A program made the translations under genes and the position numbers. A stretch of 64,000 nucleotides of DNA. Source: Candidatus Marisimplicoccus framensis (lineage in GTDB: Bacteria > Bacteroidota > Bacteroidia > Flavobacteriales > Flavobacteriaceae). Each line of letters starts with the position of its first letter. Position 1 is the stretch's first letter. Positions 1 through 64,000 of this stretch are shown piece by piece. The stretch is taken from the NCBI GenBank assembly GCA_905182065.1, contig CAJIZN010000001.1, positions 248,001 through 312,000 on the forward strand, written 5' to 3'. The notes below the pieces were generated by a model, which worked only from the letters and a program-made list of their open reading frames with translations, was not told the origin of the DNA and did no database searches.

Positions 1-2348
1 TTTTCTGTTCTAGTTATTTGAACCTCTCCTACTTCTTCTTTCACAACTTCTGGTTCAACAATTACAGGTGATGCAACTTCTTTTTTCTTCAAAGTAAATT
101 TGATAGCATCAACAGCAGCTTTAGTTCTTAAGTAATACATTCCTGTTTTCAATCCAGATTTCCATGCATAGAAGTGCATAGATGTTAATTTAGACATCGT
201 TGCACCCTCCATAAATAAATTAAGAGATTGAGATTGATCAATAAAGAACCCTCTTTGTCTTGACATATCGATTATATCTTTCATCTTTATCTCCCATACA
301 GTTTTGTATAGTTCCTTAAGGTCATCAGGAATTCCATCAATATCTTGAATAGATCCATTTGCACCCATTAATTCATGTTTCATGTCCTCATTCCAAAGTC
401 CTAATTCAACAAGATCATTTAATAAGTGCTTGTTTACAATTATAAATTCACCTGATAAAACTCTTCTAGTATATATGTTTGAAGTATAAGGCTCAAAACA
501 TTCGTTGTTACCAAGAATTTGGGATGTACTAGCAGTAGGCATAGGAGCCACTAAAAGTGAATTTCTAACCCCACTTTTAAGCACTTGCTTTCTTAGTTTT
601 TTCCAGTCCCATCTTCCGCTTAAATCTTCATCTTCAACACCCCACATATTGTATTGAAATTCACCTTGTGAAATTGGTGATCCTTCATATGTCTGATATG
701 GTCCATCTTTTTTGGCTTCTTCGACAGAAGCATTTAAAGCAGCAAAATAAATTGTTTCAAAAATTTCCTGATTTAATTCCTTTGCTTTTTCTGATGTAAA
801 TGGGAGTCTTAATAAAATAAATGCATCTGCCAGACCTTGAACACCTAGACCAATTGGTCTATGTCTAAAGTTTGAGTTTTCTGCTTCTTTGACAGGATAA
901 TAATTTCTATCTATTACTTTATTTAGGTTTTTTGTTACCCTAACTGTAACATCATATAGTTTTTGATGATTAAACTCACCATCTTCTACAAACATTGGTA
1001 AGGCTATTGAAGCTAGATTACAAACAGCTATCTCATCTTCAGATGTGTACTCCAAGATTTCAGTACATAAGTTTGAAGATCTAATTGTACCTAGATTCTT
1101 TTGGTTTGATTTTCTATTTGCTGAATCTTTATATAACATGTATGGAGTTCCTGTCTCGATTTGAGATTCTAGAATTTTTTCCCATAGCTCTCTTGCTTTT
1201 ATAGATTTTCTACCTTTTGATTGCTTCTCATATTTTAAATAGAGTTTATCAAACTCATCTCCATGACAATCATATAAACCTGGACATTCATTTGGACACA
1301 TTAAAGTCCATTCTTCATTGTTTTCGACCCTTTTCATAAATAAATCAGGCATCCACATTGCGTAAAATAAATCTCTAGCTCTCATCTCTTCTTTACCATG
1401 ATTTTTTTTAAGGTCTAGGAAGTCATAAATATCAGCATGCCATGGCTCAATATAAATCGCAAAAGATCCTTTTCGTTTTCCACCACCTTGATCTACATAT
1501 CTAGCTGTGTCATTAAAAACTCTTAACATTGGAACAATACCATTGGACGTTCCATTAGTTCCAGAAATATAAGACCCTGTTGATCTTATATTGTGAATTG
1601 AAAGACCTATTCCACCAGCAGATTGAGAAATTTTTGCAGTTTGCTTTAACGTATCATAAATTCCGTCAATACTATCATCTTTCATTGTCAATAAAAAACA
1701 AGATGACATTTGAGGTTTTGGAGTTCCTGCATTAAAGAGGGTTGGTGTAGCATGAGTAAAATATTTCTTAGACATTAACTCATAAGTTTCTAATACAGAA
1801 TCGATATCATCTAAATGAATTCCGACAGAAACTCTCATTAACATGTGCTGGGGTCTCTCTACAATTTTTCCATTAATTTTTAATAAGTAAGATCTCTCAA
1901 GAGTTTTGAATCCAAAATAATCATATGAAAAGTCTCTATTATATATAATTTTTGAATCTAGTAGTTCTGAGTTTTTCTTAATTACCTTCATTACATCATC
2001 AGCTAATAAAGCTGCTTTTTTTCCTGTAATTGGATTTACATATTCATGTAAATCTTTCATTGTATCTGAAAAAGACTTAAGAGTGTTTTTGTGTAAGTTT
2101 GAAACAGAAATTCTAGCTGCTAATGAAGCATAATCAGGATGAGTTGTAGTCATCGTTGCAGCAATTTCTGCAGCCAGATTATCTAGCTCTGAAGTTGTTA
2201 CGCCGTCATATAAGCCTTCTATTACTCGCATTGCAACTCTTACCGGATCAACCAAGTCATTAAAACCGTAGCAAAGCTTTTTAATTCTAGCGGTTATTTT
2301 ATCAAACATAATGGGCTCTTTCTTCCCATCTCTTTTAATTACAAACAT
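1..2348 (-). CDS. nrdA: Ribonucleoside-diphosphate reductase, alpha subunit (3' end beyond window)
   Basis: Large catalytic subunit of class I ribonucleotide reductase, which reduces NDPs to dNDPs with the NrdB radical subunit. I translated the minus strand from the ATG at 2348. It opens with an ATP-cone ([18 protein letters not shown]), then shows the active-site segment with MSSCFLL (redox cysteine), SAGGIG, and NLCTEIL near 1070. About 782 codons are present. The last ones are a Glu/Val-rich linker, so only the C-terminal tail with its Cys pair should be missing to the left. No internal stop was met in the parts translated. nrdB lies 50 bp upstream on the same strand, so the two form an nrdBA operon. 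The ATP-cone implies dATP/ATP allosteric control. Confidence 0.95.
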
Positions 2349-2398
2349 ATCTGTATCATTGTTATATCATTATTCAAAAAATTATTTAAATGATTATT

Positions 2399-3376
2399 TT
2401 AAAAATCGTCGTCAAGACCGAAGTTTGACTCTTCTTTTTTATCATTATTTAGAACACCTGCTTTCTGATATTCAGCAACTCTTTTTTCAAAGAAATTGGT
2501 TTTACCTTGCAGGTTTATCATATCCATAAAATCGAATGGATTTGTCACATTAAATTCTTTCTCACATTCAAATTGATCTAAAAGTCTGTCTGTAACAAAC
2601 TCTAGATATTGAGTCATTAATTTAGAATTCATTCCAATAAGACTAACTGGTAATGATTCTGTGATAAATTCTCTCTCAATATTTAAGGCATCAAGTAATA
2701 TTTCTCTAATTCTCTCCTTTGGAACCTTATTGATCATGTGGTTATTATGAAGATGAACTGCAAAATCACAATGCACACCTTCATCTCTTGAAATTAACTC
2801 ATTTGAGAAAGTTAAACCAGGCATAAGTCCTCTTTTTTTAAGCCAAAAGATTGAACAAAATGAACCTGAAAAGAATATGCCCTCAACTCCTGCAAATGCG
2901 ATAAGTCTTTCAGCAAAAGAATCAGATTCAATCCATTTAAGAGCCCAATCAGCTTTTTTCTTAATTGCAGGAAAAGTTTCAATGGCTTTAAATAGTTTAT
3001 CCTTTTCTTTATCATCCTTAACATATGTATCTATAAGTAAAGAGTATGTTTCTGAGTGAATATTTTCCATCATAATTTGAAATCCATAGAAAAATTTAGC
3101 TTCAGAATATTGAACTTCATTTACAAAATTTTCTGCTAGATTTTCATTAACGATTCCATCAGAGGCTGCGAAGAATGCCAGTATATGTTTAATAAAATAT
3201 CTTTCATCATCATTTAATTTTGTACTCCAATCATTTAAATCTGAGTGGAGATCAATTTCTTCAGCAGTCCAAAAACTAGCTTCACATTTTTTATACCATT
3301 CCCAAATATCATGATGTTCAATTGGGAATATTACAAATCTGTCTTTGTTTTCTTGTAAAAGTGGTTCTGCTTGCAT
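2399..3376 (-). CDS. nrdB: Ribonucleoside-diphosphate reductase, beta subunit (R2)
   Basis: Ferritin-like radical-generating subunit, 325 residues, usual for Flavobacteriia. Metal ligands can be matched to the R2 family: D42 (EEIDL), E104 and H107 (ENIHSE), E165, E199 and H202 (RDEGVH). Tyr111 stands seven residues after E104, the spacing of the E. coli radical tyrosine. This points to a tyrosyl-radical, class Ia-like enzyme rather than a class Ic enzyme lacking the tyrosine. It is the first gene of nrdBA. The 269 bp upstream hold no other gene on this strand. I saw no convincing pair of NrdR boxes there. Confidence 0.95.
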
Positions 3377-3627
3377 ATAATAATAATTTGGTTCTGGATT
3401 AATTTCCTTTCTTCAAATATTTAAAATTATAATGAAAATTGAAAGTGTATTTTCGAAACATTAACATAAAGTTTTTAACATTAAAAAAGGATAACTTTTT
3501 TTATATATTATTTCTAAATTTTTAAGTTTTAAAGCAGGTGAAAATAATTCGAAAAAATCTAAATATCTCAGTCATAATTAGGCCTTAAAATGACGATCAA
3601 AATATATGCTATAGATTTTATTTAACT

Positions 3628-3635
3628 TATGTTTG
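3628..3635 (+). promoter_or_regulatory. Candidate Bacteroidota -7 promoter element
   Basis: TATGTTTG matches the TAnnTTTG element of the primary sigma factor in Bacteroidota and ends 10 bp before the ATG at 3646, implying a very short leader. No clear -33 TTG partner was found. The rest of the 3377-3645 gap is AT-rich and contains a repeated AACATTAA near 3458-3486; no other feature was recognised in it. Confidence 0.35.
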
Positions 3636-3645
3636 CAATTAGAAA

Positions 3646-3843
3646 ATGAAAAACTTAGAAAAAATATTATTGTTTTTAACAATTTTGCTCGTCGTATTTA
3701 ATTTAACACAATTAAATGTCTACGATTTGATAGGAGATGAAAACAGAATTGCGCTAATATGTTTTATTTTATCCTTATGTGCTCTTATTCTTATTTTGAT
3801 TTTAATAGTTTCCAAAAGGATAAAAGACAGGCACAGCAACTAG
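3646..3843 (+). CDS. Small two-helix membrane protein, unknown function
   Basis: A 65-residue product with two hydrophobic helices (about residues 7-22 and 36-57), a short polar turn containing DLIGDENR, and a basic C-terminus (SKRIKDRHSN). I do not recognise a family. Its stop overlaps the stop of the convergent dCMP deaminase gene by 4 bp, and a TAnnTTTG element lies just upstream. Both support a real gene, but the ORF is short and could be spurious. Confidence 0.5.
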   Translation: MKNLEKILLFLTILLVVFNLTQLNVYDLIGDENRIALICFILSLCALILILILIVSKRIKDRHSN

Positions 3844-4259
3844 ATCTCAATAAAATCAACACTTACCCCAGACTTAATAAGAAACTCAATTCCTGATAGG
3901 TCTTTATACTTTTTAGAATACACAACCCTACTTATTCCTGATTGAAAAATAAGTTTACTGCATTCTTTGCATGGTGATAATGTAATATAAAGTGTAGATC
4001 CTTTAGTAGATTGAGTAGATCCTGAGACTTTAGCAATTGCATTAGCTTCAGCATGAAGTACATACCATTTTGTATACCCATCTTCATCTTCACAAAAATT
4101 TTCAAATCCTGATGGAGTTCCATTGTACCCATCTGATATAATCATTTTATCTTTAACAATTAATGACCCAACTTGTTTCCTTTTACAGTGAGAAAGTTTA
4201 GACCATTCTTCAGCCATCTTTAGATAAGCAATATCATATTTTAGTTGTTTATTCTTCAA
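3840..4259 (-). CDS. Deoxycytidylate (dCMP) deaminase family protein
   Basis: Zinc-dependent deaminase of the ComEB/dCMP deaminase family that makes dUMP for thymidylate synthesis. The 139-residue product has the full cytidine-deaminase signature: H69-A-E71 as ligand and general acid/base, then P96-C97-x2-C100 completing zinc binding. SDGYNGTPSG is typical of dCMP deaminases, as opposed to tRNA adenosine deaminases or free cytidine deaminases. It is close to nrdBA, so two dNTP-supply functions are neighbours, although 3376-4259 is not one operon. The start at 4259 (MKNKQLKYD) is the only sensible one. Confidence 0.88.
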   Translation of the reverse strand: MKNKQLKYDIAYLKMAEEWSKLSHCKRKQVGSLIVKDKMIISDGYNGTPSGFENFCEDEDGYTKWYVLHAEANAIAKVSGSTQSTKGSTLYITLSPCKECSKLIFQSGISRVVYSKKYKDLSGIEFLIKSGVSVDFIEI

Positions 4260-4346
4260 TCTAAAAGATTAATAATTGAGTGCTAAATATAAGTTAATCT
4301 TAATTTATTTTTTCAGTTTCTTTATATATTTGTAAAAATTAAAAAA

Positions 4347-4757
4347 ATGTATCCAGAAGAAATCGTAAAACCAATGAAACTTGAATTAACTGATTCAGGT
4401 TTTTCAGAACTTACTTCATCAGAAGATGTTAAATCAGCATTATCTCAAGAAGGGACCACTCTCATTGTTGTAAATTCAGTTTGTGGTTGTGCAGCTAGAA
4501 ATGCCAGACCAGGAATAATTAAGTCATTGTCAAATAATACTAAACCTGATAATCTTTGTACGGTATTTGCAGGTTTCGACATTGAAGCAACAAATACGGC
4601 TAGAGAAGAAATGCTTCCTTTCCCGCCCTCTTCTCCATCTATAGCCTTATTTAAAGATGGTGAATTAGTTCATATGGTTGAAAGACATCATATTGAAGGC
4701 AGAGAAGCTGATCTTATTTCTCAAAACCTTATGCAAGCTTATAACGAATTTTGTTAA
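4347..4757 (+). CDS. BrxA/BrxB family bacilliredoxin
   Basis: A 136-residue thioredoxin-fold protein of the YphP/YqiW (DUF1094) family. It carries the diagnostic C46-G-C48 redox motif in VNSVCGCAARNARPG. Family members in Firmicutes remove bacillithiol from S-bacillithiolated proteins. In Bacteroidota the matching low-molecular-weight thiol is often assumed rather than shown, so the family call is firm but the exact substrate is not. The gene ends one base before the convergent histidine kinase gene, with no room for a separate terminator. Confidence 0.88.
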   Translation: MYPEEIVKPMKLELTDSGFSELTSSEDVKSALSQEGTTLIVVNSVCGCAARNARPGIIKSLSNNTKPDNLCTVFAGFDIEATNTAREEMLPFPPSSPSIALFKDGELVHMVERHHIEGREADLISQNLMQAYNEFC

Positions 4758-6203
4758 TTACTTTGGAAGGGAAATAGTAAAATCAGTACCCTTGTTATTT
4801 TTAGATTTATAAGAAATTTTACCTCTGTGTGAGTTAATAATACTTCTAACAATTCCAAGTCCTAATCCCATTCCATCTGACTTAGTTGTAAATTTTGGCT
4901 CAAATATTTTTTCTCTATTTTTCTTTGAAACACCAAGTCCATTGTCGGATACTACTATCTTAATTTTTTTAGAGGATTCTGTGATTTTTACTTGAATATT
5001 TGACTCCCTATCATATGGTATTGCTTGAATACTATTTTTAATTAAGTTAGTCATTACCCTAATCCATTGCTCTTTATCTAATTTTACAAATATGTTTTCA
5101 TTTGAAGTTTCAAGAGTAATATTGTTTTGCTCAAAAATTTCAACTACTTTTTTAGTAGCCTCTACTATATCTGTTTTTTCAAGTTGTGTTTTTGGAAGTG
5201 TAGCAAAATCAGAGAATGAAGTAGCAACATTACTCATGGTGTCTATTTGCTCAATTAAAATTTCACAGAAGTCATTAAGCTTAAGTTTTTCATCTTCAGA
5301 TTTGAGATCACTGTTTTTTTGAAAACTTTGAACAGTTAATCTCATTGGTGTTAATGGATTTTTGATTTCATGTGCTACCTGTTTGGCCATTTCTTGCCAA
5401 GCCTGTTCTCTTTCTGTCTTTGCTAATCTTTCGGCACTATCTTCTAGGTCATCAATCATTTTGTTATAAGAATTGACTAAACTATCAATTTCTTTAGTTG
5501 CATTATTTAAATAAATCTTTTCGTTTTTTTTCAATAAACCTGTTTGTCCAATTTTTACTCTTATTGTTTCAATTGACCTTGTAACAAACCTGGAAATAAA
5601 ATATGCAAGAACAATTGTTACTACCAGCATGATAAAATATATCTGGTATAGAGTTGATAAAAATACATTTAATTCACTTTCCGCAAATGAAACATCTTGA
5701 AAGTAAGGGAAAAATAGTATTGCATATTTTTCTCCAGCATCATTTTTCAAAACACTGTAGGAGGCTTGAAACTTCCCAACATCTGTTAAATTTTCAGAAG
5801 TAAATTTTCCTTCATCATTAGCAACTAACATGTTTGCAAAATCTTTATCAAGAGAATAATTGTTTGATATAATATCTAAAGGGAGATAGGAGTAAAAAAG
5901 TGGTGCTCCTTGAATTGTAAAAATTGAGTATTCAACACTATGAATCTTTGTGATTTCATCAAAATCATTATCATAATTTTCCCAATCACTATAATTGTTA
6001 GAAAGATTGTACTTATTAACTATATAGTTAATCTGCCTTTTTAATTGATTTTCTTTTCTCTCTTGCCTGTAAGAATTATACTGGTCAGATTCTGTTCTAT
6101 ATTGATAATATGTTGAACCTAGAATAAGAAGTATAGCGGTAAAAACTAGAAATATCATTGAGATAAAAATTCTTAATCTCAATGACATTTTATTTTTAAA
6201 CAT
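4758..6203 (-). CDS. Membrane sensor histidine kinase (NtrY-like, orphan)
   Basis: A 481-residue two-component kinase. Helix 1 is about residues 10-32, an extracytoplasmic sensor loop covers about 33-185, and helix 2 is about 186-205. A HAMP-like linker follows, then a HisKA domain with phosphorylatable H278 in VAHEIKNPLTPMRLT. The ATPase domain has the N box (NLIKNSIQA), G1 (DNGLGVS) and G2 (GMGLGLGIV). The HEIKNPLTPM pattern is typical of NtrY-type kinases. No response regulator gene lies next to it, so it is an orphan. The stimulus cannot be read from the sequence. Confidence 0.87.
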   Translation of the reverse strand: MFKNKMSLRLRIFISMIFLVFTAILLILGSTYYQYRTESDQYNSYRQERKENQLKRQINYIVNKYNLSNNYSDWENYDNDFDEITKIHSVEYSIFTIQGAPLFYSYLPLDIISNNYSLDKDFANMLVANDEGKFTSENLTDVGKFQASYSVLKNDAGEKYAILFFPYFQDVSFAESELNVFLSTLYQIYFIMLVVTIVLAYFISRFVTRSIETIRVKIGQTGLLKKNEKIYLNNATKEIDSLVNSYNKMIDDLEDSAERLAKTEREQAWQEMAKQVAHEIKNPLTPMRLTVQSFQKNSDLKSEDEKLKLNDFCEILIEQIDTMSNVATSFSDFATLPKTQLEKTDIVEATKKVVEIFEQNNITLETSNENIFVKLDKEQWIRVMTNLIKNSIQAIPYDRESNIQVKITESSKKIKIVVSDNGLGVSKKNREKIFEPKFTTKSDGMGLGLGIVRSIINSHRGKISYKSKNNKGTDFTISLPK

Positions 6204-6352
6204 AATTACCTATCTCTTTATAAAGTAAATATATTAAAGTTTTAACCAATAAATTAAACTGGAAAATTAAATACAGAAGGAATTAAATTAGAGAACTAGA
6301 TAATTAGTCAACTAATAAAGCATATGTGATTTACTTAGAAGTAAAGAATAAA

Positions 6353-6475
6353 CTATCCCTTAACAACGTGATCTCCACAAATATTGTTAGCTTCAACTTC
6401 GATATTATGTTTTGCACACAATAATGACTCTGTCATATTTGTACAATTTATACATGTATTAACTGTTTGTATCAT
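6353..6475 (-). CDS. Cys/His-rich 40-residue protein, possible zinc-binding
   Basis: Found by direct translation in the otherwise empty 6204-6567 gap. The ATG at 6475 opens a 40-codon frame ending in TAG at 6353. The product is MIQTVNTCINCTNMTES followed by LLCAKHNIEVEANNICGDHV and KG. Metal-type pairs are regularly spaced: C8-x2-C11, C20-x2-H23, C33-x2-H36. Six potential ligands in 40 residues, in three CxxC/CxxH pairs, are unlikely by chance. Similar tiny Cys-rich proteins are common in Flavobacteriia but uncharacterised. It lies between the iron importer and the kinase, on the same strand as both. Function unknown. Confidence 0.6.
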   Translation of the reverse strand: MIQTVNTCINCTNMTESLLCAKHNIEVEANNICGDHVVKG

Positions 6476-6567
6476 TTTCAAATATTTATTACAAAATTAT
6501 AATAAATAACTTTTAGAATGATTATAAATTACTCATTTACAGTAATTTATAATGAGTATAAATAACG

Positions 6568-7542
6568 CTATTGATTGTTTTCTGTGAAAAAATTACTGCA
6601 TCTTTTATCAAACTCAAGAAGATCATTTTTGTTGAAATCAATGAAAATCTCATCTTTATTTTTAATCGGGTCTGAATTATAAAAGTACATCTCATCACCG
6701 TTTAAGTTTCCTTTTATTTTATATTCTTTTCCAACGAAAGATATTTTTTCAATGTTAAACTTATATTCTGACTTTTCGACAATATTAATTTTTTCAGGCC
6801 TAACATAAAATTCCTTTCCATCGATTTGTATTTTGTTTAAATCCCCTAAAATTTTTGCACAGTAACAATTTACTGGATTACAATACATCTCTTCGGGCTG
6901 GTCATACTGCTGAACAATCCCAGCTTTAAAAACAAGGATTTTATCTGATATATCAAATGTATCTTTAATATCATGGGTAACAAGAATAGTTGTTGTATTG
7001 GTTTTTTTTAAAATTTTATAAACTTCACTTTGGATTTTTGATTTGATACTTGAATCTAGGTTGCTAAAAGGCTCATCCATTAAAAGAAGGTCTGGCTCTC
7101 TAATGAGAGCTCTAGTAATACAAACTCTTTGCTGTTCACCTCCAGATAGTTCATGTGGATATCTATTTAAAAGATTAGTCAAGCCTGTTAACCCTATATA
7201 GTAATCTAAATTAATCTCATATTTTTCATCAAGATTTATCTTCAGATTTTCAATAACATTAAGATGAGGGAACAATGGATAATCTTGAAAAATAAACCCA
7301 ATTTTTCTTAAGTTGGGTTTCACAGAAGTATCCTTATCGTTTAATACTCTATCATTAAGAGAGATTTTACCTGAGTTTATATCCTCTAAACCTGCCAGAC
7401 ACTTAAGAAAAGTTGTTTTTCCAGAACCACTTTCACCAATAAATGAGACAAAATCACCCTTATTTACAGTAAAGTTTAGATCCTTAATTAAAGGATTTTC
7501 TTTATTGTAAAATTTCACAAGATTTTGAATGTTAAGATACAT
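6568..7542 (-). CDS. Iron(III) ABC transporter, ATP-binding protein (FbpC-like)
   Basis: A 324-residue ABC ATPase energising the adjacent permease. Walker A is GESGSGKT at 36-43, the Q-loop is Q86, the signature LSGGEQQ is at 132-138, Walker B LLLMDE is at 152-157, and the switch His is in LVTHDIKDTFD. The C-terminal ~90 residues form the TOBE-like extension (FYVRPEKINIVEKSE) typical of FbpC/PotA/MalK-type ATPases. It overlaps the permease gene by 11 bp and is last of the three-gene operon. The ferric-iron assignment comes from the neighbouring binding protein and permease. The sequence alone would also allow thiamine or another small substrate. Confidence 0.85.
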   Translation of the reverse strand: MYLNIQNLVKFYNKENPLIKDLNFTVNKGDFVSFIGESGSGKTTFLKCLAGLEDINSGKISLNDRVLNDKDTSVKPNLRKIGFIFQDYPLFPHLNVIENLKINLDEKYEINLDYYIGLTGLTNLLNRYPHELSGGEQQRVCITRALIREPDLLLMDEPFSNLDSSIKSKIQSEVYKILKKTNTTTILVTHDIKDTFDISDKILVFKAGIVQQYDQPEEMYCNPVNCYCAKILGDLNKIQIDGKEFYVRPEKINIVEKSEYKFNIEKISFVGKEYKIKGNLNGDEMYFYNSDPIKNKDEIFIDFNKNDLLEFDKRCSNFFTENNQ

Positions 7543-9112
7543 CTATACTTTTATTTATGATTTTTCTCAAAAATATTAATAAAATAGCACCTAATAAAAT
7601 AATTATTAATGAGTATATGGAAGATTTTGCAATCATTTCCTCAATTGCATATTCATAAGTCTTAACAGCTAGGGTATCAAAGTTGAAAGGTCTAAGAATT
7701 AAAGTTATTGGTAGCTCTTTAATTATATCAACAAAGCAAAGAATAAAAGCAATGTAAATTGATGTTTTATTTATAGGTAAATGAATTTTTTTAAATAGTT
7801 TAAAGTTACTCATACCTAGATTTTTTCCTGTATCATCAAATGAATCTGGGTGCTTGTCAAAGCTAGATCTAAGTGGTGAAATACCGACAGCCATATATCT
7901 CATTACATATGCATAAATCAGAATAACCACTGAACCAAATACAATTGACACTCCAATCATTTTTGAAATAAAAGCTAAAAAGATAATTAAAGACAAAGCT
8001 ATCACAGCTCCAGGAAGTGCATATGTAAGGGATACTATCTCACTAAAGAAAAAAACAGTTTTACTTTTTGATATTTTTTTAATGAATTGAAAAAATATAG
8101 CTATGGAAACTATAATAATAGAAGAAATAAAGGCTAAAAAAAACGAATTAAATGATAACAATAATAATTCTTCAAAATCAATGATATTAATTGTCTTAAG
8201 AACATTATTAATTATATAGATTACTGGCACAAAAAATCCTAATACAAAAGGGAATAAACATATTATATAAATGTATATATAAGATAATCTACTTGTAGAA
8301 TAATTACCCGAAACACTATCATTAGATTTATAATTATATCTGTATTTTGATGTTGAGTATCTTTCAAGAATAAAAAATATAGATACTATTAAAAGTAGAC
8401 AAACGGCTAATATTGATGCAGTATTTACATCTTCCATCGAGTACCAGGATCTAAAAATTCCACTAGTGAAAGTGTTCACTCCAAAGTATTTTACCGCACC
8501 ATACTCATTAAGTACTTCCATGACTATTAAAAAGAGTCCAGAAAATATAGATACTCTGGATATAGGAATTATAATTTTAAAAAAAGTTTGAAATTGAGAC
8601 ATGCCTAGATTTTTGGCGATGTTAATATAGTTTGAACCTAGAAGAGAAAAAGAGATTCTACATGCAGTATATAAATATGGATAAAGAACTAGAGCCATTA
8701 AAAAAGCTAAAATTTCAATTTGAAGATAATCTACATTTACATATTCATAAATATTAGGATAGAAGTTTCTAATATAACTTTGAAAAGGTCCAGTATAACT
8801 TAACAGGTCACTATAAGTGAATGCCATAATATATGATGGTATTGCTAGTGGAAGAAAAAGAACTAAGTCAAAAAATTTTTTACCTGTAAACTTCCTTGTA
8901 GATATCAACCAGGCAGGGACGATACCAAGAATTAGAGAAAAAAAAACTGTTAAAAAAACAAGATATAATGTATTTAATGAGTATCCTAAAAGGAGATTAT
9001 TCCATAGGTATGTAAAATTATCAAAACTTAAACCAACTACACTATATAGAAGATAGACAAGAGGTAAAATTAAAAATAATGAAATAAGTGATGTTGATAT
9101 TTTAACATTCAT
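7532..9112 (-). CDS. Iron(III) ABC transporter permease (FbpB-like, two fused membrane domains)
   Basis: A 526-residue integral membrane protein with about 12 helices in two homologous halves, the FbpB/ThiP arrangement. Each half has an EAA-type loop facing the ATPase: NIAKNLGMSQFQTFFKIIIP in the first and a DDTGKNLGMSNFKLFKKIHL segment in the second. The repeated KNLGMS core is clear to the eye. It overlaps fbpC at its end and follows the binding-protein gene by 19 bp, so translation is probably coupled. It forms the inner-membrane channel for iron delivered by the neighbouring lipoprotein. Confidence 0.85.
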   Translation of the reverse strand: MNVKISTSLISLFLILPLVYLLYSVVGLSFDNFTYLWNNLLLGYSLNTLYLVFLTVFFSLILGIVPAWLISTRKFTGKKFFDLVLFLPLAIPSYIMAFTYSDLLSYTGPFQSYIRNFYPNIYEYVNVDYLQIEILAFLMALVLYPYLYTACRISFSLLGSNYINIAKNLGMSQFQTFFKIIIPISRVSIFSGLFLIVMEVLNEYGAVKYFGVNTFTSGIFRSWYSMEDVNTASILAVCLLLIVSIFFILERYSTSKYRYNYKSNDSVSGNYSTSRLSYIYIYIICLFPFVLGFFVPVIYIINNVLKTINIIDFEELLLLSFNSFFLAFISSIIIVSIAIFFQFIKKISKSKTVFFFSEIVSLTYALPGAVIALSLIIFLAFISKMIGVSIVFGSVVILIYAYVMRYMAVGISPLRSSFDKHPDSFDDTGKNLGMSNFKLFKKIHLPINKTSIYIAFILCFVDIIKELPITLILRPFNFDTLAVKTYEYAIEEMIAKSSIYSLIIILLGAILLIFLRKIINKSIDVS

Positions 9113-9131
9113 ACATATGAAGCATTAGGTT

Positions 9132-10151
9132 TTATTTCCAACCTGCAGCGTCAAATATACGAATTGCATCATTCCTTTTAATACCAAGCATGTTTAGATC
9201 TAGAGTGTCTTTTTTGAAACTTCCCCAATCACTTACTATTTTGTTTGGCATTATATCAGGTTTTACAGAATATTCATATGTATTGTTTACATACGTTTCT
9301 TGTGCTTCATCTGTTGTCAAATATCTGATAAGCTTCAAAGCATTAGATTTATTAGGAGAATTTTTTGCTAAAGCAATTCCTGAAACATTAATATGAGATC
9401 CTCTCTGACCTTCCCCTTGATTCGGGAAGAAGACAGAAACTGATTTACCTGCATTAATTTCCTCTTTATTTTCGGATGAAAGAAGTAGGCCTATATAATA
9501 AGAATTAACAATAGCTACATCTCCTTGACCAGCTGCAATTGCTTTAACTTGATCACGATCATTTCCTTTTGGATCTCTTGCAAAGTTTGAAACAACAGCT
9601 TCAGTCCATGATTTAGTTGCCTCATCCCCAAGATTTCCAACTAATGAAGATAAAAGTGCCTGGTTATATGAATTAGAAGAAGATCTTACTAATAATCTTC
9701 CTTTCCATTTATCATTTGCTAAATCTTCATAAGTACTAAGTTCACCTTTTTGTACTCTCTCGTTACTATGAACTAAAATTCTAGACCTGTAAGTTACAGG
9801 AATCCAGAATCCGTTTTTATCTAATAGACTTTCTGTAATTCCATCTGTTAAGGATTCATCTTGATACTTTTGAAGAAGACCCATATTTGAAGCTTGCCAC
9901 AGTTTACCAACATCAACAGTAATAAATAAATCAGCTGGGCTATTATCTCCCTCATTTTGCATTCTTTGAATTAATTCATCTGCATTAGATTTGATAACAT
10001 TGACTTTGATTCCTGTTGATTTCTCAAAATTATCATATTGTATTTGATCTACATCATAATGTCTTTGACTGTAAATGTTTACTACTTGTTCTGTTTGGTT
10101 TTCAGCACAACCTATGATAAAGATTGCAAAAAGAGATAATATTTTTTTCAT
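9132..10151 (-). CDS. Iron(III)-binding lipoprotein of ABC importer (FbpA/FutA-like)
   Basis: Substrate-binding protein of the importer, about 339 residues from the chosen start. The longer frame begins at 10172, but the lipoprotein signal MKKILSLFAIFIIGC begins at 10151, and the Cys followed by AENQTEQ fits signal peptidase II processing. Typical FbpA/FutA segments are visible: VNIYSQRHYDVDQ at the mature N-terminus, ITVDVGKLW, WIPVTYRSR, and IVNSYYIGLLL with paired tyrosines as in the iron-binding site. It is first gene of the operon. Two palindromes lie 45-105 bp upstream, in the promoter region shared with the divergent DUF4856 gene. Confidence 0.88.
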   Translation of the reverse strand: MKKILSLFAIFIIGCAENQTEQVVNIYSQRHYDVDQIQYDNFEKSTGIKVNVIKSNADELIQRMQNEGDNSPADLFITVDVGKLWQASNMGLLQKYQDESLTDGITESLLDKNGFWIPVTYRSRILVHSNERVQKGELSTYEDLANDKWKGRLLVRSSSNSYNQALLSSLVGNLGDEATKSWTEAVVSNFARDPKGNDRDQVKAIAAGQGDVAIVNSYYIGLLLSSENKEEINAGKSVSVFFPNQGEGQRGSHINVSGIALAKNSPNKSNALKLIRYLTTDEAQETYVNNTYEYSVKPDIMPNKIVSDWGSFKKDTLDLNMLGIKRNDAIRIFDAAGWK

Positions 10152-10195
10152 CATTAAATATTTAAAGCACAATATTAAAAAAAAAAATAATCCTA

Positions 10196-10212
10196 TTTAG
10201 AATAATTCTAAA
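10196..10212. promoter_or_regulatory. Palindromic operator candidate, site 1 (iron region)
   Basis: TTTAGAAT-A-ATTCTAAA: two perfect 8-bp arms around one base, 45 bp upstream of the iron-binding lipoprotein start. A second copy with almost the same arms lies 43 bp away and a third before hemA. The single-base centre resembles the 7-1-7 layout of Fur-family boxes, but the half-site is not a classic Fur or DtxR sequence. The binding protein is unknown. Confidence 0.6.
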
Positions 10213-10238
10213 TTAATTTTTATATTAGCCAAAAATTA

Positions 10239-10255
10239 TTTAGAACGGTTCTAAA
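10239..10255. promoter_or_regulatory. Palindromic operator candidate, site 2 (iron region)
   Basis: TTTAGAAC-G-GTTCTAAA, perfect 8-bp arms, 73 bp before the DUF4856 start at 10328. It differs from site 1 only at the innermost base pair and the centre. A degenerate half-site, TTTAGGAC, follows at 10289-10296. Together they can cover the promoters of both divergent iron operons. Confidence 0.6.
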
Positions 10256-10327
10256 CTAGAAATCAATTATTAATTAACCATAAACCTTTTTAGGACCGTT
10301 TTTTTTAACCAATTAAACAATTACCAA

Positions 10328-11559
10328 ATGAAAAATTACAACTATAAACCAATTACATTAACTGCATTAATATTGATCTCATCTTGTGCGAAAGAAGACG
10401 ATATTCAATACATTACGGAGACTATAACCGAAACTGAATATATAACAGTAACTGAAACTCAGGTAGTCGAAATCCCTGTACACTACATTACTCAAACAGT
10501 AACAGTAGAAATTCCTTATTCTTATGAATATGCAAGAGCTGGAAAATCTACAGTTTCTTATTCTGGACAAACTTCTAGACTTAAAATGGCTGATGAACTT
10601 TATGCAGCTTTAAATACAAACACTTTCACCAAAGCAAAATTATTAGAAATGTTCAATGACGGAACAGGATTTGCAGATGCGTCACTAAATACATCTGGAA
10701 AGAAAATGGGTAACAAAACTGCTGGATCTCAATATGCTTCAGCTACTGTTAAGCCAATGTTTGATGCAATGATAACTGACTTTGCTGATAATGTAATTCC
10801 AAACTGGGCAGTTGATGCTTCAAATGGAACTGCAGGAGTATTAACTGATGTGACAAGAACTATTCATGTAAATGCTAAAGGTCACGAAATTGACCAAACA
10901 TTTATTAAAGGTATTATTGGAGCTATGAATGTAGATCAAATAATAAATAACTACATAACACCTTACCAACTAGATTCTGGAACTAGAATTGCAGACAACA
11001 ACAGCCAAACATTATCGTCTGGGAAAGATTATACAGATATGGAGCACAAATGGGATGAAGGTTTTGGATATTTATATGGACAAGAAGAAGACGCTACAAG
11101 ATTGATCTTGGATTGAGCCCAACTGGAAATGGAACAACTTTAAATAAATATTTCAAAAAAATAAATGCTAGTAATCAACCAGGAATAGGGATTCAGGTAT
11201 TTGATGCATTTAGAAGAGGTAGAGCATATATTGTTGCAAATCAATATGACAAAAGAGATGAGCAAGCTACAATAATCAAAAAAGAGTTATCTAAAGTTAT
11301 TGGTTACAAAGCAGTAGATTACTTAAATGGCTATATGACTAAGATTGATGCAGGAAATACTGCAGATGCATTTCATGCATTATCAGAAGCATATGGATTT
11401 GTAATGAGTCTACAATTTACTAATGATGGAACTGATAATCCATACTTTACTAATTCAGAAGTAAATGCTTTTTTAGCATTAATGGATAATTTCTGGACTG
11501 TTCAAAATTCAGATTTAGAGTCTATAAGAGATGAAGTAAAAACAAAATTTGGAATATAA
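10328..11559 (+). pseudogene. DUF4856 lipoprotein, split by an apparent frameshift
   Basis: Two adjoining frames make one DUF4856 protein. Frame one (10328-11116, 262 residues) has a lipobox (LILISSC) and a Thr/Glu/Val-rich repetitive linker, then KSTVSYSGQTSRLKM and MEHKWDEGFGYLYG. Frame two, from about 11092 to 11559, continues with GLSPTGNGTTLNKYFKKIN and FRRGRAYIVANQYDKRDEQA. The join needs a -1 shift near 11095-11110, for example one A lost from the run in ACAAG. No canonical slippery heptamer is present. DUF4856 lipoproteins are regularly found beside imelysins in iron loci. Sequencing error is as likely as true decay. Confidence 0.75.
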
Positions 11560-11602
11560 TTTTTATACTAGGTTATTATTTTCAATAGGTGAGTTTTTTT
11601 CT

Positions 11603-11634
11603 AATCAGTGGGATCACAATCCCACTGATTTTAT
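11603..11634 (+). terminator. Strong intrinsic-terminator-like hairpin inside the iron operon
   Basis: AATCAGTGGGAT-CACA-ATCCCACTGATT: a perfect 12-bp stem with a four-base loop at 11603-11630, followed by TTAT. It lies between the DUF4856 gene (ends 11559) and the imelysin gene (starts 11646) on the same strand, so it would give the first gene higher expression than those after it. It also works as a hairpin on the other strand, but no gene there needs it. Confidence 0.7.
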
Positions 11635-11645
11635 AATTTAATAAA

Positions 11646-12860
11646 ATGAAGAATTTATACATAAAAATATTATTAGGCATATTGATAGTTGTTTCTTGTA
11701 GTAAAGAATCAGATGAAATGATCAATCAATCTATTTCAGAAGTTGATCAACAAATTTCAAGTACTGATGCGTCAACAAACATCAACTAGTGGAATCTCAA
11801 CGAATACTCTAGTGGAACTACATCAACAAATACATCTAGTCAAAATGAGACATTTGATAGAGGTACTATTCTTTCAAACTATTCTGAAAATATAATTATC
11901 CCCAGGTATACTATTTTTAAGTCATCCATGGATAATTTAAAAAATAGCATAGAAACATTTAAGTCAAATCCAAACTCTGATAATTATGATTTACTTCAAA
12001 ATGATTGGATTGATGCATATAAAAAATGGCAGTATGTTGAAATGTTTAATATTAGTAAAGCAGAAGAGATTATGTACAATCTCAAAATGAATACTTATCC
12101 TGCAAGCAAAGAGAGAATAGATAATAATATTGACATAGAACAGTCAGATCTATCTAATCCTAATGACTGGGCAGCTCAAGGTTTTCCTGGTTTAGATTAT
12201 ATGATGCACGGAATTGCAGAAAATAAAGATGCAGTAATAGAACTTTATTCTTCAAACTCAAAATATGGTAACTATTTAAGCACTTTAGGAAATTTAATGA
12301 GTGATGTAACAAATTCAGTAGTAGAGGACTGGAGTTCATACAAAGAAACATTTAATACTTCTACAGAAAATACTGCTACCTCAGCATTTAATATGATGGT
12401 AAATGATTTTGTTTATTATTTTGAAAAAGGATTAAGAACTAATAAAATTGGTATTCCAGCTGGAAGATTTTCATCCTTACCCCTTCCTGAAAAAATTGAG
12501 GCTTATTACTACTCTAAAAATGGTTTTGGAAATTTATCAAAAACGTTAGTTCTAGAAGCACGACAAGCAGCAACAGAATTTTTCACAGGATCAAACTCAG
12601 AAGGTGTTAAAGGTCCAAGTTATAGCTCATATTTAGATTATTTAGAAACTGAAATTGGACCAACAGTAGAAACAAAATTAGAAGAAGCTAAAGTTAGCTT
12701 AGATAGTTTACAAGATAATTTTATTGATCAAATAGCTGACAATAATACTTTAATGCTTCTAGCTTTTGATGCACTTCAAACTATTGTTGTAAATTTAAAG
12801 ACTGACATGTTATCTAATTTTAATATTGCAGTAGATTATACTGATGCAGATGGGGATTAA
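11646..12860 (+). pseudogene. Imelysin-family (M75-like) lipoprotein with an in-frame TAG
   Basis: A lipoprotein signal (MKNLYIKILLGILIVVSC) starts at 11646. The frame runs to a TAG at 11787-11789, codon 48, and then continues in the same frame to 12860. The part after the stop begins with a low-complexity Ser/Thr linker and FDRGTILSNYSENIIIP, which belongs to the start of the imelysin domain, before the first Met at 11928. The imelysin motif FPGLDYMMHG follows. Imelysins (IrpA/EfeO-like) are cell-surface or periplasmic iron-regulated proteins. The stop may be a real nonsense mutation, an error or a read-through codon. Without it the product would be about 404 residues. Confidence 0.78.
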
Positions 12861-12874
12861 TCGAATACGATATA

Positions 12875-14155
12875 TTGAATATTTATAGATATTTAAATAA
12901 AAAACAAGATTCTTCAAGCCTAGCAATTTTTCGTCTAGGCTTTGGTTTTTTAATGCTGTATAGTGTTATTAGAATTTGGTCAAAAGGATGGATAGAATCA
13001 TTATATCTGCAGCCTTCATTTCATTTTTCATATTTGGGGTTTGAATGGGTAAAACCAATTGATAATTACACTTATTTGATTTTTTTAGTTTGTGCCATTT
13101 CATCTTTTTTTGTTGCAATTGGATATAAATATAGATATTCAGTGATTTTACTTTTCCTAAGCTTTACATATATAGAGTTAATGGATAAGACAACTTACCT
13201 TAATCACTATTATTTAGTAAGTCTTATAAGTTTTCTAATGATTTTTTTACCTGCAAATGCAAGCTATTCTTTAGATAGCTTCATTAGAAATAAGTCATTT
13301 AAATTAATTCCAAAGTGGAATGTAGATGCTTTAAAGCTTATGATATGTATTGTATATTTCTATGCAGGAATTGCAAAAATAAATAGTGATTGGTTATTAG
13401 AAGCACAACCACTGAAAATTTGGTTAACCTCAAAATATGACTTACCTATTCTTGGTAATACAATATTTCAAATGGATTGGATTCATATATTTTTTAGTTG
13501 GTCTGGAATGTTTTATGATTTATTGATTGCATTTATTTTACTAAACAAGAAAACTAGGCCTTTTGGATTTATTCTAGTTGTCTTATTTCATTTTATGACA
13601 GCTATTTTATTTCCATCAATCGGTATGTTTCCTTATATAATGATTACATGTTCAATAATTTTTTTCGAGCCAGAAACCCATAAAAAGATTTTAGATAGAA
13701 CTTTCGCAATTATAAAAAACCCTTTAAATAAAATAAAAAGTATTAAAGTTTATAATTATAGAAATACTAAAGTAGTTCAGACTTTAATGATAGTTTTCTT
13801 TTCCATACAACTACTTTTTCCTTTTAGATATTTTCTATATCCTGGAGAATTATTTTGGAATGAACAAGGATATAGATTCTCTTGGAGAGTTATGCTAATT
13901 GAGAAAAAGGGATTTACAGAGTTCAAGGTTGTAGATAGCAAAACTTCAGAATCATTCTATGTTACAAATGATAAGTTTTTAACTGAATTCCAGGAAAGAC
14001 AAATGAGCTTTCAACCAGACTTTATTCTTGAGTATGCTCATTATATTGGTGATTATTATAACAAAAATGGGCTAAATAATGTTCAAGTTTATGCAGAAAG
14101 TTTTGTTACGTTAAATGGAAGGTTGAGTAAGAGATTTATTGATCCGAACTGTTGA
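12875..14155 (+). CDS. HTTM (gamma-carboxylase-like) multi-pass membrane protein
   Basis: A 426-residue membrane protein with the horizontally transferred transmembrane (HTTM) domain, related to vitamin K-dependent gamma-carboxylase. The opening LAIFRLGFGFLMLYSVIRIW and the later YFYAGIAKINSDWL and FHFMTAILFPSIGMFPY segments are characteristic. About six to eight helices are followed by a ~110-residue soluble tail. It starts at a TTG (12875), 14 bp after the imelysin gene; no ATG fits. HTTM proteins recur in bacterial iron loci with imelysin and a DCC protein, as here, but their chemistry is not established. I infer a role in maturing or processing an iron-uptake component. Confidence 0.85.
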   Translation: MNIYRYLNKKQDSSSLAIFRLGFGFLMLYSVIRIWSKGWIESLYLQPSFHFSYLGFEWVKPIDNYTYLIFLVCAISSFFVAIGYKYRYSVILLFLSFTYIELMDKTTYLNHYYLVSLISFLMIFLPANASYSLDSFIRNKSFKLIPKWNVDALKLMICIVYFYAGIAKINSDWLLEAQPLKIWLTSKYDLPILGNTIFQMDWIHIFFSWSGMFYDLLIAFILLNKKTRPFGFILVVLFHFMTAILFPSIGMFPYIMITCSIIFFEPETHKKILDRTFAIIKNPLNKIKSIKVYNYRNTKVVQTLMIVFFSIQLLFPFRYFLYPGELFWNEQGYRFSWRVMLIEKKGFTEFKVVDSKTSESFYVTNDKFLTEFQERQMSFQPDFILEYAHYIGDYYNKNGLNNVQVYAESFVTLNGRLSKRFIDPNC

Positions 14156-14211
14156 TTTAATGAAAGAAAAAAGAGGGTTTTCAAATAAAAAATGGATAAC
14201 TAATTTAGAGG

Positions 14212-16638
14212 ATGAAATTAAAGGCTTTTAATATATTACTAATTCTAATTTGTAATAATCTAATGAGTCAAGCATCGTTAGATGGAATAATTCTTGACAA
14301 CAATAGCGACTTACCTCTTGTTAATGTTACTGTTTTTAATTCAAATACGAATGAAATTTCATACAGTGATATTAATGGAAATTTTAAAATAGATATTAAT
14401 TCTAATGAAACTGAAGTTGTGTTTTACCTTGAAGGCTATAACTTATTATCTAATCTATATAATCCCAATCTTTCTGTTTTAAATGAATCTAGAAAAATCA
14501 GATTGATTCCTAAAGTTGAAACACTTAGTGAAGTTATTGTTAGAGCAAATTTGAAAAAGATTTTTCAAATTAAGAGAATGGAAGATATAGAAGGGACAAG
14601 AATATATGCTGGAAAAAAAAATGAAGTGATACTATTGGATGTCTCTATGGCTAATTTAGCATCTAATAATGCACGTCAAATTTATAATCAAATTCCTGGT
14701 CTTAATATATATCAAAATGATGATGCTGGATTACAGTTAAATATTGGAGGAAGAGGTTTGAATCCAAACCGAACTGCGAATTTTAATACTAGACAAAATA
14801 ATTATGATATAAGTGCCGACGCACTTGGATATCCTGAAAGTTATTACACGCCTCCTGCTGAAGGACTAGAAGAGATCCAAATAATAAGAGGTGCTGCATC
14901 TCTTCAATATGGGACTCAGTTTGGTGGTCTAATTAATTTTAAAATTAAAAAACCTAAACCTAATGATAATTTTGATCTAATTACTCGTAATACAACAGGT
15001 TCAAATAATTTATTTACAAACTTTACGAGTTTAAGTTCAAGTAATGAAAAATTAAGCTATTATGGATATATTAATTATAAAAAAGGTGATGGTTTTAGAC
15101 CAAATTCTGAATATGAATCAATAAATACCTATCAAAACTTAAATTTCAATTTAAGTGATAAGTCTAGGTTGACAACTGAAATAACCTATCTAGAATATCT
15201 TGCTCATCAAGCAGGTGGTTTATCAGACAGAATGTTTGAATCGGACCCATATCAAAGCAATAGAGAAAGAAATTGGTTTGAAGTTAAGTGGCTTCTATTT
15301 AATATGAAATATTTTCTTGAAATATCTGAAAATACAAATTTTAGTTTAAGTTTCTTTGGACTTGATGCAAAAAGGAATGCTCTTGGATTTAGGACAAATA
15401 GAGTAGATCAAATTGATTTTGGAGAAGAAAGAGATTTGATAAAAGGAGAGTTTAAGAATTTTGGATTTGAGTCTAGATACCTTACAAATTATAAAGTTTT
15501 TAAAAAGAAATCTTATCTACTCCTTGGTGCAAAATATTACAATTCATATTCTGAAAGTGTGCAAGGACCTGGAAGCTCATCTAGAAAGGCTGATTTTAAT
15601 TTTGATTATGGAAATTTTCCAAATTATGTGAATCAATCTGAATATAGTTACCCTAATTATAATCTTGCAATTTTTGGAGAAAATATATTTTATGTAAGTG
15701 AGAAGCTATCTATAACTCCAGGTTTCAGATTTGAGAATATTAAAACAAGTTTAGATGGTTACTACAGAAGAATAAATTTGGATGCAGCTGGAAATACAAT
15801 TTATAATGAAATTTTTAATGAAAATGATACTAAAAAGAGAAGTTTTTTATTACTAGGATTAGGACTTAGCTACAAGAATAACAATACTGAATTATATACA
15901 AATTTCAGTCAAAACTTTAGGTCTGTAACATTTGCAGATATAAGTATTATAAACCCTGCATATTCAATAAATCCTGATATTGATGATGAGAAAGGTTTTA
16001 CGTTTGATTTAGGAATAAGGGGTAATCTTAAGAGAAAAGTTTCTTTTGACTCAAGTGTTTTTGCACTTATGTATCGCGACAGAATTGGTTTTATACAAAA
16101 AGCATATAGGGATGGAAGTGTTAAGAGTGAAAGAGGGAATGTCGGTAATGCGCAAATACTTGGAATAGAGTCACTCTTTGACTTTGATATTAATGAAATC
16201 TTATTTAAAAATGATTTTATTGATCTTAATCTGTTTCTTAATTATTCCTATATCGAATCCAAGTATCTAAAGTCAGTTGAAATAGGAATAACAGGAAAGC
16301 AAGTTGAATTTGTGCCAAAAAGTAATTTTAAAACCGGACTAAAATTTGGATATAAAGATTTTGCAATTAATTTTCAATATTCTTATTTATCTAATCAATT
16401 TACAGACTCTTCAAATGCTGTAGATGGAAACTTAAGTGGGGTTATTGGAGAAATTCCATCTTATGAGATTTCAGATTTATCATTTTCTTACAGGCTAAGA
16501 AATATTAAATTTGAGGCAGGTATAAATAACTTATTTGATGAAATATATTTTACAAGGAGAGCAACAGGATATCCAGGACCAGGTATAATTCCATCACCTC
16601 CTAAAAATTCATATATTACAATAGAAGTTAAACTCTGA
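14212..16638 (+). CDS. TonB-dependent receptor, FecA-like (iron uptake)
   Basis: An 808-residue outer-membrane receptor. After a signal peptide ending about SQA comes a carboxypeptidase-regulatory-like domain (SLDGIILDNNSDLPLVNVTV) of about 85 residues. The plug (ARQIYNQIPGLNIYQNDDAG, GGRGLNPNRT, GLEEIQIIRGAASLQYGTQ) precedes a ~22-strand barrel with the C-terminal NNLFDEIYFTRRATGYPGPG. The plug pattern is close to FecA-type ferric-dicitrate receptors. The actual ligand cannot be fixed, but the context (iron importer, imelysin, HTTM, shared palindromes) argues for iron. The ATG follows a GAGG 3-6 bp away. Its stop overlaps the DCC gene start by one base. Confidence 0.9.
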   Translation: MKLKAFNILLILICNNLMSQASLDGIILDNNSDLPLVNVTVFNSNTNEISYSDINGNFKIDINSNETEVVFYLEGYNLLSNLYNPNLSVLNESRKIRLIPKVETLSEVIVRANLKKIFQIKRMEDIEGTRIYAGKKNEVILLDVSMANLASNNARQIYNQIPGLNIYQNDDAGLQLNIGGRGLNPNRTANFNTRQNNYDISADALGYPESYYTPPAEGLEEIQIIRGAASLQYGTQFGGLINFKIKKPKPNDNFDLITRNTTGSNNLFTNFTSLSSSNEKLSYYGYINYKKGDGFRPNSEYESINTYQNLNFNLSDKSRLTTEITYLEYLAHQAGGLSDRMFESDPYQSNRERNWFEVKWLLFNMKYFLEISENTNFSLSFFGLDAKRNALGFRTNRVDQIDFGEERDLIKGEFKNFGFESRYLTNYKVFKKKSYLLLGAKYYNSYSESVQGPGSSSRKADFNFDYGNFPNYVNQSEYSYPNYNLAIFGENIFYVSEKLSITPGFRFENIKTSLDGYYRRINLDAAGNTIYNEIFNENDTKKRSFLLLGLGLSYKNNNTELYTNFSQNFRSVTFADISIINPAYSINPDIDDEKGFTFDLGIRGNLKRKVSFDSSVFALMYRDRIGFIQKAYRDGSVKSERGNVGNAQILGIESLFDFDINEILFKNDFIDLNLFLNYSYIESKYLKSVEIGITGKQVEFVPKSNFKTGLKFGYKDFAINFQYSYLSNQFTDSSNAVDGNLSGVIGEIPSYEISDLSFSYRLRNIKFEAGINNLFDEIYFTRRATGYPGPGIIPSPPKNSYITIEVKL

Positions 16639-17036
16639 TGGAAGAATTAAAACATGAAATAATAATTTACGATGGAGTATGTGTACTGTGTAACTTTTTT
16701 ATTAGATGGATTTTAAAAAAAGATCAGAATTTTAATTTTAAAGTAACAAACCTGCAAAGTAATTTTACAAAAACAAACTATATAGAGGTAACAAAAGTTG
16801 ACTCAGTTGCAGTAATTCTCAAAGATGGAGGAATTCTACAGAAAAGCAAGGCAGTGAGTTACATATTAAAGAAAATTAAAAGATTATTATTAATTAGATT
16901 ATTATTAATAGTTTTTCCTTCTTTTATATCAAATTTTATATACGATTTAATTGCTAAATCAAGGTATCTTCTATTTGGGAAATACTCCTCTTGCCCCGTA
17001 CTTGTTGGTGATTTAAAATCCAGAATTATTGAATAA
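16638..17036 (+). CDS. DCC family thiol-disulfide oxidoreductase (DUF393)
   Basis: A 132-residue thioredoxin-like protein with the DCC signature at the N-terminus: IIYDGVCVLCNFFIRWILKK, including the CxxC pair. It ends with YLLFGKYSSCPV, a typical C-terminal Cys. A hydrophobic stretch around residues 80-95 may associate with the membrane. It overlaps the TonB receptor gene and is last of the iron operon. DUF393 proteins and HTTM domains are often adjacent or fused, so I infer that it serves the HTTM protein, perhaps in redox chemistry. Confidence 0.85.
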   Translation: MEELKHEIIIYDGVCVLCNFFIRWILKKDQNFNFKVTNLQSNFTKTNYIEVTKVDSVAVILKDGGILQKSKAVSYILKKIKRLLLIRLLLIVFPSFISNFIYDLIAKSRYLLFGKYSSCPVLVGDLKSRIIE

Positions 17037-17076
17037 GAAATTGTTATGAACCTATAACGATATTTATTATTAGTTA

Positions 17077-17093
17077 TTTAGAATTATTCTATA
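17077..17093. promoter_or_regulatory. Palindromic operator candidate before hemA (site 3)
   Basis: TTTAGAAT-T-ATTCTATA matches site 1 at 15 of 17 positions: the centre base and one arm base differ, the latter giving a single mismatch between the arms. It lies 110 bp before hemA. A further single half-site, TTTAGAAC, is at 17121-17128, identical to the left arm of site 2. The same regulator probably controls the heme operon and the iron genes. Confidence 0.5.
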
Positions 17094-17146
17094 TTAGACA
17101 AGGGAACTCCTGGCTATACTTTTAGAACCTTTAGCGTTATTATTCC

Positions 17147-17169
17147 TAAATTTGTTAAATTTAAATTTG
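17147..17169 (+). promoter_or_regulatory. Tandem TAnnTTTG promoter elements before hemA
   Basis: TAAATTTG occurs twice, at 17147-17154 and 17162-17169, matching the Bacteroidota -7 consensus. The downstream copy ends 17 bp before the TTG start of hemA, giving a short leader. No good -33 TTTG was seen. Which copy is used cannot be told from sequence. Confidence 0.45.
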
Positions 17170-17186
17170 CAGAAATTAAGTAAAAT

Positions 17187-18461
17187 TTGGTTGGTTTAAT
17201 AAGTCTTAATTATAAAGTTGCACCAATAGAACTTAGAGAAAAGTTTTATCTTGATGATGCACAAAAAATTGTCTTTCACAATTTATTGAAAAAGCATATT
17301 GGTGTAGAAGGCTTAATGCTAATTTCTACCTGCAATAGAACAGAGATATACTTTGAGTTTGAAAATCATATAGGACAAGAGAGTAAGTTTATTCACAGTA
17401 TAGTTAAAGAACTTGCTGAATTTAGAAATTTCAAAGAGAGTCTTTCCCCATATTTAATCAAGCAAACTGGATCGTATAATGTCTCAAAGCATTTATTTAG
17501 ATTAGCATGTGGTCTTGAGTCAATGATAATTGGTGAGTTTCAAATTGTTGAACAGCTTAAGAATTCATATGATTTTTCATATAAGCATAAAATGCTTGGA
17601 CCAATTTTAAACAGAATGGTTCAAAAATCACTAGAAACTGGCAAGTTTATAAGGACTAATACAAAAATTGACAAAGGAGCTTTATCAGTTAGTTATGCGG
17701 CAGTTGAAAAAATTCACAAAACGTTAAAGATCGATAATCCAGAATTTTTATGTGTTGGCTTAGGTGAGACTTCCAAATTATCTATAAAACATCTTCATCA
17801 AAAAAATTATACAAACATCAAGATTGCAAATAGAACATTTAAAAAGTCTAGTGAATTTGCGAAATCATTAAATATTAATGCAATAAAATTTGAGGCTTTT
17901 AAAAAGGAACTATTAAAAGTAGATGTAGCTATTTTTTCTACATCATCTAAAGAAGCTTTGATCTCAAAAAATGAATTAGATGAAATTACCGGAAAAAGAG
18001 ACAAAGATTTATTGATTATCGATTTGTCTGTCCCTAGAAATATTCCAAATGATTGCCAAGATATATCAAACGTTAAAATAATTAATGTTGATGACCTTAA
18101 GGATGTAGTAAACCTTAACTATAAAAAAAGAAAATCTCAAATATTACAAGCTGAGAAGTTCATTGAAGATTTTTTATCTGAGTTTGATGATTGGACAAAT
18201 TCACGTCAACTAAGACCGTCTATACTATCTATTAAAAAGCAAATAAAAAACATTATTGTTGACGAAACACTCGAAAATGTTAACTCATCCTCAAATGGTT
18301 CTAATATAAGCATATTAGATTCTGATGGATTTAATGAACGACTTAATAAGGTTTATGAAAAGTTCTCTGATAATTTAATACGGAAAATCAAAGAGGCTAG
18401 TAAAAATGGTAAGGATGAAAAAGCAATTGGAATAATTAATCAAATCTTTCTTGATGATTAA
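17187..18461 (+). CDS. hemA: Glutamyl-tRNA reductase
   Basis: First committed enzyme of the C5 heme pathway. It reduces glutamyl-tRNA(Glu) to glutamate-1-semialdehyde with NADPH. The 424-residue product has the catalytic Cys49 in LISTCNRTEIYFEF, the GLESMIIGEFQI segment and an NADPH-binding domain (FLCVGLGETSKLSIKHL, KIANRTFKKS). The start is TTG at 17187: an in-frame TAA at 17181-17183 rules out anything further upstream, and the family N-terminus begins here. It is first of nine tightly packed heme genes and overlaps hemC. Confidence 0.95.
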   Translation: MVGLISLNYKVAPIELREKFYLDDAQKIVFHNLLKKHIGVEGLMLISTCNRTEIYFEFENHIGQESKFIHSIVKELAEFRNFKESLSPYLIKQTGSYNVSKHLFRLACGLESMIIGEFQIVEQLKNSYDFSYKHKMLGPILNRMVQKSLETGKFIRTNTKIDKGALSVSYAAVEKIHKTLKIDNPEFLCVGLGETSKLSIKHLHQKNYTNIKIANRTFKKSSEFAKSLNINAIKFEAFKKELLKVDVAIFSTSSKEALISKNELDEITGKRDKDLLIIDLSVPRNIPNDCQDISNVKIINVDDLKDVVNLNYKKRKSQILQAEKFIEDFLSEFDDWTNSRQLRPSILSIKKQIKNIIVDETLENVNSSSNGSNISILDSDGFNERLNKVYEKFSDNLIRKIKEASKNGKDEKAIGIINQIFLDD

Positions 18462-19371
18462 AATAGGAACTAGATCAAGTAAGCTTGCACTTTATCAATC
18501 TAACTTGGTAAAAGACAAACTATCTAATATTTATCCTGAATTAGACTTCTTGTTAATTCAAATAAAAACAAAAGGTGATAAAATTCAAGATAGAAATCTA
18601 GATAGAAATCTAGACAAAGGTTTTTTTGTAAAAGAAATTCAAGAACAGCTATTAAATAATGAAATTGATATTGCAGTTCATAGCTTAAAAGATCTGCCTG
18701 TAGAAAATAATCCTGAAATTATAACATCCGCTATCCTAGAAAGGGGGAACCACAAAGATGTATTTATCAGTAATAAGAAAAAAAAGCTTTCAGAATTTAC
18801 CTCAGATAATAAAATAGGAACTTCTTCCCTAAGAAGAAAGGCTCAACTTCTAAGTATGAATCCAAAACTTAAAGTTGAAGATATAAGAGGAAACGTTGAT
18901 ACAAGAATTTCTAAAATGACTAAAGGTGAGTTTGATGGATTAGTAATGGCAGCAGCAGGTATTGAAAGACTAGGACTTGAAAGTTATATTACAGCTTACT
19001 TTGATTCAGACGAAATGTTATGTGCTCCAGGGCAAGGAGCTATTTCAATTGAAACCAAAAAAGGAAGATCTGAAATTCATAATATAGTTTCAAATATTAA
19101 TCATGATAATACTAATAAGTGTACATTTTATGAAAGATCTTTTATGAATGAGTTAGGAGGTGGATGTAATTCACCTATTGGGGCATTCTCTAATATTTTA
19201 GATAATAAGAAAAAAATTACTGGAACAGTTCTTTCATTAGATGGAAGAACTGTTTTTCGAGATAGTGTAGAAACTGATATTAAAGACGATGTAAATATTG
19301 GATTATTATTAGCAAATAAGATTCTTGAATCTGGCGCGCAAGAAGTAATTAAAGATATATCTATTGGATAG
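18454..19371 (+). CDS. hemC: Hydroxymethylbilane synthase (porphobilinogen deaminase)
   Basis: Polymerises four porphobilinogens to hydroxymethylbilane. The 305-residue product shows IGTRSSKLALYQ at the N-terminus, AVHSLKDLP, GTSSLRRKAQLL, DIRGNVDTRI and APGQGAISIE. The dipyrromethane cofactor Cys, in FMNELGGGCNSPIGAF, is at about residue 230. The ATG at 18454 is preferred to the TTG just before it, because MIKIGTRSSKLAL aligns with the family start. The gene overlaps hemA by 8 bp and hemD by 8 bp, so translation is probably coupled. Confidence 0.95.
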   Translation: MIKIGTRSSKLALYQSNLVKDKLSNIYPELDFLLIQIKTKGDKIQDRNLDRNLDKGFFVKEIQEQLLNNEIDIAVHSLKDLPVENNPEIITSAILERGNHKDVFISNKKKKLSEFTSDNKIGTSSLRRKAQLLSMNPKLKVEDIRGNVDTRISKMTKGEFDGLVMAAAGIERLGLESYITAYFDSDEMLCAPGQGAISIETKKGRSEIHNIVSNINHDNTNKCTFYERSFMNELGGGCNSPIGAFSNILDNKKKITGTVLSLDGRTVFRDSVETDIKDDVNIGLLLANKILESGAQEVIKDISIG

Positions 19372-20086
19372 AGCTAAAAATATAATTATAACTGGTGAAG
19401 AAGTTGACTTCAACTTTGAAGAGCTAAAGAGTATGGGGGTTAGTGTCTTCCACTACCCTATGATTTCTATTTCTAAAATTGATAATCAAATAGAAAGTAA
19501 TGATTATGAATATATAATATTTACTTCCAAAAATGGAGTAAGATATTTTCTTAAAAATCTTAACTCCAAAATCAATAGTAATTTAAAGTTTATTTGCATT
19601 GGAAATAAAACTGCGCAATCACTCATTGAAAATAAATTGACTCCATACTTTATTGTAAAAAGAAATTATTCCAGGTTTATGTGTGAAGAAATAAAGGGAT
19701 TAAACATTGATAAAAAAGCTAAAATATTATTAGTTCAGGGAAACCTTGCAAAAAAAGATCTTCACGAATGTTTATCTAAGTATAATTATACTGAACAAAA
19801 AATTGTTTACAGGACTGATGCCATTCAAATCAAACAAAATGAAATAATAAAAAAGCTTGATGATGAACCTACTTATGTCGTTTTTACTAGCCCATCTACA
19901 TTTGATTCTTTTATTGACAAATATGAATTAAAGGATAATATTATCAGTATTGGAGAAACAACTTCTAAGCATATTATTAGTAAGGGATACAATCCACTCA
20001 TAACAGCTAAAATGCAATCATATGAAGGAATAAGCAATTCCATTATTGACTTTTTAAATAAAAATTTAAACTATGAATTATCCTAA
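19364..20086 (+). CDS. hemD: Uroporphyrinogen-III synthase
   Basis: Cyclises hydroxymethylbilane with inversion of ring D. HemD sequences diverge widely, but the 240-residue length, two-domain pattern and the motifs YIIFTSKNGVRYFLKN and YVVFTSPSTFDSFID fit the family, as does the position between hemC and hemB. The start is TTG at 19364 inside the end of hemC. The C-terminus overlaps hemB by 14 bp. Confidence 0.88.
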   Translation: MDRAKNIIITGEEVDFNFEELKSMGVSVFHYPMISISKIDNQIESNDYEYIIFTSKNGVRYFLKNLNSKINSNLKFICIGNKTAQSLIENKLTPYFIVKRNYSRFMCEEIKGLNIDKKAKILLVQGNLAKKDLHECLSKYNYTEQKIVYRTDAIQIKQNEIIKKLDDEPTYVVFTSPSTFDSFIDKYELKDNIISIGETTSKHIISKGYNPLITAKMQSYEGISNSIIDFLNKNLNYELS

Positions 20087-21062
20087 ATCTAGATTAAGAA
20101 GACTTAGATATAATAATAATATAAGATCTCTTGTTCAAGATGTTCATTTGAATATTTCTGATTTAATCTACCCTATTTTTATTTGTGAGGGAGAAAATAT
20201 CAAAGAAGAAATTAAATCATTACCAGGACAGTATCGTCTTTCTGTTGATAATGTTTTAGTGTTATGTGATGAACTTATTAAGCTTGGAATTAAATCCATT
20301 CTATTGTTTGGGATTTCTGATAAGAAGGATAATGACGGAAGTATAGCTTGTAGTGAAGATAGCATAATCCCATTTGCAATAAAAAAGATCAAAAAAAAAT
20401 TTAGTACTGATATCTTAATAATGGCCGATCTATGTAACTGTAGTTATACCTCACATGGTCACTGTGGAACAATAGAAAATAATGATGTAGATAATGATAA
20501 GACGGTTAAAACATTATGTAATCAAGGGCTTACTCTTGCAAAGTCAGGAGCAGATATTATAGCACCTTCAGATATGATGGATGGAAGGACAGCAGCAATA
20601 AGAGAAATTTTAGATAAAAATGGATTTGAAAAAATCCCTATTTTTCCATATTCAGTAAAATATGCCTCTTCATTTTATGGACCTTTTAGAGGTGCAGTAG
20701 ATAACTCTCTAGAGAATGGGGATCGAAAGACTCATCAAATGTCCTATAAAAACTCTATCGAATTTATAAGAGAAATAGAACAAGATATTAATGAAGGATG
20801 TGATGCGGTGATAGTTAAACCTGCATTATCCTATCTAGATATTATAAGTAAGATTAAAGAAAATTTCAATATTCCAATTATAGCATACAATGTTAGTGGG
20901 GTATACTCAATGATAAAGTCTGCAGGAAAAGATAATCTAATTGATGAAACAGATCTAATAATGGAGATTTTATTCTCAATTAAAAGAGCAGGTGCAACTG
21001 CAATTATAACTTATAGCGCAATTGATGTTGCTAAAAAACTAAATAACAAAGATGTTTACTAA
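20073..21062 (+). CDS. hemB: Delta-aminolevulinic acid dehydratase (porphobilinogen synthase), zinc type
   Basis: Condenses two 5-aminolevulinates to porphobilinogen. The 329-residue product has both active-site lysines, K196 (FPYSVKYASSFYGPFR) and K249 (AVIVKPALSYLD). The metal segment is C121-N-C123 and C131 within DLCNCSYTSHGHCG, the three-cysteine pattern of zinc-dependent enzymes; magnesium-type enzymes have Asp/Ala there. The ATG lies inside the end of hemD, and the gene overlaps hemL by 11 bp. Confidence 0.95.
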   Translation: MNYPKSRLRRLRYNNNIRSLVQDVHLNISDLIYPIFICEGENIKEEIKSLPGQYRLSVDNVLVLCDELIKLGIKSILLFGISDKKDNDGSIACSEDSIIPFAIKKIKKKFSTDILIMADLCNCSYTSHGHCGTIENNDVDNDKTVKTLCNQGLTLAKSGADIIAPSDMMDGRTAAIREILDKNGFEKIPIFPYSVKYASSFYGPFRGAVDNSLENGDRKTHQMSYKNSIEFIREIEQDINEGCDAVIVKPALSYLDIISKIKENFNIPIIAYNVSGVYSMIKSAGKDNLIDETDLIMEILFSIKRAGATAIITYSAIDVAKKLNNKDVY

Positions 21063-22335
21063 TAGTAAGACAGCATATAACAAAGCAAAAAAAATTATAC
21101 CTGGAGGTGTCAATTCCCCAGTTAGAGCATTTAGAAGCGTAAACTCTACTCCTGTATTTTTTGAAAGTGGAAATGGAAGTAAAATGTTCGATATAGATGG
21201 GAATAAATATATTGATTGTGTTGGTTCTTGGGGACCTCTAATATTTGGTCATGCAGACAAAGAGACTGTTGACTCTATTATTAGTTCTTCAAAGCTTGGA
21301 ACAACTTTTGGAGCACCTACTGAAATTGAATCAACTATGGCATCTAAAATAATTGAAATGGTTCCTTCAATTGAAAAAGTAAGAATGGTTAGCTCTGGAA
21401 CAGAAGCTACAATGAGTGCAATAAGATTAGCCAGAGGATATACAAAAAAGGATTTAATTATAAAATTCTCAGGAAATTACCATGGACATTTTGATAGCTT
21501 TCTTATTAAAGCTGGATCAGGTGCTATGACTCTAGGTAAACCTGATAGTCAGGGTGTAACGGAAAATATTGCAAAAGACACATTAGTTGCAGAGTTTAAT
21601 GATATTGAATCTGTAAAAACTCTTTTCAATAAAAATCAAAATAAGATAGCTGCAGTTATTATTGAGCCTATAGCTGGAAATATGGGGCTAGTAATACCTA
21701 AAAATGGATTTCTTAAAGAGCTAAAGTCTATTTGCAAAGAAAACAATTCACTATTAATTTTTGATGAAGTTATGAGTGGATTTAGAGTTTCAAGAGGTGG
21801 TGCTCAAGAACTTTATAATGTTATACCTGATATAACAACGCTTGGAAAAATTATTGGTGGTGGATTACCTGCAGGTGCCTATGGTGGAAGTACTGAAATT
21901 ATGGATCATGTTGCTCCTGATGGTCCTGTTTATCAAGCAGGCACATTATCAGGAAACCCTTTAGCCATGTCTGCTGGGTTAAGTGTTTTAACCAGGTTAA
22001 ATGATGATATATATAAAAAATTAGAAAACATTTCCGCAAGGATTCATGATGGTATTAGCTCTAATATTAAAGAAACAGGTGTTAATGCTAACATAGCTAG
22101 AGTTGGGTCAATGATGACATTATTTTTTTCAAAAAAAGATTGTATTGAAAATTTTAATGATGCAAAAAATTGTGATACTAATCTTTATGCAAAATATTTT
22201 AAATCAATGCTAGAGATGGGAGTTTATCTTCCCCCCTCTCAATATGAATGTCTTTTTCTTTCTAGTAAAATTGATGAAGATGATATTAATAAAATAATAG
22301 ATAGTAATCTTAACTCACTTAAAAAAATAATTTAA
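21052..22335 (+). CDS. hemL: Glutamate-1-semialdehyde 2,1-aminomutase
   Basis: PLP-dependent aminomutase making 5-aminolevulinate from the hemA product. The 427-residue product opens with KKIIPGGVNSPVRAF, then MVSSGTEATMSAIRLARG, NYHGHFDSFLIKAGSGA and IIEPIAGNMG. The Schiff-base lysine is in TTLGKIIGGGLPAGAYGG, and GTLSGNPLAMSAGL follows. These identify HemL rather than a general class III aminotransferase. Its stop shares bases with the hemE start. Confidence 0.96.
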   Translation: MFTNSKTAYNKAKKIIPGGVNSPVRAFRSVNSTPVFFESGNGSKMFDIDGNKYIDCVGSWGPLIFGHADKETVDSIISSSKLGTTFGAPTEIESTMASKIIEMVPSIEKVRMVSSGTEATMSAIRLARGYTKKDLIIKFSGNYHGHFDSFLIKAGSGAMTLGKPDSQGVTENIAKDTLVAEFNDIESVKTLFNKNQNKIAAVIIEPIAGNMGLVIPKNGFLKELKSICKENNSLLIFDEVMSGFRVSRGGAQELYNVIPDITTLGKIIGGGLPAGAYGGSTEIMDHVAPDGPVYQAGTLSGNPLAMSAGLSVLTRLNDDIYKKLENISARIHDGISSNIKETGVNANIARVGSMMTLFFSKKDCIENFNDAKNCDTNLYAKYFKSMLEMGVYLPPSQYECLFLSSKIDEDDINKIIDSNLNSLKKII

Positions 22336-23360
22336 TGGAATCTTTATTAATAAAAACACTAAAAGGAGAAAAAACAGAAAGACCACCAATTTGGTTTATG
22401 AGACAAGCTGGTCGAATCCTTCCAAATTATATGAAGCTAAAAGAAAGCTATTCTTTTCATGAGTTAATGAATGATAAAAAACTAGCTTCTAAAGTTACAC
22501 TACTTCCAATTCAAGATCTATCAGTTGATGCTGCTATTTTATTTAGTGATATTCTTGTTATACCACATGCAATGGGACTTAATGTAGAATTTCAAAAAAC
22601 AGGCCCAATTTTCAAAAATCCATTAGATATGGAGTCAAAATCTCAAGATTTAGAATTTGATCCGAGTAAACTAAACTATATATATAATAACATTAAACAA
22701 GTCAAAATTGATAAAGACAATAACATTCCTCTAATTGGTTTCTGCGGTGGTCCGCTTACAGTTTTCTTGTTTATGTTCAAGTCTGAGGGATCAAAAGATC
22801 ACATGAAGAAAGCCATTCGTTTTCTTTATGAAAATAGAAGTGAAAGCATAAAAATTCTAGAAAAGATTACAGAATCATCAATAGACTATGTTGAAAATCA
22901 ATGTAAATCAGGAATTGATGTTTTTCAACTTTTTGAGACATATTGTGGATCCATTCCATATGAATTATATACTGACCTAATATTACCTTTTTCTAAAAGA
23001 ATCTTGAATGCAGCAAAAGAAAATAATTGTCCAACAATTTTTTTTCCTAAAGATTATGGAAATGGTATTTCTAAAATTGAAGAGGGCACGTGTGATTTTG
23101 TTAGTATAGACTGGCATTCATCAATTAGTCATGCTAGAAATATTCTTAACAATAAAATTGGGATTCAAGGGAATATGGATCCAAGAATTTTTTATGAAGA
23201 TTATAATGTAATAGAAAATTATTTAAATAGTTTGGTTGATTTTGGCAGCCAAAATCATAACTGGATCTTTAATTTGGGTCATGGATTTCTTCCTGACATA
23301 GACTATAAAAAAGTTCAGTTTGTTGTTGAATGGGTTAAAAATAAAGACTGGAAAAGATAA
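22335..23360 (+). CDS. hemE: Uroporphyrinogen decarboxylase
   Basis: Decarboxylates the four acetate side chains of uroporphyrinogen III to give coproporphyrinogen III. The 341-residue product has the N-terminal PPIWFMRQAGRILPNYMKLK with the substrate-binding Arg residues, ILFSDILVIPHAMGL with the catalytic Asp, IGFCGGPLTVFLFM, and a C-terminal FNLGHGFLPD. It begins on the last base of the hemL stop. hemN follows after 5 bp. Confidence 0.95.
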   Translation: MESLLIKTLKGEKTERPPIWFMRQAGRILPNYMKLKESYSFHELMNDKKLASKVTLLPIQDLSVDAAILFSDILVIPHAMGLNVEFQKTGPIFKNPLDMESKSQDLEFDPSKLNYIYNNIKQVKIDKDNNIPLIGFCGGPLTVFLFMFKSEGSKDHMKKAIRFLYENRSESIKILEKITESSIDYVENQCKSGIDVFQLFETYCGSIPYELYTDLILPFSKRILNAAKENNCPTIFFPKDYGNGISKIEEGTCDFVSIDWHSSISHARNILNNKIGIQGNMDPRIFYEDYNVIENYLNSLVDFGSQNHNWIFNLGHGFLPDIDYKKVQFVVEWVKNKDWKR

Positions 23361-23365
23361 TCATT

Positions 23366-24742
23366 ATGAAAATAAATGAAAAATTATTAAAGAAATATAG
23401 CTCAACAGGTCCAAGATATACATCATATCCCCCTGCTACTTTTTTTGATACAAACTTTACGAATGATGACTTTAAGGAAAAAATTATTGTTTCAAATAAT
23501 GAATTTCCCCAAAATATTTCAGTATATATTCATATCCCCTTTTGTCCTCAAATATGTCATTTTTGTGGCTGTACTACTGAAACAGGGTTTACTAAACCAT
23601 TTCTTGAAAGATATATAGATGCTCTAATAAAAGAAATCGATTATGTTTCAAAAAAAATTGACTCAACTAGAATATTAACTCAAGTTCACTGGGGTGGTGG
23701 TACACCTAATGCAATTTCTTATAAGTTTATAGAAAGGGTCACTAATAAGCTTTTTGATACTTTTAAATTTGCTTCAAATTATGAAATGGCTATAGAGTGT
23801 AATCCTGCTCATATTGAATTTAGACACATTGAATTATTAAAAAAATTCGGATTTAACAGAATTTCATTGGGAATCCAAGACTTTAGACTAGATGTGCTAG
23901 AAGGGATTAACAGAAAACCATCTAAACACCCTATTGAAGATGTAGTCAAGAAAATTAGTGATGAGGGGTTCACAGGAACTAACATTGACTTAGTTTACGG
24001 GCTACCTTATCAAACTCCTAAAAGGTTTGATAAAACTGTTGATAGGGCTATAAGATTAAATACAGATAGAATAGTTACATTTTCATATGCTCATGTCCCA
24101 AGTATTCTTCCTAGACAAAAAATTCTTGAAGATATTGGATTTCCAAGTTCAAGTGATAAAGCATTAATGTATGAAAATGCATACAAAAAATTAGTTGATG
24201 CAGGATACGTTTCAATTGGAATGGATCACTATTCTAAACCTGATGACGATTTTGCAATTGCATTGAAAAATAAACAACTTCATAGAAATTTTCAAGGGTA
24301 TTGTACTTTAGAAACAACTGGCCAAGTGTATGCTTTTGGAGCTTCTTCTATCTCTCAACTAGATTCAGCATATATCCAAAATATTAAAAATGCCAGTCAA
24401 TATATAAATTCAATTGAGAAAAATAATTTAGCTGTATTAAGAGGTTACTCTGTAACTAAAGAGCAAAAAATTATTCGTGAAATTATTAATTCTATAATGT
24501 GTAACTATTTTGTTGATATCAACCTTATTTCTAAGAAATATAATCTAACTAATTCTGAACTTTATAATTCTATACAATTTAAAGAGGATAGTTTGGAGGA
24601 TTTTATTTCAGATAAAATTCTAGATTTTGATGATAATAAAATAACCATAAATGAGTCTGGAAGATTATTTACAAGAAACATTGCAATGAGATTTGATCCA
24701 TTAATTGATCAAAAGATTGGAACATATTCAAATACTGTATAA
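23366..24742 (+). CDS. hemN: Oxygen-independent coproporphyrinogen-III oxidase
   Basis: Radical SAM enzyme converting coproporphyrinogen III to protoporphyrinogen IX. The 458-residue product has the cluster motif C60-x3-C64-x2-C67 in HIPFCPQICHFCGC, with the extra Cys typical of HemN, and GPRYTSYPPA at the N-terminus. That opening separates true HemN from the heme chaperone HemW, and the length also fits HemN. No oxygen-dependent HemF is in the window, so this step may rely on HemN despite a likely aerobic lifestyle. Confidence 0.93.
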   Translation: MKINEKLLKKYSSTGPRYTSYPPATFFDTNFTNDDFKEKIIVSNNEFPQNISVYIHIPFCPQICHFCGCTTETGFTKPFLERYIDALIKEIDYVSKKIDSTRILTQVHWGGGTPNAISYKFIERVTNKLFDTFKFASNYEMAIECNPAHIEFRHIELLKKFGFNRISLGIQDFRLDVLEGINRKPSKHPIEDVVKKISDEGFTGTNIDLVYGLPYQTPKRFDKTVDRAIRLNTDRIVTFSYAHVPSILPRQKILEDIGFPSSSDKALMYENAYKKLVDAGYVSIGMDHYSKPDDDFAIALKNKQLHRNFQGYCTLETTGQVYAFGASSISQLDSAYIQNIKNASQYINSIEKNNLAVLRGYSVTKEQKIIREIINSIMCNYFVDINLISKKYNLTNSELYNSIQFKEDSLEDFISDKILDFDDNKITINESGRLFTRNIAMRFDPLIDQKIGTYSNTV

Positions 24743-25758
24743 TGAAAGGATTACTAATGATAAATTTAGGTTCACCTGATAGTACGTCAATACCAGATGT
24801 AAAAAAATATCTAGATGAATTTTTAATGGATGAAAGAGTAATTGGTAAAAGCTATTTATTTAGATGGATACTAGTCAAATTAGTTATTCTAAATATAAGG
24901 CCTAGAAAATCTGCTCAAGCGTATAAAAAAATTTGGTGGAAAGAAGGTTCCCCTCTAATTGTTCTATCCAAAAGACTTTTTGAAAAAGTTACTAAATTAC
25001 TTGATATACCTGTTGCCTTATCAATGAGGTATGGTTCAATTAGCATAAATAAAGGGCTGAAAGAATTAACACAAAAAGGAGTTAAAGATATATTGGTTAT
25101 GCCACTCTATCCTCACTATGCAATGTCCTCATATGAAACAGTTACTGAGAAAGTTAAAGAAGAAGTAGTTAACAATTTTCCAGATATTGAACTTAATTTT
25201 GTTCCTCCTTTTTATAAAAACCAACAATATATAGATCTATTAAGTTCCAAAATTGAAGAATCTATAAAAGATATAAAATATGATCATATTTTATTTTCAT
25301 ATCATGGAATTCCAATTAGTCATCTAAAGATCTCTGACCCTACTAATAGCCATTGCTATAAAACTAAAGATTGTTGTAATGTGTCTTCAAATGCTCATGC
25401 AACATGCTATAAGCATCAAGTTTTAGAAACAACAAATAAGGTTATTGAAAAACTCAATATCGACAAAACTAAGTTTAGTAATTCATTTCAATCTAGACTT
25501 CCTAATGAAGCTTGGTTAAAACCCTATACAGATAGTGAACTAGAACGATTAGCAAAAAGTGGTAAGAAGAGATTAGTAATTGTAACACCTGCTTTTGTAA
25601 CTGATTGTCTAGAAACATTAGAAGAAATTGCAATGGAAGGAAAAGAAGATTTTATTGAAGCTGGGGGTACTCATTATAACTATGTTCCTTGTTTAAATGA
25701 TGATGATAATTGGGCAGAATTAATCTCAAATTGGACAAAAGACTATATCAGAAATTAA
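24742..25758 (+). CDS. hemH: Ferrochelatase, with internal cysteine cluster
   Basis: Inserts ferrous iron into porphyrin. The 338-residue product has MINLGSPDS, AMRYGSPSI-like SMRYGSISI, the catalytic His in FSYHGIPISHLK, and the Glu-rich FVTDCLETLEEIAMEG. Four cysteines follow the active-site His in SHCYKTKDCC and HATCYKHQ, a pattern seen in bacterial ferrochelatases that hold a [2Fe-2S] cluster at an internal position. Cluster binding here is inference from spacing. The gene starts on the last base of the hemN stop. Confidence 0.93.
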   Translation: MKGLLMINLGSPDSTSIPDVKKYLDEFLMDERVIGKSYLFRWILVKLVILNIRPRKSAQAYKKIWWKEGSPLIVLSKRLFEKVTKLLDIPVALSMRYGSISINKGLKELTQKGVKDILVMPLYPHYAMSSYETVTEKVKEEVVNNFPDIELNFVPPFYKNQQYIDLLSSKIEESIKDIKYDHILFSYHGIPISHLKISDPTNSHCYKTKDCCNVSSNAHATCYKHQVLETTNKVIEKLNIDKTKFSNSFQSRLPNEAWLKPYTDSELERLAKSGKKRLVIVTPAFVTDCLETLEEIAMEGKEDFIEAGGTHYNYVPCLNDDDNWAELISNWTKDYIRN

Positions 25759-25767
25759 ACTAGTACT

Positions 25768-27084
25768 TTGAACACACATACAGTTATTATTGGAGGTGGT
25801 ATTTCAGGTTTAAGTGCTGCAAATTTTTTATCCAAAAAAACCTCAAATTTTATTATAGTTGAAAGTGATAAAAGACCTGGAGGAATAATTAATACAAGTT
25901 TAGAAGGTGGATACATATGTGAAAATGGACCAAATACAATACTTGACAATAATCCTGCTATTATTGAGTTATTAAAAGATCTTAATGTTCATGAAGATTT
26001 AATCTATGCAAATAACGAAAAAATAAAAAAAAGATATTTATTAGTAAATGATAGACTTACTAAAATTCCAATGAATTTTTTTGATTTTGTAACTACCCCT
26101 ATTTTAAGTATTTATTCAAAATTTAGAGTGTTTTTTGAAATATTTATCTCTAGGCATAAAATTAATACAAGTGTTAAAGATTTTATTTCAACCAGATTTG
26201 GTAATGAATTCCATAATAAGATTATTGTACCATTTTTAACTGGAATTTATGCTGATGACACTAGTAAAATGAGTGCAAAAAATACACTTAAAATTCTTTG
26301 GAAGCTTGAACAAAAATTTGGTAGTATAATTATTGGTTTATTTAAAAAAGAAAAAACTCCACCTGCTAAAATCTTTACTCTTGATGGTGGACTTTCAAAG
26401 ATTACATCCTTGTTATCAGATAAATTTCAAAATCAAATACTATTAGAAACAAAAGTCAAAGGAATAAAGAAGGAAAGTAATTCTTATAAGATATCATTCA
26501 ATAATAGAGAAGACATAGTATGTAAAAATATTATATCTACAATTCCAGCATATTCATTAAAAGAAATAATTTTTGATAATAGAATCAAAAAAGCTTTATC
26601 AAAAGTTGATTATAATCCAATTGATGTTTTTCATTTTGGGTTTAATAAAAAAGATATTAAAAATGAGATAGATGGATTTGGATTGTTAACAAAACCAGAA
26701 GATAGAAAAAGTTTTCTTGGTATTTTATTTAGCTCAAATATTTTTAGTCATGTTTCAGGGAAAGATAAATTTTTGATGACAGTACTTGTTGGTGGTAAAA
26801 GACAAAAAGAATTATGTGAATTACCCCCTAAAAAAATTGAGAAAATAATATTAGATGAAATTTTTAAGCTATTCAAAATTAATTCAAACCCTGAGTTAAT
26901 AAAGCATTTTAGATGGAAGAATGGTATACCATCGTATTCAATGATGATATCAAGTTTAGAAGATGAGATTAAATACTTTGAGAATAAAAATTCTAACTTT
27001 TCAATTATTGGGAATTATCATTTAGGAGTATCTGTAAGTGATTGTATAAATAATGCAAAAAACTTAATTGAAAACAAGCTTTAA
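25768..27084 (+). CDS. hemG: Protoporphyrinogen/coproporphyrinogen oxidase, FAD-dependent
   Basis: FAD enzyme oxidising the porphyrinogen ring late in heme synthesis. The name hemG is used in Flavobacteriia for this HemY-like flavoprotein; it is unrelated to the flavodoxin-like E. coli HemG. The 438-residue product has VIIGGGISGLSAANFLSKK (dinucleotide-binding), GGIINTSLEGGYICENGPNT, IFTLDGGLSKIT and a C-terminal FSIIGNYHLGVSVSDCINNA. The start is TTG at 25768, 10 bp after hemH; the GGG motif fixes the N-terminus. Its stop overlaps the convergent AraC gene by 4 bp. Confidence 0.9.
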   Translation: MNTHTVIIGGGISGLSAANFLSKKTSNFIIVESDKRPGGIINTSLEGGYICENGPNTILDNNPAIIELLKDLNVHEDLIYANNEKIKKRYLLVNDRLTKIPMNFFDFVTTPILSIYSKFRVFFEIFISRHKINTSVKDFISTRFGNEFHNKIIVPFLTGIYADDTSKMSAKNTLKILWKLEQKFGSIIIGLFKKEKTPPAKIFTLDGGLSKITSLLSDKFQNQILLETKVKGIKKESNSYKISFNNREDIVCKNIISTIPAYSLKEIIFDNRIKKALSKVDYNPIDVFHFGFNKKDIKNEIDGFGLLTKPEDRKSFLGILFSSNIFSHVSGKDKFLMTVLVGGKRQKELCELPPKKIEKIILDEIFKLFKINSNPELIKHFRWKNGIPSYSMMISSLEDEIKYFENKNSNFSIIGNYHLGVSVSDCINNAKNLIENKL

Positions 27085-27932
27085 ATAGATTTAAGATATT
27101 TATTAGGAGTTGTACCAAATCTGTTTTTAAAAGCATTTATAAAATGACTAGAGGTACTATATCCTATTTGGTCAGCTACTTCATTTACATTGTAGTTTTT
27201 GGTAGACAACATTTTGCTAGCTATATTCATTTTGTATTCTAATAAGAACCCGTAAACAGTATATCCATATATTTCTTTGAACCCTTCTTTTAGGTTTTTA
27301 AGAGATATATCTACTTCAGATGATAACTCTTTTAAAGATGGAGGATCAGTCATTCTTTTGATAATTATTTCTTTGGCCATTTTAATTTTTACAACATTCT
27401 TTTCATCGGCTAAAAATGGACATTGCTCAATATCCATATCATTAGATTCATTAAAATACATACCTAATAACTCGAATATTTTCCCTTTGAGATATAGATT
27501 CTTGACATTTTCACTCAATTTCTCATTCATTATTTGATTAAGAACAGTACTAATCTGAGGTGAAATTACATTCTCTTTATAGTATTTTTTACCTGAATTT
27601 TCTTGTGATAAAAATGAGATGTTATCAGTTAATTCTGAAAACAAACCATGAAATTTTTTAATAGTAATTAAAAGACTTAAACATCTAGTTTTTTTTTCTA
27701 GAGTTGCATCAATTGGAAGATTAGTAGAAGGGTTAAAAAGAATTATTGAGTTGTTTTCTTTTAAATCAAGTGTATATGCTGCATTATTATACCTAAATGA
27801 AATTTTACCCTCTAAGCAAAAATGAAATTGTATGAAATTAATATCAGTACTAAACAATATGTCTTCAGAATCTTTCTCAAAATTTGAATAGGTATTAATT
27901 AAAATATCATTGTCTATCTTAAAGGTATTCAT
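27081..27932 (-). CDS. AraC-family transcriptional regulator
   Basis: A 283-residue protein. The N-terminal ~170 residues resemble a cupin-like sensory domain. The C-terminal ~100 residues hold two helix-turn-helix motifs: PSLKELSSEVDISLKNLKEGF and NVNEVADQIGYSTSSHFINA, then FKNRFGTTPNKYL. AraC-type regulators of this size are regularly found beside hemH or hemA in Flavobacteriia, so a link to heme or iron is likely but not shown. It is convergent with hemG and divergent from the antiporter gene. Confidence 0.85.
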   Translation of the reverse strand: MNTFKIDNDILINTYSNFEKDSEDILFSTDINFIQFHFCLEGKISFRYNNAAYTLDLKENNSIILFNPSTNLPIDATLEKKTRCLSLLITIKKFHGLFSELTDNISFLSQENSGKKYYKENVISPQISTVLNQIMNEKLSENVKNLYLKGKIFELLGMYFNESNDMDIEQCPFLADEKNVVKIKMAKEIIIKRMTDPPSLKELSSEVDISLKNLKEGFKEIYGYTVYGFLLEYKMNIASKMLSTKNYNVNEVADQIGYSTSSHFINAFKNRFGTTPNKYLKSI

Positions 27933-28005
27933 ATCTGTTATTAATATAAGACAAATATAAAATTGTTAAATAACATATAGAATTAATTTCATTAAATTAG
28001 CAATT

Positions 28006-29274
28006 ATGGATGTTGGCTCAATATTAATAGTACTTCCTTTATTAATTATATTTTCGTATCTGTTTGATATATTCGCTAGAAGAACGAAATTTCCATCTGT
28101 TATACTATTAGTATTTACAGGAATAGTAGCAAGGGGGATATCATCATATTATGGATATTCAAACTTTGATTTTTTAGATAGTCTAGTTCCAGTTCTAGGT
28201 ACTATAGGTCTTATTTTAATTGTTCTTGAAGCTGCTCTTGAATTAGAAATAAAAAAAGAAAAAACATCAATTATAATAAAAGGGTTTTTAGCTGCTTTCT
28301 TTATACTTCTCATAAACATAATACTTGTAAGTCTTTTCTTTGGAGAAGTAATTGGCCTCTCTTATCCAACATCAGTTATTTATGCAATCCCATTATCGAT
28401 AATAAGTAGTGCAGTTGCTATTCCTTCTGCAAACGGATTATTAACAAAGAATAAAGAATTTATAGTTTACGAATCAACATTCTCAGATATATTGGGAATT
28501 ATGATATTTTACTATTCACTAGGACAAGCAGAAAAAGGTGAACCTCTGATAGGTTTAGAGCCAATATTTACATTAATTGGTCAAATATTTTTAATAATTA
28601 TAATTTCAATTGCTATAACATATCTTCTATTTCAACTTATCCAAAGAATTGAACATCATGTAAAGTTCTTTCTAATACTTGCACTTTTAATATTATCGTA
28701 TGAAATAGGAAAAGATTTCTTAAAGCTTCCATCTTTAGTTTTAATTTTTATTTTTGGAATATTTCTTTCAAACTTTTCAAATCTTATACCTGATAGTTTA
28801 AAAAAATACATAAAAACTGATAAAGTTGGAAAATCAGATCTTCATGAATTTCATCTATTAACGGCAGAGTCAACCTTTTTAGTAAGGACATTTTTCTTTT
28901 TATTCTTTGGCTTCTCTATACCACTTGAAAGTTTTGTAGAGTTTGAACCATATATAATTGGAGCAACAGTTCTACTTATAATGTATGGGGTAAGATATTT
29001 TTATTTAGCACTTGTGATGCCAGATGATGACTCAAAACCACTTTTATATTTTTCTCCAAGAGGATTAATTACAATACTTTTATTTTTGAGTATATCTGAT
29101 TATGATATCCAAAAAAGTAATATAGTTGATGAAAAAGTTCTGTTAGTAATAATTATTGCCTCAATGCTTATTATGATTCAAGGATCAATTAACCGAAAAA
29201 AGAAAGAAGATCCAGAATTAGAGCCTCAACAAACTTTTACTGAAATTGTTGACTCACAAATTGATAAGAAATGA
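28006..29274 (+). CDS. Cation:proton antiporter (Na+/H+ exchanger family)
   Basis: A 422-residue protein with about 12 hydrophobic helices, in the monovalent cation:proton antiporter family. Typical segments are FPSVILLVFTGIVARG, LVPVLGTIGLILIVLEAALE, SSAVAIPSANGLL, FSDILGIMIFYYS and YFSPRGLITILLFLS. The last matches the SPRGL region of CPA-type exchangers. The highly charged C-terminal tail of ~35 residues is probably cytoplasmic and lacks a TrkA domain. It overlaps the next gene by 4 bp. Confidence 0.83.
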   Translation: MDVGSILIVLPLLIIFSYLFDIFARRTKFPSVILLVFTGIVARGISSYYGYSNFDFLDSLVPVLGTIGLILIVLEAALELEIKKEKTSIIIKGFLAAFFILLINIILVSLFFGEVIGLSYPTSVIYAIPLSIISSAVAIPSANGLLTKNKEFIVYESTFSDILGIMIFYYSLGQAEKGEPLIGLEPIFTLIGQIFLIIIISIAITYLLFQLIQRIEHHVKFFLILALLILSYEIGKDFLKLPSLVLIFIFGIFLSNFSNLIPDSLKKYIKTDKVGKSDLHEFHLLTAESTFLVRTFFFLFFGFSIPLESFVEFEPYIIGATVLLIMYGVRYFYLALVMPDDDSKPLLYFSPRGLITILLFLSISDYDIQKSNIVDEKVLLVIIIASMLIMIQGSINRKKKEDPELEPQQTFTEIVDSQIDKK

Positions 29275-30407
29275 AAAAAATAAAGATCATAGCAATCACT
29301 ATTGCAATAATGTTTTCTATAATCTATGCATTAAATCTAGAATACTTTATTAAAGGTGTTCGAATAGTATATTTAAATGGTGAGACAACAGTCTTTATTG
29401 ATGATTTAAAATATTTTGATTATGAAACCATCAAAGCTCCTGATGAAAAGTCTCCTTGGAATGAAAGAGAAAATATAATTGATACTTTCTCAAATGAATT
29501 TGAGGAATTAAATAAGGAGTTTGGAACCGTTGCATATATTGTAATCCACAAGGATACAATTATTGCTGAAAAATATTATAAAGGATATTCATCTAATTCA
29601 TCTTCAAATTCTTTTTCTATGGCAAAAACTCTTGTTTCAGCCATGATGGGAAAAGCAGTAGAACTTGGATATATAAATAGTCTTAATGATAAAGTTATAG
29701 ATTATATACCCGAGCTTAAGGGAGAGTTTGCGAATGATGTTAGAGTAATTGATCTAGCTAGTATGACGTCCGGATTAGACTGGGATGAGGGTACTTCTGA
29801 TCCATTTAGCCCTGTTGCTAAACAGTATTTTGTTTCAGATGTTGAAGAACTAATGTTAAATCAGCCAATTATTGAAAAACCTGGTGAGAGAAATCATTAC
29901 TCTAGTGGTAACACTCAGCTTTTATCAATTTTAATTGAAAGAGCTTCTGGAATTAAAATTGATAAATTTTTTGAAAATGAAATTTGGTCCAAAATTAACC
30001 CCGATAATGATGCTTACTGGCAGGTTGATAGCAAAAAGAAAGGAAATATTAAATCTTTTTGTTGTTTTCACTCGAATGCACGTGATTTTTCTAGGTTAGG
30101 AAAGCTTTATTTAAATTATGGCAACTGGAATGGAAATCAGATTATCGATTCTACTTTTGTAAAATCATCTATGAAGCCTTTCCTTGATAATTTTGATGGA
30201 TATGGAATAGGTCTTTGGTTAAAAAAACATAAAGATTTAAATATTTCATTGATGAGTGGTCATCAAGGCCAATACGTAATTATGATTCCTGAAAAAGAAT
30301 TAATTATTACAAGATTAGGGGAGAGAGATATTGATCTTGGAGGTCCTGGTGTTTCAGGTGATGTTCTATCGTATATTGATGAGGCCCTTAAACTAATTGA
30401 AGATTAA
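29271..30407 (+). CDS. Serine hydrolase, class C beta-lactamase fold
   Basis: A 378-residue penicillin-binding-protein-like hydrolase with an N-terminal hydrophobic anchor or signal (IKIIAITIAIMFSIIYALN). The SxxK motif is SMAK in SFSMAKTLVSAMMGKA, the second motif is HYSSGNTQLLS, and the third region is SGHQGQYVIM. Function (peptidase, esterase or beta-lactamase-like) cannot be set from sequence. It overlaps the antiporter gene by 4 bp, so the two are probably co-transcribed. It is convergent with xth. A second member of the family lies at 34410. Confidence 0.85.
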   Translation: MKKIKIIAITIAIMFSIIYALNLEYFIKGVRIVYLNGETTVFIDDLKYFDYETIKAPDEKSPWNERENIIDTFSNEFEELNKEFGTVAYIVIHKDTIIAEKYYKGYSSNSSSNSFSMAKTLVSAMMGKAVELGYINSLNDKVIDYIPELKGEFANDVRVIDLASMTSGLDWDEGTSDPFSPVAKQYFVSDVEELMLNQPIIEKPGERNHYSSGNTQLLSILIERASGIKIDKFFENEIWSKINPDNDAYWQVDSKKKGNIKSFCCFHSNARDFSRLGKLYLNYGNWNGNQIIDSTFVKSSMKPFLDNFDGYGIGLWLKKHKDLNISLMSGHQGQYVIMIPEKELIITRLGERDIDLGGPGVSGDVLSYIDEALKLIED

Positions 30408-31165
30408 ATCTTGAGTTTTAATTTAACTGGACAATGATCAGAATGAAATACATCCTGAAGTATTGAAGCATCTTCAATTTTATTTAACAAGGATTTTGAT
30501 ACAATATTATAATCTATCCTCCATCCTTTATTATTAGCTCTAGAGTTAGCTCTATAGCTCCACCAACTGTATTGATGAGGTGATTTATTTATTACTCTAA
30601 ATGAATCTATGAATTTATCCCCAATGAATGAATCTAACCATTCTCTTTCTTCAGATAAAAATCCTGAGACATTTTTATTTCTTACTGGATCATGAATGTC
30701 TATTGCATTGTGACAAATATTATAGTCTCCACAAATAACTAGATTTTCAATTTTGTTACTTAAAGAATAGATATATTCCTTAAAATCATCCATAAAACGA
30801 AATTTAAAATCAAGTCTATCAGTGTTAGTGCCAGATGGAAGATATAAGCTCATAATAGATACTTTATCAAAATCCAACCTTATAATTCTTCCTTCAAAAT
30901 CCATGTAATCAATACCTGAACCATATTCAATATGATTAGGTTTTATTTTTGAAAAAATTGCAACACCACTGTATCCTTTTTTTTGAGCAGAAAACCAATA
31001 TGAATGATAACCTAAATTCTCTATTAGATCAAATTCAACTTGATCCTTGTTTGCTTTTGTTTCTTGGAGACATATAACATCAGGAGATTCACTTTTAAGC
31101 CAATCAACGAGTCCTTTTCTCATTGCTGCTCTAATTCCATTAACATTATAAGTAATTATATTCAA
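30404..31165 (-). CDS. xth: Exodeoxyribonuclease III / AP endonuclease
   Basis: Base-excision repair nuclease, 253 residues, of the ExoIII/EEP family. Motifs are NVNGIRAAMRKGL, the metal-binding Glu in CLQETKA, YLPSGTNTDRLDFK, CGDYNICHNAIDI, and the catalytic Asp-His in HSDHCPVKLKLKI. The pattern NGIRAA is characteristic of ExoIII. It overlaps glyS by 4 bp on the same strand. Confidence 0.93.
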   Translation of the reverse strand: MNIITYNVNGIRAAMRKGLVDWLKSESPDVICLQETKANKDQVEFDLIENLGYHSYWFSAQKKGYSGVAIFSKIKPNHIEYGSGIDYMDFEGRIIRLDFDKVSIMSLYLPSGTNTDRLDFKFRFMDDFKEYIYSLSNKIENLVICGDYNICHNAIDIHDPVRNKNVSGFLSEEREWLDSFIGDKFIDSFRVINKSPHQYSWWSYRANSRANNKGWRIDYNIVSKSLLNKIEDASILQDVFHSDHCPVKLKLKI

Positions 31166-32703
31166 TTGTCTAGCTTTTTTAATAAGCTTTTAAGAGTTAG
31201 TTCAGAGTCAACTATAGTTTTTAATTCCGATAGTTTAATTCGTCTTTGTTCCATTGAATCTCTATCTCTAATAGTAAAAGTATCATCTTCAATTGTTTGA
31301 TGATCAACAGTTATACAGTAGGGAGTTCCTATTGCGTCCTGCCTTCTATATCTTCTTCCTATTGCATCTTTTTCATCATAAACAATATTGATGTCATGAA
31401 CAAAATCTCTCATAATTTTCCTAGTATATTCTGGCAACCCATCTTTTTTTAATAAAGGTAAAAATGCTAATTTATTTGGTGCTAGTTGCCTAGGAATACT
31501 CATTACAGTTCTTGAAGATCCATCCTCTAAAATTTCAGTTTTAAGTGAATTTGAAAGTATAGCCAAAAACATTCTATCTAGTCCGATAGAAGTTTCTACA
31601 ACATAAGGTGTGTAATTCTTATCTAATACTGGATCAAAATATTGTATTTTTTTTCCAGATAATTTTTCATGGCTTTTAAGATCAAAATCTGTTCTGGAAT
31701 GAATTCCTTCAAGTTCTCTAAATCCAAATGGAAAAAGAAATTCTATATCACATGCAGCATCTGCATAATGAGCAAGTTTATCATGATCATGATATCTAAA
31801 AGAATTAGAATTTATTCCTAAATTCAAATGCCAATCAAGTCTCTTTTTCTTCCATTGATTAAAATAGTCTTCTTGAGTACCAGGCTGAATAAAGAACTGC
31901 ATTTCCATTTGTTCAAATTCCCTCATTCTAAAAATAAACTGACGAGCCACAATTTCATTTCTGAATGCTTTACCAGTTTGTGCAATACCAAATGGTATTT
32001 TCATTCTTGAGGTTTTTTGAACGCTTAAGTAATTTAAAAAAATTCCCTGGGCAGTTTCAGGTCTCAAGTATAAATCCATACTAGAATCCTCAGATGCTCC
32101 AAGTTTGGTGTTAAACATAAGGTTGAACTGTCTTACTTCCGTCCAATTACATGTACCCGAAACAGGACATTTAATTTCTAAATCATCAATTATTTTTTTT
32201 ACTGCTATCAAGTCATCATTCTCAAAAGCCAAAATCATTTTACCTTTTACATCTTCAATAGATTTAGTAATCTCTAATACTCTTGGATTAGTTTCTAAAA
32301 ACTGTTTCTTATCAAATTTTTCTTTAAATCTTTTTTCAGCTTTTGAAATCTCTTTTTGAATTTTTGAATTCAATTTTTCTATGTATTCCTCAATTAAGAC
32401 ATCAGCTCTATATCTTTTTTTTGAATCTTTATTGTCAATTAAAGGATCATTGAAAGCATCTACATGACCTGAAGCCACCCATGTTTTTGGATGCATAAAT
32501 ATAGCAGAGTCAATACCAACTATATTTTCATTTAGCTGAATCATTGACTTCCACCAGTATTCTCTAATATTATTTTTCAGTAAGGCTCCATTATGAGCAT
32601 AGTCATAAATAGCATTTAAACCTTCATATATTTCACTTGATGGAAATATAAAACCATATTCTTTCGAGTGTGATACTATTTTTTTTAGAGCTTCTTTGTC
32701 CAT
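31162..32703 (-). CDS. glyS: Glycyl-tRNA synthetase (single-chain, eukaryote/archaeal-like type)
   Basis: Charges tRNA-Gly. The 513-residue homodimeric class II enzyme differs from the alpha2beta2 form of many bacteria. Motifs include SSEIYEGLNAIYDYAHNGAL, WKSMIQLNENIVGIDSAIFM, RPETAQGIFLNYLSVQK with RMKIPFGIAQTGKAFRNEI (motif 2), EFEQMEMQFF, VVETSIGLDRMFLAIL (motif 3), and the C-terminal anticodon-binding domain. The promoter lies in the 66-bp gap shared with the divergent Ig-like lipoprotein gene. Confidence 0.95.
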   Translation of the reverse strand: MDKEALKKIVSHSKEYGFIFPSSEIYEGLNAIYDYAHNGALLKNNIREYWWKSMIQLNENIVGIDSAIFMHPKTWVASGHVDAFNDPLIDNKDSKKRYRADVLIEEYIEKLNSKIQKEISKAEKRFKEKFDKKQFLETNPRVLEITKSIEDVKGKMILAFENDDLIAVKKIIDDLEIKCPVSGTCNWTEVRQFNLMFNTKLGASEDSSMDLYLRPETAQGIFLNYLSVQKTSRMKIPFGIAQTGKAFRNEIVARQFIFRMREFEQMEMQFFIQPGTQEDYFNQWKKKRLDWHLNLGINSNSFRYHDHDKLAHYADAACDIEFLFPFGFRELEGIHSRTDFDLKSHEKLSGKKIQYFDPVLDKNYTPYVVETSIGLDRMFLAILSNSLKTEILEDGSSRTVMSIPRQLAPNKLAFLPLLKKDGLPEYTRKIMRDFVHDINIVYDEKDAIGRRYRRQDAIGTPYCITVDHQTIEDDTFTIRDRDSMEQRRIKLSELKTIVDSELTLKSLLKKLDN

Positions 32704-32769
32704 TAGTATATTGTAAAAATAGTTCTTTTTACTATTTTAAATACGTTAATTTGTAATTGAATTAATACA

Positions 32770-34404
32770 ATGAGAAATTTAATATACACTGTTTTATCAA
32801 TAGTGATAATTAATGGTTGTGCAAAGCGAGGTTCGCCAAGTGGTGGTCCAGTTGATAGCATTGCGCCTGTTCTTATAAATGCTAGTCCTAAACTAAATTC
32901 AATAAACTTTGACTCTGAAGAAATTAAACTAACTTTTGATGAGTTTGTTAAATTAGATAAAGTAGAAGATCAATTAATTATTTCTCCACCTTTGGAAAAG
33001 ACATCTTATGAAGTAAAACCTTTAAGTGGAGTAACTAAAAAAGTTTTTTTAAAATTTCTAGATAGTCTTGAATCAGAAACAACTTATACAATAAATTTTG
33101 GGAATAGCATTAAAGACAATAATGAAGGAAACCCTCTAACTTTTTTTAATTATACATTTTCGACAGGAGAGACTATTGATTCATTATATGTAAAAGGAAA
33201 TATATCTGATGCCTATGATTTCGAAACTGATAATTATATTTCACTTCATCTATATAGAATTGATTCTATTTTTAAAGATTCTGTAATCTTTAATGATCGT
33301 CCAACATATATTGCTAATTCATTAGATTCAACCTCTTATCAATTTCAAAATATTAAAGAAGGTAAATATTTAATTATAGCCTTAAAAGATGTTGATAATA
33401 ATTACTTTTTTGATCCATTTTTTGATAAGATTGGATTTGTTGACTCATTAATTACTCTTCCAAGAGATTCAATTATTGATTTTAGATTATTCAAAGAAGA
33501 GACAGCTTTAATATGGGATAAACCTCATTTTATAAATAGTGAAAAAATTGGATTTGGGTATTATGGAAAACTTGATTTAAAAAATATCGAGATTGAGTCA
33601 TCTATACCTGACAGTGTTCAGTATACATTTACAAAAGAATTTGAAAAAGACACACTTAATTTTTGGCTTTCGAGAAATAGCTTTGATTCTTTAAATTTTA
33701 ATTTGATAGAAAAAGATACTATTAAGCTTGTGACTATTAAATTTGACAGAGCCAGAGATACATTAATCGATTCATTAAGTATAAGTCCTAAAACAACTAA
33801 TGTAATTCACCTCAAGGAAACATTTAAACTTTCATCAAACATACCTTTAAAAAATATTAAAGATTCTTTAATTACTATAAGGGATATTGATTCTTTAGTA
33901 GTTCCTTTTACAACTTCAATTAATGATAATTTAGATGAAATAGATATAAAATTTGAAGTTTCTCCTTCAGATAATTATAGGATTTTTATTTTGCCTGAAT
34001 CTATAAGAGACGTAAGAGGTGTAGTTAATGACACCTTAGAATATAGCGTTGTTAGCCAATCAATAGAAGACTATGGAAATGTCTATTTAGATATAATTAG
34101 AAATAATGAGTCTAAATTTATTCTTCATATGATAAATTCTAATGGTGACATAATTAGAGAATTTAATAATGTATCTGAAAATTCCACATATAACTTTGAA
34201 TATATAAGGCCTGGAAAATATACCTTTAGATTAATTGAAGATTCAAATAATAATAATATCTGGGATACTGGGAATTACCTTAGAAAAGTTCAGCCTGAAC
34301 CTGTTTATTATTTTTCAAATGAAATTGAAGTAAGAGCAAACTGGGATCTAAATGAAATTTTTGATCTTAATCAAACTCAAATAATTAAAGATTCTATAAA
34401 TTAA
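32770..34404 (+). CDS. Ig-like (SbsA-type) domain lipoprotein
   Basis: A 544-residue outer-envelope lipoprotein with lipobox VIINGC followed by AKRGSPSGGPVDSIAPVLINASP, a conserved opening of a widespread Bacteroidota Ig-like family. The next ~90 residues form a bacterial Ig-like domain (INFDSEEIKLTFDEFVKLDK), ending with TYTINFGNSIKDNNEGNPL. A Cna-B-like segment (GKYLIIALKDVDNNYFFDPF) recurs near the end as GKYTFRLIEDSNNNNIWDTG. No catalytic motif is visible; the role is unknown. Confidence 0.8.
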   Translation: MRNLIYTVLSIVIINGCAKRGSPSGGPVDSIAPVLINASPKLNSINFDSEEIKLTFDEFVKLDKVEDQLIISPPLEKTSYEVKPLSGVTKKVFLKFLDSLESETTYTINFGNSIKDNNEGNPLTFFNYTFSTGETIDSLYVKGNISDAYDFETDNYISLHLYRIDSIFKDSVIFNDRPTYIANSLDSTSYQFQNIKEGKYLIIALKDVDNNYFFDPFFDKIGFVDSLITLPRDSIIDFRLFKEETALIWDKPHFINSEKIGFGYYGKLDLKNIEIESSIPDSVQYTFTKEFEKDTLNFWLSRNSFDSLNFNLIEKDTIKLVTIKFDRARDTLIDSLSISPKTTNVIHLKETFKLSSNIPLKNIKDSLITIRDIDSLVVPFTTSINDNLDEIDIKFEVSPSDNYRIFILPESIRDVRGVVNDTLEYSVVSQSIEDYGNVYLDIIRNNESKFILHMINSNGDIIREFNNVSENSTYNFEYIRPGKYTFRLIEDSNNNNIWDTGNYLRKVQPEPVYYFSNEIEVRANWDLNEIFDLNQTQIIKDSIN

Positions 34405-34409
34405 AAAAA

Positions 34410-35567
34410 ATGAAAAAATTTTTATCACTCTTAACTATTATATTCTTTATAAATGTTAATGCACAAAACTCATACTTTCCAAGTAAAGGAAATTGGGAGA
34501 CTAAATCTCCTGAATTTTTTAAATATGACTCAAAAAAACTAAGTAAGGCAATTGATTTTGTAATTAAAACTCAAAATAATGGAGATAAGGATTTAAGAGT
34601 TGAAATATTAAAGGGATTTTCATCCGAACCTTATCATAGTATTAAAGGCCCAACTAAAAAAAGGGGTGCAACAAATGGGCTAATTATTAAAGATGGATAT
34701 ATAATAGCGTCATGGGGTGACACCAAAAGAGTTGATATGACTTTTAGCGTTACAAAAAGCTATCTTTCAGCAGTTGCTGGAGTTGCTATTGATGAAAAAT
34801 TAATTAAATCAGAGAACGATTTAGTATCTGATTACTTATGGGATAAAACTTTTGATGGTAATATGAATAGTAAAATTTCATGGGAACATCTTCTAAACCA
34901 ATCATCTGATTGGTTTGGAAATCTTTTTGGTATTAATCACTGGGAGGATAGGCCAGATACTAGTAAGACCTTAGATGATTGGAGATCAGAAGCTCAAAGA
35001 GAGCCTGGAACTTATTATAAATATAATGACGTAAGAGTTAACGTTTTATCATACTCTCTTCTTAATATATTTAGAGAACCCTTACCGAAAGTTCTTAAAA
35101 ACTATATAATGGATCCAATTGGAGCATCTGATAGTTGGAGATGGTATGGATATGAAAAATCTTGGATAAATCTTGATGGTTTAATGGTACAATCTGTTTC
35201 AGGAGGAGGGCATAACGGTGGAGGAGTATTCATTAATTCTGAAGACCATGCTAGGTTTGGACTCTTATATTTAAATAATGGAATGTGGGGTGATAAAAGA
35301 ATTATATCTGAAGACTGGATAAAAAAATCAATTACTCCATCACAAACTAATCCTGAATATGGATATATGTGGTGGATTAATTCTGAACAAGGTGAAGACT
35401 ATTTAAGAACAGATTGGAAAAATGTACCAACTAACATATACTATGGAGCTGGATTCGGCGGAAATTATGTAGTTGTAATTCCTGATGAAAATATAGTTGT
35501 AGTTGGAAGATGGCTAGGAAGAGATAAGATTGGTACTTTTATTCAGATGATTCTAGAATCTAAATAA
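34410..35567 (+). CDS. Secreted serine hydrolase, class C beta-lactamase fold
   Basis: A 385-residue exported hydrolase with signal peptide MKKFLSLLTIIFFINVNAQ. The SxxK motif is SVTK in MTFSVTKSYLSAVAG, the second motif region is YYKYNDVRVN, and GGGHNGGGVFINSEDHARFG precedes the third. It is only distantly similar to the paralogue at 29271, so this looks like two family members rather than a recent duplication. It starts 5 bp after the Ig-like lipoprotein and is convergent with sdhB, 1 bp away. Confidence 0.83.
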   Translation: MKKFLSLLTIIFFINVNAQNSYFPSKGNWETKSPEFFKYDSKKLSKAIDFVIKTQNNGDKDLRVEILKGFSSEPYHSIKGPTKKRGATNGLIIKDGYIIASWGDTKRVDMTFSVTKSYLSAVAGVAIDEKLIKSENDLVSDYLWDKTFDGNMNSKISWEHLLNQSSDWFGNLFGINHWEDRPDTSKTLDDWRSEAQREPGTYYKYNDVRVNVLSYSLLNIFREPLPKVLKNYIMDPIGASDSWRWYGYEKSWINLDGLMVQSVSGGGHNGGGVFINSEDHARFGLLYLNNGMWGDKRIISEDWIKKSITPSQTNPEYGYMWWINSEQGEDYLRTDWKNVPTNIYYGAGFGGNYVVVIPDENIVVVGRWLGRDKIGTFIQMILESK

Positions 35568-35568
35568 A

Positions 35569-36309
35569 TTATAGCTTAGCTTTTAGAAATTCTTTATTCA
35601 TCCTTGCAATATTTTCAATTGATATACCTTTTGGACATTCAACCTCACATGCACCTGTATTTGTACAGTTTCCAAACCCTTCTTCATCCATTTGCTTTAC
35701 CATATTTAGAACCCTGTCTTTAGCTTCAACTTGTCCTTGAGGTAAATATGATAATTGGGAAACCTTAGCAGACACAAATAGCATAGCAGATGCATTTTTA
35801 CAAGTAGCTACACAGGCTCCACAGCCAATACATGTTGCAGCATCGAAAGCACTGTCAGCATCAGATTTTCTAATTGGAATTGTATTTGCATCTTGAGTAT
35901 TACCTGAGGTATTAATACTTATATACCCTCCAGAATGTTGAATTCTATCAAAAGCTGATCTATCTACTACTAGATCTTTAATTACAGGAAATGAGCTTGC
36001 TCTAAAAGGTTCAATTACTATAGAATCTCCATCTTTAAATTTTCGCATGTGAAGCTGACAAGTCGTAATACCTGTGTCTGGTCCATGCGCTCTTCCATTA
36101 ATAAATAATGAACAACTACCACATATACCTTCCCTACAATCATGATCAAAAGCTATAGGATCAACTCCTTCTAAAATAAGTTTTTCATTCAAGACATCCA
36201 TCATTTCAAGAAATGACATATCTGGGGTTATTTCATCAATTTCATAATTGTGAAGGCTTCCCTTAGATTCTGAGTTAGATTGTCTCCAAATTTTTAGATC
36301 TAATTTCAT
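35569..36309 (-). CDS. sdhB: Succinate dehydrogenase / fumarate reductase iron-sulfur subunit
   Basis: Electron-transfer subunit of complex II, 246 residues. The [2Fe-2S] motif is [16 protein letters not shown] with TTCQLHM. The [4Fe-4S] site is [11 protein letters not shown], and the [3Fe-4S] site is [14 protein letters not shown]. The long inter-cluster segment is typical of the fumarate-reductase-like complex II of Bacteroidota. It is separated from sdhA by an S10 peptidase gene, which is unusual. Confidence 0.95.
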
Positions 36310-36310
36310 T

Positions 36311-37819
36311 TTAATACTTTGCTGATTTATTATTTGTTACTGTATTTAATATAAAATCTCTTAAATCTTGATTTGATTTTTTTAAGTCCTCTCTTCTTAA
36401 ATACATCATATGACCACTTTCATATCCTTTAAATATAAATCGATCTTTAAGTTTACCCGAAGGATCTACTTGTTGCATAGTATACTTTGCAGCAGAAAAA
36501 GTTGTAGCACCATCATAGTATCCCGACTGTATTAGGACATTTAAAAATGGGTTTTCTGCAATTGCCTCTCTAAAATTTCTTCTAATATTTATATTATCTG
36601 AATCCCAGGGTCTAACTGATAACTCATTTCTAGCCCAAGTATTATATTTTATATCCGTTTCGAATTTTAAAACTTCTTTGATGTATGAATTTATTGCAGG
36701 TGTAAAAGCATGATCCCAAGCACTCATTTCTGGTGCATATTCAAAATAATTTCCAGAATCTTTACTATCTATTCCTTTGTATCTAGAATCAAGTCTACCT
36801 ATTGTAAACCCTTCATCTCTTAAAAGTTCTTTCCAGAAAAAACTAGTTGAAATATTTAAATTATTCTTTATTATTTCATCATACTCTATACCAGTAAGTA
36901 TTTCAATTTTTTTAGCAATTTCATCCTTTTTACCCTCACTTATATACCCTCCCTTCGCAAGAGCTGGAAGTAATTCATTATATGCAAAATCTTCAGAAGT
37001 TTCAATAATCTCTTCCAAAGATTTCTCTTGAAGATTTTTATTTAACTTATTGTGGTACCATGCAGTAGCAGAAAAATATGGAAAGTCCACAGTGGGAAGA
37101 ATTATACCTCCTGATTCATATCTTAGTTCATAATCAGCAGGAGAGACTAGAACTACTCCATTTAAATAAAGCCACTGATTTTGTTGAAGCTCATGTGCAA
37201 GACCCATTACTCTGACACCTCCATAACTCTCACCTATTATATACTTAGGAGACTTCCATCTATTAGATCTAGATACGAATGTACTCATCCACTCTGCTAG
37301 ATACTTTGCATCTTGATTGACACCAAAGAATTTATCTGTTGCTTCTTGTTTTGTCATCTCTTTCAAGATTCTGGAATAACCAATATTAATTGGATTTACA
37401 AAGACAATATCTGCAACATCTAATATTGAATAAGGATTAGATTTATATCCATACGGTTGAATAGGATATCCTTCATCATCAATTATTAAATTGTAGGGGC
37501 CTGTATATCCCATATGCATCCATATTGAAGCTGAACCAGGACCTCCATTAAATGAAAACGCTAATGGTCTATTAGAGTCATCCTCAATATCAGTTCTTTT
37601 GTAATAAGTGTAATGAAGAGTTGCAATTACTTCTCCCTTTACATCCCAAATGGGTTGAGTTCCAATTTGAGCGGAATAGTTTACTTTTTCTCCAAGGATT
37701 GTAGTAGAATGATTTGTTATTACTTTTTGGTCAGCTGAAATCTGCCTATCAAAAATACTTCCTTGTGAATAGGTGTTTATTGATACTAAAAGTAAAAATA
37801 TGCTGAATAAATTTTTCAT
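36311..37819 (-). CDS. Secreted S10 serine carboxypeptidase-like protein
   Basis: A 502-residue exported alpha/beta hydrolase of peptidase family S10, with signal peptide [19 protein letters not shown]. Motifs are [20 protein letters not shown] (oxyanion region), [15 protein letters not shown], and the nucleophile Ser in GESYGGVR. The acid is in [10 protein letters not shown] and the His in [11 protein letters not shown]. It lies between sdhA (10 bp) and sdhB (1 bp) on the same strand, so it is co-transcribed with complex II despite having no obvious functional link. Substrates are unknown. Confidence 0.88.
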
Positions 37820-37828
37820 GATTTTATA

Positions 37829-40168
37829 TTATTTATAGGATCTAGTTTTGATTTCTATTTCTTCATACTTTAAATCTTCTTTATGTAAAATTGGTTTTGT
37901 TGGATCATTATTAAATTCCCACGCTGAAACAAATTTAAAGTTTTCATCATCTCTTATTGCTTCTCCATCACTAGTTTGGAACTCCTCCCTAAAGTGTCCA
38001 CCACAAGATTCTCTTCTTTGTAATGCATCAATTGCAAATAACTCACCCAGTTCTAAGAAGTCTGAAACTCTCGTAGCTTTAGCTAGTTGCTCATTAAATT
38101 CTGATTTAGTTCCAGGAATTTTCACATTTTTATGAAAGTCTTTTCGTAAATCTTGAATTTCTTTAATGGCTTTTTTTAAGTCTATTTCATTCCTAGACAT
38201 TCCACACTTCTCCCACATTATTTTTCCAAGTTTTTTATGATAATAATCAACAGAATTTACTCCATCATTGTTAATTAACTTATCAATTTGCTCTTCTATT
38301 TTTTTCTCACTCTTTTCGAACTCTTCTGAATCAGTAGAAATTTTACCAGTACTTATTTCATCAGACAGATAATCTCCAATAGTATAAGGAAGAACAAAAT
38401 ATCCATCAGCCAGACCTTGCATTAGAGCTGATGCTCCAAGCCTATTTGCACCATGATCAGAAAAATTAGCCTCTCCTATTGCAAAACATCCTTGAATAGA
38501 AGTCATTAGATTATAGTCAACCCAAACCCCACCCATTGTGTAATGAACTGCTGGATATATTTTCATGGGTACTTTATAAGGATCTTCATCTACAATTTTT
38601 TCATACATCTGAAAAAGATTCCCATATTTTTGTTTAACAACATCTCTTCCTAGTTTATAAACTAATTCTGAATCAGAAGAATCCTGACCACTTATTTTTA
38701 CTTTTTCTTCACCATATCTAATAATTGCGTGAGAGAAATCGAGGAAAACAGCTTCTCCTGTTTGATTAACTCCATATCCATTATCACATCTTTCTTTTGC
38801 AGCTCTAGAGGCAATATCTCTTGGAACTAGGTTTCCAAATGCTGGATATCTTCTTTCCAAATAATAATCTCTTTTTTCTTCAGGTAAATTTACAGGAGAT
38901 AATTTTCCATTTCTTATCAACTCTGCATCAGATTTCTCTTTAGGGACCCAGATCCTTCCATCATTTCTTAAAGACTCAGACATTAGGGTCAATTTAGATT
39001 GATAATCACCCGAAACTGGTATACATGTAGGGTGAATCTGCGTGAAACATGGGTTAGCAAAATAGGCACCTTTTTTGTGAATTTTCCATGCTGCAGAAAC
39101 ATTACTTCCCATTGCATTAGTTGATAAAAAGAATACATTTCCATAACCACCAGATGCAATAACTACTGCGTGAGCGGAATGTCTTTCTAATTTACCTGTA
39201 ACTAGATCTCTTGCAATTATTCCTCTGGCTTTACCATCAACTTTTACTATATCCATCATCTCATGCCTACTAAACATTTCAATTTTTCCTCTAGCAATTT
39301 GTCTATTCATTGCTGAATATGCTCCTAATAGTAATTGTTGTCCAGTTTGTCCTTTAGCATAAAAAGTTCTTGAAACTTGAACCCCTCCAAAAGATCTATT
39401 ATCAAGAAGACCTCCATAATCTCTTGCAAAAGGAACACCTTGAGCAACACATTGATCAATTATATTTCCTGATACTTCTGCTAATCTATGAACGTTTGCT
39501 TCCCTTGATCTATAATCTCCACCCTTAATTGTGTCATAAAAAAGTCTATAATTTGAATCTCCATCTCCTTGATAATTTTTAGAAGCATTAATACCTCCTT
39601 GAGCAGCTATTGAGTGAGCACGTCTAGGAGAATCTTGAAAACAGAATGCTTTTACATTATAACCTAACTCTGCAAGAGAAGCTGAAGCTGAGGATCCTGC
39701 TAGGCCTGTTCCAACAACAATCACGTCTATATTTCTTTTATTTGAAGGACTAACTAGGTTTATCTTACTTTTATGATTTTCCCATTTAAGTGCTAGGGAG
39801 CCTAAGGGAATTTTAGAGTTTAGAATATTCTCCAATTTAACTGAAGTAGAATCATCCTTAATTTTTAAAGTCTCAAGTTCAACTTTTAATTTTTCAGGAG
39901 TAAGAACTTTGTCATTAGTTTTATAAGAATGGATAATATCTTCTAGTTCAGTTTTAACAGAATCAATTTTTTGATTTTTAGACTTATATTCTTTATCTCC
40001 TGACTTTACTTTTTTATTAGTAAAATCCCAGTGCTTATTATTAATTTTTAGACTACAGAAAACTTTTGTTCTCTTACTATCATTATGGTAAATAAAAAAA
40101 GGCGAGACATATTCATCAGAGCTTTTCTTTTTATACTTGACATGTTTTTCTGTTAGATACAATCCCAT
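37829..40168 (-). CDS. sdhA: Succinate dehydrogenase flavoprotein subunit with N-terminal integrase-arm-like domain
   Basis: The C-terminal ~668 residues are a standard complex II flavoprotein: [20 protein letters not shown] (FAD-binding), covalent-FAD His in [13 protein letters not shown], and DGRIW and [20 protein letters not shown] segments. Normal flavobacterial SdhA begins about where residue 112 stands here ([18 protein letters not shown]), and residue 112 is a TTG at 39835 that could itself be a start. Residues 1-105 instead resemble the arm-binding domain of Bacteroidota tyrosine integrases: a [25 protein letters not shown] core, NKKVK, then helices ending [10 protein letters not shown]. 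No integrase catalytic domain follows. The frame is open throughout, so a fused 779-residue protein is possible. Confidence 0.88.
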
Positions 40169-40196
40169 TATGCAAATATATATTTTTTTTTATTCA

Positions 40197-40217
40197 TTGT
40201 ACCCCGTTTTGTGCCCC
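40197..40217 (-). repeat. Paired GGGG(C/T)ACAA repeats upstream of the arm-like domain
   Basis: On the minus strand GGGGCACAAAA (40217-40207) is followed by GGGGTACAA (40205-40197), between the sdhC stop and the ATG of the fused sdhA. Two near-identical G4-rich repeats directly before an integrase-arm-like coding segment look like arm-type binding sites of a mobile element. A similar pair stands alone at 57574-57602. A TATATTTG element (40180-40173) then ends 4 bp before the ATG at 40168. Confidence 0.55.
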
Positions 40218-40220
40218 AAA

Positions 40221-40886
40221 TTAATGCATCATATTATGAAAGATTGCAATAAAAATAAAACCAAAAGGGATAACAATAGAAAAGATTAAAGTAAAAGATT
40301 TAAGTAAATTATAATATCGAGAATTTATACCAACAGTTTTTAGTGAGGAACTAAATCCATGGAGTAAGTGTAACGCTAAAAAAATAAACGATAATGAATA
40401 AAACGAAGTTCTTACAGGACTCTCAAATTTATGAATTAACTCCTCATAATACCTATCAGGATCATTAGGTAAAAACTCAATGTATTTATAATTTATTTCT
40501 GGAACCCAAAAATCATAGAAATGAAGAAATAAGAAAGACAACACTACTCCTCCACTAATAATCATATTTCTTGATATCCATGATGAATTATCTTTCCCTA
40601 CATATCTTGAATAATTTTTACCTCTCGATTTTCTGTTAATAATCTCAAGATAAAAGCCCATTATAAAGTGAAATATAACTCCAAAAATTAAAATTGGTTG
40701 AAGAATAAATTGAACGACAGGGTTTGTCCCCATAAAGTGAGATATCATATTAAATATGCTTTCACTAAAGACAGATGTTATATTTATTAAAAAGTGTTGT
40801 GTTAAAAACACAACAAGGAAAAGACCAGATAAGGCCATTAGTATTTTTCTCCCAATCGAGGAATCTATAAGCTTCATTGCAATCAA
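40221..40886 (-). CDS. sdhC: Succinate dehydrogenase cytochrome b subunit
   Basis: Membrane anchor of complex II, 221 residues (218 if the later Met is used). About five helices fit the single-subunit, di-heme type B anchor of Bacteroidota. Motifs are SSIGRKILMALSGLFLVVFL, TQHFLINITSVF, GVIFHFIMGFYLEI, FLFLHFYDFW and FLALHLLHGFSSSLKTVG, with histidines positioned as heme ligands. I prefer MKLIDSSIGRK as the start. It is first of the operon sdhC-sdhA-S10-sdhB. Confidence 0.92.
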   Translation of the reverse strand: MIAMKLIDSSIGRKILMALSGLFLVVFLTQHFLINITSVFSESIFNMISHFMGTNPVVQFILQPILIFGVIFHFIMGFYLEIINRKSRGKNYSRYVGKDNSSWISRNMIISGGVVLSFLFLHFYDFWVPEINYKYIEFLPNDPDRYYEELIHKFESPVRTSFYSLSFIFLALHLLHGFSSSLKTVGINSRYYNLLKSFTLIFSIVIPFGFIFIAIFHNMMH

Positions 40887-40922
40887 TTATTACTCAAAAT
40901 TAATGCATAAACACTTAAATAA

Positions 40923-43718
40923 CTACTTTATTTGAAATTCCTTTTCTAAATTATCTTTATCAGTCATAATTAAAACCTTGTATGACCCCTTAGTAAGATA
41001 ATCCATTACAGAGTTTTCATTTGATTTAAGATTATAACTTATAAAGTTGAAACCATTATCAAACTTTCCCTGACTAGTATAAAGAGTTTTATTATCAGAG
41101 TCAACAATTGATAATTTATAATCTTTTATCGAAGATGAAAAAAAAGTAAGATCCATATTTGGCTCAAAGGATTCACTCCAAATGCTTCTTTTAGATCCCC
41201 AGGAGTTTGAGTATTTCACATCTTTTAGTGGATACATATATAGAGAAGAGTTTTGAATTTCACTAGATAAATTCTGAATTTCTTCAATATTAGATAGGTA
41301 TATTGACCTACCATGAGTTCCAACTAATAGATGGTTTTCGTCTTTTTGAATCACTAAATCATGAACAGCTGCAGATGTTAATCCACTACTAAATGGCTCC
41401 CATGAACTACCTTGATTTAAAGAGGCGTATACACCATGATCGTTCCCTATATATAAAACATTCCCATTAACATTATCTTCAATAACAACATTGATGGGAG
41501 AATCTGGTAGGTTTGAGCTAATTGACTCCCAAGTTTTTCCATAATTACTGCTTTTAAATAAATATGGGGAAAAATTATCCCATCGATACCCATCAAGTGA
41601 TACATAAATAATATTTTCTTCATGAGATGAAGCATAAAGCTTACTAACCCAAAGATCTTGTGGTAAATCTTTGGAAATATTTTTCCATGTCTTACCACCA
41701 TTCTTCGTTACATATATCATACCATCATCACTTCCAGTGTATATAACATCCTTATTTAATGGAGATTCTGAAATTGTTGTTAAAGTTCCGTATGGTACAT
41801 TTCCCATTTTACCACCATTAGTTAAGTCGTCTGAAATAGTTTTCCATGATTCACCTTTGTCAGTTGACTTATGAAGAAAATTTGATCCATAATATAATAC
41901 ATCTTGATTATGTGATGAAAGACGAATTGGAGTTTGCCAATTAAATCTAAAAGGTGATTGTCCTAACTCGTGAACAGGTTTAATAGATCTTCTTTTACCT
42001 GTTTCTAAATCCAAACGAGAATAAAATCCAAATTGAGATCCCGTGTAAACTATATTTGGGTTTCTATTATCAATTTGAACTTCCATTCCATCTCCACCAA
42101 GTATACTCTTCCAGGGATATTTTCCAGTCATATTCCATCTTTTACTTTCAATAGAATTATGTGGCCCCATCCATACACCATTATCTTGAAGTCCTCCATA
42201 TACATTATATGGTTTTTGATAATCTACATTGATAGAATAAAATTGACCTACTTCAGTTGAATTATTCTTTATCCAATTTTTACCATCATCATAAGTTATA
42301 TTTACCCCACCATCATTTCCATTAATTAAATGTCCTGGTTTATTTGGATTAATCCATAAATCGTGGTGATCTGCATGCACATTCTCTTTACCAATACTAT
42401 AAAAAGTTTTTCCTCCGTCATCAGAAGTTATTAGCGGTACACCGTATGTATATATTTTATCACTGTTATTTGGGTCCACATGAATTTTACCAAAATAATA
42501 ACCGTATGAATAATATAGACCTTCTAGATAAGTTTCATGAGTCTTTTTCCAGGTTTGCCCCCCATCAATACTTTTATATACTTCAGCTCCAATAACAGGA
42601 GTATCAAATAACTCAGAGTTAGCATTTACTAAGTAATTATATAAATCATTTGGTTCTATTTTACCTGAGTTAATATCTGAATTAACTGATTCTGCATTGT
42701 ACTTTCTAGGAAATCTGTTTGATCGAAGAAAGCGATTTAAATCCTCACTCTTTATTTTTTTAAAATCATCAACTGAAATATCTTTAAAAGATTCTTTAGT
42801 TAGACTTTCATTTTCATTTTGAGTCTTTAATTCTCTTCTATACTGGTTATCTAATACAGCATAAGCTATATTTTCATCATAGACAGCAATTCCAATTCGC
42901 CCAACACCTTCTCCAACAGGAAAACCACTATTCTCTTCTGTAATTTTATTCCAAGTATCTCCCCCATCTATACTTTTATATATGGCTGATGATTTTCCAT
43001 CTTCATCTAGATTCCATGCTTTTCTATCCTTTTCCCATGTTGATGCATAAATGATATTAAAGCTATTTGGTGGTGATGCCATATCTATAATTCCAGTTAT
43101 ATCATTTACATAAAGTGTTTTTTTCCACGAACCTCCTCCATCTTTAGTAATATAGACTCCTCTGTTTTCATTTTTTGAATATAAATGACCAGTTACTCCA
43201 ACTACTACATGGTCTTTATTATTTGGATTAATTATGATTTTCCCTATGTGATGACTGTCAATTAGTCCAACATTTACCCAATTTGATCCACTTGGATCTG
43301 TTTTTAAGATACCTATCCCAGAATATGAAGATCTAGATGAATTGTTTTCTCCTGTTCCAACCCATAGTACTTTGTTTTTCCAGTCCATAGTGATTTCACC
43401 AATATTTTGGGTAGGCCAATCCTCTGAAATAGAATTAAAAGAAGTACCATTATTATTTGTATGCCAAACACCCCCTGAAGCATATGCTACATAAAATTCT
43501 GAAGAATCCTCTGGATTCACCTCTAATGCAACAACACGACCACTCATTATAGTTGGACCTATATTTCTGAAATGAATATTTTTAACCCTAGATGAGTTTA
43601 TTAATTGTGCCTTTTTTTGATATGCATCAATTAATTGAGATGCATCTGAAGGCTGAGGTTGAGAATAGCTTACTGAACAAGCTAATAATAGAAAGAAAAT
43701 TATTTTATAGTTCTTCAT
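40923..43718 (-). CDS. Large secreted BNR/VPS10-like beta-propeller protein
   Basis: A 931-residue exported protein with signal peptide MKNYKIIFFLLLACSVSYSQ, then RNIGPTIMSGRVVALEVNP, the usual opening of this Bacteroidota family. At least six BNR/Asp-box-like repeats are visible (SKDGGGSWKK-type ITKDGGGSWKK, SIDGGDTWNK, SIDGGQTWKK, SDDGGKTFYS, STDKGESWKT, TKNGGKTWKN, SSNYGKTWES), consistent with two seven-bladed propellers. The C-terminal ~130 residues lack repeats. No catalytic residues were identified; the gene is often annotated as a glycosyl hydrolase without proof. Confidence 0.85.
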   Translation of the reverse strand: MKNYKIIFFLLLACSVSYSQPQPSDASQLIDAYQKKAQLINSSRVKNIHFRNIGPTIMSGRVVALEVNPEDSSEFYVAYASGGVWHTNNNGTSFNSISEDWPTQNIGEITMDWKNKVLWVGTGENNSSRSSYSGIGILKTDPSGSNWVNVGLIDSHHIGKIIINPNNKDHVVVGVTGHLYSKNENRGVYITKDGGGSWKKTLYVNDITGIIDMASPPNSFNIIYASTWEKDRKAWNLDEDGKSSAIYKSIDGGDTWNKITEENSGFPVGEGVGRIGIAVYDENIAYAVLDNQYRRELKTQNENESLTKESFKDISVDDFKKIKSEDLNRFLRSNRFPRKYNAESVNSDINSGKIEPNDLYNYLVNANSELFDTPVIGAEVYKSIDGGQTWKKTHETYLEGLYYSYGYYFGKIHVDPNNSDKIYTYGVPLITSDDGGKTFYSIGKENVHADHHDLWINPNKPGHLINGNDGGVNITYDDGKNWIKNNSTEVGQFYSINVDYQKPYNVYGGLQDNGVWMGPHNSIESKRWNMTGKYPWKSILGGDGMEVQIDNRNPNIVYTGSQFGFYSRLDLETGKRRSIKPVHELGQSPFRFNWQTPIRLSSHNQDVLYYGSNFLHKSTDKGESWKTISDDLTNGGKMGNVPYGTLTTISESPLNKDVIYTGSDDGMIYVTKNGGKTWKNISKDLPQDLWVSKLYASSHEENIIYVSLDGYRWDNFSPYLFKSSNYGKTWESISSNLPDSPINVVIEDNVNGNVLYIGNDHGVYASLNQGSSWEPFSSGLTSAAVHDLVIQKDENHLLVGTHGRSIYLSNIEEIQNLSSEIQNSSLYMYPLKDVKYSNSWGSKRSIWSESFEPNMDLTFFSSSIKDYKLSIVDSDNKTLYTSQGKFDNGFNFISYNLKSNENSVMDYLTKGSYKVLIMTDKDNLEKEFQIK

Positions 43719-43782
43719 AATACCAATTTTTACTTAAATTATAAACATTATATTAATTTTCTAGATATTTGATAAAAAATAA

Positions 43783-45072
43783 ATGAGATATATTCCTTTA
43801 GATAATTCAATTTATAAGAGAAATCGCTTGAATTTCATGGATCAAATGAAGGGGAATTGTATGGCTATATTTAATTCAAATGATATTTATCCAGTTAGTG
43901 CTGATAGTGAATTACCTTTTGCACAACACAGGGATATGTTTCATTTAGCAGGTATTGATCAAGAAGAAACAATTTTAATTCTATATCCTTCATCAAAAGA
44001 CAGTAAAACAAGGGAAATTCTATTTATAAGAAGATCTGATGAGCATACAAAGATTTGGGAAGGAGATAAATTAAGCAAAGATTTAGCGTCTAAATTATCT
44101 GGTATTGAGAGTATTCACTTTGTAGAGGATTTTAAAAATATTCTTCATTTAATTACAAGTAAAGTAGACACCTTCTATATTAATAAAAATGAACACTACA
44201 GGGCTAATTCTCCAGTAGAAACTAGAGAAGATAGATTCATAAGCTGGTTATTAAAGAAATATCCTGCTCATAAAGTTGCAAAAAGCAATCCAATACTACA
44301 GAGATTAAGATCTATTAAACATATAGATGAGATTGATCAAATCAGAAAAGCATGTCAGATCACTAAAAAGGGTTTTAATCGAGTATTAAAATTTATTAAG
44401 CCAGGTGTTTGGGAATATCAAATTGAAGCTGAATTTATTCATGAATTTATAAATAACTCATCTAAAGGATTTGCATACTCTCCTATTATTGCAAGTGGAC
44501 AAGACAATAATGTTCTTCACTATGTGAAAAATAATAAACAATGTAAAGATGGAGAACTAATTTTAATGGATGTTGGAGCTGAATATGGTAATTATTCTAG
44601 CGATATGACTAGAACTATTCCTGTTTCTGGACATTTTTCAAAAAGGCAAAAAGAAATTTATAATACTGTGCTGAGAGTAAAAAATGAAGCGACCAAACTT
44701 TTAACCGTAGGTAATAACTGGAAAAATTTTCATGATCAAGTAGGTGAAATTATGACTAAAGAATTATTAGATATTAATCTTTTGGATAAAGCTGATATAA
44801 AAAATCAGACCAAAAAAAATCCAGCTTATAAGAAATATTTTATGCATGGAACTTCTCATCACTTAGGACTTGATACTCATGATTATGGTTTACTTGATGA
44901 TCTATTTCAAGAGAATATGGTGTTTACAGTTGAACCTGGTATCTATATTCCAGAAGAAGGTTTTGGAGTTAGACTTGAGGATGATGTTGTAATCCAAACT
45001 AAGGGGGAGCCTATAAACCTGATGGAAGATATCCCTATTGAAACAGATCATATTGAGGAGTTAATGAATTAA
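43783..45072 (+). CDS. M24 aminopeptidase P family protein
   Basis: Xaa-Pro aminopeptidase, 429 residues, cytoplasmic. An N-terminal creatinase/aminopeptidase P domain (about 1-170) is followed by the pita-bread domain. The dimetal ligands are visible: D in LILMDVGAEYGNYSSDMTRT (two Asp), H in MHGTSHHLGLDTHDYG, E in TVEPGIYIPEEG and E in GVRLEDDVV. The start at 43783 (MRYIPLDNSIY) lies in a short divergent gap with the BNR protein gene. Confidence 0.9.
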   Translation: MRYIPLDNSIYKRNRLNFMDQMKGNCMAIFNSNDIYPVSADSELPFAQHRDMFHLAGIDQEETILILYPSSKDSKTREILFIRRSDEHTKIWEGDKLSKDLASKLSGIESIHFVEDFKNILHLITSKVDTFYINKNEHYRANSPVETREDRFISWLLKKYPAHKVAKSNPILQRLRSIKHIDEIDQIRKACQITKKGFNRVLKFIKPGVWEYQIEAEFIHEFINNSSKGFAYSPIIASGQDNNVLHYVKNNKQCKDGELILMDVGAEYGNYSSDMTRTIPVSGHFSKRQKEIYNTVLRVKNEATKLLTVGNNWKNFHDQVGEIMTKELLDINLLDKADIKNQTKKNPAYKKYFMHGTSHHLGLDTHDYGLLDDLFQENMVFTVEPGIYIPEEGFGVRLEDDVVIQTKGEPINLMEDIPIETDHIEELMN

Positions 45073-45618
45073 TTATCTCCTTTTAAGTGAAGCAATTTCA
45101 GTAAAACTTACATTTTCATATTTAAAATCTTGATCAGATATAAGTGATTCAGAAAAATTATCTTTCCAATCTTTATGAAAAGATAGATCATACTGACTAG
45201 GATTATTTATAAAAAACTCGACAGTATAATTATCATCAACATTACCCGGAAGAGACATGTTTCTTGCGTAATGAAAATTATCAATTAAGTTAATATGAGG
45301 CACTAAATCTATAAAAGATTTTACTCCTGTTTTTTCATTAGTAACTAGAGCGTTGATTTTAAGGTAAGGGACGAATCCATTAGGTGGTGTACCCTCTGGA
45401 ATATTTACTTTATCCCAGTTAACTCTTGCTTCTATATGAATATCACTTTTACCTTCTGATAAGTGAAATTTATCTGGATACACTATGTCTTTTATTGCAC
45501 CCTCAAAAATAAATACAATACCAGGCTCAACTCTCTCCTGTCCAATTATTAATTCTTGTGAAATTAAAAGATTAGAGCAAAACAAACATATAATTATATT
45601 TCTGATGAAAAATTTCAT
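45073..45618 (-). CDS. P19/Tp34-like periplasmic metal-binding protein (iron transport associated)
   Basis: A 181-residue exported protein with signal peptide MKFFIRNIIICLFCSNLLIS. The mature part matches the P19 (Campylobacter) / Tp34 family of iron/copper-binding beta-sandwich proteins: SDIHIEARVNW (His and Glu ligands), NGFVPYLKIN, TNEKTG, LVPHINLIDNFHYARNMSLPG and YTVEFFINNP, then FHKDW. In P19 a Met ligand lies in LMPM; here the matching place reads LVPH, a possible Met-to-His change. It follows the SCO gene by 10 bp on the same strand. No FTR1 permease is adjacent. Confidence 0.72.
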   Translation of the reverse strand: MKFFIRNIIICLFCSNLLISQELIIGQERVEPGIVFIFEGAIKDIVYPDKFHLSEGKSDIHIEARVNWDKVNIPEGTPPNGFVPYLKINALVTNEKTGVKSFIDLVPHINLIDNFHYARNMSLPGNVDDNYTVEFFINNPSQYDLSFHKDWKDNFSESLISDQDFKYENVSFTEIASLKRR

Positions 45619-45628
45619 ATTTAGATTT

Positions 45629-46294
45629 TTAGTTAGATTCTTCTTTTTTGAGAATTTTAATATCTTGAATTAGATTATCCATTACATCACTATCTGTTCC
45701 ATCATAAAAACCTCTTATTCTTCTCTGAGAATCCACTAGCACAAAATTTTCAGTATGGATCATATCATAAAAATCTGAACCTTCTATGTCCTCTGCAACT
45801 AAGTAAGACTTTCTGGCTAGATTATATATTTGTTTCTTATCACCTGTAACCATATTCCATTTAGAGTCAACAACACCTTTTTCTTGAGAATATTTTTTTA
45901 GAACACTAACTGAATCAATTTCTGGAGTTACAGTATGTGAAAGAAGAAGCACTTCATCATCATCAATAAATTCATTCTGAAGGATAATCATATTATCTTT
46001 CATTATTGGGCAAATTCCTGGGCAAGTGGTGAAGAAAAAGTCTGCTATATAAATTTTTCCATCGTAAGTTTCATTTGTAACAATTTTATCATTTTGATTA
46101 AATAATTTAAAGTCCTTAATCTTATGAAATCTTTTTACATGTTGAACAGTACTGTCAACAAGTTGAAATTTAACCATGTTTGGTTGATAAATGGGTAGTT
46201 TTTTTTCTGGAGTTAATACATTATTGAACATAAAAACAGTAGCCACCGATATCGAAAGCATGATAAATGTAAAAAGTCCATATTTTTTTAACAT
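45629..46294 (-). CDS. SCO1/SenC family protein
   Basis: A 221-residue thioredoxin-fold protein anchored by one N-terminal helix (about 6-26). It has the copper-binding C91-x3-C95 motif in FFFTTCPGICPIM and the partner His in MIHTENFVLVD. The family delivers copper to CuA centres or acts as a thiol-disulfide reductase in the envelope. Cytochrome oxidase genes are not in the window. Co-transcription with the P19-like gene suggests a metal-handling pair. Confidence 0.9.
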   Translation of the reverse strand: MLKKYGLFTFIMLSISVATVFMFNNVLTPEKKLPIYQPNMVKFQLVDSTVQHVKRFHKIKDFKLFNQNDKIVTNETYDGKIYIADFFFTTCPGICPIMKDNMIILQNEFIDDDEVLLLSHTVTPEIDSVSVLKKYSQEKGVVDSKWNMVTGDKKQIYNLARKSYLVAEDIEGSDFYDMIHTENFVLVDSQRRIRGFYDGTDSDVMDNLIQDIKILKKEESN

Positions 46295-46369
46295 ATTATT
46301 TTTAAATGTCTTGGCAAAGATAATTCAAGGAATTAAAAAAATATTAAATTTGCTCTTTAAAATTAAAAT

Positions 46370-47690
46370 ATGTCTCCAGAATTTTTTATTAAAGCAGCTC
46401 CAACTATTATTGTCACTTTCAATTTTAGTTTTTCTTCATGAATTAGGTCATTTTATTCCAGCCAAGTTGTTTGGAACAAGAGTTGAAAAATTTTATTTAT
46501 TTTTTGATATAAAGTATTCATTATTTAAGAAGAAAATTGGTGACACAGTTTTTGGAATTGGTTGGCTGCCTCTTGGAGGATATGTTAAGATTTCTGGAAT
46601 GATAGATGAAAGTTTTGACAAAGAACAAATGCAAAAACCTCCTCAGCCCTGGGAATTTAGATCAAAACCAACTTGGCAAAGACTTATTATTATGTTAGGT
46701 GGTGTTACAGTAAATCTATTTCTTGGATTCTTTATATACATGATGATCTTTTTTGTATGGGGAAAAGATACACTCCCTCAAGAAAACATTCCACTTGGTT
46801 TTGAACCATCAACAATTATTCAAGAAATTGGTTTTGAAAAAGGAGATAAAATACTAGATGTAGATGGGAAAGAACTTGATAATGTATTAGAAATAAATAA
46901 GATGTTGCTTTTAAGACCTGTTAAGAAAATAAGAGTAGAAAAGTTAACTGGTAATATTGAGAATATATCTATACCTGAGAATATTGGTAGTGACATTTTT
47001 CAAAGTGGTCAAATTAATAGTTTTGTACCTCTCTTTAGTGCAACTGTAGATTCAGTATTAAATGATTCTCCTGCTCAATATTCTGGAATGCAAGCTGGTG
47101 ATAAAATTATATCAGTAAATGGTGAAACTATATATGATTGGTCATCCTTTCAAAATTGGATTACTAATAATCCCATTGATATTATTGATGTAATAGTTGA
47201 AAGAGGTAGCTCTAATTATAGTTTAACAATTGATCGAAATGACGAAGGATTGATTGGAGTTTTTAAACAAAAAACTGGAATTGAAACAATAAATGTTAAG
47301 GTAGGGCTTGTTGATAGCATAACTCAAGGATTTAATTATGGGTATTGGATACTTTATGAATATGTTGCTGGCTTCTCATTTGTTTTTACAAAAAAAGGTG
47401 CACAACAACTTGGAGGGTTTGGCACAATAGGTAATTTATTTCCAGCAAAATGGGATTGGAAAAGTTTTTGGTCATCAACTGCTTTAATATCAATAATTTT
47501 AGCTTTTATGAATGTTCTTCCTATTCCAGCTTTAGATGGAGGTCATGTAATGTTCCTTATATATGAAATGATTTCAGGAAAAAAACCAAGTGATAGATTT
47601 ATGGAAGTGTCGACTATGATCGGATTCTTTTTACTAATTGCAATTGTACTTTACGCAAACCTAAATGATGTCTTTAGGGCTTTTGCATAA
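46370..47690 (+). CDS. rseP: RIP metalloprotease RseP (apparent +1 frameshift near the start)
   Basis: Site-2 protease of the inner membrane. The HELGHF zinc motif, two PDZ-like domains (QEIGFEKGDKILDVDG and YSGMQAGDKIISVNGE) and FMNVLPIPALDGGHV are clear in the frame ending at 47690. The family N-terminus, MSPEFFIKAA-QLLLSLSIL, is split: the ATG at 46370 gives MSPEFFIKAA in one frame, and QLLLSLSILVFLHELGH continues in the other. Removing one C from the CC at 46400-46401 restores it. A longer open frame from 46191 overlaps the SCO gene and is unlikely. Because rseP is usually important, a sequence error is the likeliest cause. Confidence 0.85.
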
Positions 47691-47723
47691 TTAAAAAAGG
47701 CCAAGTATAATATACCTGGCCTT
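47691..47723 (-). terminator. Terminator of the ZnuD-like receptor gene
   Basis: On the minus strand AAGGCCA and TGGCCTT arms (47697-47703 and 47717-47723) flank an inner GTATA/TATAC pairing, and six T follow (47696-47691). It sits between the convergent rseP and TonB receptor genes and has its T-run on the receptor side. Confidence 0.65.
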
Positions 47724-47750
47724 CATTCAAAAATAAAACCTATTAATAAA

Positions 47751-49814
47751 CTAGAACTTATATTTTAATCCCACTGAAATATTTCTTCCCATTTCTTCAA
47801 TTCCAGCAGTTTTAAATCTTGATAAGTGATCATAGTATTCTTTATCAAATACATTATTCACACTCCAGAAAATATTTAAATCATTCTCTAGAAAAGATGT
47901 CATCCAATTACCTGAAAGGTTTAAAATAGAATATCCATCAGTCTCTTCTTCAAACATTGAAACCCTTCCTTGTTTTGCTTTAGCTAAAAAGTCAATTTCA
48001 AAAGAGTAATTACTTGAAAAGTCTATATTGAATACCTGATTGAAAGTTAAAGGAGAAATAAATGGTAATGCTTCTCCATCAGCAGATTCAGCAAAAATAT
48101 ATTCTAGCGAAGTATTATAGCTTAACCAGTCAAAACCAGTCTTTTTGTCAAAGCTAATTTCTCCACCATAAAGCTCTGAGTCTTGTTGCATGTAATTGAA
48201 TACAGCAAACCCATCCATTCTATCACGAGAAGGAGAGATATATATATAATCAGAGATATCATTATAAAATAAATTAAAAGAAACTGATGAATCTTCATTA
48301 TTTATATCAAAAGATATATCTGTTTGAAAACTTTTCTCAGCAACTAAATTTACATTACCCTTTTCATATCTAAAAGTACCGTGGTGAACACCATCAGCAA
48401 ATAACTCAATTAGGTTAGGAGCTCTATAACCTGAACCAATATTAAACCTTAATGAAGAGTTTTTAAAGTCTCTTTTTATTCCAACTGATCCATTAAAGTT
48501 AGAAAAATCTGCAGATCCCATGTCAGAAGATATAGATCTGTTATCATATCTTACACCTAGTAAAGCTGCGCCATTTTCCATAGTGATTTGTCCTAAAGCA
48601 TAAAGTCCAAAATCTTTCTTTTCAGCATCAGGGATTAATTCCTCATGACCAAAGTTTTTATTTTCTTGTGAAAGAATATTTGCACCAATAGTAAGATTTA
48701 AATTATCTGATTGTGGCATTACTAAACTAATATCTAAAGTATTCGTAGATAATTCCATATCAAGCTCTGCTTCACCTTCTTCATGACCTTCATGACCCTC
48801 TTCATCGTGGTCATCGTGACCCTCTTCCTCGTGGTCATCATGACCTTCTTCCTCTTCGTGACCACCAAACTCTTTTCTATCATTTAGTTGTCTACCTAGA
48901 GTTACATTAAGTTCATGATCATTACCTAGATCAAAAGTGTTTACCCATGTTAAGGTTGTGTGAGATAATTCTTGATAGTGATCTTCATGACCCTCTTCAT
49001 CATGGTCATCGTGACCCTCTTCATCATGGTCATCGTGACCCTCTTCATCGTGGTCATCATGACCTTCTTCCATGTGAGGAAGACCAAGCTCAGAAAAATT
49101 CATACTCAATCTTAGATCTGATGAAAATTTTTCAGTTTCATATTTAAGACCTGCTTGAATGTCATTTTCTTTAAACCATGTATTTTCTACTTCTCCATCA
49201 GGAGTTGAAAAGCTTTGGTTATCCACCATATTAGCTCTTGCCAGATAAGAAAATTTACCCGATGATCCTTTTATTCCAAGATTATTGGTTATCCCATTAT
49301 AATTGGAGTTGTAAAGACCCATATAATCGACAGAAAAATCATTAGAGTATCTCTCAGGTTCAATGTAAAGGACTCCACCCATTGCATCACTTCCATATAA
49401 CACATAACTAGGTCCTTTAATTACTTCAATAGAGTTAATTCCTGAAGTAGATACACCAATTCCGTGTTCATCACCCCATTGTTGGTTTTCTAATCTTACT
49501 CCTTGAGAGTAAACAACAACTCTATCATAGCTTAGTCCACGAATTGATGGTTTTGAAATTCCTGGTCCAGTACTTACTATAGATACACCAGGTAATTTTG
49601 AAATTGACTTACTGATATATTGTTGTAAAATTGGGTTTAGATCATTAAAGATAATTTTATCAACTTTTATTACTGATTTACCAAGAGTTTGATTAAATGG
49701 TAAACTTAATACTATCTCATCCAGTTCGACCGTTTGGTCATTAACTTGTGAGAATGTTACTTGAGAAGCAAATAGCATTATCGCTATTAAACTCAGTGTA
49801 TATAATTTTTTCAT
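47751..49814 (-). CDS. TonB-dependent receptor with His/Asp/Glu-rich loops (ZnuD-like, zinc)
   Basis: A 687-residue outer-membrane receptor with no N-terminal carboxypeptidase domain. The signal peptide ends near VTFSQ; the plug has VDKIIFNDLNPILQQYISKS and SYDRVVVYSQGVRLENQQWG, then GSDAMGGVLYIEP. Two extracellular-loop segments hold octad repeats of type EEGHDDHD, four in the first (about residue 250-283) and three in the second (about 322-350). Such loops are typical of ZnuD-like zinc receptors, so zinc is the best guess; nickel or copper is possible. The barrel ends with WSVNNVFDKEYYDHLSRF. Upstream lie two small His-rich exported proteins. Confidence 0.88.
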   Translation of the reverse strand: MKKLYTLSLIAIMLFASQVTFSQVNDQTVELDEIVLSLPFNQTLGKSVIKVDKIIFNDLNPILQQYISKSISKLPGVSIVSTGPGISKPSIRGLSYDRVVVYSQGVRLENQQWGDEHGIGVSTSGINSIEVIKGPSYVLYGSDAMGGVLYIEPERYSNDFSVDYMGLYNSNYNGITNNLGIKGSSGKFSYLARANMVDNQSFSTPDGEVENTWFKENDIQAGLKYETEKFSSDLRLSMNFSELGLPHMEEGHDDHDEEGHDDHDEEGHDDHDEEGHEDHYQELSHTTLTWVNTFDLGNDHELNVTLGRQLNDRKEFGGHEEEEGHDDHEEEGHDDHDEEGHEGHEEGEAELDMELSTNTLDISLVMPQSDNLNLTIGANILSQENKNFGHEELIPDAEKKDFGLYALGQITMENGAALLGVRYDNRSISSDMGSADFSNFNGSVGIKRDFKNSSLRFNIGSGYRAPNLIELFADGVHHGTFRYEKGNVNLVAEKSFQTDISFDINNEDSSVSFNLFYNDISDYIYISPSRDRMDGFAVFNYMQQDSELYGGEISFDKKTGFDWLSYNTSLEYIFAESADGEALPFISPLTFNQVFNIDFSSNYSFEIDFLAKAKQGRVSMFEEETDGYSILNLSGNWMTSFLENDLNIFWSVNNVFDKEYYDHLSRFKTAGIEEMGRNISVGLKYKF
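48775..48860 (-). repeat. 24-bp tandem repeats encoding His/Asp/Glu octads, block 2
   Basis: Three imperfect 24-bp units within the receptor gene encode EEGHDDHE, EEGHDDHD and EEGHEGHE. The units read as CTCTTCxTCGTGGTCATC on the plus strand. They resemble block 1 about 120 bp away, so the two loops probably spread by slippage or duplication and may vary in copy number between strains. Confidence 0.75.
48978..49065 (-). repeat. 24-bp tandem repeats encoding His/Asp/Glu octads, block 1
   Basis: About four 24-bp units encode EEGHDDHD three times and EEGHEDHY once. The plus-strand unit contains GACCCTCTTCATCATGGTCA. Near-exact nucleotide identity between units indicates recent expansion. The loop would form a cluster of more than ten metal ligands at the cell surface. 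Confidence 0.78.
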
Positions 49815-49874
49815 ATTTTTTTTTAAAAGATTTATAAAATCTCCCCCAAATTAATGAGGGAGATATATCATAGT

Positions 49875-50006
49875 TTATCTCACTTCAACATATGCAATGT
49901 GATCATGGTCATCATGATCATCATGATCATCATGGTCATCTTTTTCACAAGAAACAGCTGTAAGTGTAGCGAACATAAACATTGTAAATAATAAGTACTT
50001 TTTCAT
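49875..50006 (-). CDS. Small His/Asp-repeat lipoprotein (43 residues)
   Basis: Direct translation from the ATG at 50006 gives a lipoprotein signal MKKYLLFTMFMFATLTAVSC. The mature part is EKDDHDDHDDHDDHDHIAYV then EVR, ending at TAA 49875. Five His in a DDH/DH repeat make it a probable surface or periplasmic metal chelator. It lies 61 bp upstream of the His-rich TonB receptor on the same strand, so it is most likely the first gene of that operon. It is too short for ordinary gene callers. I know no named family. Confidence 0.72.
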   Translation of the reverse strand: MKKYLLFTMFMFATLTAVSCEKDDHDDHDDHDDHDHIAYVEVR

Positions 50007-50037
50007 AATTTAAGATTTTTGAATATTAATGATTATC

Positions 50038-50070
50038 AGTTATTTTAAATAACTAATAGTTGAACAACTA
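50038..50070. promoter_or_regulatory. Two adjacent inverted repeats, possible metal-repressor operator
   Basis: AGTTATT-TTA-AATAACT (50038-50054) and TAGTTG-AA-CAACTA (50057-50070) lie 32-64 bp upstream of the small His-rich lipoprotein. Placement fits a Zur-like repressor site for the zinc locus, but neither matches a known Zur box closely. AT-rich sequence makes short palindromes common, so this is tentative. Confidence 0.4.
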
Positions 50071-50135
50071 AATAATTGTTTTTGAATTAATAACCTATAA
50101 ATTGTCAGTGACAAGATATATTTGGTTATAAAGCT

Positions 50136-50438
50136 CTATGTAATTGGGGGTCCACGATATTTAATATCGCTTGAAGAGCTATTTGAAAATAAATTTTGAG
50201 AATTTGAATTACTTTCTTTTAATAAATAATTAAAGTCTTGAGCTAGATAAAGATCATTTGAATTGTTATCAATATCAACAGAAAAGTATAGAGCTAAATC
50301 ACAACTTTGATTTTCTTTATGAAAGTGAATAGATATATCATCGCATGTATCATGAGAGTCATGAATTGCATGAACAGACTCTACTACGCTTGGAAATAAA
50401 AGAGTAATTAAAAAGAAGTAACTTAATAATGATCTCAT
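50136..50438 (-). CDS. Small exported His-containing protein ending RGPPIT
   Basis: A 100-residue exported protein: signal peptide about MRSLLSYFFLITLLFPSVVES, then VHAIHDSHDTCDDISIHFHK with several His and one Cys, a Ser/Asn-rich region and a C-terminal YRGPPIT. Small proteins of this type, with a similar RGPP tail, occur just before metal-related TonB receptor genes in Flavobacteriia. I infer a role with the adjacent His-rich lipoprotein and receptor. Function is unproven. Confidence 0.6.
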   Translation of the reverse strand: MRSLLSYFFLITLLFPSVVESVHAIHDSHDTCDDISIHFHKENQSCDLALYFSVDIDNNSNDLYLAQDFNYLLKESNSNSQNLFSNSSSSDIKYRGPPIT

Positions 50439-50504
50439 AAATTCAAATATAAGTAATATAGATTAAAATAAATGTAAAAAAAAAATTATATTTGCCGACT
50501 ATAT

Positions 50505-50578
50505 TCCTCCTTAGCTCAGTTGGTTAGAGCATCTGACTGTTAATCAGAGGGTCCTTGGTTCGAGTCCAAGAGGGGGAG
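50505..50578 (+). tRNA. tRNA-Asn (anticodon GTT)
   Basis: A 74-nt cloverleaf. The acceptor stem TCCTCCT pairs with AGGGGGA (one T-G wobble), followed by discriminator G at 50578. The anticodon arm is TCTGA-CTGTTAA-TCAGA with GTT at the centre; the T arm is CTTGG-TTCGAGT-CCAAG. CCA is not encoded, as is usual in this group. Confidence 0.97.
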
Positions 50579-50614
50579 CTTAAGTTCAATTAGTGTCTAC
50601 CACAATAATATTAA

Positions 50615-50641
50615 AGCTTCACTCATAGTGAGGCTTTTTTT
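50615..50641 (+). terminator. Intrinsic terminator after tRNA-Asn
   Basis: AGCTTCACT-CAT-AGTGAGGCT forms a 9-bp stem (one T-G pair), and the T-run continues to 50641. It lies 37 bp after the tRNA and in front of the convergent DUF998-like gene. Confidence 0.85.
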
Positions 50642-50662
50642 GTAGTTTAAAGAAGTTTAGTT

Positions 50663-51400
50663 TTATCTTTTTTTATTAAAGAGTATATTAAATCCATAAA
50701 CTTGATGTAGGATGGCAGCCATAAATGTTAATACAATTGATTTTTGAGCTATCACTTGTAGCATAAGGTCTGCTTCACTATATATTTTTCCAGGGCCAAT
50801 CTGAGGACCAAAAAATATAATTCTCAAATAAACAAATAGTACTATACAAAAAGCTACATACCCAAGAAAATAGGTGTTGCTAAGATAATTAGAATGGTAA
50901 ACCGTAAGGCTATGAAGAATACATAGGAAGAATAGAGTTAGAAAAGCATAATTTGCAAAAAACACATGCGCTCCAAAATCAAGATCGTGAGGCACAAATC
51001 CAACTCCAGCATAAAAGAATCCTGCTAGTAATCCTACAGGCATAGTAATTTTGGAATAAAAAATTGACTTATTAGAGTCCCCAATAAGACCAAAGACTTT
51101 TTTAAAATTAAAGTAAAAGAGCATTAATGTTCCCCCAATCAAAATCAAACTTCCATTAAATAAAAGCATTGACGGGGTGTTATCTTTTTGAATAATAGCT
51201 AGATTTGTTTCGTCTGTATTTGTTTTTAAACTTCCTAATTCACTTAGAAAATTATGGGTAAAGGAGTAGTAATCTGATTGATATTCAATAATTTCTTTGT
51301 GAGATCCTGGGTAAATTAATGCAGCAATGATAGAGCAAAAAAAGAAAATTGTAATTGATATAATGGGAAGTTTAACTAAATAAAATCTTGCTTTTTTCAT
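50663..51400 (-). CDS. DUF998-like multi-pass membrane protein
   Basis: A 245-residue membrane protein with about six or seven helices. The early segment YYSFTHNFLSELGSLKT carries the FLSELG motif typical of the DUF998 family, and GFFYAGVGFVPHDLDFGAH follows. Function is unknown. The start overlaps the end of the thioredoxin-like gene by 4 bp, so it belongs to the unit dtxR / thioredoxin-like / DUF998. Confidence 0.75.
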   Translation of the reverse strand: MKKARFYLVKLPIISITIFFFCSIIAALIYPGSHKEIIEYQSDYYSFTHNFLSELGSLKTNTDETNLAIIQKDNTPSMLLFNGSLILIGGTLMLFYFNFKKVFGLIGDSNKSIFYSKITMPVGLLAGFFYAGVGFVPHDLDFGAHVFFANYAFLTLFFLCILHSLTVYHSNYLSNTYFLGYVAFCIVLFVYLRIIFFGPQIGPGKIYSEADLMLQVIAQKSIVLTFMAAILHQVYGFNILFNKKR

Positions 51401-51937
51401 AAGTCTGAAAAATTAGAAATAAATTCACTAACATACTTTCTCATATCACCAGGATTAGAAAAAGAAGCATAATCTCCTTCTTTAATCATTTTTAGATATG
51501 GTTCTAATTGTTGAGGTTTATAATATCCAACCACAGGCATAATTGGCCCTCCATTTTCATTGAAAAATACCATTGTAGGATATGCTGAAATTCCTAAAAA
51601 CTTTGTAAACTCATGAGAACTATTTTTTCCTTTTCTTTTAGGGTCATACTTTGGGTTATTAAATACACGATCATAAAAATAAATCTCTTCAATCCCTTCT
51701 CCATTAAATTTAACAGCATAGAAATTTTCATTTACATAAGCTATCAAATCTTTATTTGAAAAAGTATGTTTATCTAACAGTTTACATGGGCCACACCAAT
51801 TAGCATAAACATCCATAAAAATTTTTTTGGGTACTGGTTTTTTGTGCCTCTAAAGCTTCTGGTAAAGACATCCATTTTATTTCCTGTGCCTGGAGGCCTA
51901 AACTGAATAGTATGGTTAACAAATAAATCTTTTTCAT
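51397..51937 (-). pseudogene. Exported thioredoxin-like protein, split by a +1 frameshift
   Basis: A frame from the ATG at 51937 encodes a signal peptide and linker (MKKIYLLTILFSLGLQAQ, then EIKWMSLPEALEAQK) and then stops making sense. The open frame ending at 51397 supplies PVPKKIFMDVYANWCGPCKL and the rest of a thioredoxin fold, with DVYANWCGPC as the CxxC site and a cis-Pro in AYPTMVFF. Dropping one A from the A6 run (T6 at 51838-51843 on the plus strand) joins them into about 179 residues. Homopolymer error or slippage are both possible. It lies 9 bp after dtxR. Confidence 0.8.
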
Positions 51938-51946
51938 TATGTATAA

Positions 51947-52357
51947 TTAATAATCATAATCTGGAATTATAGACCCATGAGGATCTATTGAGGTGTCTCC
52001 TAAAATTTCACGCATTCTGTTGAAAAATTTTGAATTTTCAATATGTTCAATTTCTTCAGCGATTTCATGTACTTCATCCAATTTAAAATTCATTTTTTCA
52101 ACTAAGTAAAGCTCAATTAATCTATGTTTAGAAATGATTTCTGTAGCTTTAATTTTTCCTGAAGAGGTTAAAAGAATTGGTTTATAAGGTTTGGTGTCAA
52201 TTAGCCCCATTACAACTAATTTTTTAATCATATTTGACACAGTAGACTTACTCACTTTGAAATAACGAGAAAGAGATGTAACGTTAACCGGCAATTCTTT
52301 TTCTTGTTTTTTATATATAATTTTTAGATAATTTTCTTTTTCTACTGTTTTTTTCAT
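51947..52357 (-). CDS. DtxR/MntR-family metal-dependent repressor
   Basis: A 136-residue regulator with an N-terminal winged helix (VTSLSRYFKVSKSTVSNMIKKL) and a metal-binding and dimerisation domain (SKHRLIELYLVEK, DEVHEIAEEIEHIEN). It lacks the C-terminal SH3-like domain, as in MntR. Ligand-type residues His and Glu in the second part match MntR His77, Glu99, Glu102 and His103; the N-terminal Asp8/Glu11 equivalents are Asn and Lys, so metal choice (Mn or Fe) is open. It is divergent from a TonB receptor across a 19-bp palindrome, probably its own operator. Confidence 0.88.
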   Translation of the reverse strand: MKKTVEKENYLKIIYKKQEKELPVNVTSLSRYFKVSKSTVSNMIKKLVVMGLIDTKPYKPILLTSSGKIKATEIISKHRLIELYLVEKMNFKLDEVHEIAEEIEHIENSKFFNRMREILGDTSIDPHGSIIPDYDY

Positions 52358-52375
52358 TGTAATGTTTTGTAGTAT

Positions 52376-52394
52376 AAAACTAATAATTAGTTTT
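52376..52394. promoter_or_regulatory. Perfect 19-bp palindrome between dtxR and the TonB receptor gene
   Basis: AAAACTAATAATTAGTTTT has 9-bp arms around one base, in the 56-bp divergent gap. It is overlapped by a direct repeat GTTTTGTAGT (52364-52373 and 52390-52399, 26 bp apart). Position and symmetry suit autoregulation by the DtxR-like protein and control of the receptor. It differs from the TTTAGAA palindromes at 10-17 kb. Confidence 0.65.
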
Positions 52395-52413
52395 GTAGTG
52401 AAAAACTTTTTAA

Positions 52414-54660
52414 GTGAAATTAAATATAATACTTTTTGTTCTTTTTTCTATTCAAACAGGATTTGCTCAGGAACATACTGTAAATGGAACAGTCTATTCT
52501 GAGGGGGAACCTCTTAATGGAGCTTCACTGAGAATTAAAGGCACAAATTTGGGAACTATAACAAATGAGAAAGGGTATTTTTCAATTAAATTTTCTAAAA
52601 AAAAAAACAATCAATTAATAATTTCATATACAGGTCATAAGTCTAAACAAATAGAAATTGATCCAAAGGACAGTGATATAGGAAAAATTATATTAGAATT
52701 ATATGAATCACTTGACGAAATAGTTATTTCTGGAACCTTAAAACCAGTCTCTAAGCTTAACAGTCCAGTGGCTGTTGAAGTCTATAGTCAAAGTTTTTTC
52801 AAAGCAAATCCTTCCCCATCTATATTTGAGTCATTAGAAAGCATAAATGGTATTCGACCACAACTTAACTGTAATGTATGTAATACTGGTGATATTCATA
52901 TCAATGGGCAAGAGGGGAGCTACACAATGGTTCTTATTGATGGACTTCCAATTGTTAGTGGTTTATCAACAGTATATGGTTTATCTGGCATTCCTCAATC
53001 TCTAATAGAGCGTGTTGAAATAGTCAAAGGGCCAGCATCTACTCTTTATGGATCAGAAGCTATAGGAGGGGTAATTAATTTAATAACAAAGTTACCTGAA
53101 AATTCCTCTAAGCTTTCCGTTGATTCTTTTTTGTCTGACTGGGGTGAACTTAATACAGATATTGGGTATAAGTATAGTTTATCAAAAAGAACAACAGGTC
53201 TTTTAGGAATTAATTATTTTAATTTTTCTAATCCAATAGACAATAATAATGATGGATTTACAGATTTGACTATTCAAGACCGTATCTCAATTTTTAACAA
53301 GTTTACTTACGGAGATAAATTATCATTTGCCACAAGATTTGTCTACGAGGATAGATGGGGAGGACAGTTAAATTGGGAGCCAAAATATAGAGGTGGAGAC
53401 ACTGTTTATGGAGAAAATATTTATACTACTAGGTTTGAAGCTTTTGGGAATTATACATTCAATAAAAATCTTTCTTTTCAATTTAGCTATAATAATCACA
53501 CTCATAACTCAGCTTATGGAACAACAATTTTTAATGCAAATCAAACTATAGGTTTTGGTCAACTAATTTGGAATAAATCAATAAAAAACAATGATCTATT
53601 ATTTGGGTTAGCATATAGATATACATATTATGATGATGATACAACTGCAACTTTTAATGAGATTCTAAATTCAAATCAAGAAGATATTTATCATATGCCA
53701 GGATTATTTATTCAGGATGAAATAAAAATAAATGAGAGTAATACATTGCTTTTAGGGATTAGATTTGATCATAATTCTTTACACGGAAACATATTTACAC
53801 CTCGTATTAACTATAAATTAAGCAACTATGATCAAACCTCAATCCTAAGGCTGAGTTTTGGAACTGGATATCGTGTTGCACAAGTTTTCACAGAAGATCA
53901 TGCAGCATTAACTGGAGCTAGAGATGTTGTTTTTTTGAATGATCTAGAACCTGAAAAGTCTTGGAATACAAATCTTAATTATGTTAAAAAAGTATACCTA
54001 AAAGAGGGAGCCATTATTGATTTTGATATAAGCATATTTAAGACTCAATTTTCAAATAAAATTATACCTGATTATGATACTAATCCAAATAAAATTATTT
54101 ATGACAATCTAAAAGGAAGATCAATTTCGCAAGGAGTTTCTCTTAATATTAATTCACTTTTAGAAAATGGGATTAGATTTAATTTGGGAGCTACTTATAT
54201 AGATTCATACATAAAAGAAGATGGCGTGAAAACAGTACCATATCTTACTGAAAAGTTTCAAGGTGTATGGAAATTTGAAAAAAAATGGAATGATAAGAAT
54301 TTAATTTTTGATTTAACAGGTACTACAATTGGCCCTTTAAGATTACCTACTCTTAGCAGGCTTGATCCTAGACCAGACTATTCATCTACGTTTAGTATTG
54401 TCAATATTCAGCTGACTAAAATATTAAAAAACACATTTGAAATTTATGGAGGTGTCAAAAATATATTTGATTTTACTCCACCTAAAAACAGTATAGCCCG
54501 ATCTTTTGATCCATTTGACAAACAAGTAGTTTTTGATAATAGTGGGAATGCAATACAAAATGAAAACAATCCATATGCTCTTACTTTTGATCCTTCTTAT
54601 GTGTTTGCTTCAAATCAAGGTTTTAGATTTTTCTTCGGCTTGAGATATAGAATTCCTTAA
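52414..54660 (+). CDS. TonB-dependent receptor with carboxypeptidase-like domain (metal-related)
   Basis: A 748-residue receptor. Signal peptide MKLNIILFVLFSIQTGFAQ, then a carboxypeptidase-regulatory-like domain (HTVNGTVYSEGEPLNGASLR) of about 80 residues. The plug contains the unusual Cys pair in NCNVCNTGDIHINGQEG, GSYTMVLIDGLPIVSGLSTV and KGPASTLYGSEAIGGVINLI. The barrel ends with YAL-type termini, YVFASNQGFRFFFGLRYRIP. The CNVCNTGDIHING plug signature marks a distinct Bacteroidota subfamily. Divergence from dtxR and the shared palindrome suggest uptake of iron or manganese, or a complex of one. Confidence 0.87.
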   Translation: MKLNIILFVLFSIQTGFAQEHTVNGTVYSEGEPLNGASLRIKGTNLGTITNEKGYFSIKFSKKKNNQLIISYTGHKSKQIEIDPKDSDIGKIILELYESLDEIVISGTLKPVSKLNSPVAVEVYSQSFFKANPSPSIFESLESINGIRPQLNCNVCNTGDIHINGQEGSYTMVLIDGLPIVSGLSTVYGLSGIPQSLIERVEIVKGPASTLYGSEAIGGVINLITKLPENSSKLSVDSFLSDWGELNTDIGYKYSLSKRTTGLLGINYFNFSNPIDNNNDGFTDLTIQDRISIFNKFTYGDKLSFATRFVYEDRWGGQLNWEPKYRGGDTVYGENIYTTRFEAFGNYTFNKNLSFQFSYNNHTHNSAYGTTIFNANQTIGFGQLIWNKSIKNNDLLFGLAYRYTYYDDDTTATFNEILNSNQEDIYHMPGLFIQDEIKINESNTLLLGIRFDHNSLHGNIFTPRINYKLSNYDQTSILRLSFGTGYRVAQVFTEDHAALTGARDVVFLNDLEPEKSWNTNLNYVKKVYLKEGAIIDFDISIFKTQFSNKIIPDYDTNPNKIIYDNLKGRSISQGVSLNINSLLENGIRFNLGATYIDSYIKEDGVKTVPYLTEKFQGVWKFEKKWNDKNLIFDLTGTTIGPLRLPTLSRLDPRPDYSSTFSIVNIQLTKILKNTFEIYGGVKNIFDFTPPKNSIARSFDPFDKQVVFDNSGNAIQNENNPYALTFDPSYVFASNQGFRFFFGLRYRIP

Positions 54661-54695
54661 TAAAAAGAACTCTTAAAAAAAGAGGCTTCTAAAAA

Positions 54696-55094
54696 TTAAT
54701 GTTTACAGCATTTATCATCATCACATCTACAATATTTTAAATTATAGACATGTAATCCAGAAAGAGATATCGCAGCAGCATAAGTATAAATTTCTGGAAG
54801 AGATGAAATTTCAAGGAATTCATTTATAATTAAACTGGAAAGAATTAACCAGGTTGAAACTAATAAAACCTTTACAGATAATTTAGTAGAATTTTTAACT
54901 GTATGATATATAGCTAAAAAGGAAATCAATAAAAAAACATAATTCAATGATTGCCATAAAAAAGGTATCTCTTGAGTAAGTGTTACAGAGGTAGCTTGTG
55001 ACAAAAATAAAAAGGGAGTAAAAAGGCAATGCAGCATACAAAGACTACTTGCAGTCACACCTATATGATCAGAATTAATATCAATTATTTTCAT
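54696..55094 (-). CDS. MerC-domain membrane protein
   Basis: A 132-residue four-helix membrane protein of the MerC family, recognised from DHIGVTASSLCMLHCLFTPF with the CMLHC pair and from a C-terminal Cys/His cluster (CRCDDDKCCKH). MerC was named for mercury transport, but in Bacteroidota MerC-domain genes are usually beside metal regulators and TonB receptors, not mer operons. Here it is convergent with the receptor gene of the dtxR locus, and no merR/merA is present, so essential-metal transport is more likely than mercury resistance. Confidence 0.85.
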   Translation of the reverse strand: MKIIDINSDHIGVTASSLCMLHCLFTPFLFLSQATSVTLTQEIPFLWQSLNYVFLLISFLAIYHTVKNSTKLSVKVLLVSTWLILSSLIINEFLEISSLPEIYTYAAAISLSGLHVYNLKYCRCDDDKCCKH

Positions 55095-55218
55095 AAACCG
55101 ACCGCAAATATAAGTCTTTTATACATTTTTAGATCTTAACAAGGAAAAATCGTTAGAGAGGATTATTGTTTTAATCCTGCTCAACTTCCTCAATAATAAA
55201 ATTTTAAGAATAATTAAT

Positions 55219-55245
55219 AACCCTCATTCTTTAATGGGGTTTTTT
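55219..55245 (+). terminator. Bidirectional-looking terminator hairpin
   Basis: AACCC-T-CATT pairs with AATG-GGGTT around CTTT (one bulged T), followed by T4 on the plus strand. On the minus strand it comes just after the 56-residue basic protein gene and is followed by a weaker T-rich run, so it may end that gene's transcript. The rest of 55095-55246 holds a loose hairpin (AGGATTA/TAATCCT) and no gene. Confidence 0.6.
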
Positions 55246-55246
55246 A

Positions 55247-55417
55247 TTAGTTCCCTCTTCCAACTTTTCTAACACCTGTCATCTTCGCTTTACCAACACC
55301 CTTTGATTGAAGCTTACTGCTAAATTTTTTCTTAGAATTTTTATTTGAGCTCTTAGACTGACGTTTACCGTTAGTTTCTTTATTATCGTTTTTATTTCCA
55401 AAAAATTTACTACCCAT
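55247..55417 (-). CDS. Small highly basic protein (56 residues)
   Basis: Direct translation from the ATG at 55417 gives MGSKFFGNKNDNKETNGKRQ, then a Lys/Ser/Asn-rich stretch (SKSSNKNSKKKFSSK) and GVGKAKMTGVRKVGRGN, ending TAA at 55247. Small MGSKFFG...GRGN-type basic proteins occur in Flavobacteriia. The charge suggests nucleic-acid or ribosome binding. It is followed by a terminator hairpin, supporting a real transcription unit. Function unknown. Confidence 0.6.
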   Translation of the reverse strand: MGSKFFGNKNDNKETNGKRQSKSSNKNSKKKFSSKLQSKGVGKAKMTGVRKVGRGN

Positions 55418-55552
55418 ATTGTTTTAGTTTGAAATAGACATCATTAAATTTAAAAAGAATATTCAAATCACTCAAAAATGAATTAAAATATTTATAAAAT
55501 TATTAACAACATTACTGAGTGATCTAGTATTTAATTTTTTTACTTTCGACGA

Positions 55553-56305
55553 ATGTACAAATATATAGCATTAATATCTCTTACATTAATCTCATGTAGT
55601 AAAAGCGATGAAAGTGATATTTCAACAAATGATAATTTAACAACTAATCAAGTTGGTTTTGTAAACTCTGGAAATATTTATTTTGAGAACAATACATGCA
55701 AATGTCCAGATGCTGCAAATGGAGATAAAGACATAATTGGCGGCACTACATACACCGCAGTCAATAATTCTTCTATTAAGGATGAAATTACAAATGGAAA
55801 TACATACCTGTGCACAACATTGGTAACTAATATGTCTGGTGTATCATTATCAGGAGTATTTCAAAATTTTTTCAACAATAACTCATTTAACTCTAATATT
55901 AGTTTTTGGGATGTATCAAATGTTACTAATATGGATGGAATGTTCTACAATGCAGACTTATTCAATCAAGATATTTCTAGTTGGGATACTTCAAAAGTAG
56001 ATAATATGGGTAGCATGTTTAAAAATGCCTCATCTTTCAATCAAGATATTTCTAGTTGGGATACTTCAAAAGTTACTAAAATGCTTGACTTATTTAGAGC
56101 TGCTACATCATTTAATCAAAATATTTCTAGTTGGGATACTTCAAGTGCCACAAGCATGTCAAAAATGTTTGAAAATGCTACATCATTTAATCAAAATATT
56201 TCTAGTTGGTGCGTTTCTAACATTTCTGAAGAGCCTGAAAATTTTTCAATGAATTCACCTCTATTAGATTCCTACAAACCATTGTGGGGTTCATGTCCTG
56301 AATAA
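55553..56305 (+). CDS. BspA-like (DUF285) surface repeat lipoprotein
   Basis: A 250-residue lipoprotein, lipobox LTLISC followed by SKSDESDIS. After ~110 residues, including a [20 protein letters not shown] segment, come five 25-residue repeats of the DUF285/BspA type, each with [11 protein letters not shown] and NMxxMF. The last repeat changes to SSWCVSNIS and ends in [16 protein letters not shown]. Such proteins are surface-exposed and sometimes adhesive in other bacteria; nothing here fixes a ligand. A TACTTTCG element precedes the ATG by 4 bp and may be the promoter. Confidence 0.85.
55886..56260 (+). repeat. Five tandem 75-bp repeats in the BspA-like gene
   Basis: Copies begin at 55886, 55961, 56036, 56111 and 56186, an exact 75-bp period. 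The core TCAATCAAGATATTTCTAGT is nearly identical in copies 2 and 3, and copies 4 and 5 share TTTAATCAAAATATTTCTAG. Copy 1 is the most divergent. Recent expansion and copy-number variation are likely. Confidence 0.88.
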
Positions 56306-56327
56306 TTTGATTCACTATCTTTGGTAA

Positions 56328-56558
56328 ATGAAAATCACAAAAATACTATTAATACATTTATCGATTTTAATCTTTTCTTGTTCCTCTGAAGATAAAGTTG
56401 AAGACTCTTGTGTAGATGAATCTATAATTGAGGAATTTAGTGTTTGCATTGAAATTTATCAGCCTGTTTGCGGATGTGATGGAGTAACGTATCCTAATTC
56501 ATGCTATGCAGAAACTTTCAATGGTGTGACATCATATATTAACGGAGCTTGTAATTAA
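56328..56558 (+). CDS. Kazal-type protease-inhibitor-like lipoprotein
   Basis: A 76-residue lipoprotein: signal and lipobox LSILIFSC, an acidic stretch EDKVEDSCVDES, then a Kazal-like domain with CIEIYQPVCGCDGVTYPNSC and a late Cys in SYINGACN. The CGCDGVTYPN core is diagnostic of Kazal domains. It may inhibit external serine proteases or simply be a stable surface fold. It starts 22 bp after the BspA-like gene and ends 1 bp before the DUF3784 gene. Confidence 0.82.
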   Translation: MKITKILLIHLSILIFSCSSEDKVEDSCVDESIIEEFSVCIEIYQPVCGCDGVTYPNSCYAETFNGVTSYINGACN

Positions 56559-56559
56559 T

Positions 56560-56883
56560 ATGGATATAATATCAGCAGTAATAGTGTTTACAGGTTTACT
56601 TTTCATAATAATATCAAAATTAATAAATAGAGAAAATGCAAAAATGCTACTAGCAGGGTATAATACAATGTCAGAATCTGAAAGAGAAAAATTTGATATT
56701 GACGGATATCTAAACTTTTTCAAACCATTCTTTTTCAAACTAGGCACCTACAGTACATTAATCTATTTTATAACTTTATTTATACTTAATTTAGATATAG
56801 CCTTGATAGCTTACACTATTTCTATATTAATCCCACTACCATATATAATAATTAAAGGAAATAGGTTTTACAAAAAAGGTTGA
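56560..56883 (+). CDS. DUF3784-like membrane protein
   Basis: A 107-residue protein with three helices. It has the DUF3784 pattern: an N-terminal helix, then NRENAKMLLAGYNTMSESER with KFDIDGYLNFFK, then two helices. The conserved AGYNTMSE motif makes the call fairly secure. Function unknown. It is on the same strand as the Kazal lipoprotein and convergent with the next gene. Confidence 0.72.
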   Translation: MDIISAVIVFTGLLFIIISKLINRENAKMLLAGYNTMSESEREKFDIDGYLNFFKPFFFKLGTYSTLIYFITLFILNLDIALIAYTISILIPLPYIIIKGNRFYKKG

Positions 56884-56892
56884 AATCTTGGT

Positions 56893-57093
56893 TTAATTTC
56901 CTATGAGGTTAAGAAAGATATATTTCCAAATAAGATATAATAGGTGTCCTAGAATTAACCCCCAAGTCAAAACCTTTTTTACATTTTTATCTCCTTTGAA
57001 AAATTTAAGTTTGTCTACAAGAATATAAGAAATTAAAATACTTATTAGTATCCACAATCCAAAAGCAGTATAATCTATTAAAGTGAAGTTCAT
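56893..57093 (-). CDS. Small two-helix membrane protein
   Basis: A 66-residue product with two hydrophobic helices (about 8-26 and 42-63) separated by a basic loop KLKFFKGDKNVKK. It overlaps the upstream lipoprotein gene by 4 bp (ATGA), an arrangement that supports translation. No family recognised. Confidence 0.55.
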   Translation of the reverse strand: MNFTLIDYTAFGLWILISILISYILVDKLKFFKGDKNVKKVLTWGLILGHLLYLIWKYIFLNLIGN

Positions 57094-57506
57094 TGTGTAA
57101 GTGATTTTTCAGCTTTTTGTTTTATTCTTGATTTATTTAAAATACTATCTCTTAATTCCGACTTCCTGTCAAATTCTTTATCAGTAATATTAATCTTCAT
57201 TAACTCTCTATTAACTGTATATATTTCATAATTAAACAAAGCTTGATTTAAAAACTCTAATGCTTTAATTTCATTATCTACTCCTCCAAGACTATTATCT
57301 TTTTTTAACGCCTTTGAATAAACAGAAATAATTTCTTCGGCAATAATTTCATAGGCCTCTATAAAAGCACTTTCCATCTCTTCAGATTCAAGCTCTTTTG
57401 CCTCATACGTTGATTCACCGGATTGACTGAAGTTATAACTGTCTAGATAATAGATCTCCCCTCCACAACTAACTAGAAAAAAAGATAAGAATAGAATTTT
57501 TCTCAT
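57090..57506 (-). CDS. Lipoprotein of unknown function, helical
   Basis: A 138-residue lipoprotein: MRKILFLSFFLVSC lipobox, then GGEIYYLDSYNFSQSGES and a mostly helical, Glu-rich body (YEAKELESEEMESAFIEAYE). It has no motif I recognise. Its stop overlaps the start of the small membrane protein, so the two form one unit. The 184-bp gap upstream contains the G4 repeat pair at 57572-57602 and no gene. Confidence 0.6.
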   Translation of the reverse strand: MRKILFLSFFLVSCGGEIYYLDSYNFSQSGESTYEAKELESEEMESAFIEAYEIIAEEIISVYSKALKKDNSLGGVDNEIKALEFLNQALFNYEIYTVNRELMKINITDKEFDRKSELRDSILNKSRIKQKAEKSLTQ

Positions 57507-57571
57507 ATCTAAAATTAAAAAATTATCAGAAATTAAATTGTTTTATGAAAGAATCTTTTAATATTTTATTA

Positions 57572-57602
57572 GGGGGGTACAATATAAGTATAGGGGCACA
57601 AA
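57572..57602 (+). repeat. Solitary GGGG(T/C)ACAA repeat pair
   Basis: GGGGTACAA (57574-57582) and GGGGCACAAA (57593-57602) lie 10 bp apart in a gene-free stretch. The same two words, in the other order and 1 bp apart, precede the integrase-arm-like segment of sdhA at 40197-40217. In a ~30 percent GC background two G4 words next to each other stand out. It may be the footprint of a lost element or an attachment site. Confidence 0.45.
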
Positions 57603-57690
57603 TAAACTCTATACTATAATTTAATTTTAATATAAAAATATAGTAATATAGATTAAATATAATCCTGTATGATATTAAGAAAAATTCAAA

Positions 57691-58134
57691 CTAATCAGGA
57701 GTCCATTCATAAAAATTAGATAATTTATTCATTTTAAATCCTTGACTAGGATATAGATTGTTACCTATGTTATTAGTTTTATCAGTCTCAAGCATCATTC
57801 CGCAGGCAGAAGTATCTTTTACAAGATTTTTAGCTTTTTTAATTAGATGTTTTGAATAACCTTTACCCCTTTCATTAGCATCTACAAATAGATCATTTAA
57901 CAGCCAATATTTACTTACTCTTGTTGATGAAAAAATTGGATATAGCTGAACAAAACCTGTTAAGCATTTATCTACTTCAGACACATATATTTTTGAATCA
58001 CACAATTTAATTCTTGATTCAAGAAATTTTTTTGCAACCTTAATATTAGAATCTTTGCCATAAAACATTCTATATGAATTAAACAGACTAGATAGATTAT
58101 CAATATCAGATATTTTGACCTCTCTTATTTTCAT
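57691..58134 (-). CDS. GNAT-family N-acetyltransferase
   Basis: A 147-residue acetyltransferase fold. KIREVKISDIDNLSSLFNSY is a typical GNAT opening, and the acetyl-CoA-binding motif A is in LNDLFVDANERGKGYSKHLI (pattern V..ERGKG). Late MLETDKTNNIGNNLYPSQGF is also characteristic. Substrate is unknown; it could act on a small amine or a protein. It is a single gene. Confidence 0.82.
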   Translation of the reverse strand: MKIREVKISDIDNLSSLFNSYRMFYGKDSNIKVAKKFLESRIKLCDSKIYVSEVDKCLTGFVQLYPIFSSTRVSKYWLLNDLFVDANERGKGYSKHLIKKAKNLVKDTSACGMMLETDKTNNIGNNLYPSQGFKMNKLSNFYEWTPD

Positions 58135-58174
58135 TAATAGTATATTTATTTATTCTTAAAAATATAAAATCTTT

Positions 58175-58456
58175 ATGAATAGGTTCAAATTTTACATTAT
58201 TGCAAGCTATGTCTTTGGATTAATATTTTTTTTAATCAACAACTTTAATTTTGAATTCTTTATACTTATTGACCCATTCATAATAGTGCTTATACTTAAT
58301 ATTCCATCCTTAATAATTGGTTCAATTTTTTACGTACTTAAAAAAAAACTATTCTGGATTTTTTATGGAGTAACATTTTTCTTAATATCCTCTATATTTA
58401 TTCTTTGGACAGCTATTGAAATTTATACTGGAAGCGATTGGGGTAAAATTCTTTAG
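58175..58456 (+). CDS. Small membrane protein, about three helices
   Basis: A 93-residue protein with three hydrophobic segments (about 5-22, 29-55 and 62-83) and almost no soluble domain. It has no recognised family. It lies between the GNAT gene (divergent) and the DUF1080 gene (convergent, 3 bp away). The tidy fit between neighbours supports it as a gene, but low-complexity hydrophobic ORFs are easy to overcall. Confidence 0.5.
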   Translation: MNRFKFYIIASYVFGLIFFLINNFNFEFFILIDPFIIVLILNIPSLIIGSIFYVLKKKLFWIFYGVTFFLISSIFILWTAIEIYTGSDWGKIL

Positions 58457-58459
58457 AAA

Positions 58460-59248
58460 TTAATCTAATTCCTTAATCATAATATTTCTAAACTCGATTG
58501 GATGACCTTCAGATTGAAGTGATAGATATCCCTCCTTTAATGGCTCACCAACTTTATCTGTAAAATTATCAGATAAATATGTTCCACCAAACTTAATATT
58601 TGTATATGAAATAACAGTATCCTTGCCGATAATATGATGGATAATTGAATCTGAGTAAACAACAAGATCAACGCTAACCCAATCATCTTTATGATAAGTT
58701 TTTGAATTAGAATTTATACAGTGCATTGTAGCTTTGAATCTTGGTTCAATGTTGTAATTTGAAGTGTTTATATTAACCTCTGTGCCAGGGGAGCACATAT
58801 TCAATGTAGGTCTATCACCCTGCCCTGACCCACCAAGGAACTGAGCTTCAACACTTACGGGAAAACCCTGGTCAATAAACATTTGTTTTGGATCTTCAGA
58901 GTGTAACATTACTCCACTATTCTTGTATGACCATGATTCATTTCTAATATGTTCTCCATAAAACTTATAATCCAACTTTAGATGGTAATTTTTAAATTTT
59001 TTCTTAGTATAAAAAAGATGTCCAAATTCTCTATCAAATGAATCATACTCATCATATGATACCTTAATAGTTCCATCACCAACTCCAAATGTATTTTTAT
59101 AATTATTATTAAATTCATATCCAGCTATTTTCATTTCCCACCCGTCTAAACTTTTGCCATCAAACAGAGTTATCCAATCATTACTTTCACTTTTACAGCT
59201 AAGTAATAAAATGCAACATGCACAAAGTAAGATTAGTGAATTTTTCAT
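58460..59248 (-). CDS. DUF1080 (3-keto-disaccharide hydrolase-like) lipoprotein
   Basis: A 262-residue exported protein, lipobox CCILLLSC, then the DUF1080 signature WITLFDGKSLDGWEMK. Further family segments are HLKLDYKFYG and SGVMLHSEDP, with EAQFLGGSGQGDRPTLNMCS and PLKEGYLSLQSEGHPIEFRN at the end. DUF1080 is a jelly-roll domain; some members hydrolyse 3-keto-glycosides, many are unassigned. It follows the DUF5916 gene by 23 bp on the same strand. Confidence 0.87.
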   Translation of the reverse strand: MKNSLILLCACCILLLSCKSESNDWITLFDGKSLDGWEMKIAGYEFNNNYKNTFGVGDGTIKVSYDEYDSFDREFGHLFYTKKKFKNYHLKLDYKFYGEHIRNESWSYKNSGVMLHSEDPKQMFIDQGFPVSVEAQFLGGSGQGDRPTLNMCSPGTEVNINTSNYNIEPRFKATMHCINSNSKTYHKDDWVSVDLVVYSDSIIHHIIGKDTVISYTNIKFGGTYLSDNFTDKVGEPLKEGYLSLQSEGHPIEFRNIMIKELD

Positions 59249-59271
59249 TACTTAAACTTAATAATTATAAA

Positions 59272-61497
59272 TTACAATGCATCAAATTGATAGCTATATT
59301 TAACTGAAATACTTCGGTTGTTTATGTAATCAAACCAGTCAGAGTCTTTAATGAAATTAATTACTATAAATAATCCAGAGTTAGCAGTTTGAAGCATTCC
59401 AAATCGGGTATTAACAGATGTAACATTTGTTACATTATTGTATTGAATTAAGCTTTGTAAGTACATTTTAGGAGAAAAAGAGTAGCTCAATCTAAGCCCA
59501 GTTATTAATGCATTAATATCTCCATTTTCAAGATTAAGTTTTGTGTAATCAAGGTTAAGTGTTGAATTAAATTTATTACCAATTCTATATTTAATATTAT
59601 TAGAAAATAAAAACCTATCACCCCCATAATAACCTCCAATAACTGTTCTAGAAGTGAAACTTAAAGCTGTGTTCGGATTAGATTTTATGTAGAGTTGTAA
59701 TTCATTGTGATAATATTCTCCTGATGGAATTTCAACATCTGAAATTTTGAAAGCGTCAAAGACTCCTTCTGATGTAATATTTACCCCAGTATGAATCTCA
59801 AACCCTGAAGGCCATACCCAATGATTGTCAATATGAGTCCAACTACTTACAAGTCTATCTTGAAAATCAAAATAACTTCTATGAGCAATATGAGGTCTCA
59901 CCTCTAAAAGGGGACCAAAGTCTTTTAATCTTATCTGTTTAAAAACTATAAATTCTGGTTTTTTAAAGGCAGACCTCATTAAAAACCCTACTTCAGGATT
60001 AAAGCCTTCTCCAACTTCTGTATAACCCGCATTAATTCTCCATCCATCCCAATTATAATTAGCAATTAACTTAAAAGAATGATCAGAAGAATCAATTCCA
60101 GGACTATCACTTTTTGAGAAAAACCCAGTTATATCAGCTTTTTTACCAAGGCCTAATTTACCATCGATAGCATATACATTATTATAATGTTTATTAGAAT
60201 CTCCCATTTCATTCTTACCAACGTATACAACACCCAACGATGATCTTGAGTTATTAAAATCATGATTAACTCTAGCAACAGAAAAATTATTTTCATAAAT
60301 ATTCTGATCTGATATTTCATCAGTAACCATATTTAGTATCCCAACATTAGTTTGACCAATTTTCCCAGAAATTCTTCCACCTCCTTTTATAGGGACAACC
60401 TGCCCTTCATCTCCTATACCAATTCTTCTACTAAAAAAGAGATCAACTTCTCCTGGACTTCCAACTGAAAACTGCCCTGCATTCTCAAGAAAAAAAGCTC
60501 TTTTTTCAGGAAAAAAAAGATTAAAACGATCCAGATTAACTTGTTGTTCATCCACTTCTACTTGAGCAAAATCAGTATTATATGTTAAGTCAAGGGTTAA
60601 GCCAGGAGTTAAACTGTATTTTATATCAAAACCAGCATCCAGGTCAACAGATACATCTGTCTGATTGTCTAGCTTTTGGTAGGATGCATTTCCAATTGTA
60701 TAAGGAATAATTTTAAGATTCTTAGGGCTTTTTAAATCAAGTCCTTTAAGTTTACCTGATATTGAAACTCTTTTAATGTCAAAACCTAATGGTAAAGAAG
60801 CCCAAAAAGAAGTCTCACTATTTTTTGAAATATTTCTTTGAAAATTTAATCCCCAAGTTTTATTTTCTCCTGGTAAAAACCTTAATGAACTTAAAGGGAT
60901 TGAGAATTCTGCACTCCATCCAAAATCTCCTTTAATGGTTTTAACCTCCCATGATGCATCCCAGTTTACATTCGTACCACCAAGGGTTCCTCCTTTTTGT
61001 CTAGAATTTGGATTAAAATTACCAATACCTTCATTGTCAATTTGGGCATCATACTGCATTCCATCTGAATTAGTCCCAAAAAGAAAACCATTTTGAAAAT
61101 CATTGTAGGTGTCAAGAATGAACAAGAAACTATCTTCATCATTTAAATCTGCATCTCTTTTTGAATCAGAAACAACAATTTTAGAGGGATCACTATCAAA
61201 CCCTACTACAGATACATATAGATTTCTATCTGTATAAGCTAATCTTATTTCTGTTTTTTCACTTGAAGGCTCTCCAAAGTTTGGAGTTACTTGCGTCATT
61301 GAAGTTATAGGAAATATAGAGTTCCATATTTTATCATTAATTACATTACCATCAATTATTGGATCATTTTCTATATAATTAATTTTAACCTCAGGTCTAA
61401 CTTTAATAAAATCTTCTTGACTATAAATAGTCGATTGAAAAGAAAAGAAAAAAATTATGAATAATGAGGTTTTATAATAAATATGTAGGTATCTCAT
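59272..61497 (-). CDS. DUF5916 outer-membrane protein with CBM9-like N-terminus
   Basis: A 741-residue exported protein. After the signal peptide comes a CBM9-like sandwich (about 35-190: PIIDGNVINDKIWNSI, TEIRLAYTDRNLYVSVVGFD). The DUF5916 part includes LDLTYNTDFAQVEVDEQQVN and LFFPEKRAFFLENAGQFSVG, with FFSRRIGIGDEGQVVPIKGG. The C-terminal ~350 residues are a beta-barrel-like region ending SVKYSYQFDAL. These proteins are common in Bacteroidota; the function is unknown, though a role in surface carbohydrate or peptide handling has been suggested from context. Confidence 0.87.
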   Translation of the reverse strand: MRYLHIYYKTSLFIIFFFSFQSTIYSQEDFIKVRPEVKINYIENDPIIDGNVINDKIWNSIFPITSMTQVTPNFGEPSSEKTEIRLAYTDRNLYVSVVGFDSDPSKIVVSDSKRDADLNDEDSFLFILDTYNDFQNGFLFGTNSDGMQYDAQIDNEGIGNFNPNSRQKGGTLGGTNVNWDASWEVKTIKGDFGWSAEFSIPLSSLRFLPGENKTWGLNFQRNISKNSETSFWASLPLGFDIKRVSISGKLKGLDLKSPKNLKIIPYTIGNASYQKLDNQTDVSVDLDAGFDIKYSLTPGLTLDLTYNTDFAQVEVDEQQVNLDRFNLFFPEKRAFFLENAGQFSVGSPGEVDLFFSRRIGIGDEGQVVPIKGGGRISGKIGQTNVGILNMVTDEISDQNIYENNFSVARVNHDFNNSRSSLGVVYVGKNEMGDSNKHYNNVYAIDGKLGLGKKADITGFFSKSDSPGIDSSDHSFKLIANYNWDGWRINAGYTEVGEGFNPEVGFLMRSAFKKPEFIVFKQIRLKDFGPLLEVRPHIAHRSYFDFQDRLVSSWTHIDNHWVWPSGFEIHTGVNITSEGVFDAFKISDVEIPSGEYYHNELQLYIKSNPNTALSFTSRTVIGGYYGGDRFLFSNNIKYRIGNKFNSTLNLDYTKLNLENGDINALITGLRLSYSFSPKMYLQSLIQYNNVTNVTSVNTRFGMLQTANSGLFIVINFIKDSDWFDYINNRSISVKYSYQFDAL

Positions 61498-61539
61498 TAT
61501 TCTAAGGTATCATTTTAAAACCTTTTTTCATAAATTGTT

Positions 61540-63180
61540 ATGATGAAAAAGCTTCTAATAATATATTTATTGATTTCGTTTACTGTTCCTAGTATTATTC
61601 ATTCTCAAGATGATAATCGCTTAGCCTTAGAAAAAGTATTTAAAGATTGGCGTGAATTTGAAAAACCACCACTACTTAATGGTGCTCCAGATTATACCAT
61701 TGATACATTTAATAATAGAATGCCTGAATTTAGAAAATTAAGAGATAGATTAAATGAAATAGATAAATCTAAATTAGATACTGAAAGTAAAGTTGATTGG
61801 ACACTAATTTGGGCTGAAATGAATGGTTTTGAATTTAATTTTAGAGTTCTTAAGCCCTGGGAAAGAGACCCAGCATATTATAAGTCCGTGTGGATGAACA
61901 GAAGTGATGTGCCAGCACATGAGGGTCCAACTCATCATATGGTGATTGAAACTTGGGAATATAGCTTTCCACTTTCAGAGATTAAATCTTTCGAATTAAT
62001 AAGTCAACTTAGCATTATTCCTTCTTTAAATCAGCAAGCAAAAAATAATTTAATTGGTAATGCAAAAGATTTATGGATTGCAGGAATAAGAGATATAAAT
62101 CAACAAATTGATGATTTAGAATCAATTTTAAATTACCCAGCTGTTAGTGATAATAATAAATTGGTTTACACTATAAATGAGGCTATTAATTCTACAAAAA
62201 GTTTTTCAAATTGGTTAAATAGTGAATCTATTAAAAAGGATGGCCCTTCTGGAATAGGTAAAGAAAACTACACTTGGTATCAGAATAATGTACACCTAGT
62301 TCCATTGTCATGGAGTGATGAAGTGATGCTTTTAAAAAGAGAACTTTCAAGAGCTTGGGCTTCCCTTAAATTAGAAGAGCATAAAAATAGAAATCTACCT
62401 AAGCTTAATTCTGCATCTTCGTCAGAGGAATATAATTTACTTGCAACAGAGGCTTCACAAGACTTAATTGATTTTCTTGCAACAGAAGATATAATTGATG
62501 TCAAAGACTTTTATAAGGAAGCACTTGATGTGCATCTTGGAAGTTATATTCCTGAAGAAAAAAGAAATTTTTTTTGGATCACTGCTCATTTAGATCCAAA
62601 ACCTCTTTTCTCTCATTTCTTTCATTGGTTTGAATTAGCGGAGATGGATAAAAATCCTAATAATAATATTATTAGAAAAGATCCTGTGTTATATAATATT
62701 TTTGACAGCAGAAATGAAGGCGTTGCAACTGCTGTAGAAGAAATGTTTATGCAGGCTGGGCTATATGAAGACAATCCTAGGTCTAAAGAAATCGTATATA
62801 TATTAATTGCCCAAAGAGCCGCAAGAGGATTGGGTTCTCTTTATGCTCATGCAAATATGATGACGATGGAAGAAGCAGGTAAAATACATTCTGAGTATAC
62901 ACCTAGAGGTTGGATGAAGACTGAAAAAGAGCTGCTTATTTTTGAACAGCATTTGTATTTAAGACAACCAGGTTATGGAACTAGTTATATAACTGGTAAG
63001 TATTTATTTGAGAGTGCACTTGCAGAATATTCTAGATTAAATGAAAGTGATGAATCTTCTGATTTAAAAAACTTCTTTAATCAGTTAATATTAATAGGCA
63101 ACGTCCCTATGACATTGTTTCATTGGGAACTTAATAACGACTGGTCAATTTTAGAGAATATAGTTCCTGGACTATACTAG
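61540..63180 (+). CDS. DUF885-like exported protein lacking a clear zinc motif
   Basis: A 546-residue exported protein with signal peptide about MMKKLLIIYLLISFTVPSIIHS. The C-terminal half resembles DUF885 proteins, with EGVATAVEEMFMQAGLYEDN (compare EGWALYxE), RAARGLGSLYAHANMMTMEEA, and LRQPGYGTSYITGKYLFESA (compare PGQATSY). The HExxH-type helix expected in zinc-peptidase members is not evident; SHFFHWFELAEM is in the place where it might be. So this may be an inactive or divergent member. The promoter lies in the 42-bp gap shared with the DUF5916 gene. Confidence 0.6.
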   Translation: MMKKLLIIYLLISFTVPSIIHSQDDNRLALEKVFKDWREFEKPPLLNGAPDYTIDTFNNRMPEFRKLRDRLNEIDKSKLDTESKVDWTLIWAEMNGFEFNFRVLKPWERDPAYYKSVWMNRSDVPAHEGPTHHMVIETWEYSFPLSEIKSFELISQLSIIPSLNQQAKNNLIGNAKDLWIAGIRDINQQIDDLESILNYPAVSDNNKLVYTINEAINSTKSFSNWLNSESIKKDGPSGIGKENYTWYQNNVHLVPLSWSDEVMLLKRELSRAWASLKLEEHKNRNLPKLNSASSSEEYNLLATEASQDLIDFLATEDIIDVKDFYKEALDVHLGSYIPEEKRNFFWITAHLDPKPLFSHFFHWFELAEMDKNPNNNIIRKDPVLYNIFDSRNEGVATAVEEMFMQAGLYEDNPRSKEIVYILIAQRAARGLGSLYAHANMMTMEEAGKIHSEYTPRGWMKTEKELLIFEQHLYLRQPGYGTSYITGKYLFESALAEYSRLNESDESSDLKNFFNQLILIGNVPMTLFHWELNNDWSILENIVPGLY

Positions 63181-63197
63181 GTATTTTGTAAGACAGC

Positions 63198-63320
63198 TTA
63201 GAAGGAATTAGAGTCTGCAAGCTGTATTAGGATATAGACCTTAGCAAACATAACTATAAGGAATAAAAAGAATATAATTTCGGGGTAATATTGTTTTGGT
63301 ATTTTCATCAACTTTAACAT
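63198..63320 (-). CDS. Possible 40-residue single-helix membrane protein
   Basis: Minus-strand frame from the ATG at 63320: MLKLMKIPKQYYPEIIFFLF then LIVMFAKVYILIQLADSNSF, stop at 63198. It has one hydrophobic helix with a basic start. A Met four codons later (63308) could be the start. It occupies the gap between 63180 and 63423, where nothing else was found. Chance ORFs of this length are common, so it is tentative. Confidence 0.35.
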   Translation of the reverse strand: MLKLMKIPKQYYPEIIFFLFLIVMFAKVYILIQLADSNSF

Positions 63321-63422
63321 GATCACAAATGTAAATTTTAGTTTAATATAAAATTCCAAAATTTTTGTTAATTATGATAGTTAGAGTAAATTGCTGACAG
63401 CTAATATCAATAAGTTTGCCAC

Positions 63423-63596
63423 ATGAATAGATACGGTCAAATTAAAGATTTGCTTCTTGGTGACTTAACTGCTTCCATTTTTATATTTGGATTAGTTGTG
63501 ACATTATTAGTGATAGCATCATTGTTTCTTTCAAGCAAAGAGAGAGATGATTATGACAAAGATTATTATGACCGCCACGGTTCTTTACCTAAATAA
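63423..63596 (+). CDS. Small single-helix membrane protein with Asp/Tyr-rich tail
   Basis: The ATG at 63423 opens a 57-residue frame: MNRYGQIKDLLLGDLTASIF then IFGLVVTLLVIASLFLSS as one helix and a charged tail KERDDYDKDYYDRHGSLPK. It ends 3 bp before the next ATG at 63600, so the two are probably co-transcribed. No family recognised. Confidence 0.55.
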   Translation: MNRYGQIKDLLLGDLTASIFIFGLVVTLLVIASLFLSSKERDDYDKDYYDRHGSLPK

Positions 63597-63599
63597 CTT

Positions 63600-64000
63600 A
63601 TGAAAAAAATACTATTAGTACTAGCTTTTTTATTAACTCAAAATATATATTCTCAAGCTCATATTGGAGTTATGGGAGGATATGATCTAGACATGGAAAA
63701 CTCTCAAATTGGAGTTGGCCTTAATTACATGTTGTTTCCAAAAGTTTCCCTTGGGGGCATGTTAATGATATCTGACCTCGAATCAGATAGCAAATCTATG
63801 GTTATGTTGAACGGGAAATACAATTTTGGAAGACTTTCTTTAGTTGCAGGAATTATGAATATGGAAATGCACAACATGGACATGGGCATGAACATGAATA
63901 TGTCATCAATGTATGGTTCTGATGAAATGGACAGAGAAACCAAACCATATTTTGGTGTTGAGTATAAACCTTTCAAGAATAAAAAACTTAAAGTTTATTA
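63600..64000 (+). CDS. Exported Met-rich beta-barrel-like protein (partial)
   Basis: The ATG at 63600 opens a frame that is still open at the window edge (133 codons). A signal peptide MKKILLVLAFLLTQNIYSQ is followed by alternating beta-strand sequence (AHIGVMGGYDLDMENSQIGV). An unusual segment is MNMEMHNMDMGMNMNMSSMY, in which half the residues are Met. Met-rich motifs often bind copper(I) or silver(I); that role is inference. It probably forms a small outer-membrane barrel with the Met-rich stretch as a loop. Confidence 0.65.
   Translation, partial: MKKILLVLAFLLTQNIYSQAHIGVMGGYDLDMENSQIGVGLNYMLFPKVSLGGMLMISDLESDSKSMVMLNGKYNFGRLSLVAGIMNMEMHNMDMGMNMNMSSMYGSDEMDRETKPYFGVEYKPFKNKKLKVY

Follow-up and report, generated by a model that had tools for sequence, protein, structure and literature searches.

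A DNA-binding domain on SdhA and matching repeats at its own gene suggest that the enzyme may control its own production in small-genome marine bacteria

The window analysed here is a stretch of 64,000 nucleotides from contig CAJIZN010000001.1 of Candidatus Marisimplicoccus framensis (Flavobacteriaceae). It contains an sdhA gene whose product carries an extra domain ahead of the flavoprotein subunit, set among other genes of complex II:

37829–40168, minus strand: fused sdhA ORF, 779 amino acids, comprising an arm-type domain, a linker and a complete SdhA
39884–40135, minus strand: PF17293 arm DNA-binding domain, residues 12–95
39830–39874, minus strand: linker, residues 99–113, loosely conserved
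37832–39823, minus strand: SdhA proper, residues 116–779, with PF00890 and PF02910
40221–40886, minus strand: sdhC, the membrane anchor gene, upstream of sdhA (Sdh_cyt, 3.9e-6)
35569–36309, minus strand: sdhB, the iron–sulphur subunit gene, downstream of sdhA (Fer2_3, 1.3e-23)

The ORF starts with ATG and contains no internal stops. With the whole ORF as Pfam query, Arm-DNA-bind_5 (PF17293) is matched at residues 12–95 (1.5e-8), FAD_binding_2 at residues 148–582 (9.1e-52) and Succ_DH_flav_C at residues 644–778 (3.8e-37), the latter two in the order of a complex II flavoprotein. The gene context is that of complex II, with sdhC and sdhB both close by, and the window's genome (completeness 87.6%) has a single SdhA match at E ≤ 0.001. 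The ORF is confirmed as an intact SdhA with an additional N-terminal arm-type domain; the coordinates and sequence statements of the earlier note on this DNA are correct. Ordinary flavobacterial SdhA has the same FAD and C-terminal domains and also follows sdhC, but it starts near residue 114 of the fusion, and its start and the end of sdhC overlap in genus members, G003 among them. The SdhA part of the fusion is about 67–90% identical to most unfused relatives (61% in one case). In the window, sdhA and sdhB are separated by a gene for a protein of 502 amino acids (36311–37819, minus strand), which we take, by eye, to be a secreted serine carboxypeptidase; sdhA and sdhB are adjacent in G028 and G054, two genomes discussed below.

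The extra N-terminus had been described in the earlier note as integrase-arm-like, and the Pfam check bears this out. Used alone as a query, it matches PF17293 at 6.5e-10 with 39.8 bits, well over the curated cut-off of 22.6, and all 11 N-termini scanned from the genus match the family at E ≤ 0.001. The predicted structure of the domain is β-β-β-α-α (mean pLDDT 74). Comparison with the PDB by sequence and by fold gave no significant match, and the PHROGs collection gave two weak matches only (0.027 and 0.1). The fused SdhA resembles Bacteroidota tyrosine integrases in its PF17293 match and in having direct repeats before the gene, as some of those integrases do, but it has no recombinase domain: the 10 Pfam families listed for the ORF include no recombinase family, and the protein does not qualify as a tyrosine integrase. 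They also include none of the PutA domains (proline dehydrogenase, P5C dehydrogenase and N-terminal RHH).

Within the genus set of 25 genomes, which includes the window's own, the fusion occurs in 12. It is full length in 10; in G013 it is readable to residue 617, where the contig ends, and in G006 residues 1–33 end one contig while SdhA from residue 126 opens another, so that this fusion is counted as inferred. Five genomes have an ordinary SdhA (G003, G024, G008, G009 and G012), two have only a later piece of SdhA (G001 and G023), and six have no SdhA match, among them G007, which has weak paralogues only. A profile of the fused N-terminus retrieved 12 named records, including MED-G11, MED-G122, eight AG- isolates, FRAM18_bin214 and an UltraPac bin, mostly and evidently the same genomes as in the genus set under their public names. 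The AG- isolates are presumably single-cell genomes, though some of their titles say MAG. The earlier note had considered a stop or an assembly join between 39835 and 40168; the ORF is free of stops and, because the fusion is found in many separate assemblies, it is not an assembly artefact and a chimera is ruled out. According to PMC9122927, MED-G11 is a GTDB genus inside the NS5 marine group, one MED-G11 species is assigned there to NS5_A, and NS5_A genomes average 1.17 Mb with about 30% GC. An 87% match of the N-terminus suggests that the window comes from this genus.

Selection on the parts of the fusion was estimated from four close pairs (G000–G002, G010–G015, G022–G019 and G021–G022); the other six pairs were left out, with synonymous distances of 0.66–2.4 or undefined in at least one part. 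In the close pairs dN/dS is 0.06–0.12 for the arm, 0.02–0.035 for the SdhA part and 0.57, 0.18, 1.0 and 1.4 for the linker, the last being rough values from 15 codons. The arm is under purifying selection in these pairs and the linker mostly looser. In a tree of 49 SdhA core sequences the genus forms one supported clade; the fused rows require three changes, with two unfused groups nested within, and both trees, of the arm and of the core, separate G020, G000 and G002 from the remaining members. The most economical history is a single fusion in an ancestor within the genus followed by two losses; repeated gain or transfer would be an alternative, less simple history. The earlier suggestion that an internal TTG (39835) gives rise to two protein forms did not hold up. 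The codon exists, at residue 112, but in only 1 of 11 fused genes, and eight of the 11 lack any in-frame start codon (ATG, GTG or TTG) from residue 81 to residue 140; a second form of SdhA from the TTG was discarded, as the codon is not conserved.

The region between sdhC and the start codon of the fused gene contains two short direct repeats and a promoter-like box:

40210–40217, minus strand: distal repeat GGGGCACA, proposed operator, upstream of the ATG
40198–40205, minus strand: proximal repeat GGGGTACA, proposed operator, upstream of the ATG
40173–40180, minus strand: TATATTTG, proposed −7 promoter box, 4 nt before the ATG

The two repeats are 12 bp apart and lie 29–49 nt ahead of the ATG. 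In all 12 aligned sdhA upstream regions, GGGG[CT]AC and GGGGTACA recur at a constant 12-bp spacing with a TAT[AC]TTTG box downstream of the pair; G020 departs from the other regions between the conserved blocks. Across the genus set, 12 of the 25 genomes contain the pair pattern, and each of these bears the fusion; the other 13 lack the pattern, and a reversed control pattern gave no matches. Since its own sdhA pair deviates, G020 has its match at another place. By itself the word GGGGNACA is no rarity in the window (5 copies against 1.69 expected, a count reached by 5 of 100 shuffles), and the evidence for the sites is the pair and its conservation, not the word. The paired repeats that the earlier note placed just before the ATG are therefore real and, as pairs, beyond chance. 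The −7 assignment assumes the Bacteroidota promoter consensus. With TATATTTG as the −7 box, the proximal repeat would fall near −33, and the distance of 4 nt from box to ATG would leave the transcript almost without a leader.

The earlier note also likened the repeats to integrase arm sites, and here the likeness is moderate. Paired direct repeats of 8 or more bases lie within 85 nt of the start at 4 of 20 PF17293 loci of relatives (L033, L036, L045 and L047), a count made without a shuffled control. At L052 a pair lies further off, at 106–117 nt, and most of the other PF17293 loci have no pairs.

The same design occurs elsewhere in the order with other N-terminal domains. If the genus fusion is called type A, a type B domain of about 100 residues precedes SdhA in five genomes (G028, G229, G269, G259 and G104) of families f1, f11 and f8. 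Three of the five members match PF17293 weakly (best 0.0019), and the predicted structure is β-β-β-α (mean pLDDT 82). A type B profile run against 296 genomes of the order returned four SdhA fusions and one weak match to another protein. Profile alignment of types A and B with hhalign gave E 1.3e-7 with the SdhA junction included; after trimming, E was 0.00034 (probability 38%), and the best of 40 column-shuffled controls had E 0.062. This suggests a link between the two types that is distant only. The B label requires three changes on the SdhA tree, so that type B had repeated origins or transfers, or else goes back to an ancestor and was lost in many lineages. Type C comprises eight loci in seven genomes of family f6. 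Its N-terminus is an HTH_17 domain (PF12728), called by profile scan on G054 (53.7 bits against a cut-off of 27, 2.5e-14) and by alignment for the other seven loci; the core VSxKTIRRHIxSGKI is present in all eight. For the closest type C pair, dN is 0.046 in the HTH and 0.048 in SdhA; in the other six pairs the HTH changes 1.4 to 4 times faster than SdhA, with synonymous sites saturated. One genome, G125, has two distinct type C sdhA genes on contigs C22 and C29 (L092 and L093), which fall on two branches of the SdhA tree; it may be a mixed bin (contamination estimate 5%).

Types B and C are accompanied by repeats of their own. In a test of 35 loci, for which the B and C words had been picked after viewing some of those same loci, GTGTTA occurs in 4–7 copies at all five B loci against 0.44–0.71 expected, and [GA]GACAA reaches ≤10 of 200 shuffles at seven of eight C loci and ≥17 of 200 at every non-C locus. 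The C locus at which [GA]GACAA is not enriched is G125a. GGGG[CT]AC has two copies at each of the five A loci tested and none at the other 30. Copies of GTGTTA in the unfused G024 (three) and G003 lie 325–580 nt before sdhA within the span of sdhC and were set aside as background. The type B repeats of G028 stand before sdhC and again before sdhA, and its 12-kb region holds five GTAACAC against 0.34 expected (0 of 200 shuffles). The sdhC gene runs into sdhA in G229 and G269, and there TGTGTTA-like repeats precede sdhC. Type C repeats extend across the start codon. In L097 (G117), the repeat-bearing gap between sdhC and the type C sdhA holds a tandem copy of roughly 100 nt. To judge from these sequence patterns, each domain type pairs with its own repeat at the sdh genes.

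Among the matches listed for 395 genomes of the order, fusions were confirmed in at least 12 genomes, with at least 13 loci when the window's is counted; two tallies gave 343 and 342 genomes with an SdhA match, and frames of 730 residues or more were followed. For 159 genomes of the class, 147 of them with a match, no fusion besides the window's was confirmed among the matches listed. Six long frames, three from the order search and three from the class search, are not fusions: in G170, G323, G455, G480 and G436 the usual start lies further in, past out-of-gene sequence, and in G109 it likewise lies further in, before a short tail. Among the matches listed, all fused genomes found are 1.9 Mb or smaller. 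Viral contigs searched with the A and B profiles for donors of the domains yielded none that was confirmed.

A DNA-binding domain together with conserved, apparently matching sites at its own gene has, on sequence grounds, the anatomy of a trigger enzyme; the anatomy, its conservation and its recurrence are directly observed. We infer that the arm binds the repeats, and likewise the direction of control and its trigger. Before it docks on its membrane partners in complex II, SdhA is a soluble protein. In the mechanism that we propose, undocked SdhA would bind the repeat pair over the −33 region and turn sdhA off, and SdhA that sits in complex II, or has a different redox state, would be held off the DNA. 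Synthesis of SdhA would then track assembly or succinate flux without a separate regulator, as in PutA. We think it rather probable that this SdhA has adopted a DNA-binding domain and regulates itself, most likely by repression through the repeats at its own promoter. The broader proposal, that in several streamlined marine Flavobacteriales lineages SdhA acts as an assembly- or redox-sensing transcription factor for sdh, through acquired domains that fall into at least two kinds, probably three (two of them arm-type, the other HTH_17), and with a few extra targets in the window's genus, seems to us evenly balanced.

The metabolic enzyme that binds DNA is a known kind of protein, of which a core respiratory complex would be a new variant. 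In PMC5293562, trifunctional PutA is a flavoenzyme with an N-terminal DNA-binding domain, proposed autogenous control and a switch between DNA and membrane, and a DNA-binding domain can be grafted onto a PutA-related enzyme. PutA as described there is another enzyme and uses an RHH domain, whereas the SdhA fusions have arm-type or HTH_17 domains, integral complex II partners and DNA binding that is predicted. Apl of phage 186 (PMC7498355) combines a role in recombination with transcriptional control exerted through direct repeats spaced by one helix turn, but it is a stand-alone excisionase and not an enzyme fusion. No report of a DNA-binding SdhA was found in the open PMC literature, where most subscription papers are missing. 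Our best reading is of an autogenous regulator with a PutA-like working that was assembled independently, from domains similar to those of mobile-element proteins. If so, an enzyme of both the respiratory chain and the TCA cycle would be the regulator of its own gene in small-genome ocean bacteria, and a core respiratory complex would be a direct sensor of its own state. The three pairings of domain and repeat would be repeated natural trials of one solution, and the case would also suggest a route from domains like those of mobile-element proteins to host regulators.

Further GGGGYACA pairs occur away from sdhA, next to a gene whose coiled-coil product has a segment weakly resembling AP2:

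57574–57600, plus strand: second GGGGYACA pair in the window, 19-bp period, possible further target or relic
L112 918–1391, minus strand, and G000:C1 near 315435–315965: coiled-coil gene

The window's second pair sits 68 nt upstream of a gene for a lipoprotein-like protein of 138 amino acids (57090–57506, minus strand). Other pairs are found at G000:C1:316015 and in G013, G016 and G020; in G013 and G016 the pair lies between that lipoprotein-like gene and the divergent coiled-coil gene, and in G020 it lies downstream of the coiled-coil gene and upstream of an aminotransferase-like gene. Of the 25 genus genomes, 8 have the coiled-coil gene, each of them together with the fusion; among 296 genomes of the order it turned up in 1, that of the window. 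Repeats of the G4 type stand upstream of it at seven of eight loci, and at four (G021, G022, G010 and G006) the second copy starts AGGG. The AP2 likeness, from one of four members scanned, is 0.079, far below the cut-off. The coiled-coil protein of the window's genome is shorter than the others, with two in-frame stops where those of relatives extend upstream. The extra pairs may be a small regulon, or a relic of an element that brought the arm.

This distribution bears on the possibility that the repeats serve another DNA-binding protein, such as the coiled-coil one, and that the SdhA arm has a different role, for example in anchoring to DNA. The confinement of the coiled-coil gene to fusion-bearing genomes and the repeats in front of it speak for such an arrangement, but the gene went undetected in four fused, pair-bearing genomes (G002, G017, G015 and G019, 55–84% complete), its AP2 likeness is slight, and types B and C would be left unexplained; we consider it unlikely. 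Autogenous control of translation, with the N-terminal domain binding its own mRNA near the start, would suit a −7-like box that leaves almost no leader, and type C repeats that extend across the start codon. Against it, the predicted transcript begins downstream of the A and B repeats, and PF17293 and HTH_17 are, by their names and use, DNA-binding families; control of this sort appears the least likely of the alternatives.

The earlier note had asked whether an element left its end stuck to sdhA or the domain was adopted, perhaps as a regulator. If an integrating element had left its promoter and the start of its integrase on sdhA, the extra residues would be tolerated baggage. Such a scar would accommodate three facts: arm-type domains are characteristic of integrases, paired repeats stand ahead of the start in some PF17293 integrases of relatives, and SdhA is normal in five genus genomes. 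It does not account for an arm at dN/dS 0.06–0.12 in close pairs beside mostly looser linkers, for repeat sites kept in 12 of 12 regions, or for three domain types on one and the same subunit, and the B profile found no integrase in the 296 genomes apart, perhaps, from the one weak match. A scar is accordingly quite improbable. Adoption, the other half of the suggestion, fits far better with a fusion present in 12 genomes, a low arm dN/dS and conserved sites.

Several other arm-like ORFs were observed in relatives. On contig C2 of G008 (L078, 1780–2016, minus strand), an arm-like ORF of 78 amino acids with the pair GTTGCCAATATGTTGCCAAT ahead of it stands directly before, and out of frame with, an FAD flavoprotein gene that has no obvious start; possibly it is another arm–flavoprotein fusion. 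A search of the other 24 genus genomes gave no relative at E ≤ 0.01. An arm-domain ORF on contig C17 of G003 (L074, 2045–2212, plus strand) runs off the contig end; paired GTCC-type repeats precede it, and the pair recurs about 220 nt upstream. In G024 (L075, 410–2053, minus strand) and G019 (L076, 991–2727, minus strand), arm-domain genes of 547 and 578 amino acids are integrase-like by eye, and each adjoins a gene resembling an RNA methyltransferase.
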